DNA from: Planctomycetaceae bacterium
Lineage (GTDB): Bacteria > Planctomycetota > Phycisphaerae > SM23-33
DNA: 38,317 nt
Reading direction: 5' to 3'
Assembly (NCBI GenBank): GCA_039680605.1
Contig: JBDKTA010000053.1
Location: 1 to 38,317, forward strand
In this document: positions 1 through 38,317 of the stretch, piece after piece
Layout of the letters: each line of letters opens with the position of its first letter
Numbering within the stretch: the stretch's first letter is position 1
Translations under genes and position numbers: made by a program
Notes under the pieces: generated by a model
Databases searched by the model: none
Seen by the model: only the letters and a program-made list of their open reading frames with translations
What the model was told of the DNA's origin: nothing

Positions 1-14
1 TCCCTTCAGCTCCA
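1..14 (+). tRNA. 3' end of a tRNA, probably tRNA-Ala (truncated by window edge)
   Basis: The first 14 bases equal the end of the T-stem 3' strand, the acceptor 3' strand CAGCTCC and discriminator A of the tRNA fragment at 4332-4372. That fragment reads as tRNA-Ala(GGC), with U at position 70 as in the G3:U70 alanine identity pair. The body of this copy lies left of the window, so whether it is an intact gene cannot be seen. CCA is not encoded. Confidence 0.55.
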
Positions 15-46
15 GTCTTCGTTCGCCGCCGGCGGCGAACGAAGAC
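15..46. terminator. Perfect 16-bp palindrome just after the tRNA end
   Basis: GTCTTCGTTCGCCGCC is followed immediately by its exact reverse complement. It begins one base after the tRNA discriminator and has no T-run. It could end the tRNA transcript or be a REP-type element. The identical palindrome follows the second tRNA end at 4373-4404. Confidence 0.5.
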
Positions 47-168
47 TGCCACGGCGCAGCGGAGCTTTTCCCGCGAAGCCGGGCCCCCCATCTATCGTGA
101 CAGCGGCGAAGTACGCCTTGGCAAGCCGTGCATCCGCCTTCGCCATGGCTACGGCGGACAGGTTCACT

Positions 169-196
169 CATCCATCCATCCATCCATCCATCCATC
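169..196. repeat. (CATC)7 tetranucleotide tract
   Basis: Seven perfect CATC units lie in non-coding DNA. Longer related tracts occur at 6899-6975 and 8480-8525. Confidence 0.9.
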
Positions 197-214
197 CATG
201 CCAATTCACCCACC

Positions 215-448
215 ATCGACCTGGCTTGCCCGTTCTTTTGCGGCAACAGTGTCGGCGGGGACGAATGGAAATCGGTCTTCGAGTACAACGGCGGCGGGGA
301 GTTTTTGGACTCGATGTTCAGGTTCCAGATCAACAAGAACGACGGCAGCCTTCGGTGGAGTTGGGATTTCGTCCGCGGCGGCGAGGGCGACGTTCACCTC
401 ACCCTCACGGTCTGGGGCGGGGCGGGGATGGGGGCGGCGACGGCGTGA
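215..448 (+). pseudogene. Remnant of a plus-strand coding sequence, family unknown
   Basis: The frame from about 215 reads as a convincing protein fragment (for example DEWKSVFEYNGGGEFLDS, then FRFQINKNDGSLRWSWDF) and has the strong third-position G/C bias expected of coding DNA here. It has no credible start: the upstream part of the frame is only translated CATC repeat. It runs into the shared repeat and stops at 446-448. I do not recognise the family. It may be a piece of a toxin or immunity gene given the neighbourhood. Confidence 0.4.
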
Positions 449-450
449 AC
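397..450 (+). repeat. Spacer repeat, partial copy (right half only)
   Basis: It matches the right half of the ~115 bp spacer repeat, with the core CTCACGGTCTGGGGCGGGGC. The left half is absent. Confidence 0.75.
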
Positions 451-574
451 TGGACGCCGTGCGGGCACGCCCGCTAAGATTCGCCCGCTATGGTCTTGAC
501 ACAGACTTGCTCATGGATGTCGCCGGATTTCTCCGGTGTAAGTTCCTAAAGAACCACCTCAGCCTTGCTGCTGC

Positions 575-1996
575 CTATGGTGCAGTCTCGGATTGCCGCA
601 TGGCAGGAGTTTGAAGCGAGGAGAGGCGGGCCATTTCTTTTGTCAGTTGCTCCGCAGACTCCACGCGAAGCGTCGGGATATCCGCGATGGCAATCTTTAA
701 CGGAACATACCCGGCCTCCAGAAGCCGCTCGCGGACAAAGCCTGCAGATTCGGTCGGGATGTTCAGGCAGCCGAACAACGCTTCCAGGTATTCCCCCTTT
801 AAGGTAGGAACCATGAACACCTTTACGGCCGGATCACTTTGTCCTTTAGGGAGATACTCAGGTCTTACATCGCCTTGGAAACGATTTAGATTAAGTACGT
901 TGCCGTTGATAACCACCAATGATTCCAGGCCCCCGGTAGGCATATCACTCAAGCGGTCGTCGCACCGCAATGCCAGCAACTCGTTCCATTGCCTGGCAGC
1001 CTCATGCAAGGGAACTCGCGGTTGAAGTCTCGCGACCGCAGTTATGGTCTGCCATTGCGGCTTGCGCGCGACCGGCTGAGAAGCTGCCTCAGACTTCTTT
1101 CGAGCCCCTTCAGCGAGGCGCGGTTGAGCTTTGAGCCATACTGGTAGCCCGATCAGCCGCAAGAAGATCGGGGCATCCTTCTGCGGCTGAGATAGGAAGA
1201 GGAATCCCATATTGTCCTTGATACCTCTCTTTTCTTCGCCAACCATTGGCCCCGTCGACTCTACTTGGCCTACGCGAACTGCCGCTATTGAGCGCCAGCT
1301 CAGAACCTTGTGCAACAGGTTGACATTGAAGCCTCCATAGAACCGCGAGGCCTCCGATGCTGTGCCGTTCAGCCCAACGGACAAGGGCGCCTCACATGAC
1401 TCCAACATGTCCTTGGTCAGAAGGAGCATGCCCGTGGGCTTGTACGGCTTTAAGTCTTCCACTACTTGGATTCTGCGGGGGCGATAGGTGAGAGGATCAA
1501 TCGTGTATTTCGAATATACTTCGATCCTTCTTCCTGAAAGAATGACATTGTAGGGTAGGACAAAGGCAAGATCATAATGCGTGGCCGGAGCATGCATATC
1601 GACAACTCGGAGGTCGGGCGGGCCGTCCGGGCCGTGCCAGAAACTAGCTGGCCCACTCCAATAGAGGTTGTCGTCCACACGCAAGACAGACGCCATGCCT
1701 TTTGCGCGGGATCCCACCCAGTCGCCATTTGCAGTGGCTGCTCTCTCCCAAAAGTCCTTTGTATTCCAGGTCAACGTATTGGGCATTGGCAACCGAAGGA
1801 TCAGTAACCTCGCCACTATCTGTCCCGATTCATCTGGGAACTCGGTATATGAACGTACCTCAATAGGGCTGTGAGAGGGGCGAGTTGCAATCGTCGCAGG
1901 GTCTTTGCGACCGGGAGCGTCTGACTTGCCCTGTTGCAGAGGGATCAGACAAAGGAAGAATACCAGTGTTGCGGTGTACGTCGGGCCACAACCCAT
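575..1996 (-). CDS. Secreted or lipid-anchored protein of unknown function
   Basis: A 473 aa protein that I do not recognise. From the start at 1996 the N-terminus MGCGPTYTATLVFFLCLIPL looks like a signal peptide or single membrane anchor, and GGAG lies 9 bases upstream. The frame also opens at 2047, which adds 17 residues but has no Shine-Dalgarno. The rest is a mixed alpha/beta-looking soluble protein with a central K/A-rich stretch (KKSEAASQPVARKPQWQ). It sits about 110 bp downstream of spacer repeat A on the same strand as the other accessory genes. A weak hairpin, CCGGA/TCCGG at about 520-535, follows its stop. It could be an oversized immunity protein or unrelated cargo. Confidence 0.7.
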   Translation of the reverse strand: MGCGPTYTATLVFFLCLIPLQQGKSDAPGRKDPATIATRPSHSPIEVRSYTEFPDESGQIVARLLILRLPMPNTLTWNTKDFWERAATANGDWVGSRAKGMASVLRVDDNLYWSGPASFWHGPDGPPDLRVVDMHAPATHYDLAFVLPYNVILSGRRIEVYSKYTIDPLTYRPRRIQVVEDLKPYKPTGMLLLTKDMLESCEAPLSVGLNGTASEASRFYGGFNVNLLHKVLSWRSIAAVRVGQVESTGPMVGEEKRGIKDNMGFLFLSQPQKDAPIFLRLIGLPVWLKAQPRLAEGARKKSEAASQPVARKPQWQTITAVARLQPRVPLHEAARQWNELLALRCDDRLSDMPTGGLESLVVINGNVLNLNRFQGDVRPEYLPKGQSDPAVKVFMVPTLKGEYLEALFGCLNIPTESAGFVRERLLEAGYVPLKIAIADIPTLRVESAEQLTKEMARLSSLQTPAMRQSETAP

Positions 1997-2101
1997 CAGA
2001 AGAGGCTCCAAGGAGGCATCTTCAGTTGTCCCATCCAATGTCGTCATTCGCTGTGGCCTCTAGCTATGTTTGTGACTGCCGAAAATTGGCGGAGTACTTG
2101 C

Positions 2102-2275
2102 CATTGATCCCATGCCGGTATTCTACCCCTCCAGCCATGGCCCCGCAACGGGTCCGCTGCGAGTCTCACGGGCCCAGCCCTCGCCCTCACGGTCTGGGGC
2201 GGGGCGGGGATAGAGGCGGGCCTGGGTTGACCTCATCGCTGAGCGAAGGCGACAACATACTTAGGGGGTCGGGCC
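2102..2275 (+). repeat. Spacer repeat copy A (extended)
   Basis: It opens with CCCATGCCGGTATTCTACCC, has the core CACGGTCTGGGGCGGGGCGG and ends around GGGTTGAC. The shared stretch continues through a TTAGGGGGTCGGGCC-like extension that copy C also has. It lies between the stop of the 2841-2383 gene and the start of the 1996-575 gene. Confidence 0.85.
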
Positions 2276-2282
2276 GCCTATC

Positions 2283-2375
2283 TCCTTCGCCTATCTGCGG
2301 GACGTGCTCACCCGTATCGCCAGCCATCCGCACCACCGTCTGCGAGAACTGTTGCCGGGGAACTGGAAGCCGTGA
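2283..2375 (+). pseudogene. IS66-family transposase, C-terminal scar
   Basis: The frame reads FAYLRDVLTRIASHPHH, then RLRELLPGNWKP and a stop at 2373-2375. That is the characteristic C-terminus of IS66-type TnpC transposases. Only about 30 codons remain. Upstream the frame runs into the spacer repeat, so the rest of the element is gone. It points the opposite way to the surrounding genes. Confidence 0.8.
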
Positions 2376-2382
2376 GGCCACG

Positions 2383-2841
2383 CTAATCTCCGTCGGACTG
2401 GCGGTCGCACGCATCATCTATCGCCTTCAGCAACGACATGGCGAAGTCGCGAGTGCAGCCCATTCGTGTGTCAAACTCCCAGTCTTCAAGTTCTTTGTCG
2501 ACCTCAGCCAGGGCATTCTTCATGGTCAGTAGGTGCTTGGAGCAAAGCACAACAACAATTCGCTTGTCGCGGGTCCACTGGGCATTGAGGGGGAAGTGCG
2601 AACACTCGTCAGCAGTTGCATCGCACGCTTCGGACGACTCGGGGTCAGGTGTCAAGTCGTACACCTTGCCTACGGCGTCAAGCAAAGCAATTACGCCATC
2701 GCGGTCTACGCCCAGCTTGCCCTCGAACGGCGCGACCGTGAAGCCATTACACACCTCATTCAGGGCGTTGTTCACGGCGAGCAACTCCGCTTTGGTGAAC
2801 TCAAAGGCTGGCTTGCATTGTTCATTGATAGTCGGCTTCAC
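2383..2841 (-). CDS. Probable immunity protein with an internal duplication
   Basis: A 152 aa acidic soluble protein. The start is GTG at 2841. Its Shine-Dalgarno GGAG overlaps the TAA stop of the toxin-tip frame immediately upstream, so the two are translationally coupled as in toxin-immunity pairs. Two halves resemble each other: AELLAVNNALNEVCNG in the first and HLLTMKNALAEVDKEL in the second, each followed by a (V/M)G.(D/T)RD and LL.A(V/I) pattern. This points to a tandemly duplicated domain. The role, neutralising the neighbouring toxin domain, is inferred from size, charge and position. I cannot name the Pfam family. Confidence 0.7.
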   Translation of the reverse strand: MKPTINEQCKPAFEFTKAELLAVNNALNEVCNGFTVAPFEGKLGVDRDGVIALLDAVGKVYDLTPDPESSEACDATADECSHFPLNAQWTRDKRIVVVLCSKHLLTMKNALAEVDKELEDWEFDTRMGCTRDFAMSLLKAIDDACDRQSDGD

Positions 2842-2850
2842 GGTAGCTCC

Positions 2851-3105
2851 TTACTTCAGGCGATTGAGGAAGTAGTTTACACCTTCTACCGGCTGGAAAG
2901 CAGTACCGCCGTCTGCCGCAAGTGGGTTCCTGACCACGACAGTTCCAGAGCCTTCATGCCAGTATGCCACTCGCCCACCTGACAACTGCCTGACTGCCGT
3001 CGGGTTGTTCATCACGCTCTCGATATGCGTCTGGAACTGTGCCCGCGTGCGCGCGACGCAGGGAGTACCAGCACAAGTGCTACCCGGAATGAAATGTGCG
3101 AAAGA
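2851..3105 (-). pseudogene. Orphan polymorphic-toxin C-terminal tip
   Basis: An 84-codon open frame with no usable start (an in-frame TAG lies at 3108-3106). It reads HIESVMNNPTAVRQL, GGRVAYWHEGSGTVVVRNP, then DGGTAFQPVEGVNYF. This resembles the last ~70 residues of C-terminal toxin domains in Rhs/CDI-type polymorphic toxins (pattern GR.AY.....GTVV..NP....GGTAF.P..G..YF). The pro-toxin body is missing, so this is a displaced toxin tip. The probable immunity gene follows after 9 bases. The family assignment is from memory of the motif pattern, not a search. Confidence 0.6.
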
Positions 3106-3108
3106 CTA

Positions 3109-3415
3109 TGGACACTACCCGCTACCGAAAGATATCCTACTTTATCGTTTTTAAAGAACTTCCGCCCGAATCCGCTGGGCCGTTACACCCGACTGGCTAG
3201 GATCGTTACTCTACAATCCGCTGAGCCGCTGGCGATCTTTATAAGACTGCATGATCCGGAGCAGGAGAAAGGGGATGGAAATCCGGGGACACCATACTAG
3301 TTTCTGCGCTTTCGTCTGGTCTTGGTGCCCTTTGAAGGTCGGCCGCCGGGTTTGGGCAGTAGCGGGCTGTAAGCCCCAACAATTCAACCGCCTTCGCGAC
3401 ACGATCCGTTCGAGG
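3109..3415. other. Degenerate region between toxin tip and repeat B
   Basis: No intact gene is visible. Short protein-like scraps occur in several frames, for example LPKPGGRPSKGTKTRRKRRN on the minus strand near 3300-3360, which ends at a stop. Two AATCCGCTGRGCCG motifs (near 3170 and 3216) recur near 5747. This looks like decayed accessory DNA. Confidence 0.5.
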
Positions 3416-3533
3416 TCCCATGCCGCTATTCTACCCCTCCAGCCATGGCCCTGCAATGGGGCCGCCGCGAGTCTCACGGCCCCTCACCCTCACGGTCTGG
3501 GGCGGGGCGGGGATAGGGGCGGCGCTGGGTTGA
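3416..3533 (+). repeat. Spacer repeat copy B
   Basis: A full-length copy, from CCCATGCCGCTATTCTACCC to GGGTTGAC. It lies downstream of the 3997-3707 gene. A separate hairpin (GTCGCA...TGCGAC, about 3620-3652) lies between them. Confidence 0.85.
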
Positions 3534-3706
3534 CTCACCGCGTGCGAGCGAGCGTCAACACGGCGGCCACGGCGATCCTTGCCGCCGCCAATGGCGAAGC
3601 GGAACAGAAGGCGCTGCCTGGTCGCAAGCGACACGCAAAGCGTGTGCGACGGACCCTGCCATGGCTCGATGAACGAGTTTAACTCCTTCTAAGCTTCCCG
3701 TTGATT

Positions 3707-3997
3707 CTAAGTGAGGAGAAAGACCTCTTCGATCTTTCGCAACGGCCAGTAGATTGCGTTCAGCGAGCGGTCGCTAAGCGTATAGAAGCGAGGAGCGGAG
3801 AGGCTACAAGAGAAAGCCAAGGGATTGCTAGGGTCACCGCAATGAAAAGCCTCAACCTTCGGAAATAGATCTAGATTATTCTGAATCACCCCTCCCACCC
3901 GCAGCGTGCCATAGCTGCCGACATAAGCCAACAGCATCAACGCAATAACGCCGGCGACGATGGTGCCTCTTTTCGACGCGGTCTTCCCGTTGGGCAT
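3707..3997 (-). CDS. Small single-pass membrane protein, unknown function
   Basis: A 96 aa protein starting at ATG 3997. AAAGGAG six bases upstream fixes this start rather than longer in-frame alternatives. The N-terminus is short and basic (MPNGKTASKRG), followed by one transmembrane segment (TIVAGVIALMLLAYVGSYG) and an ~65-residue tail with two Cys (HCGDPSNPLAFSCS). It could be a membrane-anchored immunity protein or a small envelope protein. The family is not recognised. Confidence 0.7.
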   Translation of the reverse strand: MPNGKTASKRGTIVAGVIALMLLAYVGSYGTLRVGGVIQNNLDLFPKVEAFHCGDPSNPLAFSCSLSAPRFYTLSDRSLNAIYWPLRKIEEVFLLT

Positions 3998-4331
3998 ACT
4001 CACTCCTTTGTCGGCGCTGTGGAGCCAGGTTGTGTCTCTGCGGCGTCCCGTGGCCTCTCGCCAAGATTCGGTGTAGCCGCTGGATACTTGCCATCGCTCC
4101 CACGTCCAGATTCTACGCTCTGCCTGGCAACTGTGCCAGCCCGCAACGGGTCTGGCCCAAGGCGAGCGAACCCCGCCGATTTTATAGCGCCCTCTATAGC
4201 GCTGCCTGTTTTTAGCGTACATCGTGAGACAGCATGAGACACCGTGAGAATGACGCAAGCGCTTTGAAATAAACGACTTTGTGCATAAGTCCAGTAACGG
4301 CCGCTAACTGTCCAGTTTGGCCGTTTATTTA
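3998..4331. other. Intergenic, no gene seen
   Basis: Only shadow frames are present. It contains the Shine-Dalgarno of the 3997 gene and, near 4300-4330, a GGCCGCTAACTGTCC/AGTTTGGCC stretch just before the tRNA fragment. No 5' half of a tRNA is present here. Confidence 0.5.
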
Positions 4332-4372
4332 TGGCATGCAGAAGGTCAAGGGTTCGAGTCCCTTCAGCTCCA
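4332..4372 (+). tRNA. 3' half of tRNA-Ala(GGC), non-functional fragment
   Basis: From U33 onward it reads anticodon GGC, A37, stem GCAGA, variable loop AGGTC, T-stem AAGGG/CCCTT with loop TTCGAGT, acceptor strand CAGCTCC and discriminator A. U70 fits alanine identity. The bases before 4332 do not form the 5' half, so this is a fragment such as an integration leaves at attR. A matching tRNA end opens the window. Confidence 0.75.
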
Positions 4373-4483
4373 GTCTTCGTTCGCCGCCGGCGGCGAACGA
4401 AGACTGCCACGGCGCAGCGGAGCTTTTCCCGCGAAGCCGGGCCCCATCTATCGTGACAGCGGCGAAGTACGCCTTGGCAAGCC
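4359..4483 (+). repeat. Direct repeat copy 2 (tRNA end plus flank)
   Basis: It pairs with 1-127 and includes the same 32-base palindrome at 4373-4404. Its right end encodes the last dozen residues of the 4981-4448 gene, so that C-terminus may have been replaced when the repeat formed. Confidence 0.85.
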
Positions 4484-4981
4484 ATGTTCTTCCGAATTGG
4501 TCAAAAGAGGCCTCATCTTTCCAACGCTGATCGCCAGCATCGTCAGGGCTGCAAGAATCAGTAACACCGTCAGCGTGTCCAGCAACCGTCCGGCCCAGAT
4601 GCGCGTCAGCGTGCGCTGCAGCCGCCAGGCAGCCAACAGAAAGATGATCAGTGACGCGACGATGATTGCGGTGACATCAAGGTGGAAGTCCGCCAGAACC
4701 CCGGCCGCAAAGGCCGCCGCGGCAGCAAAGAATGCCATGCACACGAAGGCCCCGCCGTTCCCCCGGCGCTGGGACTGCCGCAATTCCTCCAGGTGTTTTT
4801 GCGAGCGGCCCAACTGATCGGCGACATCTTCCCCCCGCTCCATCGCGGCCTGAAGGATTGCCACCTCGCTTTGAGCTCGCCGGACACGCCACGCGGCCTT
4901 GCGGTCCTGCGAATCGTCGGCGCCTTGCCATACCCATCGCCAGATGCGGCTGAGCAAGTCAGGCTGTGAAATCCCCATCAT
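4448..4981 (-). CDS. Membrane protein with cytoplasmic coiled-coil region, unknown function
   Basis: 177 aa. The start at 4981 is preceded by GGAAGG; an ATG at 4978 is equally possible. Residues about 25-75 are charged and helical (RRAQSEVAILQAAMERGEDV...LEELRQSQRR), likely coiled-coil. Three hydrophobic helices follow (AFVCMAFFAAAAAFAAGVL, AIIVASLIIFLLAAW, LLDTLTVLLILAALTML). The final ~12 residues lie inside the direct repeat and look adventitious. The family is not recognised. Confidence 0.7.
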   Translation of the reverse strand: MMGISQPDLLSRIWRWVWQGADDSQDRKAAWRVRRAQSEVAILQAAMERGEDVADQLGRSQKHLEELRQSQRRGNGGAFVCMAFFAAAAAFAAGVLADFHLDVTAIIVASLIIFLLAAWRLQRTLTRIWAGRLLDTLTVLLILAALTMLAISVGKMRPLLTNSEEHGLPRRTSPLSR

Positions 4982-5034
4982 TCCATCCTTCCGATATTCC
5001 GCACATCCGCGTGCCCATGGCGGCCGCGCAGCCT

Positions 5035-5203
5035 TGGTCCCATGCCGCTATTCTACCCCTCCAGCCATGGCCCCGCAACGGGGTCGATGGGAGGCTCGCG
5101 GCCCCCGCCTCACCCTCACGGTCTGGGGCGGGGCGGGGACGGGTTGACCGAGAATATTCGCCGCCGAGCGATGGCGGCAATGTGATATTAGGGGATCTGG
5201 CCC
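5035..5203 (+). repeat. Spacer repeat copy C (extended)
   Basis: The core runs 5035-5148. The flank up to about 5203 (GCGATGGCGGCAATGTGATA...AGGGGATCTGGCC) parallels the extension of copy A. It separates the 5496-5209 gene from the 4981-4448 gene. Confidence 0.8.
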
Positions 5204-5208
5204 TCCGA

Positions 5209-5496
5209 TCAAATAAACTCACACGCCTCCGTCTCTTCGTCAACCTTCACTCCGAGTGTCGTTGTAGTCAGATCCAATCCAGAATGATCCTTTAGATGGT
5301 AACTGACAATCCAGCAAGGCTTCCTGTTGGGAAACGCCTCCGGAAAGTCATCTTCCATCAAGTGGACAACAGAAGGCGGGCCTTCGACTCCATCGGAACA
5401 GTCTTCTTTCTTAAGAAAAGCCCAAGCAATCCCAACCGCCTCAGTCTGACATAAGACTCTCATTTTGTCTGCGGCCTCTCGGTAAGATTCAGACAC
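5209..5496 (-). CDS. Small acidic protein, possible immunity protein
   Basis: 95 aa, start GTG at 5496, with no clear Shine-Dalgarno. It is soluble and acidic (EDDFPEAFP, DEETEACEF) and contains KPCWIVSYHLKDHSGLDLTT, which looks like a beta-rich core. Its size, charge and position within the repeat-separated strip suggest an immunity-type protein. No family is recognised and no toxin frame is adjacent. Confidence 0.6.
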   Translation of the reverse strand: MSESYREAADKMRVLCQTEAVGIAWAFLKKEDCSDGVEGPPSVVHLMEDDFPEAFPNRKPCWIVSYHLKDHSGLDLTTTTLGVKVDEETEACEFI

Positions 5497-5526
5497 GGAC
5501 TACCCCAAAGCGGTCGGGAATCGCCA

Positions 5527-5646
5527 TTGGTCCCATGCCGGTATTCTACCCCTCCAGCCATGCCCCCGCAACGGGGCCGCCGGGAGTCTCCAGCCCTCAC
5601 CCTCACGGTCTGGGGCGGGGCGGGGATAGGGGCGGCGTCGGGATGA
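5527..5646 (+). repeat. Spacer repeat copy D
   Basis: A full-length copy between the 6183-5782 gene and the 5496-5209 gene. The stretch 5647-5781 beside it holds only short scraps, including an AATCCGCTGGGCGGGTAC motif shared with 3170-3190. Confidence 0.85.
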
Positions 5647-5781
5647 CCTCGCCACCGACGACCGAGGCCGTGGACCTCGCCTGCCCTACAGACTCACGGG
5701 CAAATTCTTCAAAAACCGCCCGGCCAGGAACCAGCGCCTATGGCCCTACAATCCGCTGGGCGGGTACAGCCGTTACAGGCG

Positions 5782-6183
5782 CTAAGAGCTTCTTCGCCAC
5801 TTGCGAAAGGGTCTTCTGTTCATGCACACACGTTGTGTATTATTGGGAAGCTCCTCCAGCAGCATAACCCCTCGGCGATACTGCCACCTCGTGAGGAAGA
5901 AAAGAGCCCCACAGCAACATCTAATATATTCGCCCTTCGGAGTATCTCGCACCAATATCCACCCCGCTATCCCTTTTCTTGAACAGGCTGGACAAGAATC
6001 AGGATAGAAAGGGTAGAGCCGTTCATAAAGTCTACCCAGGAGTTGCACTCCAGATGCCAGAAGGACTCCAGCGACAAAGCCTGAGAGCCCGTACGGCCAT
6101 CCATACTTCGACCCAAAGAAAGCGGCCGCAGCCACTCCGGGAACAAAGAACAGGACTATCGCAAAGAGGTCAGCGAAGCTCAT
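5782..6183 (-). CDS. Two-helix membrane protein with Cys-rich domain, unknown function
   Basis: 133 aa from ATG 6183, with AAAGGCAGAGT upstream. A longer frame to 6324 would translate the spacer repeat and is rejected. Two membrane helices (LFAIVLFFVPGVAAAAFFG and SGFVAGVLLASGVQLLG) are followed by a soluble domain with CPAC and CCCG pairs, which could bind zinc. The tail is basic. It may be a membrane immunity protein. No family is recognised. Confidence 0.65.
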   Translation of the reverse strand: MSFADLFAIVLFFVPGVAAAAFFGSKYGWPYGLSGFVAGVLLASGVQLLGRLYERLYPFYPDSCPACSRKGIAGWILVRDTPKGEYIRCCCGALFFLTRWQYRRGVMLLEELPNNTQRVCMNRRPFRKWRRSS

Positions 6184-6290
6184 TACTCTGCCTTTGCTAG
6201 TGCATTTGATCCGACAGTCCTGGAACATAAAATCTGAGAGCCAGTAAACTTCAGACACAACGGCAATGAAACTGGCGGAGTAGTCGGCAT

Positions 6291-6347
6291 TGGTCCCATG
6301 CCGGCATTCTACCCCTCCAGCCATGGCCCCGCTACGGGGCTGCCGCG
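6291..6347 (+). repeat. Spacer repeat copy E (left half only)
   Basis: It matches the left half of the spacer repeat up to the GGGGCTGCCGCGAATC region, then diverges. It is the right-hand limit of the repeat-separated strip. Confidence 0.8.
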
Positions 6348-6898
6348 AATCGGGGCAGCAGGGGCGAATCGAAAGGAGGTCATGACGGTGACACAGAGAA
6401 ACCGGCTCTGTAATGCCAACCGTCAGGTTCTTGTCTTGAGGCGAAGATTTTCTTCAGCCGGCATTCTGGGGCTCCGCCCCAGACCCCGGAGTTTGTCGCA
6501 TCGGGCTTGCGGCAGAGGCTGCGAAGGCCCACCTCTGCCGGAAGCCATAAAGCGATAAACTCCGGGGGCGTGGGGGCGGAGCCCCCGCCACGCTGCTGTG
6601 CCGGAATGCCTTTAGTTGCGGCCGAGCGAAGCCAGGCCGCCTCAAGACCTCCGCGGGGAAATATCCGGGCTAATCCCACACTCGCCGTCCGTATGATCCC
6701 GCCGCAGGCCCCGGCGGTCAAGGCCGGATCGTGTTGCATCAGCCGCTCTCCCCCGCGTACCCGGACGCCCATGGGACGGGAACAACCGACGACGAGGACG
6801 AGGACGAGATTCGCATCCATCCATCCGCCTTCGCTCTGCGAGCTACGGCGGACAAGTCCATGCCGGGGACATGGCGGCTGGAAAACGGCCGCCATGGC

Positions 6899-6975
6899 AC
6901 CCATCCATCCAATCATCCACTCATCCATCCACTCATCCATCCATCCATCCATCCATCCCATCCATCCATCCATCA
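6899..6975. repeat. Interrupted (CATC)n tract
   Basis: About 18 CATC units interrupted by AAT, ACT and C. It is followed by CATGGCGAC...GTTGCCATG, an inverted repeat also found beside the tract at 8480. Confidence 0.9.
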
Positions 6976-7106
6976 TTCCGCCTTCACCGCCCATGGCGAC
7001 CCGCTTCGCGTGTTGCCATGCCACCCAATCATCCACTCATCCGTCCATCCATTCTTCCAGCATTCCAGCATTCCAGCATTCCATCATTCCGTCTTCACCG
7101 CCCGTT

Positions 7107-7198
7107 CCCATCTCTTGTCTTAATCCTCTTAATCCTTACAATCCGCGTAATCCCGCACTCCCCGTCCCTGATCGCTCATGCCGCCCATGGCGACCCGC
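7107..7198 (+). repeat. 92-bp intergenic repeat, copy 1
   Basis: A 92 bp block beginning CCCATCTCTTGTCTTAATCC. It is duplicated at 8364-8455 with about five mismatches, and the two copies flank the 7633-7235 gene. Confidence 0.9.
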
Positions 7199-7234
7199 CG
7201 CTGTCGCTTACGGACTTACAATCCCCTGCGACGG

Positions 7235-7633
7235 TTATGCAGGAACGCGCGGGGCAAGCTCTGCCGCTGACGGGTCCGGCTTGGCGGAGTCGGCTAAGAG
7301 TTGGTCGAGCATGTCGGCGGGGGTGTCGTCGCGCGTCAGGAGGCGGTCGAGGATGAACTCGCGGCACTTGCGGGCGGTTTCGCTGCCGCGGACGAGGCCT
7401 TCGTCGATGTGCATTCTCATCAGCGTGGTGGCCTTTTTGGCGGCCAGGTCTTGGAGGGCCTGGCGGCGGGCCTGGCGGATGTCGAGGAGTTGCTGGTGCA
7501 GTTCGGGGCGGGTGCGCCCCTGGGCGATCTTGGCGACCATTGAGCGGCTGATGCCGATCGCCTGGGCGACCTGCTCATAAGCGACGCCGTCGGCGAGCAG
7601 GTCCAGCAATTTCATTTCATCGTACTGTGCCAT
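7235..7633 (-). CDS. Small helix-turn-helix protein
   Basis: 132 aa. The start at 7633 has AGGGAG eight bases upstream. Residues about 8-42 form a likely HTH (LLADGVAYEQVAQAIGISRS, then MVAKIAQGRT), as in phage-type small DNA-binding proteins. The rest is helical and basic, then acidic toward the C-terminus (DQLLADSAKPDPSAAEL). A gene-specific role is not apparent. It stands alone between two copies of a 92 bp repeat. Confidence 0.75.
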   Translation of the reverse strand: MAQYDEMKLLDLLADGVAYEQVAQAIGISRSMVAKIAQGRTRPELHQQLLDIRQARRQALQDLAAKKATTLMRMHIDEGLVRGSETARKCREFILDRLLTRDDTPADMLDQLLADSAKPDPSAAELAPRVPA

Positions 7634-7874
7634 GGAAGACTCCCTTTGGTTAGAGGCAAGGTTGTTTCTCGATTAGCCCGGATATTTCAACGCGGAGATC
7701 GCAGAGACCGCAGAGGTGTCTTGAATCAAAAGACTTACAGAAACTTTACGGAGTGGGCCTCATGGACGGTCTGTTTTTTCAGATTAGCGCCACTCGCGAC
7801 GTTAGATGGTCTTGTTTTGAGTCAATCTTCTTCTCTGCGTACTTTGCGGTCTCTGCGGTTCATGTTAGACAAAA

Positions 7875-7915
7875 GCCAAGGCCCAAGGGCGCACGACGGC
7901 GCCTTGGGCCTTGGC
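7875..7915. terminator. Strong hairpin without T-run
   Basis: GCCAAGGCCCAAGG(G)CG pairs with CGCCTTGGGCCTTGGC, about 16 bp with one bulged G and a short loop. It could terminate transcription or be a dispersed palindrome. Confidence 0.5.
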
Positions 7916-8363
7916 GGGATCAGTAATCTTCGATTGGTTCTCTCACCCGTATTATAGTCACTGGACAGGCGGCGGCGAGAAAATCGAAATGCTTTGAGCG
8001 AAAAGGCCGGGAAAAGCGCGTGTAAAAAAATAAAATTCATTTCAGGGACACGTGGTTTTTGCAACTCTCGAACAAATTCCAGTGCGGGGTGGTTCCATAT
8101 CCCCGCGGGCGCGCAGGCATTGTCCGGGCGAGCGAAGAAACTGCGGCGGATGGTTGTTAAACTATTACAGCACAATCAGATACGAAAAGCTCCGTTTTGC
8201 AGTATCGCCGAAAACAGACAAGAAAAGACAATGAAGGGTCAATGCCGTCATCGCAGGCATTCATCCATCTGTCCACGCCCGTCCCCCGTATCTAAGGACG
8301 CATCGGAGGGGAAAAACCGACGACGAGGACGAGGACGAGGACGAGCACGAATCGCTCCCCGAT

Positions 8364-8455
8364 CCCATCTCTTGTTTTAATCCTCTCAATCCTTACAACC
8401 CGCGTAATCCCGCACTCCCCGTCCCTGATCGTGCATGCCGCCCATGGCGACCCGC
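8364..8455 (+). repeat. 92-bp intergenic repeat, copy 2
   Basis: It pairs with 7107-7198. It runs into a CATGGCGAC...GTCGCCATG inverted repeat (8443-8471). Confidence 0.9.
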
Positions 8456-8479
8456 TTCGCGTGTCGCCATGCCACCCGT

Positions 8480-8525
8480 CCACCCATCCATCCATCCATC
8501 CATCCATGCATCCATCCATCCATCC
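8480..8525. repeat. (CATC)n tract
   Basis: About eleven CATC units with one CATG interruption, just downstream of the 10335-8593 gene. Confidence 0.9.
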
Positions 8526-8592
8526 TCTTCCTGTCGAACAACAGCCAAAGCGGCAGCTCTGGCTGCCGCACTCCACATGGGAGGCGGGGGGG

Positions 8593-10335
8593 TCAGTCCA
8601 TCTTTTCCTGCTTGATGGCGTAGACGATGAAGCATTTGCCTTCGGCGGGCAGGGGGGTGATCTTCCGCGGCAGGCGGGTGTATCCCATCGTCGGGTTGAA
8701 CGTGCCGCTGGAGCGCCTGGCCCGCTCCAGGACCGGGGCGATGGCCGAGGCGGGCAGCAGGGTCGACGGTCCGCCGTCAGTCAAAGCCGCGTTGAGGCGG
8801 CCCAGCATGAAGCCTTCCAGCGTATCGCCGCCGGCGATGATCGGGGCGGCGGCCTCGCCGGCGGCCAGGGCGAACGTGGTTTCCTTGGCGTCGCCCGACT
8901 CGACGCGCGGGGCGATGGTCCGCGGGGCGGCGCCCATCGCCGGCCAGTATCCCAGCCCGTACGCCACGGTGCTGCGGTCCTGGGCGGGCGGGGCCTTGGT
9001 CGCGGCCGGCGCCGGCGGGCGAGCGCCGGGAGCGGCGGGGCGGGGCGGCGCCGGCGGCCCGGGCACCGTCAGGGGCGTGAACTGCGCATCCTCGACGTGG
9101 AGCATGGCCACGCCCAAGGGCTTCTCGCGCGAGGAATAGCTCACGCGCAGCAGCGACGCGGGCAGCAGACGCCCGTCGGCCAGGCGCACGACGATCTCGG
9201 CGGCGCCGGTGGTGAGCGTCTCGTCGACCATCAGCGTGTGCTGGCCGATCGGCACGCCCAGGGCCTGCACGATCGCCAGGCGGTCGCACGTGGGGATCGG
9301 CAGCGCCTTGTCGCGGTCCTGCCAGGGGCGGGCGTCGGGCATGAGCCACTCGATGGTCGTCGTGGCGGTCGACGATGACCCGAAGGCTTTCTCGTACGCG
9401 TTGACCGACACGGACGCCTGGACGTAGATCGGGTTCTGCACGTCGGCGCCGGAGGTAGCCTTCATGGCGTCGCGAACCAGGTTCAGGGCCGTCTGCGAGT
9501 TGGGTCTCAGTTGCAGCACGATCTGCGCCTGGGCCAGGGCGTCGAGGGGGCGGTTGAGCTTGAGCAGCGCCAGGGCGTGGCCCTGGTGATAGGCGGCCAC
9601 CTGCGGCGCGTCATCGACAAGCGTTCGGAAGATGCTTTCGGCCGCGGCGGGATTGTCGCCGTGGTATTCGGCTATCGCCAGCAGGAAGCGGCGGATCTGC
9701 CCGTCGCCCCAGGTTTGGGCGAGGTCTTTCAGGGCCTTGGCGTAGCGTGTTTGAAGGCTCTTCTGGTTGGACGGGTCGCGGGCGGCCCTGCCCCGCATCC
9801 GCGTGGCGCGGCGGGCGAGGTCCTGGGAGTTTTTGTATTCCTTGTTGAAGGCCTCGCGATGCGTGGCGAAATAGGAAGGCGTGACCCACTTGCCGTCGAC
9901 TTTGCGATGGCGGTCGTGTACGGCGAGGCGCCACTGGCGCAGTTGCTCGGTCAGCGCGTCCGGCGGCGCGGCGCCGGCGGCTGCCACGCGGCGCATCAGC
10001 GTGAAGACGATCGGTTCGGGATTTCCCGTGGCGGCGATGTCGATGCCGCCCTCGTCGTCGCTGCCGGGCGCGGCGCCGCCGGCGGGGAATCCCGACGCCG
10101 GCGCCGTCGCGGGCGGGGCGTCTTGCTTGCCGTCGGCGGGCGCTTCGTCCTGGCGAATGTGGAGCACTTGCGAGGCCTTGACCGTGATCACGCCCATGCC
10201 GATGTCGATCTTGATCTCATCGCCTGTTCGCGTGATTTTGCCGTCGAAGGTGCGCCCGTCGCGTAGAAAGATAGTGTCGGCGGCCGCTGGCAGGGCCAGC
10301 ACCGCCGCCACGCCCAGCAGGAGCAGTGTTTTCAT
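8593..10335 (-). CDS. Secreted TPR-like protein, planctomycete type
   Basis: 580 aa. The start at 10335 is chosen because it opens a clean signal peptide ([19 protein letters not shown]) and has GAGG seven bases upstream. The mature N-terminus [17 protein letters not shown] and [12 protein letters not shown] is a small beta domain common in planctomycete secreted proteins. Residues about 130-290 are helical with TPR-like periodicity ([40 protein letters not shown]). A Pro/Ala-rich linker ([21 protein letters not shown]) precedes the C-terminal region. Probably periplasmic or envelope; the specific role is unknown. Confidence 0.8.
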
Positions 10336-10460
10336 GGAACGACCTCGCGTGAGCATTTGTTCAGTTTAACGAACGAACAGGGCCGCGTGTTGTATGAATT
10401 CCTTTTACCTTGCGCGGCCGATACAATGAAGGTGCTATCGATCACTCTTAAGGATGTCTG

Positions 10461-12344
10461 ATGAGACCGCTGACCGTACTGCTGTGCATCGCTCTGGCCG
10501 CGCCGATTGCGGCGGGGCAGGGTTTCTTCGGTGCTGGGGCCTCGAACATCACCGCCGCGGCTGTCCCCAGCCACACGCGCGTGGCGCCGGGGCAGAAGCT
10601 CCACCTTGCCGTCGTGCTTGCCATCGAGCCGAACTGGGTCTTCTACGGGCCTGACCCGGGCGATGTTGCGCAGGCGGGCGAGATCATTGTCGAGTCGGAT
10701 CACTTGAAGGCCCAGCCGGTCCTGTGGCCGCCGACGCATCGCAAGGTAACCAAGGCCGGCGCCGAGACGTTAGTCAACAACGTCTACGCGGGGCGGACGG
10801 TAGTCTATGTTCCGCTGGAAGTCCCCGGCGATGCCAAGGCAGGCCCGCGCGCGATCCGCGCGAAGGTCGAGGGGCAGATCTGCCACAAGGATGGAACGTG
10901 CGTTCCGCTGCAGAATCTCGCGGCGGAAACTTCCGTCACGGTCGCGGGCGAAGCCCTGGTGAATCCCGCGTGGGCGGCGGATGAGACTCTGGCGGGCGGT
11001 CTGAAAGACGCCAAGCCGCACGAGGCGGCGCCCAAAACCGCCGCGGCGACAACGTCTGCCAGGGAGCCCGCCGCGGCGACTCAAATGCCCGACATTGCGC
11101 CGATGGAGTTCGTCGTCTACGGACAGCAGCAGGATTTCAGCCTGTGGGCGGGGCTGGCGCTGGCGGTGCTGGCGGGGCTGATTCTCAACATCATGCCCTG
11201 CGTTTTGCCGGTCATCCCGTTGAAGGTGATGAGCATCGTGCAGCAGGCGGGGCAGTCGCGACGGCGGTTTGTCACCATGGGCCTGGCCTTTGCCGGCGGC
11301 GTCCTGCTGTTTTTTGTCGCCCTGGCGATCCTCAATCTCGTTCTCAAGCAGGTGCAGGGGGCCGGTTTCGAGTGGGCGGCCCAGTGGCAGAACGACGGTA
11401 TCCGGATCGCCATGGCCATGCTGATGGTGCTGGTGGCGGCCAATCTTTTCGGGCTCTTCAATGTCACGGTTTCCGGCAAGGTCGCCGCCCTGGAAGGCAG
11501 CGGCGGCGGGCATTGGGGCGCTGCCGCGACGGGCCTGCTCACCGGCGTCCTGGCCACGCCGTGCAGTTTCGGCATCCTGACGGCCGCCCTGGCGTGGGCT
11601 CAGTCGCTGTCGGTGTTGGTCGGTTCATTCGCGCTGTTGCTGATCGGCGTGGGAATGGCTCTGCCGTACGCGGTGCTGACGGCGTTTCCCTCGCTGGTGG
11701 CCCGCCTGCCTCGCCCGGGGCGGTGGATGGAGCTGTTCAAGCAGTCGATGGGGTTCGTGATGCTGCTGGTGGCGGTGTGGCTGTTAGCCGGCGGTGGCGG
11801 CAACGCGTACGCCTTCTGGGCGGTAGGGTTTGGCGTGGTGCTGGCGTTCTGCCTGTGGATGTGGGGCTCGTGGGTCAGCTACGACGCGCCGCTGGGTCGC
11901 AAGCTCAGGATTCGCGGCGCCGCGGTGGTGCTGGCCGGCGCAGCGGGCTTATGGATGCTCTGGCCGCCGACGCCGGCGGGAGAGGGCAGCGGCGTTCATC
12001 TCCAGCCCTTCGACTGGACTCGCATCACCGCCCAGCGCGAGCAGGGCAAGACGGTGATCGTCGATCTGACCGCATCCTGGTGCGTGACGTGCAAGACCGT
12101 CGAAGCCGTGATCTATGACAACGCCGAGGTCGCCCAGGAACTCAAGAAGCGGGATGTGACCGCGTATTACGGCGACGTCACCAACGCCCGGCTGCCCGCC
12201 AATGCCCTCAAGAAGGCATTGAAGAACGAAGCCGTGCCCAGCACGGTCGTCCTGGGCGCGCCGGGCAAACCCGCCGTGCTGCTGCGCGGCATCTTCACAC
12301 GGGAAGAATTGCTCGAGGCGATCGACATGGCGCGGAACCAGTAG
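10461..12344 (+). CDS. dsbD: Thiol:disulfide interchange protein DsbD family
   Basis: 627 aa. AAGGA six bases upstream sets the ATG at 10461. It would carry electrons from cytoplasmic thioredoxin across the inner membrane to periplasmic disulfides. The order is: signal peptide (1-20); periplasmic DsbD-alpha-like domain (about 30-165) with a Cys in GQICHKDGTCVPL; Ala-rich linker; eight-helix membrane core with the paired cysteines in NIMPCVLPVIPLK and ATPCSFGILT; and a C-terminal thioredoxin-like domain with WCVTC (Cys541/Cys544). All redox cysteine positions are kept. It is transcribed alone, divergent from the 10335-8593 gene. Confidence 0.93.
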   Translation: MRPLTVLLCIALAAPIAAGQGFFGAGASNITAAAVPSHTRVAPGQKLHLAVVLAIEPNWVFYGPDPGDVAQAGEIIVESDHLKAQPVLWPPTHRKVTKAGAETLVNNVYAGRTVVYVPLEVPGDAKAGPRAIRAKVEGQICHKDGTCVPLQNLAAETSVTVAGEALVNPAWAADETLAGGLKDAKPHEAAPKTAAATTSAREPAAATQMPDIAPMEFVVYGQQQDFSLWAGLALAVLAGLILNIMPCVLPVIPLKVMSIVQQAGQSRRRFVTMGLAFAGGVLLFFVALAILNLVLKQVQGAGFEWAAQWQNDGIRIAMAMLMVLVAANLFGLFNVTVSGKVAALEGSGGGHWGAAATGLLTGVLATPCSFGILTAALAWAQSLSVLVGSFALLLIGVGMALPYAVLTAFPSLVARLPRPGRWMELFKQSMGFVMLLVAVWLLAGGGGNAYAFWAVGFGVVLAFCLWMWGSWVSYDAPLGRKLRIRGAAVVLAGAAGLWMLWPPTPAGEGSGVHLQPFDWTRITAQREQGKTVIVDLTASWCVTCKTVEAVIYDNAEVAQELKKRDVTAYYGDVTNARLPANALKKALKNEAVPSTVVLGAPGKPAVLLRGIFTREELLEAIDMARNQ

Positions 12345-12345
12345 C

Positions 12346-12583
12346 ATGGGCATCTTGCCCATGAGTAGCACGGGCGTCTCGCCCGTGTAGGCGGGGTGCC
12401 ACGCACAACAACGTTGTGCGTGTTTCTGAATTTTCATGAGTCGGGGAGCGTGGGCGGGACGCCCACGCCACGCGCGGACGAGACGTCCGCGACACGGCGG
12501 GAGCATGGGCGAGACGCCCATGCCACAAAACGGGAGCATGGGCGGGACGCCCATGTGACTCACGGGCGGGACGCCCGTGCTAC
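12346..12583. repeat. Cluster of REP-like palindromes
   Basis: At least six short inverted repeats of the form CATGGGC-(N)-GCCCATG or CACGGGC-(N)-GCCCGTG, mostly with a GAGA/GGGA loop. They fill the gap between the convergent DsbD and DUF3999 genes and abut both stop codons. CGCACAACAACGTTGTGCG is another perfect palindrome here. Confidence 0.85.
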
Positions 12584-13941
12584 TGGTTGTCGTCCACGGA
12601 CGGCAGACGCTTGAGCCTCATCGCGATCAGGATCAGCAGCGCCAGGCCCACGGCGATCAGCACCCCCCAGAGCAGGACCTTGTAGCGTTCCGACCACGGC
12701 GCGGGGCGCTCCTTTTTGTGATATTGGGGATTGTCCGACAGGGCGCCCAGGCGAGCCTCGGTAAACCCTTCTTTGGCCAGCTTGTCAGCATAGTGTTCCA
12801 GATCGTACTCAGGCGTGACTGCCGCGGCGTTGCCCACAAGCAACCGGTACTGGCGGCCGGACTTCGCCTGGAAGAGCACGAAGACTTTCAGCCGCTGCAC
12901 GGTGGCGCCGGTGAATGTCAGCGGGGCGTTGTCGCCGTTGGCGATTTCAATTCGCAGGAACCGGTAGTGCCCCTGCGAAGGCATGAGCGGGACCTCCAGC
13001 GACTGATCGACATCGCCGGCGGCAGTGAAGCGGTGGATCATCCCCGCGGCCACAAAGTTCCACGGCGCGGCGACGGTCCTGCGACGAACGCCGCCGCCTT
13101 CCACCGGCTCGACGATATCATCAGTGACCTTGTTGCGCCCGCGGATGGTATACGCCCGCGCGAAGTTCTTGTCGTCAAACGCCAGCGCGATCCGGGCGAT
13201 AGGCAGATTCTGCAGGCCGCAGTCCAGCAGGATGACCGTCTGCTTGTCGTTGGCGCCGTCCTGCGGCGCGTCTTGCTCCCGCGGGTTCAGCGTGGTCTGT
13301 TGGATCGGCACCGGCGCCAGGTCGGGCTCGACGGCACGGCTGTTGCGGGCGGACACGCGGGTGATGTCGATCTTGCCCTTGTCGTCCTGCCCGTTAAAGA
13401 CGCTGATGCGCAGGTAGCGGAAATCATTGGCCGGCAGGTCTATCCGCTGTTTGTCGAACAGGCCCGGGATGCGGAATAGCCAGCCGCCCTGACGAAGCAC
13501 CTGCCACGTTTCGCCGTCGGCCGACGCCTCGATCAGCACGCGCCGCCGGAAATTATCGCCGGAGCTGTCGATGAAGATTTCGTTCTTGAGGATTTTCTTG
13601 CCGAAATCCGCCGTCACGCGGCTCAGCGCGGCGTCGGGGTCGAATGTCGCGTTGAGCAGGCGAGCGTTCTCCCGCGTCGATTCCTCGTGGGCGGCAGTCC
13701 GTCCCGGGCGAAGGACGTGCGGCGCCCAGGCCCCGCCGTCGTCGAGCAGTCGCACATCCGTCACGCCCGAACTGGACGCGTCAAACACCTCGCCCGGAAG
13801 GTCGATACGCGCCAGTCCGCGGTCGGGCGGGCCCTGAAGCTCGACGGCCGCCGTTTTCTGCCAGGCGGACGTGTCGGCCGGTTCGGCCCAGGCTGCCTGG
13901 GCCAGGGCGCACAGCGCCATCAGTATCATTGCCTTGCTCAT
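12580..13941 (-). CDS. DUF3999-family secreted protein
   Basis: 453 aa. The start at 13941 overlaps the stop of the DUF2339 gene as ATGA and opens a signal peptide (MSKAMILMALCALAQAAWA). Beta-rich ectodomain motifs (RIDLPGEVFD, DVRLLDDGGAWAPHVL, DFRYLRISVFNG) are typical of DUF3999. A single C-terminal membrane helix (LLWGVLIAVGLALLILIAM) is followed by a short basic tail. DUF3999 genes are known to sit beside DUF2339 genes, as here, which suggests a membrane complex. The biochemical function is not established. Confidence 0.85.
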   Translation of the reverse strand: MSKAMILMALCALAQAAWAEPADTSAWQKTAAVELQGPPDRGLARIDLPGEVFDASSSGVTDVRLLDDGGAWAPHVLRPGRTAAHEESTRENARLLNATFDPDAALSRVTADFGKKILKNEIFIDSSGDNFRRRVLIEASADGETWQVLRQGGWLFRIPGLFDKQRIDLPANDFRYLRISVFNGQDDKGKIDITRVSARNSRAVEPDLAPVPIQQTTLNPREQDAPQDGANDKQTVILLDCGLQNLPIARIALAFDDKNFARAYTIRGRNKVTDDIVEPVEGGGVRRRTVAAPWNFVAAGMIHRFTAAGDVDQSLEVPLMPSQGHYRFLRIEIANGDNAPLTFTGATVQRLKVFVLFQAKSGRQYRLLVGNAAAVTPEYDLEHYADKLAKEGFTEARLGALSDNPQYHKKERPAPWSERYKVLLWGVLIAVGLALLILIAMRLKRLPSVDDNQ

Positions 13942-16253
13942 TGCAGGGGCTCCTCGATTGCCGGCTGGCTCGGGGCCAGGCGCTTTTCGAGCTTGTGGTA
14001 GAGGTACGCCGAGCCGATCAGCAGCAGGCCCAGGCCCAGGAACGACAGGATGCGGTAGACGTCCTTGACGTGCATCATGTCGACCAAGACGAGCTTCAGC
14101 GCCGCCAGGGCGAACAGGCTCAGCGCCGCCAACCGCACGGGGCGCAGCCGCCTGGCAAATCCCACGTACAGCATCGTCAGGGCGAAGAGCCCCCACACCA
14201 GCGTGATGGACATCTGCCCGGCGCGGTCGGCCTTGGCTGAATCGGCAATGCTGTTCTGGCAGTACGCCCAGGCCTCGCCCGACAGCAGGACGAGCAGCCC
14301 GGCCAGGGCGGCCCAGAGCACCGCCGCGGCGAAGCCTTTACTGTCAGCTTTTTCACGCTGGGCGATGGTTCGTGCAAACAGCAGCGCCATCGTAATGACC
14401 GCGGCCCCGGCCAGCATCCGCACGTTGACCAGCAGCACGTGCTCGCCGAATCGCGGGAACGAATACGCCCCGAACACGCAGATGGTCGCCACCACCAGCG
14501 GCAAGATGCCGGCGGCGAAGACGGCTATATTGCGGGTGCGGGCGCCGGCCAGCAGATACACCGCCGCCCCGGCCGTCCAGAGGAAGACCACGGCGAGGGT
14601 CGCGTGGTACTCGGCGGTGTCGGCGCCTTGGTCATGAATATACTGCCACAGTTCCGAGTGCAGCAGCGACAGCGCCAGGATGCCCGCCACCAGGGCGACG
14701 GCCAGTTCCACGGCTCGGTCGGCGGCGGTGGCTTTGGAGCGGTAGAGCCAGCCCACCAGCGCGAAGACGCCCATCGCCAGCGGCACCATCGCGGCGCTGA
14801 TGAACTGCTTGTTCCAGAGGATCACGAACAGTCCGTCGTAGTCGGGCCAGTACTTGCCCAACAGGGTGATGATGCCCACCGCCAGCACCATCGCCGCCAG
14901 CACGCGCGCGGGCTGATAGCGGTAGCGGTACGCCAGGAACAGCAGCACCGGCGCCTCGGCCACCCACGCCAGCATGATCCCGTTGGCCGACAGGTGCAGC
15001 GGCACCGCCAGCGTCAGGAACGTGACAGCCATGACGATGCTGGCCAGCAGAGACCGCGTGTCGCTTTCAATGCGGCGGCGCAGCAGCGTGCCCACCGCCA
15101 GGTACGCCGCGGCCATGCCCAGGGCGATGAACCCCAGCGTGTAGTCGTAGCGGCCGTAGAGCATGGTCCAGGCCATGATCATGTAGAACGTGGCGTTGAC
15201 GATGGCCATGAGGAACCGCTCGACGCCCACGGCCGTGCGCGTGGCCAGGTTGTACGCGAAGGGTTCGATCAGGAAGACCAGGTAGAACACCGTCAGCCAG
15301 ATCATCGCCGGGGCCAGCTGCTCGGTGCTGTAGTGCTGGCCGTACCAGCCCAGGTAGAGGATGATCGTGCCGACCAGCGCCAGGGCGTCGAGGGCGCGGA
15401 AGTTGCGCCACAGCGCCACGGCCAGCACGCCCAGGTCGAGAATCAGCAGATAGGTGAAGAGCGCCTCGCGGCGGTTCTCGCCCGTCGAGACCAGCACCGG
15501 CGTGAGCAGCCCGCCCAGCAGCGCCAATACCGCCAGCGTCATCGCGTTGTACCGCACCGCCATCGCCACGCCGATGGCCGTCACCAGAATCATGAACGCA
15601 AACGACACGGCGTTGTCCATCACCTTGGGCTCGTACACCGAGCAGGCGCTGTAGAACGTGGCGTACAGCACGCCCAGGCCCAGGCCGATGAGACCCTGGC
15701 CGAGGATGCGCCATCGCTTTTCCAGGCAGAAGATGCCCGCGGCAATGGCGATCATCCCTCCCAACGCGCAGAGCATGACCTGCGCCGTCGGGCCGATCCA
15801 GTCATTGTCGAAGGCGTACTTGAGGAAGAAGACCGTCCCCAGGAGCAACACGATCGCGCCGGCCCAGGTCATCCACTTCTTGCCGATCTGAGACTCCATG
15901 CTCTCGCCGGCCGGCGGCACATGCGGGGCCGGCGGCTCCGCCCAGACGTGCTGCGGCGCCGGGGCGGGCTTGAGCTCGGGGATCGGCGGCGGAACTTGCG
16001 GCGCCGCGGGGGCAGGCGCAGGTGCCGGAGCGACGGGTTCCGGCACGGCCGCGGGCGCCGGACGCGGCGCCGGGGCCGGGGCAGTGCCGGCGGAAAGGCG
16101 CCGCTCGATGTTGGCCAGGCGCCCCAGCGCCTCGCTGACGCTTCGCCGCATGCCGCTTAGCTTCTGCAGCGCCACGATCGCCATGATGGCCCCGGCCAGG
16201 CCCACCGGCAGCAGGATGACCAGCAGAATCAGTGCAAAGATGATCTCGTCCAT
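13938..16253 (-). CDS. DUF2339-family polytopic membrane protein
   Basis: 771 aa, start ATG 16253 with GGAG eight bases upstream. One N-terminal helix (IIFALILLVILLPVGLAGAI) is followed by a short coiled-coil (SGMRRSVSEALGRLANIERR) and an ~60-residue Pro/Ala linker. The diagnostic DUF2339 entry SQIGKKWMTWAGAIVLLLGT comes next, then about 20 more transmembrane helices to the end. It is translationally coupled to the DUF3999 gene downstream. The role in the envelope is unknown. Confidence 0.9.
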   Translation of the reverse strand: MDEIIFALILLVILLPVGLAGAIMAIVALQKLSGMRRSVSEALGRLANIERRLSAGTAPAPAPRPAPAAVPEPVAPAPAPAPAAPQVPPPIPELKPAPAPQHVWAEPPAPHVPPAGESMESQIGKKWMTWAGAIVLLLGTVFFLKYAFDNDWIGPTAQVMLCALGGMIAIAAGIFCLEKRWRILGQGLIGLGLGVLYATFYSACSVYEPKVMDNAVSFAFMILVTAIGVAMAVRYNAMTLAVLALLGGLLTPVLVSTGENRREALFTYLLILDLGVLAVALWRNFRALDALALVGTIILYLGWYGQHYSTEQLAPAMIWLTVFYLVFLIEPFAYNLATRTAVGVERFLMAIVNATFYMIMAWTMLYGRYDYTLGFIALGMAAAYLAVGTLLRRRIESDTRSLLASIVMAVTFLTLAVPLHLSANGIMLAWVAEAPVLLFLAYRYRYQPARVLAAMVLAVGIITLLGKYWPDYDGLFVILWNKQFISAAMVPLAMGVFALVGWLYRSKATAADRAVELAVALVAGILALSLLHSELWQYIHDQGADTAEYHATLAVVFLWTAGAAVYLLAGARTRNIAVFAAGILPLVVATICVFGAYSFPRFGEHVLLVNVRMLAGAAVITMALLFARTIAQREKADSKGFAAAVLWAALAGLLVLLSGEAWAYCQNSIADSAKADRAGQMSITLVWGLFALTMLYVGFARRLRPVRLAALSLFALAALKLVLVDMMHVKDVYRILSFLGLGLLLIGSAYLYHKLEKRLAPSQPAIEEPLQ

Positions 16254-16393
16254 GTTCGCGTCTCCCCGACGGCAGATTTGCCAAGACTATAACAACAGAT
16301 CCTGTCCACCGGTAGTATTGGGGCGCAAACCTTTTTTGCGTGGCAAAACCGGCGTAACGGTTATATGGTCTGAACCCTGCGAAGGAGAAGACT

Positions 16394-17887
16394 GTGGCAG
16401 CCAGGAAGAAGACCAAGGCAATCGAATCGTTCGAAGTCACCGGCGGCGCGGCCAGCGGCGACCTGCTCACCCAGCGGCGCGGCGACAAGCCGCTGGTCGT
16501 CGGCGTGTTGGCGTGCGCGTACTTCGAGTACTGGCGCATGTACGCCAACCTGCATGACGAGGTCGCCTCCGACATGCAGACCGTCGCCGACCGCATCGGC
16601 CGCCGGCACGAGGTGGTGTACCCCGGCCTGGTCGACACCCTCGACGCCGCCGACGCGGCGGGGCGGTTGTTCAAGGACAAGCAGATCGACGCGCTGGTCA
16701 TCACCGAGGGCACGTACTGCACCGACTACATCGTCCATCAGGCGCTGCTGCACCTGCCTGCCGACATGCCCATCTGCATCTTCGCCTGCCAGGCGCACCC
16801 CAAGCTGAACTTCGAGACCGGTTACGACCAGGCCCTGCGCAACAGCGGGCCCATGGGCCTGGTGCAGCTCACCGCGGGCTTTCGCAAGATGGACCGCTAC
16901 GCCAACTACGAGGTCGTCGTCGGGTCCGTCGACGACGAAGAGGCGTATGGCGAGATCGACCGCTTCGTGGCCGTCCGCACGACGATCAGCAACCTGCGTC
17001 ACTGGAACATCGGCCTCATCGGCCACGTGTTCCGTGGGATGTACGACTTCCAGTATGACAAGACGGCCGTGGCGGGCAAGCTCGGGCCCAACGTCATCGA
17101 CATCGACATCCGTCACCTGGCGGCGATCTTCGACGAGATCGCGATCGATGAGCCGCGCGTGCGCAAGCTCTGCGCCAAGGTCCACGCCGCTTACAAGGTC
17201 GTGACGCTGACCGACGACGAGATCCGCCGCTCGGCGCGCCTGGCGGTAGCCCTGCGCGAGCTGGTGGGGCGGTACAAGCTCGACGGCCTGGCGCTGCTGG
17301 GCCAGCACCACATTGAGGCCCGCGCCAACGCCACGTGCTACCTCGGGCTGGCCGAGATGCTCCAGGCCGACCAGGCCCTGGCCGTCACCGAGGGCGACGT
17401 GCTGGGCCTGATCATGACCAAGGTGCTCAAGGACTTCACCGGCCGCACGCCGTTCTTCGGCGAGTGGGAGGAAGTCGATACGTCTCTCAACGCGGTGATG
17501 CTGCTGGGGCATGGCTTCATCGACCCGCGCGAGGCCCGCGCCGACCTGCCCGTGCAGGTTCAGCCGGCGTGCGAAAACTGGGGCTTCGAGGGCAACAGCC
17601 TGGGCTTCCAGGCCACCTACGCCGCCGGGCCGGTGACGCTGACGCACGTGATCCAGGACGCCAAAGGCTGGCGCCTGCTCGTCAGCGAAGGCGAGATCAT
17701 GGACACGCCCCCGCTGAAGATTTCCGAGACGAGCATGATCGTCCGCGTGGACCGCCCCGTGAAAGAATACTTCCGCGACCTGCTCAAGCTAGGCTTCGCC
17801 CACCACGCCATCGCCGCCCCCGGCCGAGCAGGAGCGCAGCTCGAAGCCTTCGCCGAGCAACTGGGCATCGAAGTGTGCAGGCTATGA
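16394..17887 (+). CDS. L-fucose/L-arabinose isomerase-fold protein
   Basis: 497 aa. The start is GTG 16394 with GGAG nine bases upstream. It has the alpha/beta layout of the AraA/FucI isomerase family: an N-terminal Rossmann-like domain (KPLVVGVLACAYFEYW) and a middle domain with NIGLIGHVFRGMYDFQYD, which parallels the GxxxR.MxDFE.D region of L-arabinose isomerases. Conserved acids and His follow (GEWEEVD at about 353, LLGHGFIDPREA at about 373). Whether it isomerises a sugar or is a diverged member cannot be told. The UroD-family gene 90 bp downstream on the same strand may share its transcript. Confidence 0.8.
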   Translation: MAARKKTKAIESFEVTGGAASGDLLTQRRGDKPLVVGVLACAYFEYWRMYANLHDEVASDMQTVADRIGRRHEVVYPGLVDTLDAADAAGRLFKDKQIDALVITEGTYCTDYIVHQALLHLPADMPICIFACQAHPKLNFETGYDQALRNSGPMGLVQLTAGFRKMDRYANYEVVVGSVDDEEAYGEIDRFVAVRTTISNLRHWNIGLIGHVFRGMYDFQYDKTAVAGKLGPNVIDIDIRHLAAIFDEIAIDEPRVRKLCAKVHAAYKVVTLTDDEIRRSARLAVALRELVGRYKLDGLALLGQHHIEARANATCYLGLAEMLQADQALAVTEGDVLGLIMTKVLKDFTGRTPFFGEWEEVDTSLNAVMLLGHGFIDPREARADLPVQVQPACENWGFEGNSLGFQATYAAGPVTLTHVIQDAKGWRLLVSEGEIMDTPPLKISETSMIVRVDRPVKEYFRDLLKLGFAHHAIAAPGRAGAQLEAFAEQLGIEVCRL

Positions 17888-17976
17888 AGAACAGATCCTC
17901 GATCTTCGGTCCTAGATCCTAGGCAGAGGTCAAGCCGGGTCTCCAACTAGGATCGAGGATCTAGGATCGAGGATCT
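17888..17976. repeat. Inverted and direct GATC-rich repeat
   Basis: AGATCCTCGATC after the isomerase stop is the reverse complement of GATCGAGGATCT, which occurs twice just before the next start. The gap can fold into a long hairpin between the two genes. Confidence 0.8.
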
Positions 17977-19104
17977 ATGCCAATGAACGACCTGGAACGT
18001 TTTCACGCGTGCATGGACTATCAGGCTGCCGACCGGCGGCCTAATTGGGAACTGGGCGTTTGGCCGCAGGCGGTGGCTCGGTGGCAGACCGAGGCGCCCG
18101 AGGCGGTCAAAGACTTCCACTGGAACTGGTTTGTCGAAGAGCCGGCGATCGGGCTCGACCGGCGCGAGTTCATCGGCGTGCATTACGGGTTCATGCCCGG
18201 CTACGAGTACGAGGTACTCGAAGAGACCGAGCAGTACATCATTGCGCGGAACTGGAACGGGATCGTCACCAAGGCCCTCAAGGAAGGCTCCATCGGCGGG
18301 GCGCGGATGTGCATGGATGAGTACATCGGCTTTCCGGTTCGCACGCCGGAAGACTGGCCGGATGTAAAGCGGCGACTCGTGGCGGCTGTCAGCGACCGGT
18401 ATCCCAAGAACCTCGACGAGCAGATCGCCGCGTGGAAGAACCGCACCTGCCCGCTGATCCTGGGCGGCAACTGTGCGGCCAACGGGTTCTACTGGCGGGC
18501 CCGCGAGTGGATGGGCACCGAGGGGCTGTCCTTCGCGTGGTACGACTACCCCACGATGATGCACGAGATGATGGAGTTCTACGCCGACTTCATCATCGAG
18601 ACCAGCCGGCCGGTGCTGGAGAAGATTTCGGTCGATTACTTCACGCTTAACGAGGACATGTCGATGAAGTCCGGCCCGCTGCTGGGGCCCGACACGTTCC
18701 GCACGTTCATCTTCCCTCACCTCAAGCGGATGGTGGAGTTCTTCAAGAGCCACGGCGTGAAGTACTTCGCCATCGATACCGACGGCGACCCGACCGTGCT
18801 GATACCGCTGTTCATGGATGCCGGCGTGGACTGCGTCTGGCCGATCGAGCGGGCCAGCAACGTCTCGCCGCAGCAGTGGCGCAAGCAGTTCGGCAAGAGC
18901 CTGCGCCTCTGGGGCGGCGTCGACAAGCGCGTGCTGGCCACGACCAAACCGGCCATCAAAAAGCACCTGCAGGAGATGGCCGCGCTGATCGAAGAGGGCG
19001 GGTTCATCCCCAGCGTCGACCATACCGTTCCGCCGGACGTGTCGTGGGAGAATCTGATGTATTACTTTGAAGCCAAGCGGGATCTGCTGGCGGGGCGATT
19101 GTGA
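17977..19104 (+). CDS. Uroporphyrinogen-decarboxylase-family protein (non-HemE)
   Basis: 375 aa. The start is ATG 17977, with ATG 17983 as alternative. It has a TIM-barrel UroD-family layout, with an acidic conserved segment VDYFTLNEDMSMKSGPLLGP and later HGVKYFAIDTDGDPTVLIP and LWGGVDKRVLA. It lacks the N-terminal Arg-rich signature of true HemE. Family members of this type include corrinoid methyltransferases and uncharacterised sugar- or methyl-group-linked proteins widespread in planctomycetes. The substrate is unknown. It pairs with the isomerase-fold gene upstream. Confidence 0.85.
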   Translation: MPMNDLERFHACMDYQAADRRPNWELGVWPQAVARWQTEAPEAVKDFHWNWFVEEPAIGLDRREFIGVHYGFMPGYEYEVLEETEQYIIARNWNGIVTKALKEGSIGGARMCMDEYIGFPVRTPEDWPDVKRRLVAAVSDRYPKNLDEQIAAWKNRTCPLILGGNCAANGFYWRAREWMGTEGLSFAWYDYPTMMHEMMEFYADFIIETSRPVLEKISVDYFTLNEDMSMKSGPLLGPDTFRTFIFPHLKRMVEFFKSHGVKYFAIDTDGDPTVLIPLFMDAGVDCVWPIERASNVSPQQWRKQFGKSLRLWGGVDKRVLATTKPAIKKHLQEMAALIEEGGFIPSVDHTVPPDVSWENLMYYFEAKRDLLAGRL

Positions 19105-19110
19105 CAAAGA

Positions 19111-19238
19111 AGTAATCAGTAATCAGTAATCAGTAATCGGTAATCGGTAATCGGTAACGCGCCTGGCCGTTATCACTGTTTACTGATTACTGTTCTTTCA
19201 CTGATTACCGATTACTGCTTTTCTGACTGATTACTCTC
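19111..19238. repeat. Tandem 7-bp repeats with inverted partner
   Basis: AGTAATC is repeated about six times (some as GGTAATC), followed 30 bp later by the reverse-complement GATTACT/GATTACC units. It lies between convergent genes and can form a long stem that could act as a bidirectional terminator. The stop codon of the LtaS-family gene lies within the last unit. Confidence 0.85.
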
Positions 19239-21183
19239 TCCCCAATTTCCTGTTCTCGATCAACCATGCGGCGGACTGATAGTAGCTGACGGCGTCCTGC
19301 AGGAGTTGTTTGGACATGACGCCGGATTCGTGCTGGTCCTGGGCATCGATGGTGTACGAGACGGCCCCTTTTTTCGGCAGCAGGAGCAGGAACTCGTTGC
19401 CCTGGAGGAGGCCCACCTTCTGGTAATTGCCCAGCAGTGCCCTGCCTGGGCCTTCGCGCAGGACGTCGCGGCCGAAGAACTTGCTTTGGTACGACCAGTT
19501 CATCAATCCCAGCAGCGTCGGGGCCAGGTCCATCTGCCCGGCCAGTTTGCTGACGCGCCGGGGTGTGACGATCCTGGGCGCGTAGATCAGCAGCGGGATG
19601 CGATAGTGATCGACGGGCACGGCGACCTTGCCGGCGCTGCTGGCGCAGTGGTCGGCCACGATGACGAAAATCGTGTTGTCAAACCAGTTCTTGCCGCGGG
19701 CGCGTTCGATGAACTCGCCGATGGCATAATCGGTGTATGCCACGGCGCCTTCGCGCTCGTGCTGGGGCGCGTTCACGGCGCCCTTGGGGAACGTGAAGGG
19801 GCGGTGGTTCGACGTGGTCATGACGATGCTCAGGAAAGGTTTGCCCGCCGCGGCCGACTTGTCGCCCTCGCGCAGCACGCGGTTGAACAGGTCTCCGTCG
19901 CAGACGCCCCAGGCATTGGTGAAGGTGATTTCTTCCTTGGGCATGTCCGCGCGGTCGATGGTGGCAAACCCGTTGCCGGCGAAGAACGCGTTCATGTTGT
20001 CGAAGTAACCATAGCCGCCGTAGATGAACTTCGTGTCGTACTGGCGCGACCGGAAAACGCTGCCCAGCGAGAACATCCCCTCGTTATCGGGGCGTTTGAC
20101 CAGCGACTGCCCCGGCGTCGGCGGCAGCGAGAGCGTGACGGCCTCGAGCCCCCGCACGGTGCGCGTGCCGGTGGCATAGAAGTTGTCGAAGACCATCGCG
20201 TCTTTGGACAGCGCGTCGAGGCGCGGCGTGAGATCTTCGCTGCCGCCGAAGGACTTCATGAAGTCGGCGCTGAGGCTCTCGATGATCAGGATAATGACGT
20301 TGGGGCGGCTTTGGGCCGCCGAAGCCGTGATCTGTCGGGTGATGTCGTCCGGGTCGTCGCTGACGAACCGGGCGTTATCCTGGGCGATCAGGCCCCGCAG
20401 ATTCTTCAGCGAAGTCTGGGTGTTGTCGCAGATGTAGAACTGGTCGTAGTCGATGACGTTGTGGAAAAACGCCTGGACGAAACTGTACGCGCCGTTCTTG
20501 GTCAGCTCGTTGTTGTACTCGTTGTCGCTGATTCTCGACCAGTCGGAATCGACCGCCAGCAGCGCGACAGCCGCGGCGGCGAGGAAGACCCCGCCGCTGC
20601 GCAGGCGGAGGCGCATCGGGTGCGGGGCGGCGAAGGCCCGCATCAGGCTGCGGCTGAAGATCCAGGTCACCACCCCGGCCAGCACGCCGATGCAGGTCAG
20701 GATGGTTCCTGCCGGGTAGGATTCCCAGACGTTGTCCGTCAGCTCCTGCGTATAGATGAGGTAGTCGATGGCGACGAAGTTGAACCGGGCGCTGAACTCC
20801 TGCCAGAAGAACCACTCGGCCATCAGGTCAAACAGCAGGACGCAGATCGTGACGAAGAACGTGGCTACCGCCAGCACCAGCCATGTCTTCCTGCGCCACA
20901 GCGACTGCGGCAGGAACAGGCAGAACAGCACGCTCGGCAGGACCACCACGGAGAATGTCGCCAGGTCGAAGACCATCCCGACGCCGAAGGTCCTGGCCAG
21001 CGACCACGCATCGCGGTCGGCCTGCTCCCAGCAGTCGCTCAGCAGCACCGCCCGCAGCAGCAGCGAGGCGACCATGAAGATGATGGCGAAGATATACAAG
21101 TTGCCGAACCGGCTGGTCAGCCAGCCTCCGGCGCCGTGTGAAGCGGCCACAGCAGAAGCGTCCATGCTGGATGATTGCGTCAT
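19231..21183 (-). CDS. LtaS/alkaline-phosphatase-superfamily membrane sulfatase-like enzyme
   Basis: 650 aa, start 21183 with AGGAA seven bases upstream. Five N-terminal membrane helices (about 25-230) lead into an extracytoplasmic sulfatase-fold domain from about 295. It opens NVIILIIESLSADFMKSFGG, with a catalytic Thr/Ser candidate in YATGTRTVRGLEAVTLS and metal ligands in VIVADHCAS. This is the architecture of lipoteichoic-acid synthases and phosphoglycerol or phosphoethanolamine transferases. In a Gram-negative-type cell it more likely modifies an envelope glycan or lipid. The donor and acceptor are not deducible. Confidence 0.88.
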   Translation of the reverse strand: MTQSSSMDASAVAASHGAGGWLTSRFGNLYIFAIIFMVASLLLRAVLLSDCWEQADRDAWSLARTFGVGMVFDLATFSVVVLPSVLFCLFLPQSLWRRKTWLVLAVATFFVTICVLLFDLMAEWFFWQEFSARFNFVAIDYLIYTQELTDNVWESYPAGTILTCIGVLAGVVTWIFSRSLMRAFAAPHPMRLRLRSGGVFLAAAAVALLAVDSDWSRISDNEYNNELTKNGAYSFVQAFFHNVIDYDQFYICDNTQTSLKNLRGLIAQDNARFVSDDPDDITRQITASAAQSRPNVIILIIESLSADFMKSFGGSEDLTPRLDALSKDAMVFDNFYATGTRTVRGLEAVTLSLPPTPGQSLVKRPDNEGMFSLGSVFRSRQYDTKFIYGGYGYFDNMNAFFAGNGFATIDRADMPKEEITFTNAWGVCDGDLFNRVLREGDKSAAAGKPFLSIVMTTSNHRPFTFPKGAVNAPQHEREGAVAYTDYAIGEFIERARGKNWFDNTIFVIVADHCASSAGKVAVPVDHYRIPLLIYAPRIVTPRRVSKLAGQMDLAPTLLGLMNWSYQSKFFGRDVLREGPGRALLGNYQKVGLLQGNEFLLLLPKKGAVSYTIDAQDQHESGVMSKQLLQDAVSYYQSAAWLIENRKLGRE

Positions 21184-21350
21184 TTACTGATTCCTGTTGG
21201 CAGGCCCGCCCGTGCCGCCCCCCGATAGTATCGACGATCAGGTTAACAAATCCTTAAGCGGTTCCCAAATGGTAAACCACGCGCGCTGGCAGGTCGGGGT
21301 GCCGCGCACAACTCCGTTGTGCGTGTCGCTGATCGTTCAGGAACGGGGAT

Positions 21351-21473
21351 GCATGGGCGAGACGCCCATGCCACACAGAAAGAGCATGGGCGAGACGGCC
21401 ATGCTACACAGAAAGAGCATGGGCGAGACGCCCATGCTACTCACGGGCGAGACGCCCGTGCTACGAAGGCACG
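21351..21473. repeat. REP-like palindrome cluster
   Basis: Four GCATGGGCGAGACGCCCATG-type palindromes are separated by a repeated CACAGAAAGA linker. The cluster ends in GGGCGAGACGCCCGTGCTA beside the PriA stop. It is the same type as at 12346-12583. Confidence 0.9.
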
Positions 21474-21474
21474 G

Positions 21475-23724
21475 CTAGAGCAGGTTCACCGGATCGACGT
21501 CGGCGACGACGTCGGCGGCGATGTCGCGGCACAGGTCGCCCAGGCGCCCGGCGATGGCGTCCTGGATCATCCCCGCCCGCGGGGCGCTGAGCAGGATGTG
21601 GAACCGCATCTCGTTCTTGATCTTCTTGATCTCAGCCGCCTGCGGACCGGACATCGTAACGGCCGCGGGCAGAAGTTTTCGCAAACGCGCCGCCAGCAGT
21701 TCGCCGCCTTGCTGGGCCTTGAGGCCGTCGCTGTGGCGGATCAGGATGCGCACCATGCGCGTGAAGGGCGGCAGGTGGGTTTCCTCGCGCAGGGGCAATT
21801 CCTTGGCGGCAAAGCCGTCGTAATCATGCGTGGCGGCCAGTTTGATCGCCGGTTCTTCAGGGTGCAGCGTCTGGACGACGACTTTGCCGGGCAGGTCCGC
21901 CCGCCCCGCTCGGCCGGCCACTTGCACGATGAGTTGAAACGTACGCTCGGAGGAGCGGAAGTCCGAAATCGCCAGTGATGTATCGGCCGACACCACGCCC
22001 ACCAGCGACACGCCGGGAAAGTCCAGGCCCTTGCCGACCATCTGCGTGCCCAGCAGGATGTCCAGCTCGCGCGCGGCAAAGGCACTGAAGACTTTCTGGA
22101 ACTGCGCGGGCGAGGTCATCGTGTCGCTGTCCATGCGGGCGGCGCGGGCGGCGGGGAACTTGCGGGCCAGCTCGCCCTCGATGCGCTGGATCCCCAGCCC
22201 GAACAGCAGCAGCTTGCCCGAGCACGCCGGGCAGTGATGCGGCAGGGCCGCGCCGTGCTGGCAGTAGTGGCACAGCACCGTGTCCGTGGCCTGGTGGAAG
22301 ACCATGGCCCGTGAGCAGTGGTCGCATTCCATGATCCACCCGCATGAGGGCTTGGGGCAGAAAACGTAGCTGGCGTATCCGCGGCGGTTCATCAGCAGGA
22401 TGATCTGCTCGCGGCGATCGAGCGCCGTCGCCATCGCGTGCGTGAGCGTCTTGCCCAGCAGCTCGATGCGGCCGGGCGTCATCTCCTGACGCAATGAGAC
22501 GACCTGCAGCGCGGGCATCGGCAGCCCGCGCACGCGCCGCGGAAGGCGCAGCAGCGCGTAGCGGCCGAGATTGGCGTTGTGCAGGCTCTCCAGGCTGGGC
22601 GTCGCCGAGCCCAGGATCACCGGCACGCCCGCAAGCGAGCCGCGCATGACGGCCGTGTCGCGCCCGTGATATCGCGGGGCGGTGTCCTGCTTGTACGTGG
22701 GCTCGTGCTCCTCGTCGACGATGATGAGCCCGAGCTTGCGGCAGGGGGCGAAGATGGCGCTGCGCGGGCCGACGACCACCGCCGCGTGACCGTCGCGGAT
22801 CTGCTGGTAGTAATGTGCCCGCTGGGCGTCGGTCAGGCCGCTGTGCAGCACCGCAACGCGCGGAAGGCGGGCGACCAGACGCGCCAGCGTCTGCGTCGCC
22901 AGGGCGATCTCGGGCACCAGCAGGATCGTCTGCCTCCCCGCGGCCGCCACCTGCCGAATGGCCCGGACGTACACCTCGGTCTTGCCGCTGCCGGTGACGC
23001 CGTGCAGCAGCGTCGTGGAGAACCCGCCGGCGAGCTTGGCCTCCAGGGCAGTCAGCGCGGCGGCCTGGTCTTCATTGAGCTCGAAGGGAGGGGCGGCGTC
23101 GTGTCCAGCCGGTTCACCCAGGCGCAGCTCACGCGCCTCGGTTCGCACCAGCCCGCGCTGTACGAGGCGGCTGAGCGTCTCGCGATTGCTGCCGCTGTGC
23201 GTCAGGAGCTGCTCGACCGTCAGCGGCTCGATGCCCTGCTTGCGGGCTTCGATCAACTCGTCGAGGATGCGCTTCTGTCGCGGGCCCAGGCCTCCGGGCC
23301 AGTCGCCGGCCTCGGCGCCCAGGAACGCCACCGCCTCGGTGCGCGGGGCATGGCGTCCGACCGCCGAAGGGACCATCGCCGTCAGCACCATCCCCGGCGG
23401 CGTCATGTAGTAATGGCTGATCCAGGCGCCGAGCTTCCACAGCACGTCGTCGAACTGCGACGCCTGATCGAGCACAGCCGCGACGGCCTTGAGATTCGCC
23501 CGCGCGCCGGGCGCGCGATCCGGCTCGACGACGACGCCGGTGATCTTGCGATTGCCCTTGCCGAAGGGCGCCTGCACGCGCTGCCCGAGGAACGGCTCGC
23601 CCAGTGCGGCCGGCCAGGAATAGTCGAACGTTCCCCAGACGTTAGCGCCCACGACCAGTCCGACGACGCGCCCATGCGCCGTCGCCGCCTGCGGATCCGG
23701 AGGTTGTTCGAACAGTTGCTGCAT
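21475..23724 (-). CDS. priA: Primosomal protein N' (replication restart helicase PriA)
   Basis: 749 aa. This is the 3'-5' superfamily-2 helicase that reloads the replisome at stalled forks. The N-terminal 3'-DNA-binding domain includes GEPFLGQRVQAPFG. Walker A is GVTGSGKTEVY, Walker B is DEEH (in LIIVDEEHEPTYKQD) and motif III is LGSATPS. The zinc-binding region has paired cysteines (CPKPSCGW, CDHC, CHYC, CPAC). Motif VI is QVAGRAGR. All expected motifs are intact. The start at 23724 has no strong Shine-Dalgarno. Confidence 0.96.
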   Translation of the reverse strand: MQQLFEQPPDPQAATAHGRVVGLVVGANVWGTFDYSWPAALGEPFLGQRVQAPFGKGNRKITGVVVEPDRAPGARANLKAVAAVLDQASQFDDVLWKLGAWISHYYMTPPGMVLTAMVPSAVGRHAPRTEAVAFLGAEAGDWPGGLGPRQKRILDELIEARKQGIEPLTVEQLLTHSGSNRETLSRLVQRGLVRTEARELRLGEPAGHDAAPPFELNEDQAAALTALEAKLAGGFSTTLLHGVTGSGKTEVYVRAIRQVAAAGRQTILLVPEIALATQTLARLVARLPRVAVLHSGLTDAQRAHYYQQIRDGHAAVVVGPRSAIFAPCRKLGLIIVDEEHEPTYKQDTAPRYHGRDTAVMRGSLAGVPVILGSATPSLESLHNANLGRYALLRLPRRVRGLPMPALQVVSLRQEMTPGRIELLGKTLTHAMATALDRREQIILLMNRRGYASYVFCPKPSCGWIMECDHCSRAMVFHQATDTVLCHYCQHGAALPHHCPACSGKLLLFGLGIQRIEGELARKFPAARAARMDSDTMTSPAQFQKVFSAFAARELDILLGTQMVGKGLDFPGVSLVGVVSADTSLAISDFRSSERTFQLIVQVAGRAGRADLPGKVVVQTLHPEEPAIKLAATHDYDGFAAKELPLREETHLPPFTRMVRILIRHSDGLKAQQGGELLAARLRKLLPAAVTMSGPQAAEIKKIKNEMRFHILLSAPRAGMIQDAIAGRLGDLCRDIAADVVADVDPVNLL

Positions 23725-23849
23725 TGGGAGCCATTATCGGACAGACAGACCCAAATGCAAAGCGGGCAGAACGCAGATCTGTCCCGTTAGCGGTCGAACT
23801 TGTTCGACGCGGTTGTTTCCCCGCCCGTCAGATGCTATGAAGAGAAGCC

Positions 23850-25208
23850 ATGACAGAGCTCACAGGAACAACTAAGCACCTGCTGCTGGACAATCGCGTG
23901 GTGCAATCGACACGCGGGGTTCGGCTGGCGGTGGGTCGGCCCGTCAAGCACGCGGGCAATCCGCTGTTCGTCCAGGACAAGCCCTGGGAACCGCGGTTCG
24001 ACAACGGGTATCCCAACATCTTCTATGACCAGCAGGAGCGTCTGTACAAATGCTGGTACACGACGTTCGTGATCGACAAGGCCCAGGAGACCACGCCGCC
24101 TGCCCGGCGCAAGAAGGGGGAATACTTCTCCATCGGCCACAAGCTGGAAAAACCGTGGCGCGTGGTAGGGCTGTGCTATAGCACCTCGCGCGACGGGCTG
24201 AACTGGACCAAGCCTCGCCTCGACGTGTGCCCTTGGAATGGCAAGCCCAGCAGCGTCCTGGGCGTGGGCCCGCACGGCGCGGGCGTCGTGAAGGATCTCG
24301 CTGAGCAGGACCCCGCGCGGCGCTACAAGATGTTCATGCTGGACGACCGGATACGCGGCATGGCGGTGGCGTTTTCGGCCGACGGCGTGCGCTGGTCAGC
24401 CTCGCACCCGTGCCCGGAGATGGCCGCCCGCGGCGACGCGCACAACAACGCCCTGTGGGTGCCCCAATTGAAGCGGTGGGTCGGCATCACCCGCACCTGG
24501 GACGGCCAAGCCCGCCAGCGCCTCGTGGCCCGCACCGAGAGCGAAGACTTCCTGCACTGGACGCCGGCTGTCGAGATCCTGCGCGGCGAAGGCACGCGGC
24601 AGATCTATTCGATGTGCGTCTTCCCCCATGCCGGCGTGTACCTGGGGCTGATGATGATCTTCGACACGGCCAGCGACCGCGTACACGTCGAATTAGCCTG
24701 GAGCCCGGACACGATCGCCTGGCAGCGCATCGATCCGGGAACTCCGCTGATCGCCAACTCGCCGCGGCGGGGCGCGTACGACTGGGGCACGGTCTATGCC
24801 GCCGCCAGTCCTATCGTCTATGACGACCATACTGCCTTGTACTACATCGGCGGCGATGGTTGCCACGGCGACTGGCGCGACGGGTGCCTGGCGATGGCGA
24901 CGCTGCGGCCGGACGGCTTCGCCGGATACATGCCCACTGCCGCCCAGGGGCACGTGATCACCCCTCCGGTGCAGTGGGGCGGGGCGCTGGGCGTATCGGC
25001 CGACATCGCGCGCGGCGGTTCGCTGACCGCCTCGGTGCTGCTCAACGGCAAAGAAGCGGTGCGCAGCGAGCCGCTGGCCCGCACCGGCAGCGGCGCCTTG
25101 CTGCGGTGGGGCGACAAGGCGCGAATCGCCGCCCTGATCGGCAAGGGCGTTCAACTGAAGTTCCATCTTCGCGCGGCGAAGCTTTATTCATTTGAGATAA
25201 GCGGTTAG
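23850..25208 (+). CDS. Five-bladed beta-propeller glycosidase-like protein
   Basis: 452 aa, start 23850 after AGAGAAG, no signal peptide, so probably cytoplasmic. Repeated blade motifs of GH32/43/68-type propellers are visible: PWEPRFDNGYPNIFYDQ, LCYSTSRDGLNWTKPRLD, VAFSADGVRWSASHP, ESEDFLHWTP and ELAWSPDTIAWQRID. A C-terminal beta-sandwich-like part follows. Proteins of this type are common in planctomycetes and usually carry no assigned substrate. The catalytic acids cannot be fixed from sequence alone. Confidence 0.78.
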   Translation: MTELTGTTKHLLLDNRVVQSTRGVRLAVGRPVKHAGNPLFVQDKPWEPRFDNGYPNIFYDQQERLYKCWYTTFVIDKAQETTPPARRKKGEYFSIGHKLEKPWRVVGLCYSTSRDGLNWTKPRLDVCPWNGKPSSVLGVGPHGAGVVKDLAEQDPARRYKMFMLDDRIRGMAVAFSADGVRWSASHPCPEMAARGDAHNNALWVPQLKRWVGITRTWDGQARQRLVARTESEDFLHWTPAVEILRGEGTRQIYSMCVFPHAGVYLGLMMIFDTASDRVHVELAWSPDTIAWQRIDPGTPLIANSPRRGAYDWGTVYAAASPIVYDDHTALYYIGGDGCHGDWRDGCLAMATLRPDGFAGYMPTAAQGHVITPPVQWGGALGVSADIARGGSLTASVLLNGKEAVRSEPLARTGSGALLRWGDKARIAALIGKGVQLKFHLRAAKLYSFEISG

Positions 25209-25353
25209 GGATCAGTTATTCAGCCTCAAACCACGGCGTTAGCGGTGGGGCATGTCCCGCCGCTAACTAATTCCATATTGCTATTGCCCTGTCGCGCCGA
25301 TACTCTTAAATGCTGCGCTGCGTGTCATGCGCGGGCGGATGAGGAGTAGTTTT

Positions 25354-25848
25354 ATGACCCAAATCCCGAGTCAGTCCGTTGGCGAGAACTCCGACGAGCG
25401 GATTTTCGCCGACAGCAAGGTTCTGGTCGTTGATGACAACGAGCAGAATCTGGAGCTGTTGTCGGCGTATCTCGAAACGCTCAAATGCACGGTGATTACA
25501 GCCCTGGATGGAATCACCGCCCTGGCCAAAGTGGCCCAGGACCCGCCGAACCTGATCCTGCTGGACGTCATGATGCCCCGCATGAGCGGCTTCGAAGTCT
25601 GCCGCAAACTCAAGGCCGACCCCCGCAGCCGCGACATCCCGATCCTGATGGTGACCGCGCTGAACGAGATGGGCGACATCGAGCGCGGCGTCGAGTGCGG
25701 CACCGACGATTTCGTCTCCAAGCCCGTTAACCGCCTCGAACTCATCACGCGCGTCAAGAGCCTCCTGCGAGTCAGCCACCTCAAGGGCGAACTCGACCGC
25801 ACGCTGGCCTACCTCAGCGACGTGGAAGTCCGCGGCAAGACCGAGTAG
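25354..25848 (+). CDS. Single-domain response regulator
   Basis: 164 aa. The start at 25354 is chosen over an upstream in-frame ATG because GAGGAG lies seven bases before it. It is a CheY-like receiver: acidic pair Asp27/Asp28 (VVDDNEQN), phospho-acceptor Asp71 (LLDVMMP), Thr101 and Lys123 (SKPVNR). A ~30-residue helical C-terminal extension (LKGELDRTLAYLSDVEV) has no output domain. This is the pattern of receivers feeding a phosphorelay or diguanylate system. No kinase is nearby. Confidence 0.92.
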   Translation: MTQIPSQSVGENSDERIFADSKVLVVDDNEQNLELLSAYLETLKCTVITALDGITALAKVAQDPPNLILLDVMMPRMSGFEVCRKLKADPRSRDIPILMVTALNEMGDIERGVECGTDDFVSKPVNRLELITRVKSLLRVSHLKGELDRTLAYLSDVEVRGKTE

Positions 25849-25853
25849 GCCGT

Positions 25854-25898
25854 AGCACGGGCGTCTCGCCCGTGCGTCGCATGGGAGTCCCGCCCATG
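25854..25898. repeat. REP-like palindromes after the response regulator
   Basis: GCACGGGCGTCTCGCCCGTGC and CATGGGAGTCCCGCCCATG lie within a few bases of the stop codon. Confidence 0.85.
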
Positions 25899-25947
25899 CA
25901 TATCGCATCAAAGACCAACCGGAAGACCTCACATACGTAGGGAACAT

Positions 25948-28893
25948 ATGAGCAAGAAGATGGTGATTGCGTTGATGGCCTTGAGCTTAGCCGTCGTCGG
26001 CTGCAGCAAGGCCTCCAAAACCCCCAGTACGCAACCTCGCGACGCATCGGCGGTCATCGAGCCGTTAGCGGTGCCGGTCGAACCGGCGCCGGCCCTGGCC
26101 CGGGCAACACAGCCTGTGTCGACGCAACCTGTGGTCTCCCAGCCCGTGCTACCTGCTCCACAGCCTGGAAAGGCTGTGCTACCTGCTCCACAGCCTGGAA
26201 AGGCTGTGCCACCACCGCAGTCGCAACCCGCCGCGGCGCCGGTGACGGTGGTCGAGCAGATCGACGCGGGCAAGGGCATCACGCTGGCCCGCCTCAGCAA
26301 CGGCCTGACGGTCATCATCAAGCCCTTCAGCGCCGCTCCGGTGGTGTGCGTGAAGGCGTACGTGCATACCGGCGGGATGTACGAAGGCAAGTGGCTCGGC
26401 AGCGGCCTGAGCCACCTGACCGAGCATCTGGTCGCCGAAGACGCCACGCATGACGGCGCCGCACCCAAGGGCCAGGGCGAGCAGTCCGCCCCGGTCAACC
26501 GCGTCACGGCTATCGGCGGGCAGTCCAACGCCAGCACGTCGATCGAATGGACGCAGTATTACATTGAAGCCTCCGCCACGCGGGTCAACGACTGCATCGA
26601 TCTGGTGGCCGACTGGATGGCACGGCCGAATATCGAGCAGGCGGCGTTCGACCGCGAGCACGGGGTGGTGCAGCGCGAACTGGAGATGGGTTTGGATGAT
26701 CCCGGCAGGCAACTTCACCGCGCGCACATGGAGGCGATATTCCGCGGTCATCCTGCCGCCGTGCCGGTCATCGGATACAAGGCCCCGCTGCAGAAACTCA
26801 CCTCCGACGACGTGCGGGCCTATGTCCGCCAGATGTACGTGCCGCAGAATATGGCGTTTTGCATTGTCGGTGACGTGGACGCCCCAGCCGCCCTCGAGCG
26901 CGTCTGCCTCGCGTTTGCCGGAACCCGCCAGGGCAATACGCCCCAGCACGACCTGCCGGCCGTCGAGCCCTTCACCGGCGTGCGCCGCTCGCTGCTGGCC
27001 AACAAAGACCTCAAGCAGACGATGCAGATACTGAGTTTCCAGAGCATCCCGCTGCTGCATGAAGACCTCTACGCCCTCGACGTGCTCAGCTACGTGCTGA
27101 CCGAAGGCTCGTCCAGCCGCCTCGTGCGACTGCTGCGCGAGACGCAGAAGGTCACCGGCATCGACAGCTCGTCCTGGACGCCCTCGTGGGGCACAGGCGT
27201 GTTCATGTTCTCGTTCCGCTGCGAACCGGACAAGGCCGACGCCGCGGAAGAGGCCTTGCTCGCCGAACTCAAGAACGTGGTCGGCAAGGGCGTCACGGCT
27301 GACGAAGTCGCCCGCGCCAAGCGGCAGAAGATCGCCGATTACGTTTTCTCGCAGCAGACGGCGTCCTCCATCGCCGACACGCTGGCGACGGATTACCTCT
27401 CCACAGGCGACGTTGCCTTCTCGCGCAGTTACACCGACCGCATCCAGTCCGTCACGCCGGAGCAGGTGCAGCAGGCCGCCCGGAAGTATCTCACGCCGGA
27501 GCGGATGGTGATCACCCGGATCGAACCGCAGACGCTCAAGGCCGCCCCGGTTGCCGCGACGGCGCCGGCCGCCAAGGCCTCAAACGGGCGGTCCAAGCCC
27601 GTCCTCTTCAAGCTGCCCAACGGTATCGACGTGGTGCTGCAAAACGTCGACGTGGGGCTGGTCTCGATGACCTACGTCACCTACGGCGGTTTGCTGGCCG
27701 AGACCGACGCCACCAACGGCCTGGGCACGCTGATGACCGAACTGGCCACGCGCGGCGCGGGCAACCGATCGGCCGAAGAAATCTCCAGATTCTTCGACGC
27801 CGCCGGCGGCAAAATCTCCGGCAATTGCGGCAGCAACACGCTCTATTGGCAGGCGGCGGTCCTCGATGACAGTGCCGAGCGGGCGCTGGAGATCTTTGCT
27901 GACATCATCCTGCGGCCGACCTTCCCCGCCACCGAACTGGGCGTCGTGCGCCCGCTGGCGATGAATTCCATCCGCAGCCTCGATGAAGACTACCAGTCGC
28001 AGCTGGCCAAGTACTTCCGCGCGAAGTTCTACGCCGGCGGCTCGTACAGCCGCATGCCCGCCGGGCGCCTCGATGTGGTCTCCAAGGCCACCGTCGATGA
28101 CATCCGCGATTATCACCGCCGCCACGTGCTGGGCAGCGCCGGCGTGCTGGCGATCTATGGCAATATCGATATCGCCAAGACGCGCAAGGCCGTCGAGACG
28201 CTCTTCGGCACGGCAAAACCGCAAGTGGCCGCCTCGCAGCCGGCCGGCACGCAGCGGAGCGTCAATCCCGCCGGCGAGCACTTCGTGATGAAGACCACCA
28301 ACGAGGTGGCCGGCGTCATCGTGGCCGTGCCCGGCATGACGATGTTCAACGAAGACCGATTCGCCATCACCGTGCTCGACACCATCATCAGCGGCTATGA
28401 ACTGCCCAGTGGCTGGCTGCACAACGAACTGCGCGGCAAGAGGCTGGTCTACGCCGTCCATGCGCTGAACTGGGCGGGAATCGAACCGGGCACGTTCATG
28501 GTCGAAGCCGTCTGCCAGGGCGACAAGGTTCCCGAGGTCGTCGACATCATCCGCGCCAACCTCGACAAGGCCACCCGATACGACTTTACGCAGGCCCAGG
28601 TCGATGAGGCCGTCAACGTGATCCTCACCGCCGCCTTGCTCAACAGCCAGTCGATGTCCGAACTGTCCATCGACGCCGCGCTGAACCAGCTTTATGGCTT
28701 CGGCTACGACTACCGCTCGAAGCTCGAAAAGCAATACCGCAAGGTAACGCCCGCCGACGTAAAACGCGTGGCCCGGAAGTACCTCACCCGCCCGCAGGTG
28801 GTCATCGTGACGACCCCCAAGCCGCAAGTGCTGAAATGGCCCGGCGCCGTTATCGAGCAACCCGCCGACGCCGATCCGGACAAGACGAAGTAG
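25948..28893 (+). CDS. M16-family (insulinase/pitrilysin) metallopeptidase lipoprotein
   Basis: 981 aa. It has a lipoprotein signal (MSKKMVIALMALSLAVVGC, acylated Cys19), then an ~80-residue Pro/Ala/Gln linker with a duplicated PAPQPGKAVL segment. The first M16 domain carries the inverted zinc motif H156-L-T-E-H160, with the third ligand probably a Glu in VQRELEMG (about 244). A second, inactive M16 half starts at about 560 (VLFKLPNGIDVVLQNVDVG). The two-domain design is that of bacterial periplasmic M16 proteases, which often act as pairs; here both halves are fused. The location is probably periplasmic and membrane-tethered. Confidence 0.92.
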   Translation: MSKKMVIALMALSLAVVGCSKASKTPSTQPRDASAVIEPLAVPVEPAPALARATQPVSTQPVVSQPVLPAPQPGKAVLPAPQPGKAVPPPQSQPAAAPVTVVEQIDAGKGITLARLSNGLTVIIKPFSAAPVVCVKAYVHTGGMYEGKWLGSGLSHLTEHLVAEDATHDGAAPKGQGEQSAPVNRVTAIGGQSNASTSIEWTQYYIEASATRVNDCIDLVADWMARPNIEQAAFDREHGVVQRELEMGLDDPGRQLHRAHMEAIFRGHPAAVPVIGYKAPLQKLTSDDVRAYVRQMYVPQNMAFCIVGDVDAPAALERVCLAFAGTRQGNTPQHDLPAVEPFTGVRRSLLANKDLKQTMQILSFQSIPLLHEDLYALDVLSYVLTEGSSSRLVRLLRETQKVTGIDSSSWTPSWGTGVFMFSFRCEPDKADAAEEALLAELKNVVGKGVTADEVARAKRQKIADYVFSQQTASSIADTLATDYLSTGDVAFSRSYTDRIQSVTPEQVQQAARKYLTPERMVITRIEPQTLKAAPVAATAPAAKASNGRSKPVLFKLPNGIDVVLQNVDVGLVSMTYVTYGGLLAETDATNGLGTLMTELATRGAGNRSAEEISRFFDAAGGKISGNCGSNTLYWQAAVLDDSAERALEIFADIILRPTFPATELGVVRPLAMNSIRSLDEDYQSQLAKYFRAKFYAGGSYSRMPAGRLDVVSKATVDDIRDYHRRHVLGSAGVLAIYGNIDIAKTRKAVETLFGTAKPQVAASQPAGTQRSVNPAGEHFVMKTTNEVAGVIVAVPGMTMFNEDRFAITVLDTIISGYELPSGWLHNELRGKRLVYAVHALNWAGIEPGTFMVEAVCQGDKVPEVVDIIRANLDKATRYDFTQAQVDEAVNVILTAALLNSQSMSELSIDAALNQLYGFGYDYRSKLEKQYRKVTPADVKRVARKYLTRPQVVIVTTPKPQVLKWPGAVIEQPADADPDKTK
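26149..26210 (+). repeat. 30-bp tandem duplication built on a palindrome, inside the M16 gene
   Basis: Two 30 bp units each contain ACAGCCTGGAAAGGCTGT, a 7 bp stem with a 4-base loop. They are in frame and encode the repeated linker PAPQPGKAVL. They resemble the intergenic REP-like palindromes. Confidence 0.85.
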
Positions 28894-29040
28894 CCGCTAT
28901 CGCCCCGGTGCCATGGCGGCCGTTCCTAAGCCGCCACGCGCGTGCGCGGTCCCGATGTTGACTTTTGGCCGCCGCCAGCCGAAAATACCACATACGATCT
29001 CCCCAATTGGATATTCCAGATTGGAAATTGGAAATCGTCT

Positions 29041-29085
29041 CCGCGCCTGTAGCTCAATGGATAGAGCATCGGTCTTCGGAACCGA
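29041..29085 (+). other. attL of element 1 (orphan 5' half of tRNA-Arg)
   Basis: 45 bases identical to 35791-35835. They contain the tRNA-Arg acceptor 5' strand, D-arm and anticodon arm, ending exactly at the last base of the anticodon stem. The 3' half is absent. This was probably the original chromosomal 5' half. A TTGACT-N17-GAAAAT promoter-like sequence at 28958-28986 could be its old promoter. Confidence 0.9.
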
Positions 29086-29296
29086 CGCCGCAAATCTGCA
29101 AGAGGCTGAAAAGACAGAGACTTACGGCGACAGTCCTGATTCACTCTGCCATTCGCTTTGCCATTTGGATGCAGAATTGACCCCCGATCTGGCCGAAATC
29201 GTGGCCGCCTGGGCGACGCTGCCCGAGCCGATCAAGGCCGGTATCGTGGCGATGGTCAAGACAGCCTGCCCCACCGGCGGAAAGAGGGGCGAATGA
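29084..29296 (+). pseudogene. Detached C-terminal tail of the element 1 integrase
   Basis: It is in frame with the integrase gene across the 45 bp att repeat. The excised circle would continue after codon 557 into this 70-codon tail, ending TPDLAEIVAAWATLPEPIK, then AGIVAMVKTACPTGG and a stop at 29296. The DLA.(I/V)V.AWPTLPE.IKAGI.AMV pattern is, to my recollection, common at the C-termini of planctomycete integrases. In the integrated state it is separated from the rest of the gene by the element. A stray in-frame ATG at 28913 could start it, but without a visible Shine-Dalgarno. Confidence 0.8.
29141..29163 (+). promoter_or_regulatory. Left arm-type repeat pair (candidate integrase site)
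   Basis: Two TYTGCCA boxes 12 bp apart. The 23-base block matches 35647-35669 at 21 positions and in the same orientation. It lies 56 bp inside the left att repeat. Confidence 0.6.
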
Positions 29297-29575
29297 TGCT
29301 GCAAGGCAGCGCCAAAGCCCCGGCGGCCCCAGTGGCGAAGCCCTTAACGGGTTTGCAGGCTGATAGCCAAGCCGCGGCGGGTGCGGCAAGGGTACGGGGG
29401 TGGGGTTGCCCCCAGCCGGGGGCGCTTGCTTGTGTGCATTACACCCCCTCCCACATTCTTTCGATGCGCGGCTTTTCCCAACTGTGCGGGGGCGAAGCGC
29501 CCCGATTACGCTCAACAGCGCAACGCTGCGCCAATCCCCCCCTCCGGCATGGAGGGTAATGATGGGAGCCCATAC

Positions 29576-29860
29576 ATGGAACAGGATGAAATTATCGACC
29601 GCTGCCAAGCCGTGACGGTTCAAGAGGCCGCGGACCTGATGCGCGTTTCGCGGCCGACGGTGACGAAGCTTATCAAAGGCCGCGCTCTGCCAAGCGTCCA
29701 GATCGGTCGCTGCCGACGGATCATGCGAGTGGACCTGGAGGAATTTCTTCGACGCAAAGCAACCCTCGGCTGGCGGTCATACCTTCCTGATGAACTGACG
29801 CCGGCGGATGTTGGACCGCACCCAGGCCATGCGGGCGAAGACGAGATCGTGCATTTCTAA
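29576..29860 (+). CDS. Excisionase-type helix-turn-helix protein
   Basis: 94 aa, start 29576 with GGAG seven bases upstream. The N-terminal half has the winged-HTH layout of the excisionase/AlpA superfamily: VTVQEAADLMRVSRPTVTKL, IKGRALPSVQIG, RRIMRVDLEEFLRRK. It is the first gene after the left att site and a candidate recombination directionality factor or regulator of the element. The ~280 bases before it hold no credible gene. Confidence 0.82.
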   Translation: MEQDEIIDRCQAVTVQEAADLMRVSRPTVTKLIKGRALPSVQIGRCRRIMRVDLEEFLRRKATLGWRSYLPDELTPADVGPHPGHAGEDEIVHF

Positions 29861-29975
29861 TCCTGAAAATCGCTTGGTTTGAGACGTGACAGGGAGAAGC
29901 CCGACGAAGATAATGCCAGCAAGGCCCATGCACGGGGCATGGGCAAAGCAGTTCTTTGCTGAAAGGGAAACAGCG

Positions 29976-30914
29976 ATGAGATCAAAACGGAACTGGGCAA
30001 TGGCGGCTGGCGTTCTTGCAGCGTCATTTGCGGGCGGGGCATTCTCGCACTGGATACTATTGCCGGATGAAGCCTCTGCACAAGGCTATCGCTATGTCGG
30101 CATAACCGGTGGGCATGTGACCCCAGCGGAATACCGAGACATGATTCGGTACAAAATCGCTGCATTTCGAAATGCAAATGCGACGAGCATCAGAATTGCC
30201 AAAGAGAACGGCAACAAAGAGGAACTTGCCACTCTTGAGCGAGACGCCCAGCAGATTCCAGAGAAGGCTGCGGAAGTGGTCCAACGGAACTTTCTCATTT
30301 TCCTGTCACCCGAGCAGTACGCAGCGATCAAAGGAAAGACTTTCAACACTTTTGGGGATGTCGTGAAGCTCTTGGCCGCTGCTGGTCTGCCTACCGATAC
30401 GTTCCCCAAGGACATCGATGAGGCCAGAGTTGCGACGCAGGAACAATATCTCGCTGGTGTGAAGCACCGAGAGGAACAACATCAGGCTACCATGGCCCGC
30501 GCGCAGGAGGCAAAGGAGTACCTTGAGAAGAACGGGCCTGGCGTGGCACAACCCGCAGGCAGGTTGGAACAGCGGAATGCGGAACAAACAATCAAGGTGA
30601 AGGAATTAGTTGCTGAACAAATAACTCTTGCTGATGCCGCAGGCAACGTCCGAGGGCAGTTGTCTATCGACAAGAAAGGTGACGGAATGCTGGTTCTGGC
30701 CGGCAAGAAAGACATCTACTTGATGTCTATGGTCGATCAGGACGGACATCCCGCTATGTACCTTAGCAACCCATCTGGACAGGGCGCAGTAGTGATGTGC
30801 GCCCAGCCGGCAATCGGCCAAATCGTGCTACAATCCGCCAAGGGCGCAATCGTTTTCGAAGCACTCCGCGGTCAGAACGGAAGCTATTTCCGCGAGACGA
30901 AACCCAAGCAGTAA
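29976..30914 (+). CDS. Membrane-anchored extracytoplasmic protein (element cargo)
   Basis: 312 aa. ATG 29976 is preceded by AAAGGG, and a longer frame upstream is disfavoured. A single N-terminal anchor or signal (WAMAAGVLAASFAGGAFSHW) is followed by a charged, mostly helical region (about 60-190: EEQHQATMARAQEAKEYLEK). The C-terminal half is beta-rich with repeated small turns (GNVRGQLSIDKKGDGMLVLA, DQDGHPAMYLSNPSGQGAVV). I do not recognise the family. Base composition is lower in GC than that of its neighbours, which fits horizontally acquired cargo. Confidence 0.75.
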   Translation: MRSKRNWAMAAGVLAASFAGGAFSHWILLPDEASAQGYRYVGITGGHVTPAEYRDMIRYKIAAFRNANATSIRIAKENGNKEELATLERDAQQIPEKAAEVVQRNFLIFLSPEQYAAIKGKTFNTFGDVVKLLAAAGLPTDTFPKDIDEARVATQEQYLAGVKHREEQHQATMARAQEAKEYLEKNGPGVAQPAGRLEQRNAEQTIKVKELVAEQITLADAAGNVRGQLSIDKKGDGMLVLAGKKDIYLMSMVDQDGHPAMYLSNPSGQGAVVMCAQPAIGQIVLQSAKGAIVFEALRGQNGSYFRETKPKQ

Positions 30915-30990
30915 CGAACCATCGACGACAAAGGCGGCATAGTTTGGGAAACCCCTGGCAACACGAAGAAACAATAGCTTGAATGGACCC

Positions 30991-31044
30991 TTCGGCGGGC
31001 TAGGCTTCGCGAGCCGAAAGCGGTACTCCGAACCGCTGCCCGCC
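30991..31044 (+). ncRNA. Potential three-way-junction RNA in a 5' leader
   Basis: GGCGGGC (30994-31000) pairs with GCCCGCC (31038-31044). Inside it are GGCT/AGCC with a 5-base loop and GCGGT/ACCGC with a 7-base loop ACTCCGA. An alternative pairing TTCGGC (30991-30996) with GCCGAA (31013-31018) would break the outer stem. It ends 37 bases before the 31082 start codon, so it could be a regulatory leader. It also recalls a tRNA lacking its T-arm. It could simply be a terminator of the upstream gene. Confidence 0.4.
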
Positions 31045-31081
31045 GGGATCCTTTTCGGAGCCGGAATCGGAGCCGGACAAG

Positions 31082-32098
31082 ATGGACAAGTCAGACGAAG
31101 ATAATCTTCCGCAGGGATGGCAGGGACTGCTCGACTATGCGCATGACCCCGAGGGATGGGTGACACTGGACACGGGCGGAGTATTGTCCAAATTGTACAA
31201 GGAATCGAACGGGCACGATGTTGCGGTTCTACTGGACTCGCTGGTCAATGAAGCGCGAATCGCATGGCACAAGACGACTGTCTTGCGTAGGGATGACAAC
31301 CCCGACCCCCGCGATGAGGAGACGGGCCTTGACTTCCAGTTGTCGATGCAGAGGCTATGGGTTCAAGTATTCACGGCAGTACGGGAAGCGGAACAATGGC
31401 TGTATCGAGCACTTGGCCCAGGGAATGATAATGAACTGCTCGATTGTGTAGGGGACGCCCTCCGAAACATTGCCCTCTGTCTCGATACGATGACTTCCCC
31501 TGACGACGATGTACCCGCGAAGGAAAGGTTATTTCCTGACACGCTGAAGGCTTTGCACGGGGCCGCCCGTGACTTTGAACGACTCTATGCCCGCGAGACT
31601 CAATCGGCCGGTGCTGGCAAAGTCCCGCTCTTGCCGCCGCCGCTGCCCAAACCAACAACGGCGATTCCCGATCCCTCGCCGATTCAAGACCTTCACGCAT
31701 ACCATGAAGCTGAGCGAGCGCGACGGGAACAAGCGGAACACATTGCCTGGTGGACCAATTTCTACCGCAAACAGGATGACGAAGGCCGGAAGGTGGAACT
31801 GCTGAGGCTAGGCATAACCGCGTCCGCCCCGGCGTCGCCGACGCCAGAGGAGATTCACCTTGAGGAAATCGACTTGGACATTCTGAAGGCGCTTGCGAAG
31901 CGGGGCCATGCGCTGAAGTGCATTGATCTGGCAACCGATGTTAGGGCCGATGAAGACAGAGTAAGCGCCCGGTTGAAGTACCTTGACGGCAAGGGGCTTG
32001 TTTCCTGGCCCATTGTTGGCAAGGGGAAACGCACTAGAAAAGGGGCAAGTATCACCGACGCTGGACGTGCAGAATTGAACCGGCTAAACCCCGCCTAA
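31082..32098 (+). CDS. Cargo protein with C-terminal winged-helix domain
   Basis: 338 aa, start 31082 after GGAG. Residues 1-175 are an acidic helical domain of unknown family. A Pro-rich linker (VPLLPPPLPKPTTAIPDPSP) and a charged helix with WWTNFYRKQDDEGRK follow. Residues about 265-335 form a winged HTH (LDILKALAKRGHALKCIDLA, then EDRVSARLKYLDGKGLVSW). It could be a regulator or a defence-type protein carried by the element. The function is not assigned. Confidence 0.75.
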   Translation: MDKSDEDNLPQGWQGLLDYAHDPEGWVTLDTGGVLSKLYKESNGHDVAVLLDSLVNEARIAWHKTTVLRRDDNPDPRDEETGLDFQLSMQRLWVQVFTAVREAEQWLYRALGPGNDNELLDCVGDALRNIALCLDTMTSPDDDVPAKERLFPDTLKALHGAARDFERLYARETQSAGAGKVPLLPPPLPKPTTAIPDPSPIQDLHAYHEAERARREQAEHIAWWTNFYRKQDDEGRKVELLRLGITASAPASPTPEEIHLEEIDLDILKALAKRGHALKCIDLATDVRADEDRVSARLKYLDGKGLVSWPIVGKGKRTRKGASITDAGRAELNRLNPA

Positions 32099-32120
32099 TC
32101 CCCGCCCTATACCCGCCCTA
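32087..32120 (+). repeat. Three tandem CCCCGCCCTA-type units
   Basis: 11-12 bp units span the end of the 31082 gene and the leader of the 32150 gene. A CTCGC/GCGAG inverted repeat (32133-32148) follows just before the next start. This is a candidate operator for the downstream replication and excision operon. Confidence 0.6.
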
Positions 32121-32149
32121 GCTTCTTCTATGCTCGCGACAATGCGAGT

Positions 32150-32488
32150 ATGGAAAATGAAAGAAGACTTCTACCAGCGGGGCCGACGGCGCGGCGACTT
32201 CACGTCACCATGCGCTGGCTGAAGGCTGAAGCACAAGCCGGACGCCTTCCGCACGTCAAGGCCGAAACCCGATTCCTCTTTGACCCCGAAGCCGTAACCG
32301 CCGTTTTGATGCGCTTGGCACAAGACCCGCCGCAATGGCGCGCCGACACCGCCGCCGATCTGGTGGCCGGGATGGTCAAGGCCCGACGCGCTGGCGATGC
32401 CGCCGCCGTCGCCCAGGCCCAGGGCGAGCTTGAACGGCTGGGCGTCAAGATTAGCTTCGCCGATGGACTGGAGGCCCGCCATGAGTGA
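32150..32488 (+). CDS. Excisionase-like DNA-binding protein
   Basis: 112 aa. The N-terminal ~50 residues resemble a winged-HTH Xis-type domain (LLPAGPTARRLHVTMRWLKA, then GRLPHVKAETRFLFDPEAV). A helical, Ala-rich region follows (VKARRAGDAAAVAQAQGELE). It has no clear Shine-Dalgarno, and the start lies one base after an inverted repeat. Its stop overlaps the next gene by 8 bases, so it belongs to the same operon as the AlpA-like and Prim-Pol genes. Confidence 0.75.
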   Translation: MENERRLLPAGPTARRLHVTMRWLKAEAQAGRLPHVKAETRFLFDPEAVTAVLMRLAQDPPQWRADTAADLVAGMVKARRAGDAAAVAQAQGELERLGVKISFADGLEARHE

Positions 32489-32702
32489 CGCGGCCCCTTT
32501 GCTGGTCAACGCGAGGCGCGCGGCGGAACTTTGCGGCGTGTCGAAAAGCTGCTGGTGGGCGCAGCTCGCGGCCGGGCGCGTACCACTGCCGCTCAGGCTG
32601 GGGCGGCGAACCTTATGGCGCAGCGCCGATCTGGCGGACTGGGTGGCCGACGGCTGCCCGCCGCGCGACCAGTGGCAACAGACGCGAGGGGGCCGACGAT
32701 GA
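32481..32702 (+). CDS. AlpA-type helix-turn-helix regulator
   Basis: 73 aa, nearly all one winged-HTH domain: NARRAAELCGVSKSCWWAQL, then LPLRLGRRTLWRSADLADWV. This is the common pattern of AlpA and excisionase proteins of integrative elements. It overlaps the preceding gene and ends in ATGA overlap with the Prim-Pol gene, so all three should be co-translated. Confidence 0.85.
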   Translation: MSDAAPLLVNARRAAELCGVSKSCWWAQLAAGRVPLPLRLGRRTLWRSADLADWVADGCPPRDQWQQTRGGRR

Positions 32703-33871
32703 AACCGCCAAGCCCACACAGCGCCGCCCTTGCCGCCGCCCTGGACGCGATCGCGCGCGGATGGTCGATCATCCCGGCGGACCCGGTGACGAAGAAGCCG
32801 CTGACGAATCCGCACACAGGCCGCCCGATGGGATGGGCGAAGTATCGGACCGCGCCGGCCGGTGAAGCCCAAGCCCGTCAATGGTTCGACCCGGACAGCC
32901 CGCCCCTTGTCGCCGTGATCCTGGGCGAAGCGTCCGGCGGACTGGTCTGTCGCGACTTCGACGGGGCCGCCGGGCGCAGCGCCTATGCGGCATGGGCGAA
33001 AGAGAATCCCGGCCTTGCCAAGAGCCTGCCGACGGCGAAGACGCCGGACGGGCTGCACGTCTACTTCCGTTCGACCTGGCAAGGATTCATCGACTGCGGC
33101 GACGGCGAACTGCGCGGCGATTCTGGGCACTACTGTTGCCTGCCCCCTGGCCCCGGACGTGATTGGATTATTCCCCTTCCCAAAGGCGACTTGCCACTTG
33201 TCGACAACCCCGTCGCGGTTTTTCACGCGACGCCGCGAGAATCTCTTGTAAACGCCTGTGACCGCTTGTGTCCGCCTGTGTCCGCTTGTAACCCTCTTGT
33301 ATGCTCTTGTGTGACAGTCGCGGAAGATGAGGACCGGATTCAGCGGGCAATCGAGGCGACGCTGCCGAGCGGTACGCGTCAGAGGCACAAGGCAATCTTC
33401 CACTTCGCCCGCCGCCTGAAGGGCATGGACGACGTGAAGAACGCCGCGCCGGCCGATCTGAAACACTTGGTCCGCGCATGGTGGAAGCGGGCGCTGCCGT
33501 TCATCCAGACAAAGGACTGGACGGAGACATGGGTGGACTTTGTCGAGGCATGGGACCGTGTACAGCACCCCGCCGACGACAGGCAGTTGAAAGACTGCCT
33601 TGCACGAGCGAAGGCCCGCCCTGTGGCTGGAATCGAGAATCCCATTATGGCGACCGTGGCCGCCCTATGCAGAGAACTCCAGATTGTTCATGGCAGCGAT
33701 CCGTTCTTTTTGAGCGGGTATAAACTGGCCGGACTGCTTGAAATCGAACACCGCAAGGCGGCGCGATGGCTGAGGCACCTGGAGCGCGGCGAGAGAATCA
33801 TCCGCCGCGTGAAGGTCTATTCCCTTGAGGAACGCAAGGCCGCAGAGTATTTGTACATCGGCCCGGAATAA
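32699..33871 (+). CDS. Bifunctional primase-polymerase (Prim-Pol, AEP superfamily)
   Basis: 390 aa. The start at 32699 overlaps the AlpA-like stop. The N-terminal AEP domain has a WAKYRT entry, the metal-binding pair in GLVCRDFDGAAG and the second motif in DSGHYCCLPPGPGR, as in replication proteins of satellites and integrative elements. A Cys-rich stretch at residues 183-205 is encoded by 10 bp DNA repeats. The C-terminal part (about 220-390) is helical and ends in a winged-helix-like region (LAGLLEIEHRKAARWLRHLE). No helicase domain is present, so a host helicase would be needed. Likely role: replication of the excised circle. Confidence 0.85.
   Translation: MKPPSPHSAALAAALDAIARGWSIIPADPVTKKPLTNPHTGRPMGWAKYRTAPAGEAQARQWFDPDSPPLVAVILGEASGGLVCRDFDGAAGRSAYAAWAKENPGLAKSLPTAKTPDGLHVYFRSTWQGFIDCGDGELRGDSGHYCCLPPGPGRDWIIPLPKGDLPLVDNPVAVFHATPRESLVNACDRLCPPVSACNPLVCSCVTVAEDEDRIQRAIEATLPSGTRQRHKAIFHFARRLKGMDDVKNAAPADLKHLVRAWWKRALPFIQTKDWTETWVDFVEAWDRVQHPADDRQLKDCLARAKARPVAGIENPIMATVAALCRELQIVHGSDPFFLSGYKLAGLLEIEHRKAARWLRHLERGERIIRRVKVYSLEERKAAEYLYIGPE
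33245..33315 (+). repeat. Seven tandem 10-bp repeats (iteron-like) inside the Prim-Pol gene
   Basis: Units such as CTTGTGTCCG, CCTGTGTCCG and CTTGTAAACG repeat at 10 bp steps, with one step of 11. Ten is not a multiple of three, so the repetition is at DNA level and not a protein repeat. One-turn phasing is what a multimeric DNA-binding protein would need. Confidence 0.85.
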
Positions 33872-33885
33872 TTCCGGGAATGTAC

Positions 33886-33915
33886 TTGACCGGTTACCAA
33901 GCATCCGCGTAGAAT
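33886..33915 (+). promoter_or_regulatory. Promoter of the Cro/CI-like gene, likely leaderless
   Basis: TTGACC, 18 bases, then TAGAAT. The ATG of the regulator begins seven bases after the -10 box, so transcription would start at or next to the start codon. No Shine-Dalgarno is present. Confidence 0.65.
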
Positions 33916-33922
33916 ACCGACG

Positions 33923-34159
33923 ATGGGTAGAAAACGAATCAAGTTGAGCGACCAAATCAGGCGGGCGGTGAACCAGTCCGCCCTGTCGCGATATGCGATG
34001 TGCAAGGCCGCGAAGATCGATCAAGCGACCTTTTCCCGATTCATGCACGGGGTAGTGGGGCTGTCGATGGCGACGCTGGACGATCTGGCCGACGTTCTGG
34101 GCCTGGACCTTGCCCCGCTGCCCGACAAGCCCAAGGCCAGCAAAACGAAGGGAAGGTGA
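33923..34159 (+). CDS. Cro/CI-type helix-turn-helix regulator
   Basis: 78 aa. It is an HTH domain of the XRE class: SRYAMCKAAKIDQATFSRFM, then GLSMATLDDLADVLGLDL, with a short basic tail (KPKASKTKGR). It lies three bases upstream of the integrase gene and has its own strong promoter, apparently leaderless. It is a plausible repressor controlling integrase expression and the upstream operon. Confidence 0.85.
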   Translation: MGRKRIKLSDQIRRAVNQSALSRYAMCKAAKIDQATFSRFMHGVVGLSMATLDDLADVLGLDLAPLPDKPKASKTKGR

Positions 34160-34162
34160 ACC

Positions 34163-35842
34163 GTGAGACTCTACCGCCCGACCTACAAGACGCCCCAGGG
34201 CAAGCGACTGTCGCCGACGTGGTGGATGGACTTCGCCGATTCCAACGGCCGCCGGTGGCGCTTCCCCGCTTTGACGGACAAGCGCCAGACCGAAGCGATG
34301 GGGCGCAACGTCGAAAAGCTGCTGGCGCTGAAACAGAGCGGCGACCCGCTGCCGCCCGATCTGTTGCGATGGGTTGAAGCGGTATCGCCGGACTTCCGCG
34401 GCCGCCTGGCCGAAGCGGGCTTGATCGACGCGGACCGCGCCGGCGGCGCTGCCGCCTTGATGGTGCTGGACGATCAAGACGCCGTGATCGGCGGACACCT
34501 GGCGGACTTCCTGGCCGACGCCGAAGCGCGGGGCGTGTCTCCCGTCCAGCGCCAAATGCTCGCCCAGCGCATACGCGACATGCTGCGCAAGGCGGGGGCG
34601 CGATGGCTGCGCGACCTGTCGGCCAGCAAGATTCAGGCCGCTATCGCCGCCCTGGGCGAGCCGACAGACGACAGGCCCAAGGGACTGAGCAATCAGTCGA
34701 TGAAGCACTACGTCCGCGCCCTCAAACAGTTCTCGCGATGGCTGCAACGCGAACGGCGGACGGCCGAAGATACCTTGATCGGCGTCAAGGGCTACAACGC
34801 CGAAACCGACAAGCGCCACGAGCGCCGCGGATTCACCGCCGCCGAAATGTCGGTACTGCTGGGCGCGACCGCCAAAGCCCCGCGGCGCTGGGGCATGGAT
34901 GGCAAGGCCCGCGCCGCCGCCTACCGCCTGGCGTTTTCATCGGGGCTTCGCCGCAATGAAATCCGCACCTTGACGGGCGACAGCTTCCGCCTGGACGACA
35001 CGCCCCCGACCGTGACGGTTGAAGCGGGATACTCCAAGCATCGACGGCGCGACGTGCAGCCGCTACCGGCGGACGTGGCGGAAGCCCTGGGCGAATATCT
35101 GGCGACGGCCGACGCCGCCCGCCCGTTTGCCCTGCCCGACAAGACGGGCAAGATGCTGCACGAAGACATGGCCGACGCCCGCGCCGCCTGGATTGCCGAT
35201 GAGCGTATCAGCGCCGATGAGCGGCAGGCGCGGGCAGAAGATGGCGACTTCCTCAAGCCCCGCGATTCGGCGCGGCTGGTGCTGGACTTCCACAGCTTCC
35301 GGCATGGATTCGTGACGGCGATCTGCCGGGCCGCCGTGTCGCCCCGCGTGATGATGGAACTGGCCCGCCACAGCGACCCGCGATTGACGATGCAGCGCTA
35401 CAGCCGCGTCGCCGTCGCCGATTCCGCCCTGGCGCTGGACGCCCTGCCCAAGCTGGACGCCGACGACGCCGACGCCCAAGCCCAACCCGCCGCGCTGAGG
35501 GCGACAGGGACCGACGATGCCCGCGCAACAGTTATCGCCCCCAAGGCCGCGCCAGACGCGCCACGCTGCCCCACAATCGCCGATCGCGCGGCCGATGATG
35601 CAACGCCCGCCGATACCGCCGCCGACGCCGCCGGACAGGGGCAAAATCACTTTGCCATTCCCTTTGCCAAATCGTGCGGGCGCAACGGTGATTCGGTGGA
35701 CTGCAATGGACGGACGGGCGAATTGCCTGCGCGACGGAATAACCTTGTTTCACGCGGGAAAGCCGATAGAATCCAAGGGAAGCAACACCCCCGCGCCTGT
35801 AGCTCAATGGATAGAGCATCGGTCTTCGGAACCGAGGGTTAG
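34163..35842 (+). CDS. Tyrosine recombinase (integrase) of element 1; gene spans its own att site
   Basis: 559 aa as integrated, start GTG 34163 after GGAAGG. It has an N-terminal arm-type region, a core-binding domain (about 105-205) and a catalytic domain with R263 (SSGLRRNE), K292 (GYSKHRRRD), H377-x-x-R380 (HSFRH), H403 (LARHSDP) and nucleophile Y413 (MQRYSRV). The long tail after 420 contains the right arm site, a promoter for the tRNA and the att repeat. It is translated through the tRNA as ACSSMDRASVFGTEG, and the stop TAG comes from the tRNA 3' half. In the excised circle the frame would instead continue for 70 codons (29084-29296), giving 627 aa. Confidence 0.93.
   Translation: MRLYRPTYKTPQGKRLSPTWWMDFADSNGRRWRFPALTDKRQTEAMGRNVEKLLALKQSGDPLPPDLLRWVEAVSPDFRGRLAEAGLIDADRAGGAAALMVLDDQDAVIGGHLADFLADAEARGVSPVQRQMLAQRIRDMLRKAGARWLRDLSASKIQAAIAALGEPTDDRPKGLSNQSMKHYVRALKQFSRWLQRERRTAEDTLIGVKGYNAETDKRHERRGFTAAEMSVLLGATAKAPRRWGMDGKARAAAYRLAFSSGLRRNEIRTLTGDSFRLDDTPPTVTVEAGYSKHRRRDVQPLPADVAEALGEYLATADAARPFALPDKTGKMLHEDMADARAAWIADERISADERQARAEDGDFLKPRDSARLVLDFHSFRHGFVTAICRAAVSPRVMMELARHSDPRLTMQRYSRVAVADSALALDALPKLDADDADAQAQPAALRATGTDDARATVIAPKAAPDAPRCPTIADRAADDATPADTAADAAGQGQNHFAIPFAKSCGRNGDSVDCNGRTGELPARRNNLVSRGKADRIQGKQHPRACSSMDRASVFGTEG
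35647..35669 (+). promoter_or_regulatory. Right arm-type repeat pair (candidate integrase site)
   Basis: Two TTTGCCA boxes 12 bp apart, 122 bp before the att repeat and inside the integrase gene. It matches the left pair at 29141-29163. The two copies are read in different codon phases, so the conservation is not at protein level. Confidence 0.6.
35745..35772 (+). promoter_or_regulatory. Promoter supplied by element 1 for tRNA-Arg
   Basis: TTGTTT, 16 bases, TAGAAT, with the tRNA beginning 20 bases after the -10 box. It lies inside the integrase coding sequence. The same TAGAAT box is used by the element's regulator gene at 33910. Confidence 0.6.
35791..35835 (+). other. attR of element 1
   Basis: Identical over 45 bases to 29041-29085. 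It is the 5' half of the intact tRNA-Arg. The copies diverge at the first base after the anticodon stem (35836 against 29086). Confidence 0.92.
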
Positions 35843-35865
35843 AGGTTCGACTCCTCTCAGGCGTA
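35793..35865 (+). tRNA. tRNA-Arg(UCG), intact
   Basis: A 73-base cloverleaf: acceptor GCGCCTG/CAGGCGT, D-stem GCTC/GAGC, anticodon stem TCGGT/ACCGA with loop CTTCGGA (anticodon TCG, reads CGA), variable loop GGGTT, T-stem AGAGG/CCTCT with TTCGACT, discriminator A. CCA is not encoded. The first acceptor pair is G1-U72 rather than G-C. Both element integrase genes terminate inside it. Confidence 0.95.
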
Positions 35866-37150
35866 CTGGCAGCGAGCCGGTGTCACAAGCACCGGCTCGC
35901 ATTGTTTCGCAAGGTCCGGCACAAGCGCCCGCCGCTGCATTACTTAGGATGCCTTGCGAATTCTTGCGACTCGATGCGATTCCCTGCGGCGTCGGATTCG
36001 GCGTCGCCGTTTTGACAGGCGCGGCGTCGGATTTGGCGTCGGATTTGGCGTCGCCCCCGGTGACCACTTCGGCGTACTCTCGCAGCGTCAGATCGTAGTG
36101 CCGCCGGCTGATCTGTACCGCATGACCGATCCACGCCGAGACCTGATATTCCGGCACACCCAGGCCAAGCCAATTCGTCTCGCACGTGGCCCGCATGTTC
36201 TGGAACGGCTTGGGGAACGGCTTGACGCCGCCACGATCCATGATGCGGTGTAACTGTGTGCGGAGGTTCGCACCGCACCCCCTGTAACGCGTGATGACGA
36301 ACTCCGCCCCTGCGTCCACCTGGGAGAACACATCGAGCAGCAGCCCGTACAACGGCGGGCAGATCGGCACGTCCCGCACGTCGCCGCTTTCCCGCTCCGT
36401 CTTGCTCGACTTCACCCGCAGATGCTTGCTCGACCAGTTCACATCGGCCCACCGCAACGCCAGGACTTCCGAGGGACACCGCAGCCCCGCGTGGTACGCA
36501 AGGCCCACGATCAGCCGCCATTGTGCATCGGGGCAGTTGTCGATCATTGCCGCCGCTTCCGCCGCCGTCACGTGATGCTGTCGCTGGCGGTTCACGTAGT
36601 CGGAACTCTTGAGGCGTTTACACGCATTCTCGCTGAGCAGCTTTGCCCGCACAGCCGCGTTGAAGAACTGCTTCGCACGGCGGCAGTGCCCCCGCACTGT
36701 AGCCTCGCTGAGCTTGCTCCGCAACTGGACAGCGTAGGAATCGGCGTCCGCTTCCGTCACGTCACCGAGCAGCTTCTCGCGGCCGAGAAATGCAATCAGG
36801 GTGCGCTCCGTCTGCCGCAGATTCGAGATCGTGTTGAACTTCGCGTCGGTGCGGCCCGCGATGTACGAGGCCACCCACGCGGCCACCGTCACGCGATCCG
36901 AAGGCCGAGCATCGACCAGGCCGAAATCCTCCAGCCGCCGCCGCACGTCGTCAGAGATCGACGACAACCATTCAGCCGTCGCAGGCGCCAGCGGCGAACC
37001 GTAGGCACGAGACGCCCGCAGGTCCTTCACAAAACGCTCGATGCCTTCAGCCTGTTTAAACGCCATCTTCCCAAGACGCCAAGTCCGCCGCCTGCCGTCC
37101 AGTCCCAAGAACTGCACCCGCACGCCGCCGCCACGCTCTTTGTTTGCCAT
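35804..37150 (-). CDS. Tyrosine recombinase (integrase) of element 2
   Basis: 448 aa. The start at 37150 is two bases after the upstream HTH stop, and a longer frame to 37318 is only shadow. The core-binding domain is about 95-180. The catalytic domain has Arg in YHAGLRCPSEVLALRW, Lys in RVKSSKTERE, then QNMRATCET where most relatives have HxLR (so the first His is replaced), H in WIGHAVQ and Tyr in RRHYDLTLRE. The tail, after a GDAKSDAKSDAAP repeat, runs through the terminator and tRNA (RGVEPLTLGSEDRCSIH) and stops in the tRNA D-arm at 35804. It overlaps the first integrase gene convergently by 39 bp. Confidence 0.92.
   Translation of the reverse strand: MANKERGGGVRVQFLGLDGRRRTWRLGKMAFKQAEGIERFVKDLRASRAYGSPLAPATAEWLSSISDDVRRRLEDFGLVDARPSDRVTVAAWVASYIAGRTDAKFNTISNLRQTERTLIAFLGREKLLGDVTEADADSYAVQLRSKLSEATVRGHCRRAKQFFNAAVRAKLLSENACKRLKSSDYVNRQRQHHVTAAEAAAMIDNCPDAQWRLIVGLAYHAGLRCPSEVLALRWADVNWSSKHLRVKSSKTERESGDVRDVPICPPLYGLLLDVFSQVDAGAEFVITRYRGCGANLRTQLHRIMDRGGVKPFPKPFQNMRATCETNWLGLGVPEYQVSAWIGHAVQISRRHYDLTLREYAEVVTGGDAKSDAKSDAAPVKTATPNPTPQGIASSRKNSQGILSNAAAGACAGPCETMRAGACDTGSLPVRLRGVEPLTLGSEDRCSIH
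35872..35900 (+). terminator. Rho-independent-like terminator after tRNA-Arg
   Basis: GCGAGCCGGTG and CACCGGCTCGC form a perfect 11 bp stem with loop TCACAAG, followed by ATTGTTT. It begins seven bases after the tRNA. On the other strand it encodes part of the second integrase's tail, so it probably belongs to element 2. Confidence 0.8.
35955..35989. repeat. Four TGCGR boxes at exact 10-bp spacing
   Basis: TGCGA at 35955, 35965 and 35975 and TGCGG at 35985, inside the integrase 2 coding region. One stretch, TTGCGACTCGATGCGA, recurs with one change at 37804. Phasing at 10 bp within a gene points to a protein-binding site. Confidence 0.75.
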
Positions 37151-37152
37151 GA

Positions 37153-37356
37153 CTATCCGCCTCGGTTCTGTTCGACAAAATCCTTCACCGCCTCGGGCGC
37201 GTACCGCACGATCCGCACCCCAGGAATACGCACGCACTGCAGCAGGCCCTTCTTCGTCAGCGTCCAGATCGTCCGCTCCGACAACCCCAACGCCACCGCA
37301 ACTTGCCTTGCGGTCCACAGCATCGACTCAAAACGCGGTTCACTGATCTTGCCCAT
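37153..37356 (-). CDS. AlpA/excisionase-type helix-turn-helix protein of element 2
   Basis: 67 aa from ATG 37356 (an ATG at 37380 is possible). The winged HTH is clear: WTARQVAVALGLSERTIWTL, then LLQCVRIPGVRIVRYAPEAV. It overlaps the end of the ribbon-helix-helix gene and is followed after two bases by the integrase, so all three form one operon. It is a likely directionality factor. Confidence 0.88.
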   Translation of the reverse strand: MGKISEPRFESMLWTARQVAVALGLSERTIWTLTKKGLLQCVRIPGVRIVRYAPEAVKDFVEQNRGG

Positions 37357-37672
37357 CACCCGCCCCGCCTTCCCAGTCATCGCGGACGGCTCGCCCGCTG
37401 CTGAAGTCCAACCCGAAGAACACACTCGGCGGCGATCCGCCGACACGACCGTCACGCCCGAACCAGATCACGCCCGGCATCGGCTTGCTCACGAACTCCT
37501 CGCCGCCATCATCGGGCACGGGCACCCCGACGTGGGCATGGTCCGCAGCCCAGCGGCACACGCCCTGCATCACCTGGTTGACGCTCACGCCAGCCGACGC
37601 CGACAGCCGCTTGAGGCTCTTGACCACATCCGACTCCAACCGAACTTCCAACCGTACCATGCTCTTTGCCAT
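37340..37672 (-). CDS. Ribbon-helix-helix (CopG-like) protein of element 2
   Basis: 110 aa, ATG 37672 with AAAGG seven bases upstream. The N-terminal ~45 residues are a ribbon-helix-helix DNA-binding fold (MVRLEVRLESDVVKSLKRLS, then GVSVNQVMQGVCRWAAD). The remainder (EFVSKPMPGVIWFGRDGRVG) is of unknown family. It is first in the operon. Four 12 bp repeats directly upstream are its likely operator. Confidence 0.82.
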   Translation of the reverse strand: MAKSMVRLEVRLESDVVKSLKRLSASAGVSVNQVMQGVCRWAADHAHVGVPVPDDGGEEFVSKPMPGVIWFGRDGRVGGSPPSVFFGLDFSSGRAVRDDWEGGAGDGQDQ

Positions 37673-37680
37673 CAAAGTGC

Positions 37681-37728
37681 CTTTCCAGTACCTTTGCCGG
37701 TACTTATGCCGGTATTATTGCCGATGTC
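37681..37728. promoter_or_regulatory. Four tandem 12-bp repeats upstream of the RHH gene
   Basis: CTTTCCAGTACC, TTTGCCGGTACT, TATGCCGGTATT and ATTGCCGATGTC follow head to tail, starting nine bases upstream of the RHH start codon. Tandem operators of about one DNA turn are typical of autoregulated CopG-type proteins. Confidence 0.75.
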
Positions 37729-37778
37729 CAGCGGCCCGGCAAGCACAATCCGGAAAATCTTCCGCCGCTTCCGCTGTG

Positions 37779-37849
37779 TGCGAGTCCTTGCGGCCCGGTG
37801 CGATTGCGGCTCGATGCGACAGCCTGCGAGTCCTTTCTACCCCCTGCGA
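37779..37849. repeat. Phased TGCGR array upstream of the element 2 operon
   Basis: TGCGA/TGCGG boxes start at 37779, 37789, 37799, 37805, 37815, 37825 and 37845. These form two sets on a 10 bp grid. TTGCGGCTCGATGCGA matches the site at 35964 inside the integrase gene. Confidence 0.65.
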
Positions 37850-37863
37850 TGCATCTGGCGATT

Positions 37864-37891
37864 CTACCCCCGTAATACATAGTGGGGGTAG
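37864..37891. other. Hairpin CTACCCCC/GGGGGTAG
   Basis: An 8 bp perfect stem with a 12-base loop (GTAATACATAGT), next to the TGCGR array. It may be an operator or origin structure. No T-run is present. Confidence 0.6.
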
Positions 37892-38317
37892 AAGCGGCGG
37901 CGGGGCGACCGCTGGCGCGGTCGCACCCGCCCCGCCCCGCCCAACGTCTCCGCGACGCACAACGACACACGCGGTGCGACGCGATCCAAGCGTCAGGGAC
38001 ACACCGGCCCGGATCGTCCTCGACAGGGACGCACATTCAGGTCCGGAGATCGGGGAGGGGGCGGCGTCCGGAGGTCCCCCCCAGAGACGCGAGGCACAAG
38101 CACCCACTGCCGCATTCGGAGCGCGGGCGGCCACGCCGAGGTCAGGGAAGGCACACACCCACAGCGGCGAAAACACGCTGAAGGCGCGGTCAGGGAACGG
38201 GGAGGCAGGGACGCTCGCCGCCCCCTGCACCCCAGGCACCCCGGCAAAGGGCGAGGACATGACAACGAGCGGTAGCCGTCGAGGGCTTAGGCTCAGGACT
38301 GCACGTCCCGATTCGCA

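Follow-up and report, generated by a model that had tools for sequence, protein, structure and literature searches.

An integrative element with its attachment site inside the integrase gene

We analyzed a 38,317-nucleotide stretch of DNA from a planctomycete genome (hereafter the window), in which sequence comparison revealed a perfect direct repeat of 45 bp, identical at 45/45 positions between 29041-29085 and 35791-35835 and with unrelated flanks. The 6.75 kb between the two copies form an integrative element sited at tRNA-Arg(TCG); it has direct repeats at both ends, one of them within an intact tRNA gene, as is characteristic of tRNA-targeted elements, and an M16 peptidase gene constitutes its left flank. 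The features of the element are as follows.

29041-29085, + strand: attL core, the left end of the integrated element, which copies the 5' part of tRNA-Arg(TCG) and matches 35791-35835 at 45/45 positions
29086-29296, + strand: detached integrase tail, 70 codons in the integrase frame plus TGA at 29294-29296, with a conserved, predicted hairpin domain at about 29180-29275
29381-29860, + strand: excisionase-family helix-turn-helix protein, the first gene past the tail (TIGR01764 excise, 9.8e-13; HTH_17, 8.5e-13)
29886-30914, + strand: element ORF with a weak match to PHROG 32501 (2.1e-5)
31082-32098, + strand: element ORF with a weak match to a transcriptional-regulator PHROG
32531-33871, + strand: Prim-Pol primase/polymerase of the element (PF09250, 1e-12)
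34163-35842, + strand: tyrosine integrase, integrated short form, 559 aa (PF00589, 2.5e-11), with the catalytic domain at about residues 245-417, including Tyr413
35791-35835, + strand: attR core, within the integrase ORF, spanning tRNA nucleotides 1-43
35793-35866, + strand: intact tRNA-Arg(TCG) rebuilt at attR, its 5' part element-derived and its 3' part chromosomal, which provides the TAG closing the short integrase

The initial annotation had laid its emphasis on the 3' half of the tRNA, in which the integrase frame ends; what the att copies contain is the 5' portion of tRNA-Arg(TCG), which the element contributes. Among the element ORFs searched, no structural phage genes were recognized, and the gene content between the repeats thus identifies an integrative element and not a complete tailed phage. 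A short ORF on the + strand at 33923-34159 (MGRKRIKLSDQIRRAVNQSALSRYAM...) looks like an XRE-type helix-turn-helix regulator and ends 4 bp before the integrase start. Elsewhere in the window's own genome, a 60-bp stretch (G000:C25:14350-14409) matches a portion of the tRNA-Arg query at 92%. We saw no excised circle of the window element, and a search for the empty attB in 14 relatives that have the left-flank M16 peptidase found no tRNA after the peptidase within the stretch examined.

The integrase ORF opens with a GTG, crosses the att core at 35791-35835, gains Glu-Gly and ends at the TAG at 35840-35842 inside the tRNA. Both att copies are entered at the same codon phase, and joining the two ends yields a single ORF of 627 aa. 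These coordinates agree throughout with the initial annotation, which had described the 45-bp repeat, the 559-aa frame, the 70-codon tail and the 627-aa join. The enzyme scores 44 bits against PF00589 (cut-off 27.1), and R250, H377, R380, H403 and Y413 are invariant in the family alignment, giving the tyrosine recombinase pattern R...HxxR...H...Y; Tyr413 lies upstream of the core and is thus kept in the short form. The Pfam search of the integrase returned PF00589 and a sub-threshold SAM-like match only, with Phage_integr_3 (PF16795) absent. In the same alignment, a short motif, (R/K)ATGTD, stands right after the catalytic domain and ahead of the linker in most of the family (e.g., in the relatives L127, L126 and L316).

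Relatives across the planctomycetes

All comparisons rest on assemblies, many of them metagenome-assembled genomes, and within this material the integrase family was present in 112 of 392 planctomycete genomes searched. Most ORFs of the first 30 loci run into a tRNA, and among 137 non-redundant related planctomycete integrase ORFs, 101 end inside a tRNA or tmRNA gene. The targets of these 101 comprise 17 tRNA types and the tmRNA, entered in antisense by 90 ORFs and in sense by 11, and none of these tRNA-overlapping chromosomal ORFs (0/101) has the tail attached. Going by their record titles, the 79 named relatives in GTDB genomes are planctomycetes, except for one labelled just 'bacterium'.

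We sought att pairs as repeats between the integrase end and upstream DNA, without using the tail. Among the 36 candidate pairs, the tail is found at the opposite element end, in frame with the integrase in 29 and in another frame in one, while six have no tail; of the 26 pairs in which an annotated tRNA and the core overlap, 24 have the tail in frame, and nearly all pairs have one boundary of the core at the anticodon arm. The tail profile was built from the first 18 tails found, and among the att pairs left out of profile building tails are in frame in 12 of 13. Some of these latter loci were chosen for holding a tail, a choice that does not bias the frame. Across 29 cores, the integrase frame is open in every case (29/29) and the other two frames in 17/29 and 18/29, with a median open length from the core start of 80 codons in the integrase frame versus 20 and 17 in the others. 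An excisionase-like gene beside the tail is not a general trait by blastp with the window protein, being found in only 3 of 28 relatives.

Several loci depart from the common arrangement. At L271 the tail is in another frame, and at L036 no tail follows the inner core of a tandem. Both L036 and L081 hold tandem elements at one tRNA, and L081 shows an in-frame fusion between an integrase remnant and the tail of the next element. The tails at L252, L295 and L303 sit beside the integrase gene, out of frame after the tRNA-like stretch, and may reflect decay, assembly errors or something else. At L094 (14716-16425, reverse strand), a chromosomal integrase has a divergent tail attached, with no tRNA nearby, and possibly represents a state that preceded the move of attP into the gene. 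Decay or a tandem arrangement may account for L271, L036, L252, L295, L303 and L094.

The detached tail and its predicted structure

The initial annotation had noted a coherent protein pattern in the detached tail, and the relatives bear this out with a conserved domain at the predicted place and in frame. Tails homologous to that of the window sit at attL of relatives and share the consensus DPxLxxIVxAWPxLPxxIKxAILALV, in which the Trp is invariant across the first 18 tails. In the window, the tail profile matches 29183-29275 (E 2.9e-15, with the window sequence included in the profile). The relatives show that these 70 codons encode a conserved domain and are not a chance open frame, and dN/dS for the domain is about 0.27 and 0.49 in two close pairs with few sites. 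Matches to the profile occur in 105 of 392 planctomycete genomes; among those listed, all but one lie in frames shorter than 400 aa, i.e., they are detached. Pfam and PDB gave no significant sequence match that would place the tail in a known domain, and the Foldseek matches for the structure are ordinary tyrosine recombinases.

For structure prediction, we modelled the natural full-length protein of L127 with AlphaFold. The N-terminal and catalytic parts are predicted with confidence, the linker at residues 423-531 is disordered (pLDDT < 50), and the tail forms a predicted two-helix hairpin (helices 538-549 and 552-569, pLDDT about 94). The attP-encoded residues, placed at about 482-494 by the tRNA match, fall within the linker, and such a position in a disordered segment would explain why any tRNA sequence is tolerated in either orientation.

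Free and circular forms

In three IMG/VR contigs (L126, L127 and L169), the catalytic domain, a tRNA-like stretch and the tail are joined in a single ORF with no tRNA near. The tRNA likeness of the stretch is strong in L126 (98% over 44 nt), short in L127 and weak in L169; in L127 and L169, phage-type genes flank the integrase gene on both sides, with a terminase on one. As these contigs may be fragments, they likely, rather than provenly, represent the free state. The initial annotation had made its reading depend on related full-length integrases carrying the tail, and they do. A prophage of 40.5 kb carries an in-frame tail at the end opposite the integrase gene.

The most clear-cut free form is L316 (IMGVR_UViG_3300035133_000029), which spans 9,200 bp and has an exact 99-bp terminal repeat. 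We read it as a circle of 9,101 bp, since such repeats are usually circular, although a tandem array could also yield them. The terminal repeat falls within the integrase gene, and the ORF across the join is 580 aa from stop to stop, including a tRNA-like attP and the tail. The prediction of a long integrase on the circle and a short one on the chromosome is thus borne out by relatives, the long form in this contig among them. Among GenBank phages and PLSDB plasmids, we found no free copies.

Discussion

In ordinary tRNA-targeted tyrosine integrases, attP lies beside the integrase gene and not within it; the planctomycete elements resemble them in their PF00589 enzyme, the tRNA target, the crossover region at the anticodon arm and the rebuilding of the target by the element. 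In the integration-dependent immunity of mycobacteriophages, attP lies within the repressor gene and integration alters the C-terminus of that regulatory protein; there the repressor is altered, whereas here it is the integrase. The closest precedent, which the initial annotation missed, is Myxococcus phage Mx8, whose integrase was reportedly found by Tojo in 1996 and Magrini in 1999 to be less active in its prophage form. The Mx8 attP is located inside the integrase coding sequence, integration creates a new 3' end of the gene and modifies rather than abolishes integrase activity, and the principle in Mx9 is similar (PMC6070905). The window integrase shares both the internal attP and the C-terminus replaced by integration, and Mx8 Int has a short antisense-tRNA-like stretch ahead of its long C-terminal part. 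That part, however, is unlike the planctomycete tail: the tail profile gave no significant match to Mx8 Int (best domain 0.6 bits), so that the two are not detectably related, and the catalytic part is just marginally similar to the planctomycete family (best E 0.004). Unlike the Mx8 and Mx9 parts, the planctomycete tail is a phylum-conserved domain, associated with many tRNA types and with both small elements and phages.

The initial annotation had drawn a parallel with SSV-type archaeal integrases, in which the site lies inside the gene and integration splits the gene between the element ends, with the catalytic domain on the C-terminal piece that is split off and the resulting fragments reported inactive; such self-disrupting recombinases have been termed exclusively archaeal (PMC8371274). 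The parallel holds for a recombination site within the integrase gene and fails for the separated part: the planctomycete catalytic domain stays with the gene start, and only the C-terminal hairpin is removed. The principle is known from Mx8 and Mx9; a phylum-wide bacterial family that loses a conserved domain at integration appears to be new, and we found no paper on the planctomycete integrase family in the open-access literature.

Integration takes the hairpin off the encoded integrase, and excision would restore it. The full-length protein comprises the catalytic domain, a long linker that is predicted to be disordered and whose codons take in the attP core (half a tRNA, in sense or antisense), and the conserved C-terminal domain, a predicted hairpin. 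When the element recombines at the anticodon arm of a tRNA gene, the catalytic part stays at one element end, with a stop codon from the tRNA or flanking host DNA, and the hairpin codons are stranded at the opposite end, some 4-40 kb off. The initial annotation had suggested that the switch could tune activity, stability or directionality. In the mechanism that we propose, the hairpin may be needed for, or strongly favor, integration by the circular form, and its loss would lower or redirect the activity of the integrase encoded by the integrated copy. Insertion would thus act as a self-recording latch that stabilizes the integrated state, as has been proposed for Mx8, and the long gene would be restored when the tail-less form, perhaps helped by the excisionase-like protein, excises the element. 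We infer that the tail works as a latch or a switch of directionality, and consider it probable that these elements form a phylum-wide planctomycete family with attP inside the integrase gene, in which hairpin removal acts as an integration latch. A further reading, which we hold to be doubtful, is that the hairpin is a built-in integration factor whose presence or absence is written by recombination, with direction set by the gene's own state and not by a separate directionality factor.

Instead of an on/off latch, the loss of the tail could set direction, the long form integrating and the tail-less form being a dedicated excision enzyme, with a weaker or no need for a separate directionality factor. 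Integration leaves the catalytic domain whole and keeps its start codon in place, the lost part is modelled as a separate hairpin on a flexible linker, and by analogy the change in Mx8 modifies and does not abolish activity (PMC6070905), which makes this switch a possible reading; the window element, however, still encodes an excisionase-family protein. We regard as unlikely the proposal that the arrangement is a matter of structural economy, with attP and integrase forming a compact portable module and the tail serving a general role (stability, multimer contacts) that the element can do without once it has integrated. A core in a disordered linker accepts 17 tRNA types, different frames and both orientations, easing target changes, and a compact-module argument has been made for archaeal suicidal integrases (PMC8371274), but the tail is kept across the phylum even though an attP after the stop codon would be easy, and the overlap is seen in three quarters of the integrase family.

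The detached tail might also be made as a small protein in the integrated state and act in trans on the short integrase. An in-frame ATG, GTG or TTG precedes the conserved Trp in 26 of 29 detached tails, yet the start positions are not conserved, are mostly TTG or GTG and in few cases have a ribosome-binding-like sequence, so that such a peptide is highly improbable; the absence of a conserved start speaks against a separate tail gene. Finally, there is next to no chance that the tail is an accidental open frame joined to the integrase gene in GC-rich DNA. The window alone could not exclude this, its +1 frame being open as well for 45 codons; it is ruled out by the conserved in-frame tail in 29 of 36 att pairs, together with the contig closed to a circle by exact terminal repeats.

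In this large bacterial family, a conserved domain is the removable part at each integration, and nearly the whole tRNA set serves as targets. The family offers many natural replicates for testing how a recombinase can keep a record of integration within its own sequence, and might supply genetic tools with state-dependent recombinases. Annotation is affected too, as integration generates the C-termini of chromosomal integrases in planctomycetes, which are often antisense-tRNA peptides, and the detached tails will be overlooked or labelled spurious.

Follow-up and report, generated by a model that had tools for sequence, protein, structure and literature searches.

The window analysed here is the whole of contig C53 (38,317 bp) from a draft planctomycete genome of 5.23 Mb in 72 contigs, in which a single tRNA-Arg(UCG) gene is the target of two mobile elements, referred to below as element 1 and element 2. 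Their parts, numbered along the window, are:

29041..29085 (+), attL of element 1, the displaced tRNA-Arg 5′ half; 45 bp, 100% repeat
29086..29296 (+), stranded 3′ end of int1 (the tail); about 70 codons ending in a stop, continuing the int1 frame across att, with a conserved motif near the end
29141..29163 (+), putative arm-type site within the tail; matches 35647-35669 at 21/23 positions
29381..29860 (+, start provisional), ORF of element 1 with an HTH_17 domain, likely excisionase/AlpA-like; PF12728, E = 8.5e-13
32531..33871 (+, start provisional), Prim-Pol replication protein of element 1; PF09250, E = 1e-12
33923..34159 (+), Cro/C1-type HTH protein of element 1, a Cro-like repressor by domain match
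34163..35842 (+), int1 as integrated, 559 aa; whole catalytic domain, with the final two codons and the stop lying beyond att but still in the tRNA; circular form predicted at 627 aa
35647..35669 (+), putative arm-type site in the int1 C-terminal linker; repeat of 29141-29163
35745..35772 (+), promoter-like TTGTTT-16-TAGAAT upstream of the tRNA, from element 1; below the promoter scanner's threshold
35791..35835 (+), attR of element 1; exact copy of 29041-29085
35793..35866 (+), tRNA-Arg(UCG), shared target of the two elements; tRNA-Arg(TCG) by ARAGORN, Rfam tRNA at 35793-35865 with 70.7 bits
35804..37150 (−), int2 in its integrated form; likely ATG at 37150, ORF opening at 37318; PF00589
35836..35844 (+), spacer between the two att blocks; 9 bp, in which integrated int1 has its stop codon
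35845..35865 (+), att of element 2, tRNA 3′ end, covering the T-arm and the 3′ end of the acceptor; its distal copy is C40:505-525, with 20/21 bases alike
35872..35900 (+), terminator hairpin from element 2; 12 pairs, with a similar one in element 2b on C7
37153..37455 (−), HTH_17 protein upstream of int2, likely an excisionase; PF12728, E = 2.8e-7
38196..38317 (no strand), contig-end overlap with C40 and C28; 122 bp, an assembly fork, with element 2 continuing on C40

The stop codons of both integrase ORFs, int1 at 34163-35842 (+) and int2 at 35804-37318 (−), lie within the tRNA gene, and the two convergent frames overlap by 39 bp (35804-35842). This arrangement had been claimed in a first-pass annotation of the window and was confirmed by ARAGORN, Rfam, the ORFs themselves and PF00589 matches above cut-off in both integrases (44.1 bits for plus-strand int1 and 34.4 bits for minus-strand int2). 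ARAGORN calls no gene at 29043-29157, where Rfam gives a second tRNA match (31.1 bits); this is not a gene but the att copy that was displaced. Element 1 uses the 5′ half of the tRNA, as had also been proposed, through an exact 45-bp direct repeat that starts at position −2 and stops where the anticodon stem ends; searching the genome against itself returned the same pair (E = 2e-16), and the element spans 29041-35835, or 6.8 kb. Because it encodes HTH_17, Prim-Pol and Cro-like proteins, it looks by gene content like a small integrative replicating element; a second HTH_17 match within it fell below the cut-off, and a search of viral contigs for close relatives of int1 found none. Element 1 also holds an Rfam int-alpA RNA at 30993-31059 (36.6 against a gathering score of 35.8). 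At the left end of the contig there is an exact 87-bp direct repeat (1-87 and 4359-4445, with the next 45 bp 98% alike), which is probably the cause of the contig ending there.

Element 2 had been thought to enter from the 3′ side of the tRNA, a claim against which the lack of a second copy of the 3′ half would have counted. Searching the genome with the tRNA 3′ end gave C40:504-525 with 2 mismatches, a reversed-pattern control gave nothing, and the other three inexact matches all lay within whole tRNA genes. The distal att asked for in the first-pass annotation is therefore present on C40, where positions 505-525 read GTTCGACTACTCTCAGGCGTA and match 35845-35865 at 20 of 21 bases. The first 122 bp of C40 (3803 bp) repeat the right-hand end of the window, and no tRNA gene lies on C40. 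This 122-bp stretch is also found at the start of C28 and at the end of C7 (C7, C28 and C40 being our loci L144, L137 and L044), so the C53-C40 join passes through a two-in/two-out assembly fork that is resolved by the att match only. C7 holds a second copy of element 2 (2b) at tRNA-Glu(CTC), and the integrase genes share 74% DNA identity where they align; the non-integrase ends of the two copies (~0.75 kb) are mostly 92-100% identical when compared in 60-base steps. Since the att on C40 matches tRNA-Arg and that on C28 matches tRNA-Glu, C53 pairs with C40 and C7 with C28. The fork itself is what speaks for a wrong join, in which case C40 would give neither the right end nor the size of element 2, but with 20/21 agreement to the tRNA-Arg 3′ end on C40, and on C28 an exact 17-bp match to the tRNA-Glu 3′ end with a terminator and its T run behind it, we regard this as quite improbable. 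Read across the join, element 2 is ~2.9 kb and encodes the integrase, the HTH_17 protein and one more small ORF. These are two unrelated tRNA-targeting elements with separate att sites in one tRNA-Arg gene, and since the att blocks lie apart, 9 bp from each other, excision of one element should be possible with the other staying in place.

The first-pass annotation further suggested that the present tRNA is a composite of the two elements and that its G1-U72 acceptor pair is a trace of this. The part concerning the flanks stood: with the att of element 1 on the 5′ half and that of element 2 on the 3′ end, the upstream flank is from element 1 and the hairpin from element 2. The promoter-like TTGTTT-16-TAGAAT resembles the sequence upstream of the host tRNA-Arg(ACG), TTGATT-16-TAGAAT, and the displaced original upstream region reads TTGACT-17-GAAAAT. 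Transcription of the tRNA would start in element-1 DNA and end at the hairpin of element 2. This one tRNA gene owes its upstream DNA to one mobile element and its terminator to another. The G1-U72 pair is real, but it is also found in the host tRNA-Arg(ACG) on C25 and in most of the relatives' listed tRNA-Arg genes (C72 occurs in L226 and L231); the displaced 5′ half of tRNA-Arg(UCG) also starts with G, the distal copy on C40 also ends CAGGCGTA, and we rejected the pair as a mark of chimerism. An M16 peptidase gene used as a guide to the empty site had no adjoining tRNA by ARAGORN at 29 relatives' loci, some of which end at contig edges, and empty tRNA-Arg(TCG) genes in relatives were read in place of a synteny-based empty site. 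Other tRNA-Arg(TCG) genes in the relatives L222 and L227 are overlapped by PF00589 ORFs of 542 and 525 aa.

A two-sided arrangement is also found in L078, an uncultured planctomycete MAG with a relative of element 1 (integrase 67% identical) that uses the same tRNA-Arg(TCG) 5′ half. There, the ORF ending inside the 3′ side of the tRNA, convergent with the element-1 relative, encodes a large serine recombinase with Resolvase, Recombinase and Zn-ribbon domains (L078:11592-13580, −), and the far att of this right-hand element lies beyond the contig. The serine recombinase on the 3′ side indicates that in L078 the convergent pair on tRNA-Arg(TCG) arose with an unrelated right-hand element. In the accessible portion of PMC4383910, tRNA genes are given as known targets of tyrosine integrases only.

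What the first-pass annotation missed is that the stop codons in the tRNA are, when the att copies are joined as in the circle, a product of integration, as both int ORFs then continue through attP. Joined in this way, int1 reads through att and goes from 559 to 627 codons, a gain of ~70, and the order along the protein becomes complete catalytic domain, linker, att-encoded peptide and 70-codon tail with the conserved motif. All catalytic motifs align upstream of att and are kept in integrated int1. A 23-bp repeat (21/23 identical) flanks att1, with one copy in the int1 linker and the other in the tail, a placement like that of arm-type sites. The int2 frame is likewise open through att2, for 570 codons, with a tail different from the common one; the 6 differences between its two copies over the last 52 codons are all synonymous (P about 9e-4), which argues that the int2 tail is coding. 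A search with the int2 tail gave matches in 61 of 294 genomes at E up to 0.1, with none below 1e-3 beyond this genome; with a best E of 1e-3 there and matches scattered over long unrelated frames, these were not accepted as homologues. A single-sequence fold of the int1 tail gave three helices at low confidence (pLDDT 61), the last two covering the motif, which is accordingly predicted to form two helices, and neither tail had a match to a named Pfam domain above cut-off. Gene callers would end such integrases in tRNA-derived peptides and miss the real C-termini.

The tail of int1 is not confined to this genome. In a first search the tail was matched in 59 of the 392 Planctomycetota genomes covered, and most of the tail ORFs found start with peptides that, on reading the translations, resemble translated tRNA arms. 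A profile was then built from 18 tails (invariant W, L and A; consensus DPDLAxxVxAWPxLPEAIRAGIVAMV) and matched 107 of the 392 genomes, against 0 of 299 Pseudomonadota, a set that has no positive control of its own, while the same profile detects the window genome and L078. Matches in phages and plasmids were weak only, with best E values of 0.4 and 0.7. Changes between the tails of L082 and L105 fall 14, 14 and 15 by codon position, and the absence of a third-position excess suggests that the tail outside the motif evolves fast.

We compared the frame with integrase homology that reads into att with the frame of the tail, for which agreement by chance is expected in one third of cases. The two were in frame across att in 23 of 23 mapped elements with an intact integrase, a count that ignores kinship (L082 with L105; L087, L088 and L101) and stands for a somewhat smaller effective number. 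These elements came from two sources. Among 42 loci, the window included, one had no tail match (L112), 24 had no att pair in the stretch and 17 had a pair, of which 11, including the window and L078, had an intact integrase reading into att; L114 was left out as a tandem whose pair is int against int, as were L089, L091, L098 and L108 with a decayed or missing integrase, and an 18-bp match in L115 was not accepted as an att. Another 12 att pairs came from additional stretches at 15 tail loci, of which 5 were new and 10 belonged to the 24, with no usable pair in L099, L198 and L204, and the count excludes these three and the 14 tail loci without a pair in the stretch. The mapped att sites are 22-195 bp long, 80-100% identical and mostly in tRNA genes, for several amino acids.

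A sample blind to the tail was drawn from 14 complete or nearly complete genomes by taking 40 middling-score matches out of 165 to PF00589, leaving out, among others, the top Xer-like matches and the already studied L082. The ORF ended within a tRNA in 3 of the 40 (L152, L157 and L160), a tRNA was near but outside the ORF in 7, and none was near in 30. For each of the three tRNA-ending integrases, a tail bearing the motif lies in frame at the distal att: in L152 the att is 71 bp long and the tail contains FALWEILPDHIRETIMTLI, and the tails of L157 and L160 were seen via L092/L200 and L086/L201, respectively. As mapped in these genomes, integrase and tail are cut apart in the same way in many elements of Planctomycetota; these sit at many different tRNAs, and their integrases belong to several subfamilies. 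Tandem elements at tRNA-Ser were observed in L114 (9694-10866 and 17899-18632), where the junction at 9694-10866 restores the uncut gene as an unbroken ORF of catalytic domain, att peptide and tail.

The closest known system is that of the Myxococcus phages Mx8 and Mx9 (Int/IntX), in which, as far as the available portions of the papers go, attP lies in int (PMC6070905) and the C-terminus is replaced while the catalytic part is left; for Mx8, the accessible text of PMC4701971 gives a swap of 112 C-terminal residues for 13 and a less active product. The planctomycete genes share the position of attP and the C-terminal replacement, with the att core in the int frame in int1 and 22 relatives, int2 open through att2, and the catalytic domain kept. 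By our own reading, Mx8 Int also has near its end a peptide like a tRNA arm read in antisense. Its C-terminus differs in giving no match to the planctomycete tail profile (0.8 bits), although homology is not needed for the mechanism, and Mx8 is a single phage lineage, whereas the conserved planctomycete tail is common to many elements across the phylum. The suicidal integrases of archaeal SSV, pTN3 and pT26-2 likewise have attP inside int and a gene split by integration; the SSV-type split, however, falls between Int(N) and the catalytic Int(C), while the planctomycete catalytic domain stays whole, and SSV-type integrases carry PF16795, where int1 and int2 give PF00589 and not PF16795 (E up to 0.01). 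Self-disrupting recombinases are called exclusively archaeal in the part of PMC8371274 available to us, a statement that the Mx8 papers already qualify.

Elements 1 and 2 share with Islander tRNA islands the identity block, displaced tRNA fragment and integrase (element 2 via the contig join), and element 1 belongs with the 5′-fragment minority, 159 of 3919 islands by the figures seen in PMC4383910. They differ from such islands in flanking a single tRNA from its two sides, with integrases that converge and overlap and an int read across attP, and the passages seen of PMC4383910 do allow for integrases that extend across attP (Mx8, SSV). Integration-dependent immunity in mycobacteriophages also places attP in a coding gene and alters the C-terminus of its product (PMC9934374, from the part at hand), but there it is the repressor gene that is cut, where the planctomycete att lies in int. 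In the literature on planctomycetes and on attP inside int, which we covered in part, no report of this arrangement in Planctomycetota was found. What the compared genomes document is that integrases of one bacterial phylum frequently exchange their C-termini upon integration and that this exchange is conserved, in a variation on the mechanism known from Mx8.

Taken together, we think it quite probable that int1 is split by integration, with a tail-dependent Int switch as in Mx8, and that two elements share one tRNA. Against this reading count the fork behind the C53-C40 join, the want of convincing int2-tail homologues in other genomes, the even codon-position counts for L082 and L105, the low-confidence fold of the tail, and the 37 of 40 tail-blind integrases whose ORF does not end in a tRNA. 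Integration severs the tail, and the int1 ORF then ends in the tRNA; full-length Int would integrate the circle. By analogy with Mx8, the swap may act as a switch in recombinase activity: the tail-less Int of the integrated element would be less active or differently biased, and this weaker or redirected enzyme would hold the element in place until excision rejoins the gene, with tandem copies also restoring full-length Int. A suicidal partition as in archaeal SSV, in which integration kills the integrase and the element is trapped until a complete int acts in trans, would agree with attP lying within int and with many mapped elements being single-copy, and the whole gene is rebuilt at the tandem junction, so that a tandem copy or a relative could be the source of complete int. 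We consider it unlikely, however, as the integrated form keeps all catalytic motifs, whereas the SSV-type split parts the N-terminal portion from the catalytic domain (PMC8371274, in the part available), and the Mx8 analogue retains partial activity.

It could also be argued that the int ORFs simply run into the tRNA by chance, with an unrelated ORF or only arm sites at the other end, as frames stay open in GC-rich DNA and there are arm-like repeats in the tail; this is contradicted by the 23/23 frame agreement and by the conservation of the protein motif across diverse genomes and tRNAs, and we give it hardly any credence. Somewhat less implausible, but still very improbable, is the idea that, while the element is integrated, transcription from the chromosome yields the tail as a small protein of its own, which acts on Int in trans. 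The stranded frame is indeed open upstream, through att into chromosomal DNA, but no conserved start codon was noticed in an unsystematic look over the tail ORFs listed.

Beyond the tail-dependent switch in int1, it is possible, though we hold it only tentatively and at somewhat less than an even chance, that a class of integrases found across the phylum carries a conserved C-terminal hairpin module that senses integration state, being present in the circle only, favouring integration and blocking excision, with its loss flipping or locking the reaction. If so, the att site would be a one-bit memory written into the enzyme, and the module would be common to several integrase subfamilies and many tRNA genes. 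As the swap is frequent in the phylum and the exchangeable tail is conserved, the role of integration-state-dependent integrase forms may be testable by comparison among Planctomycetota.
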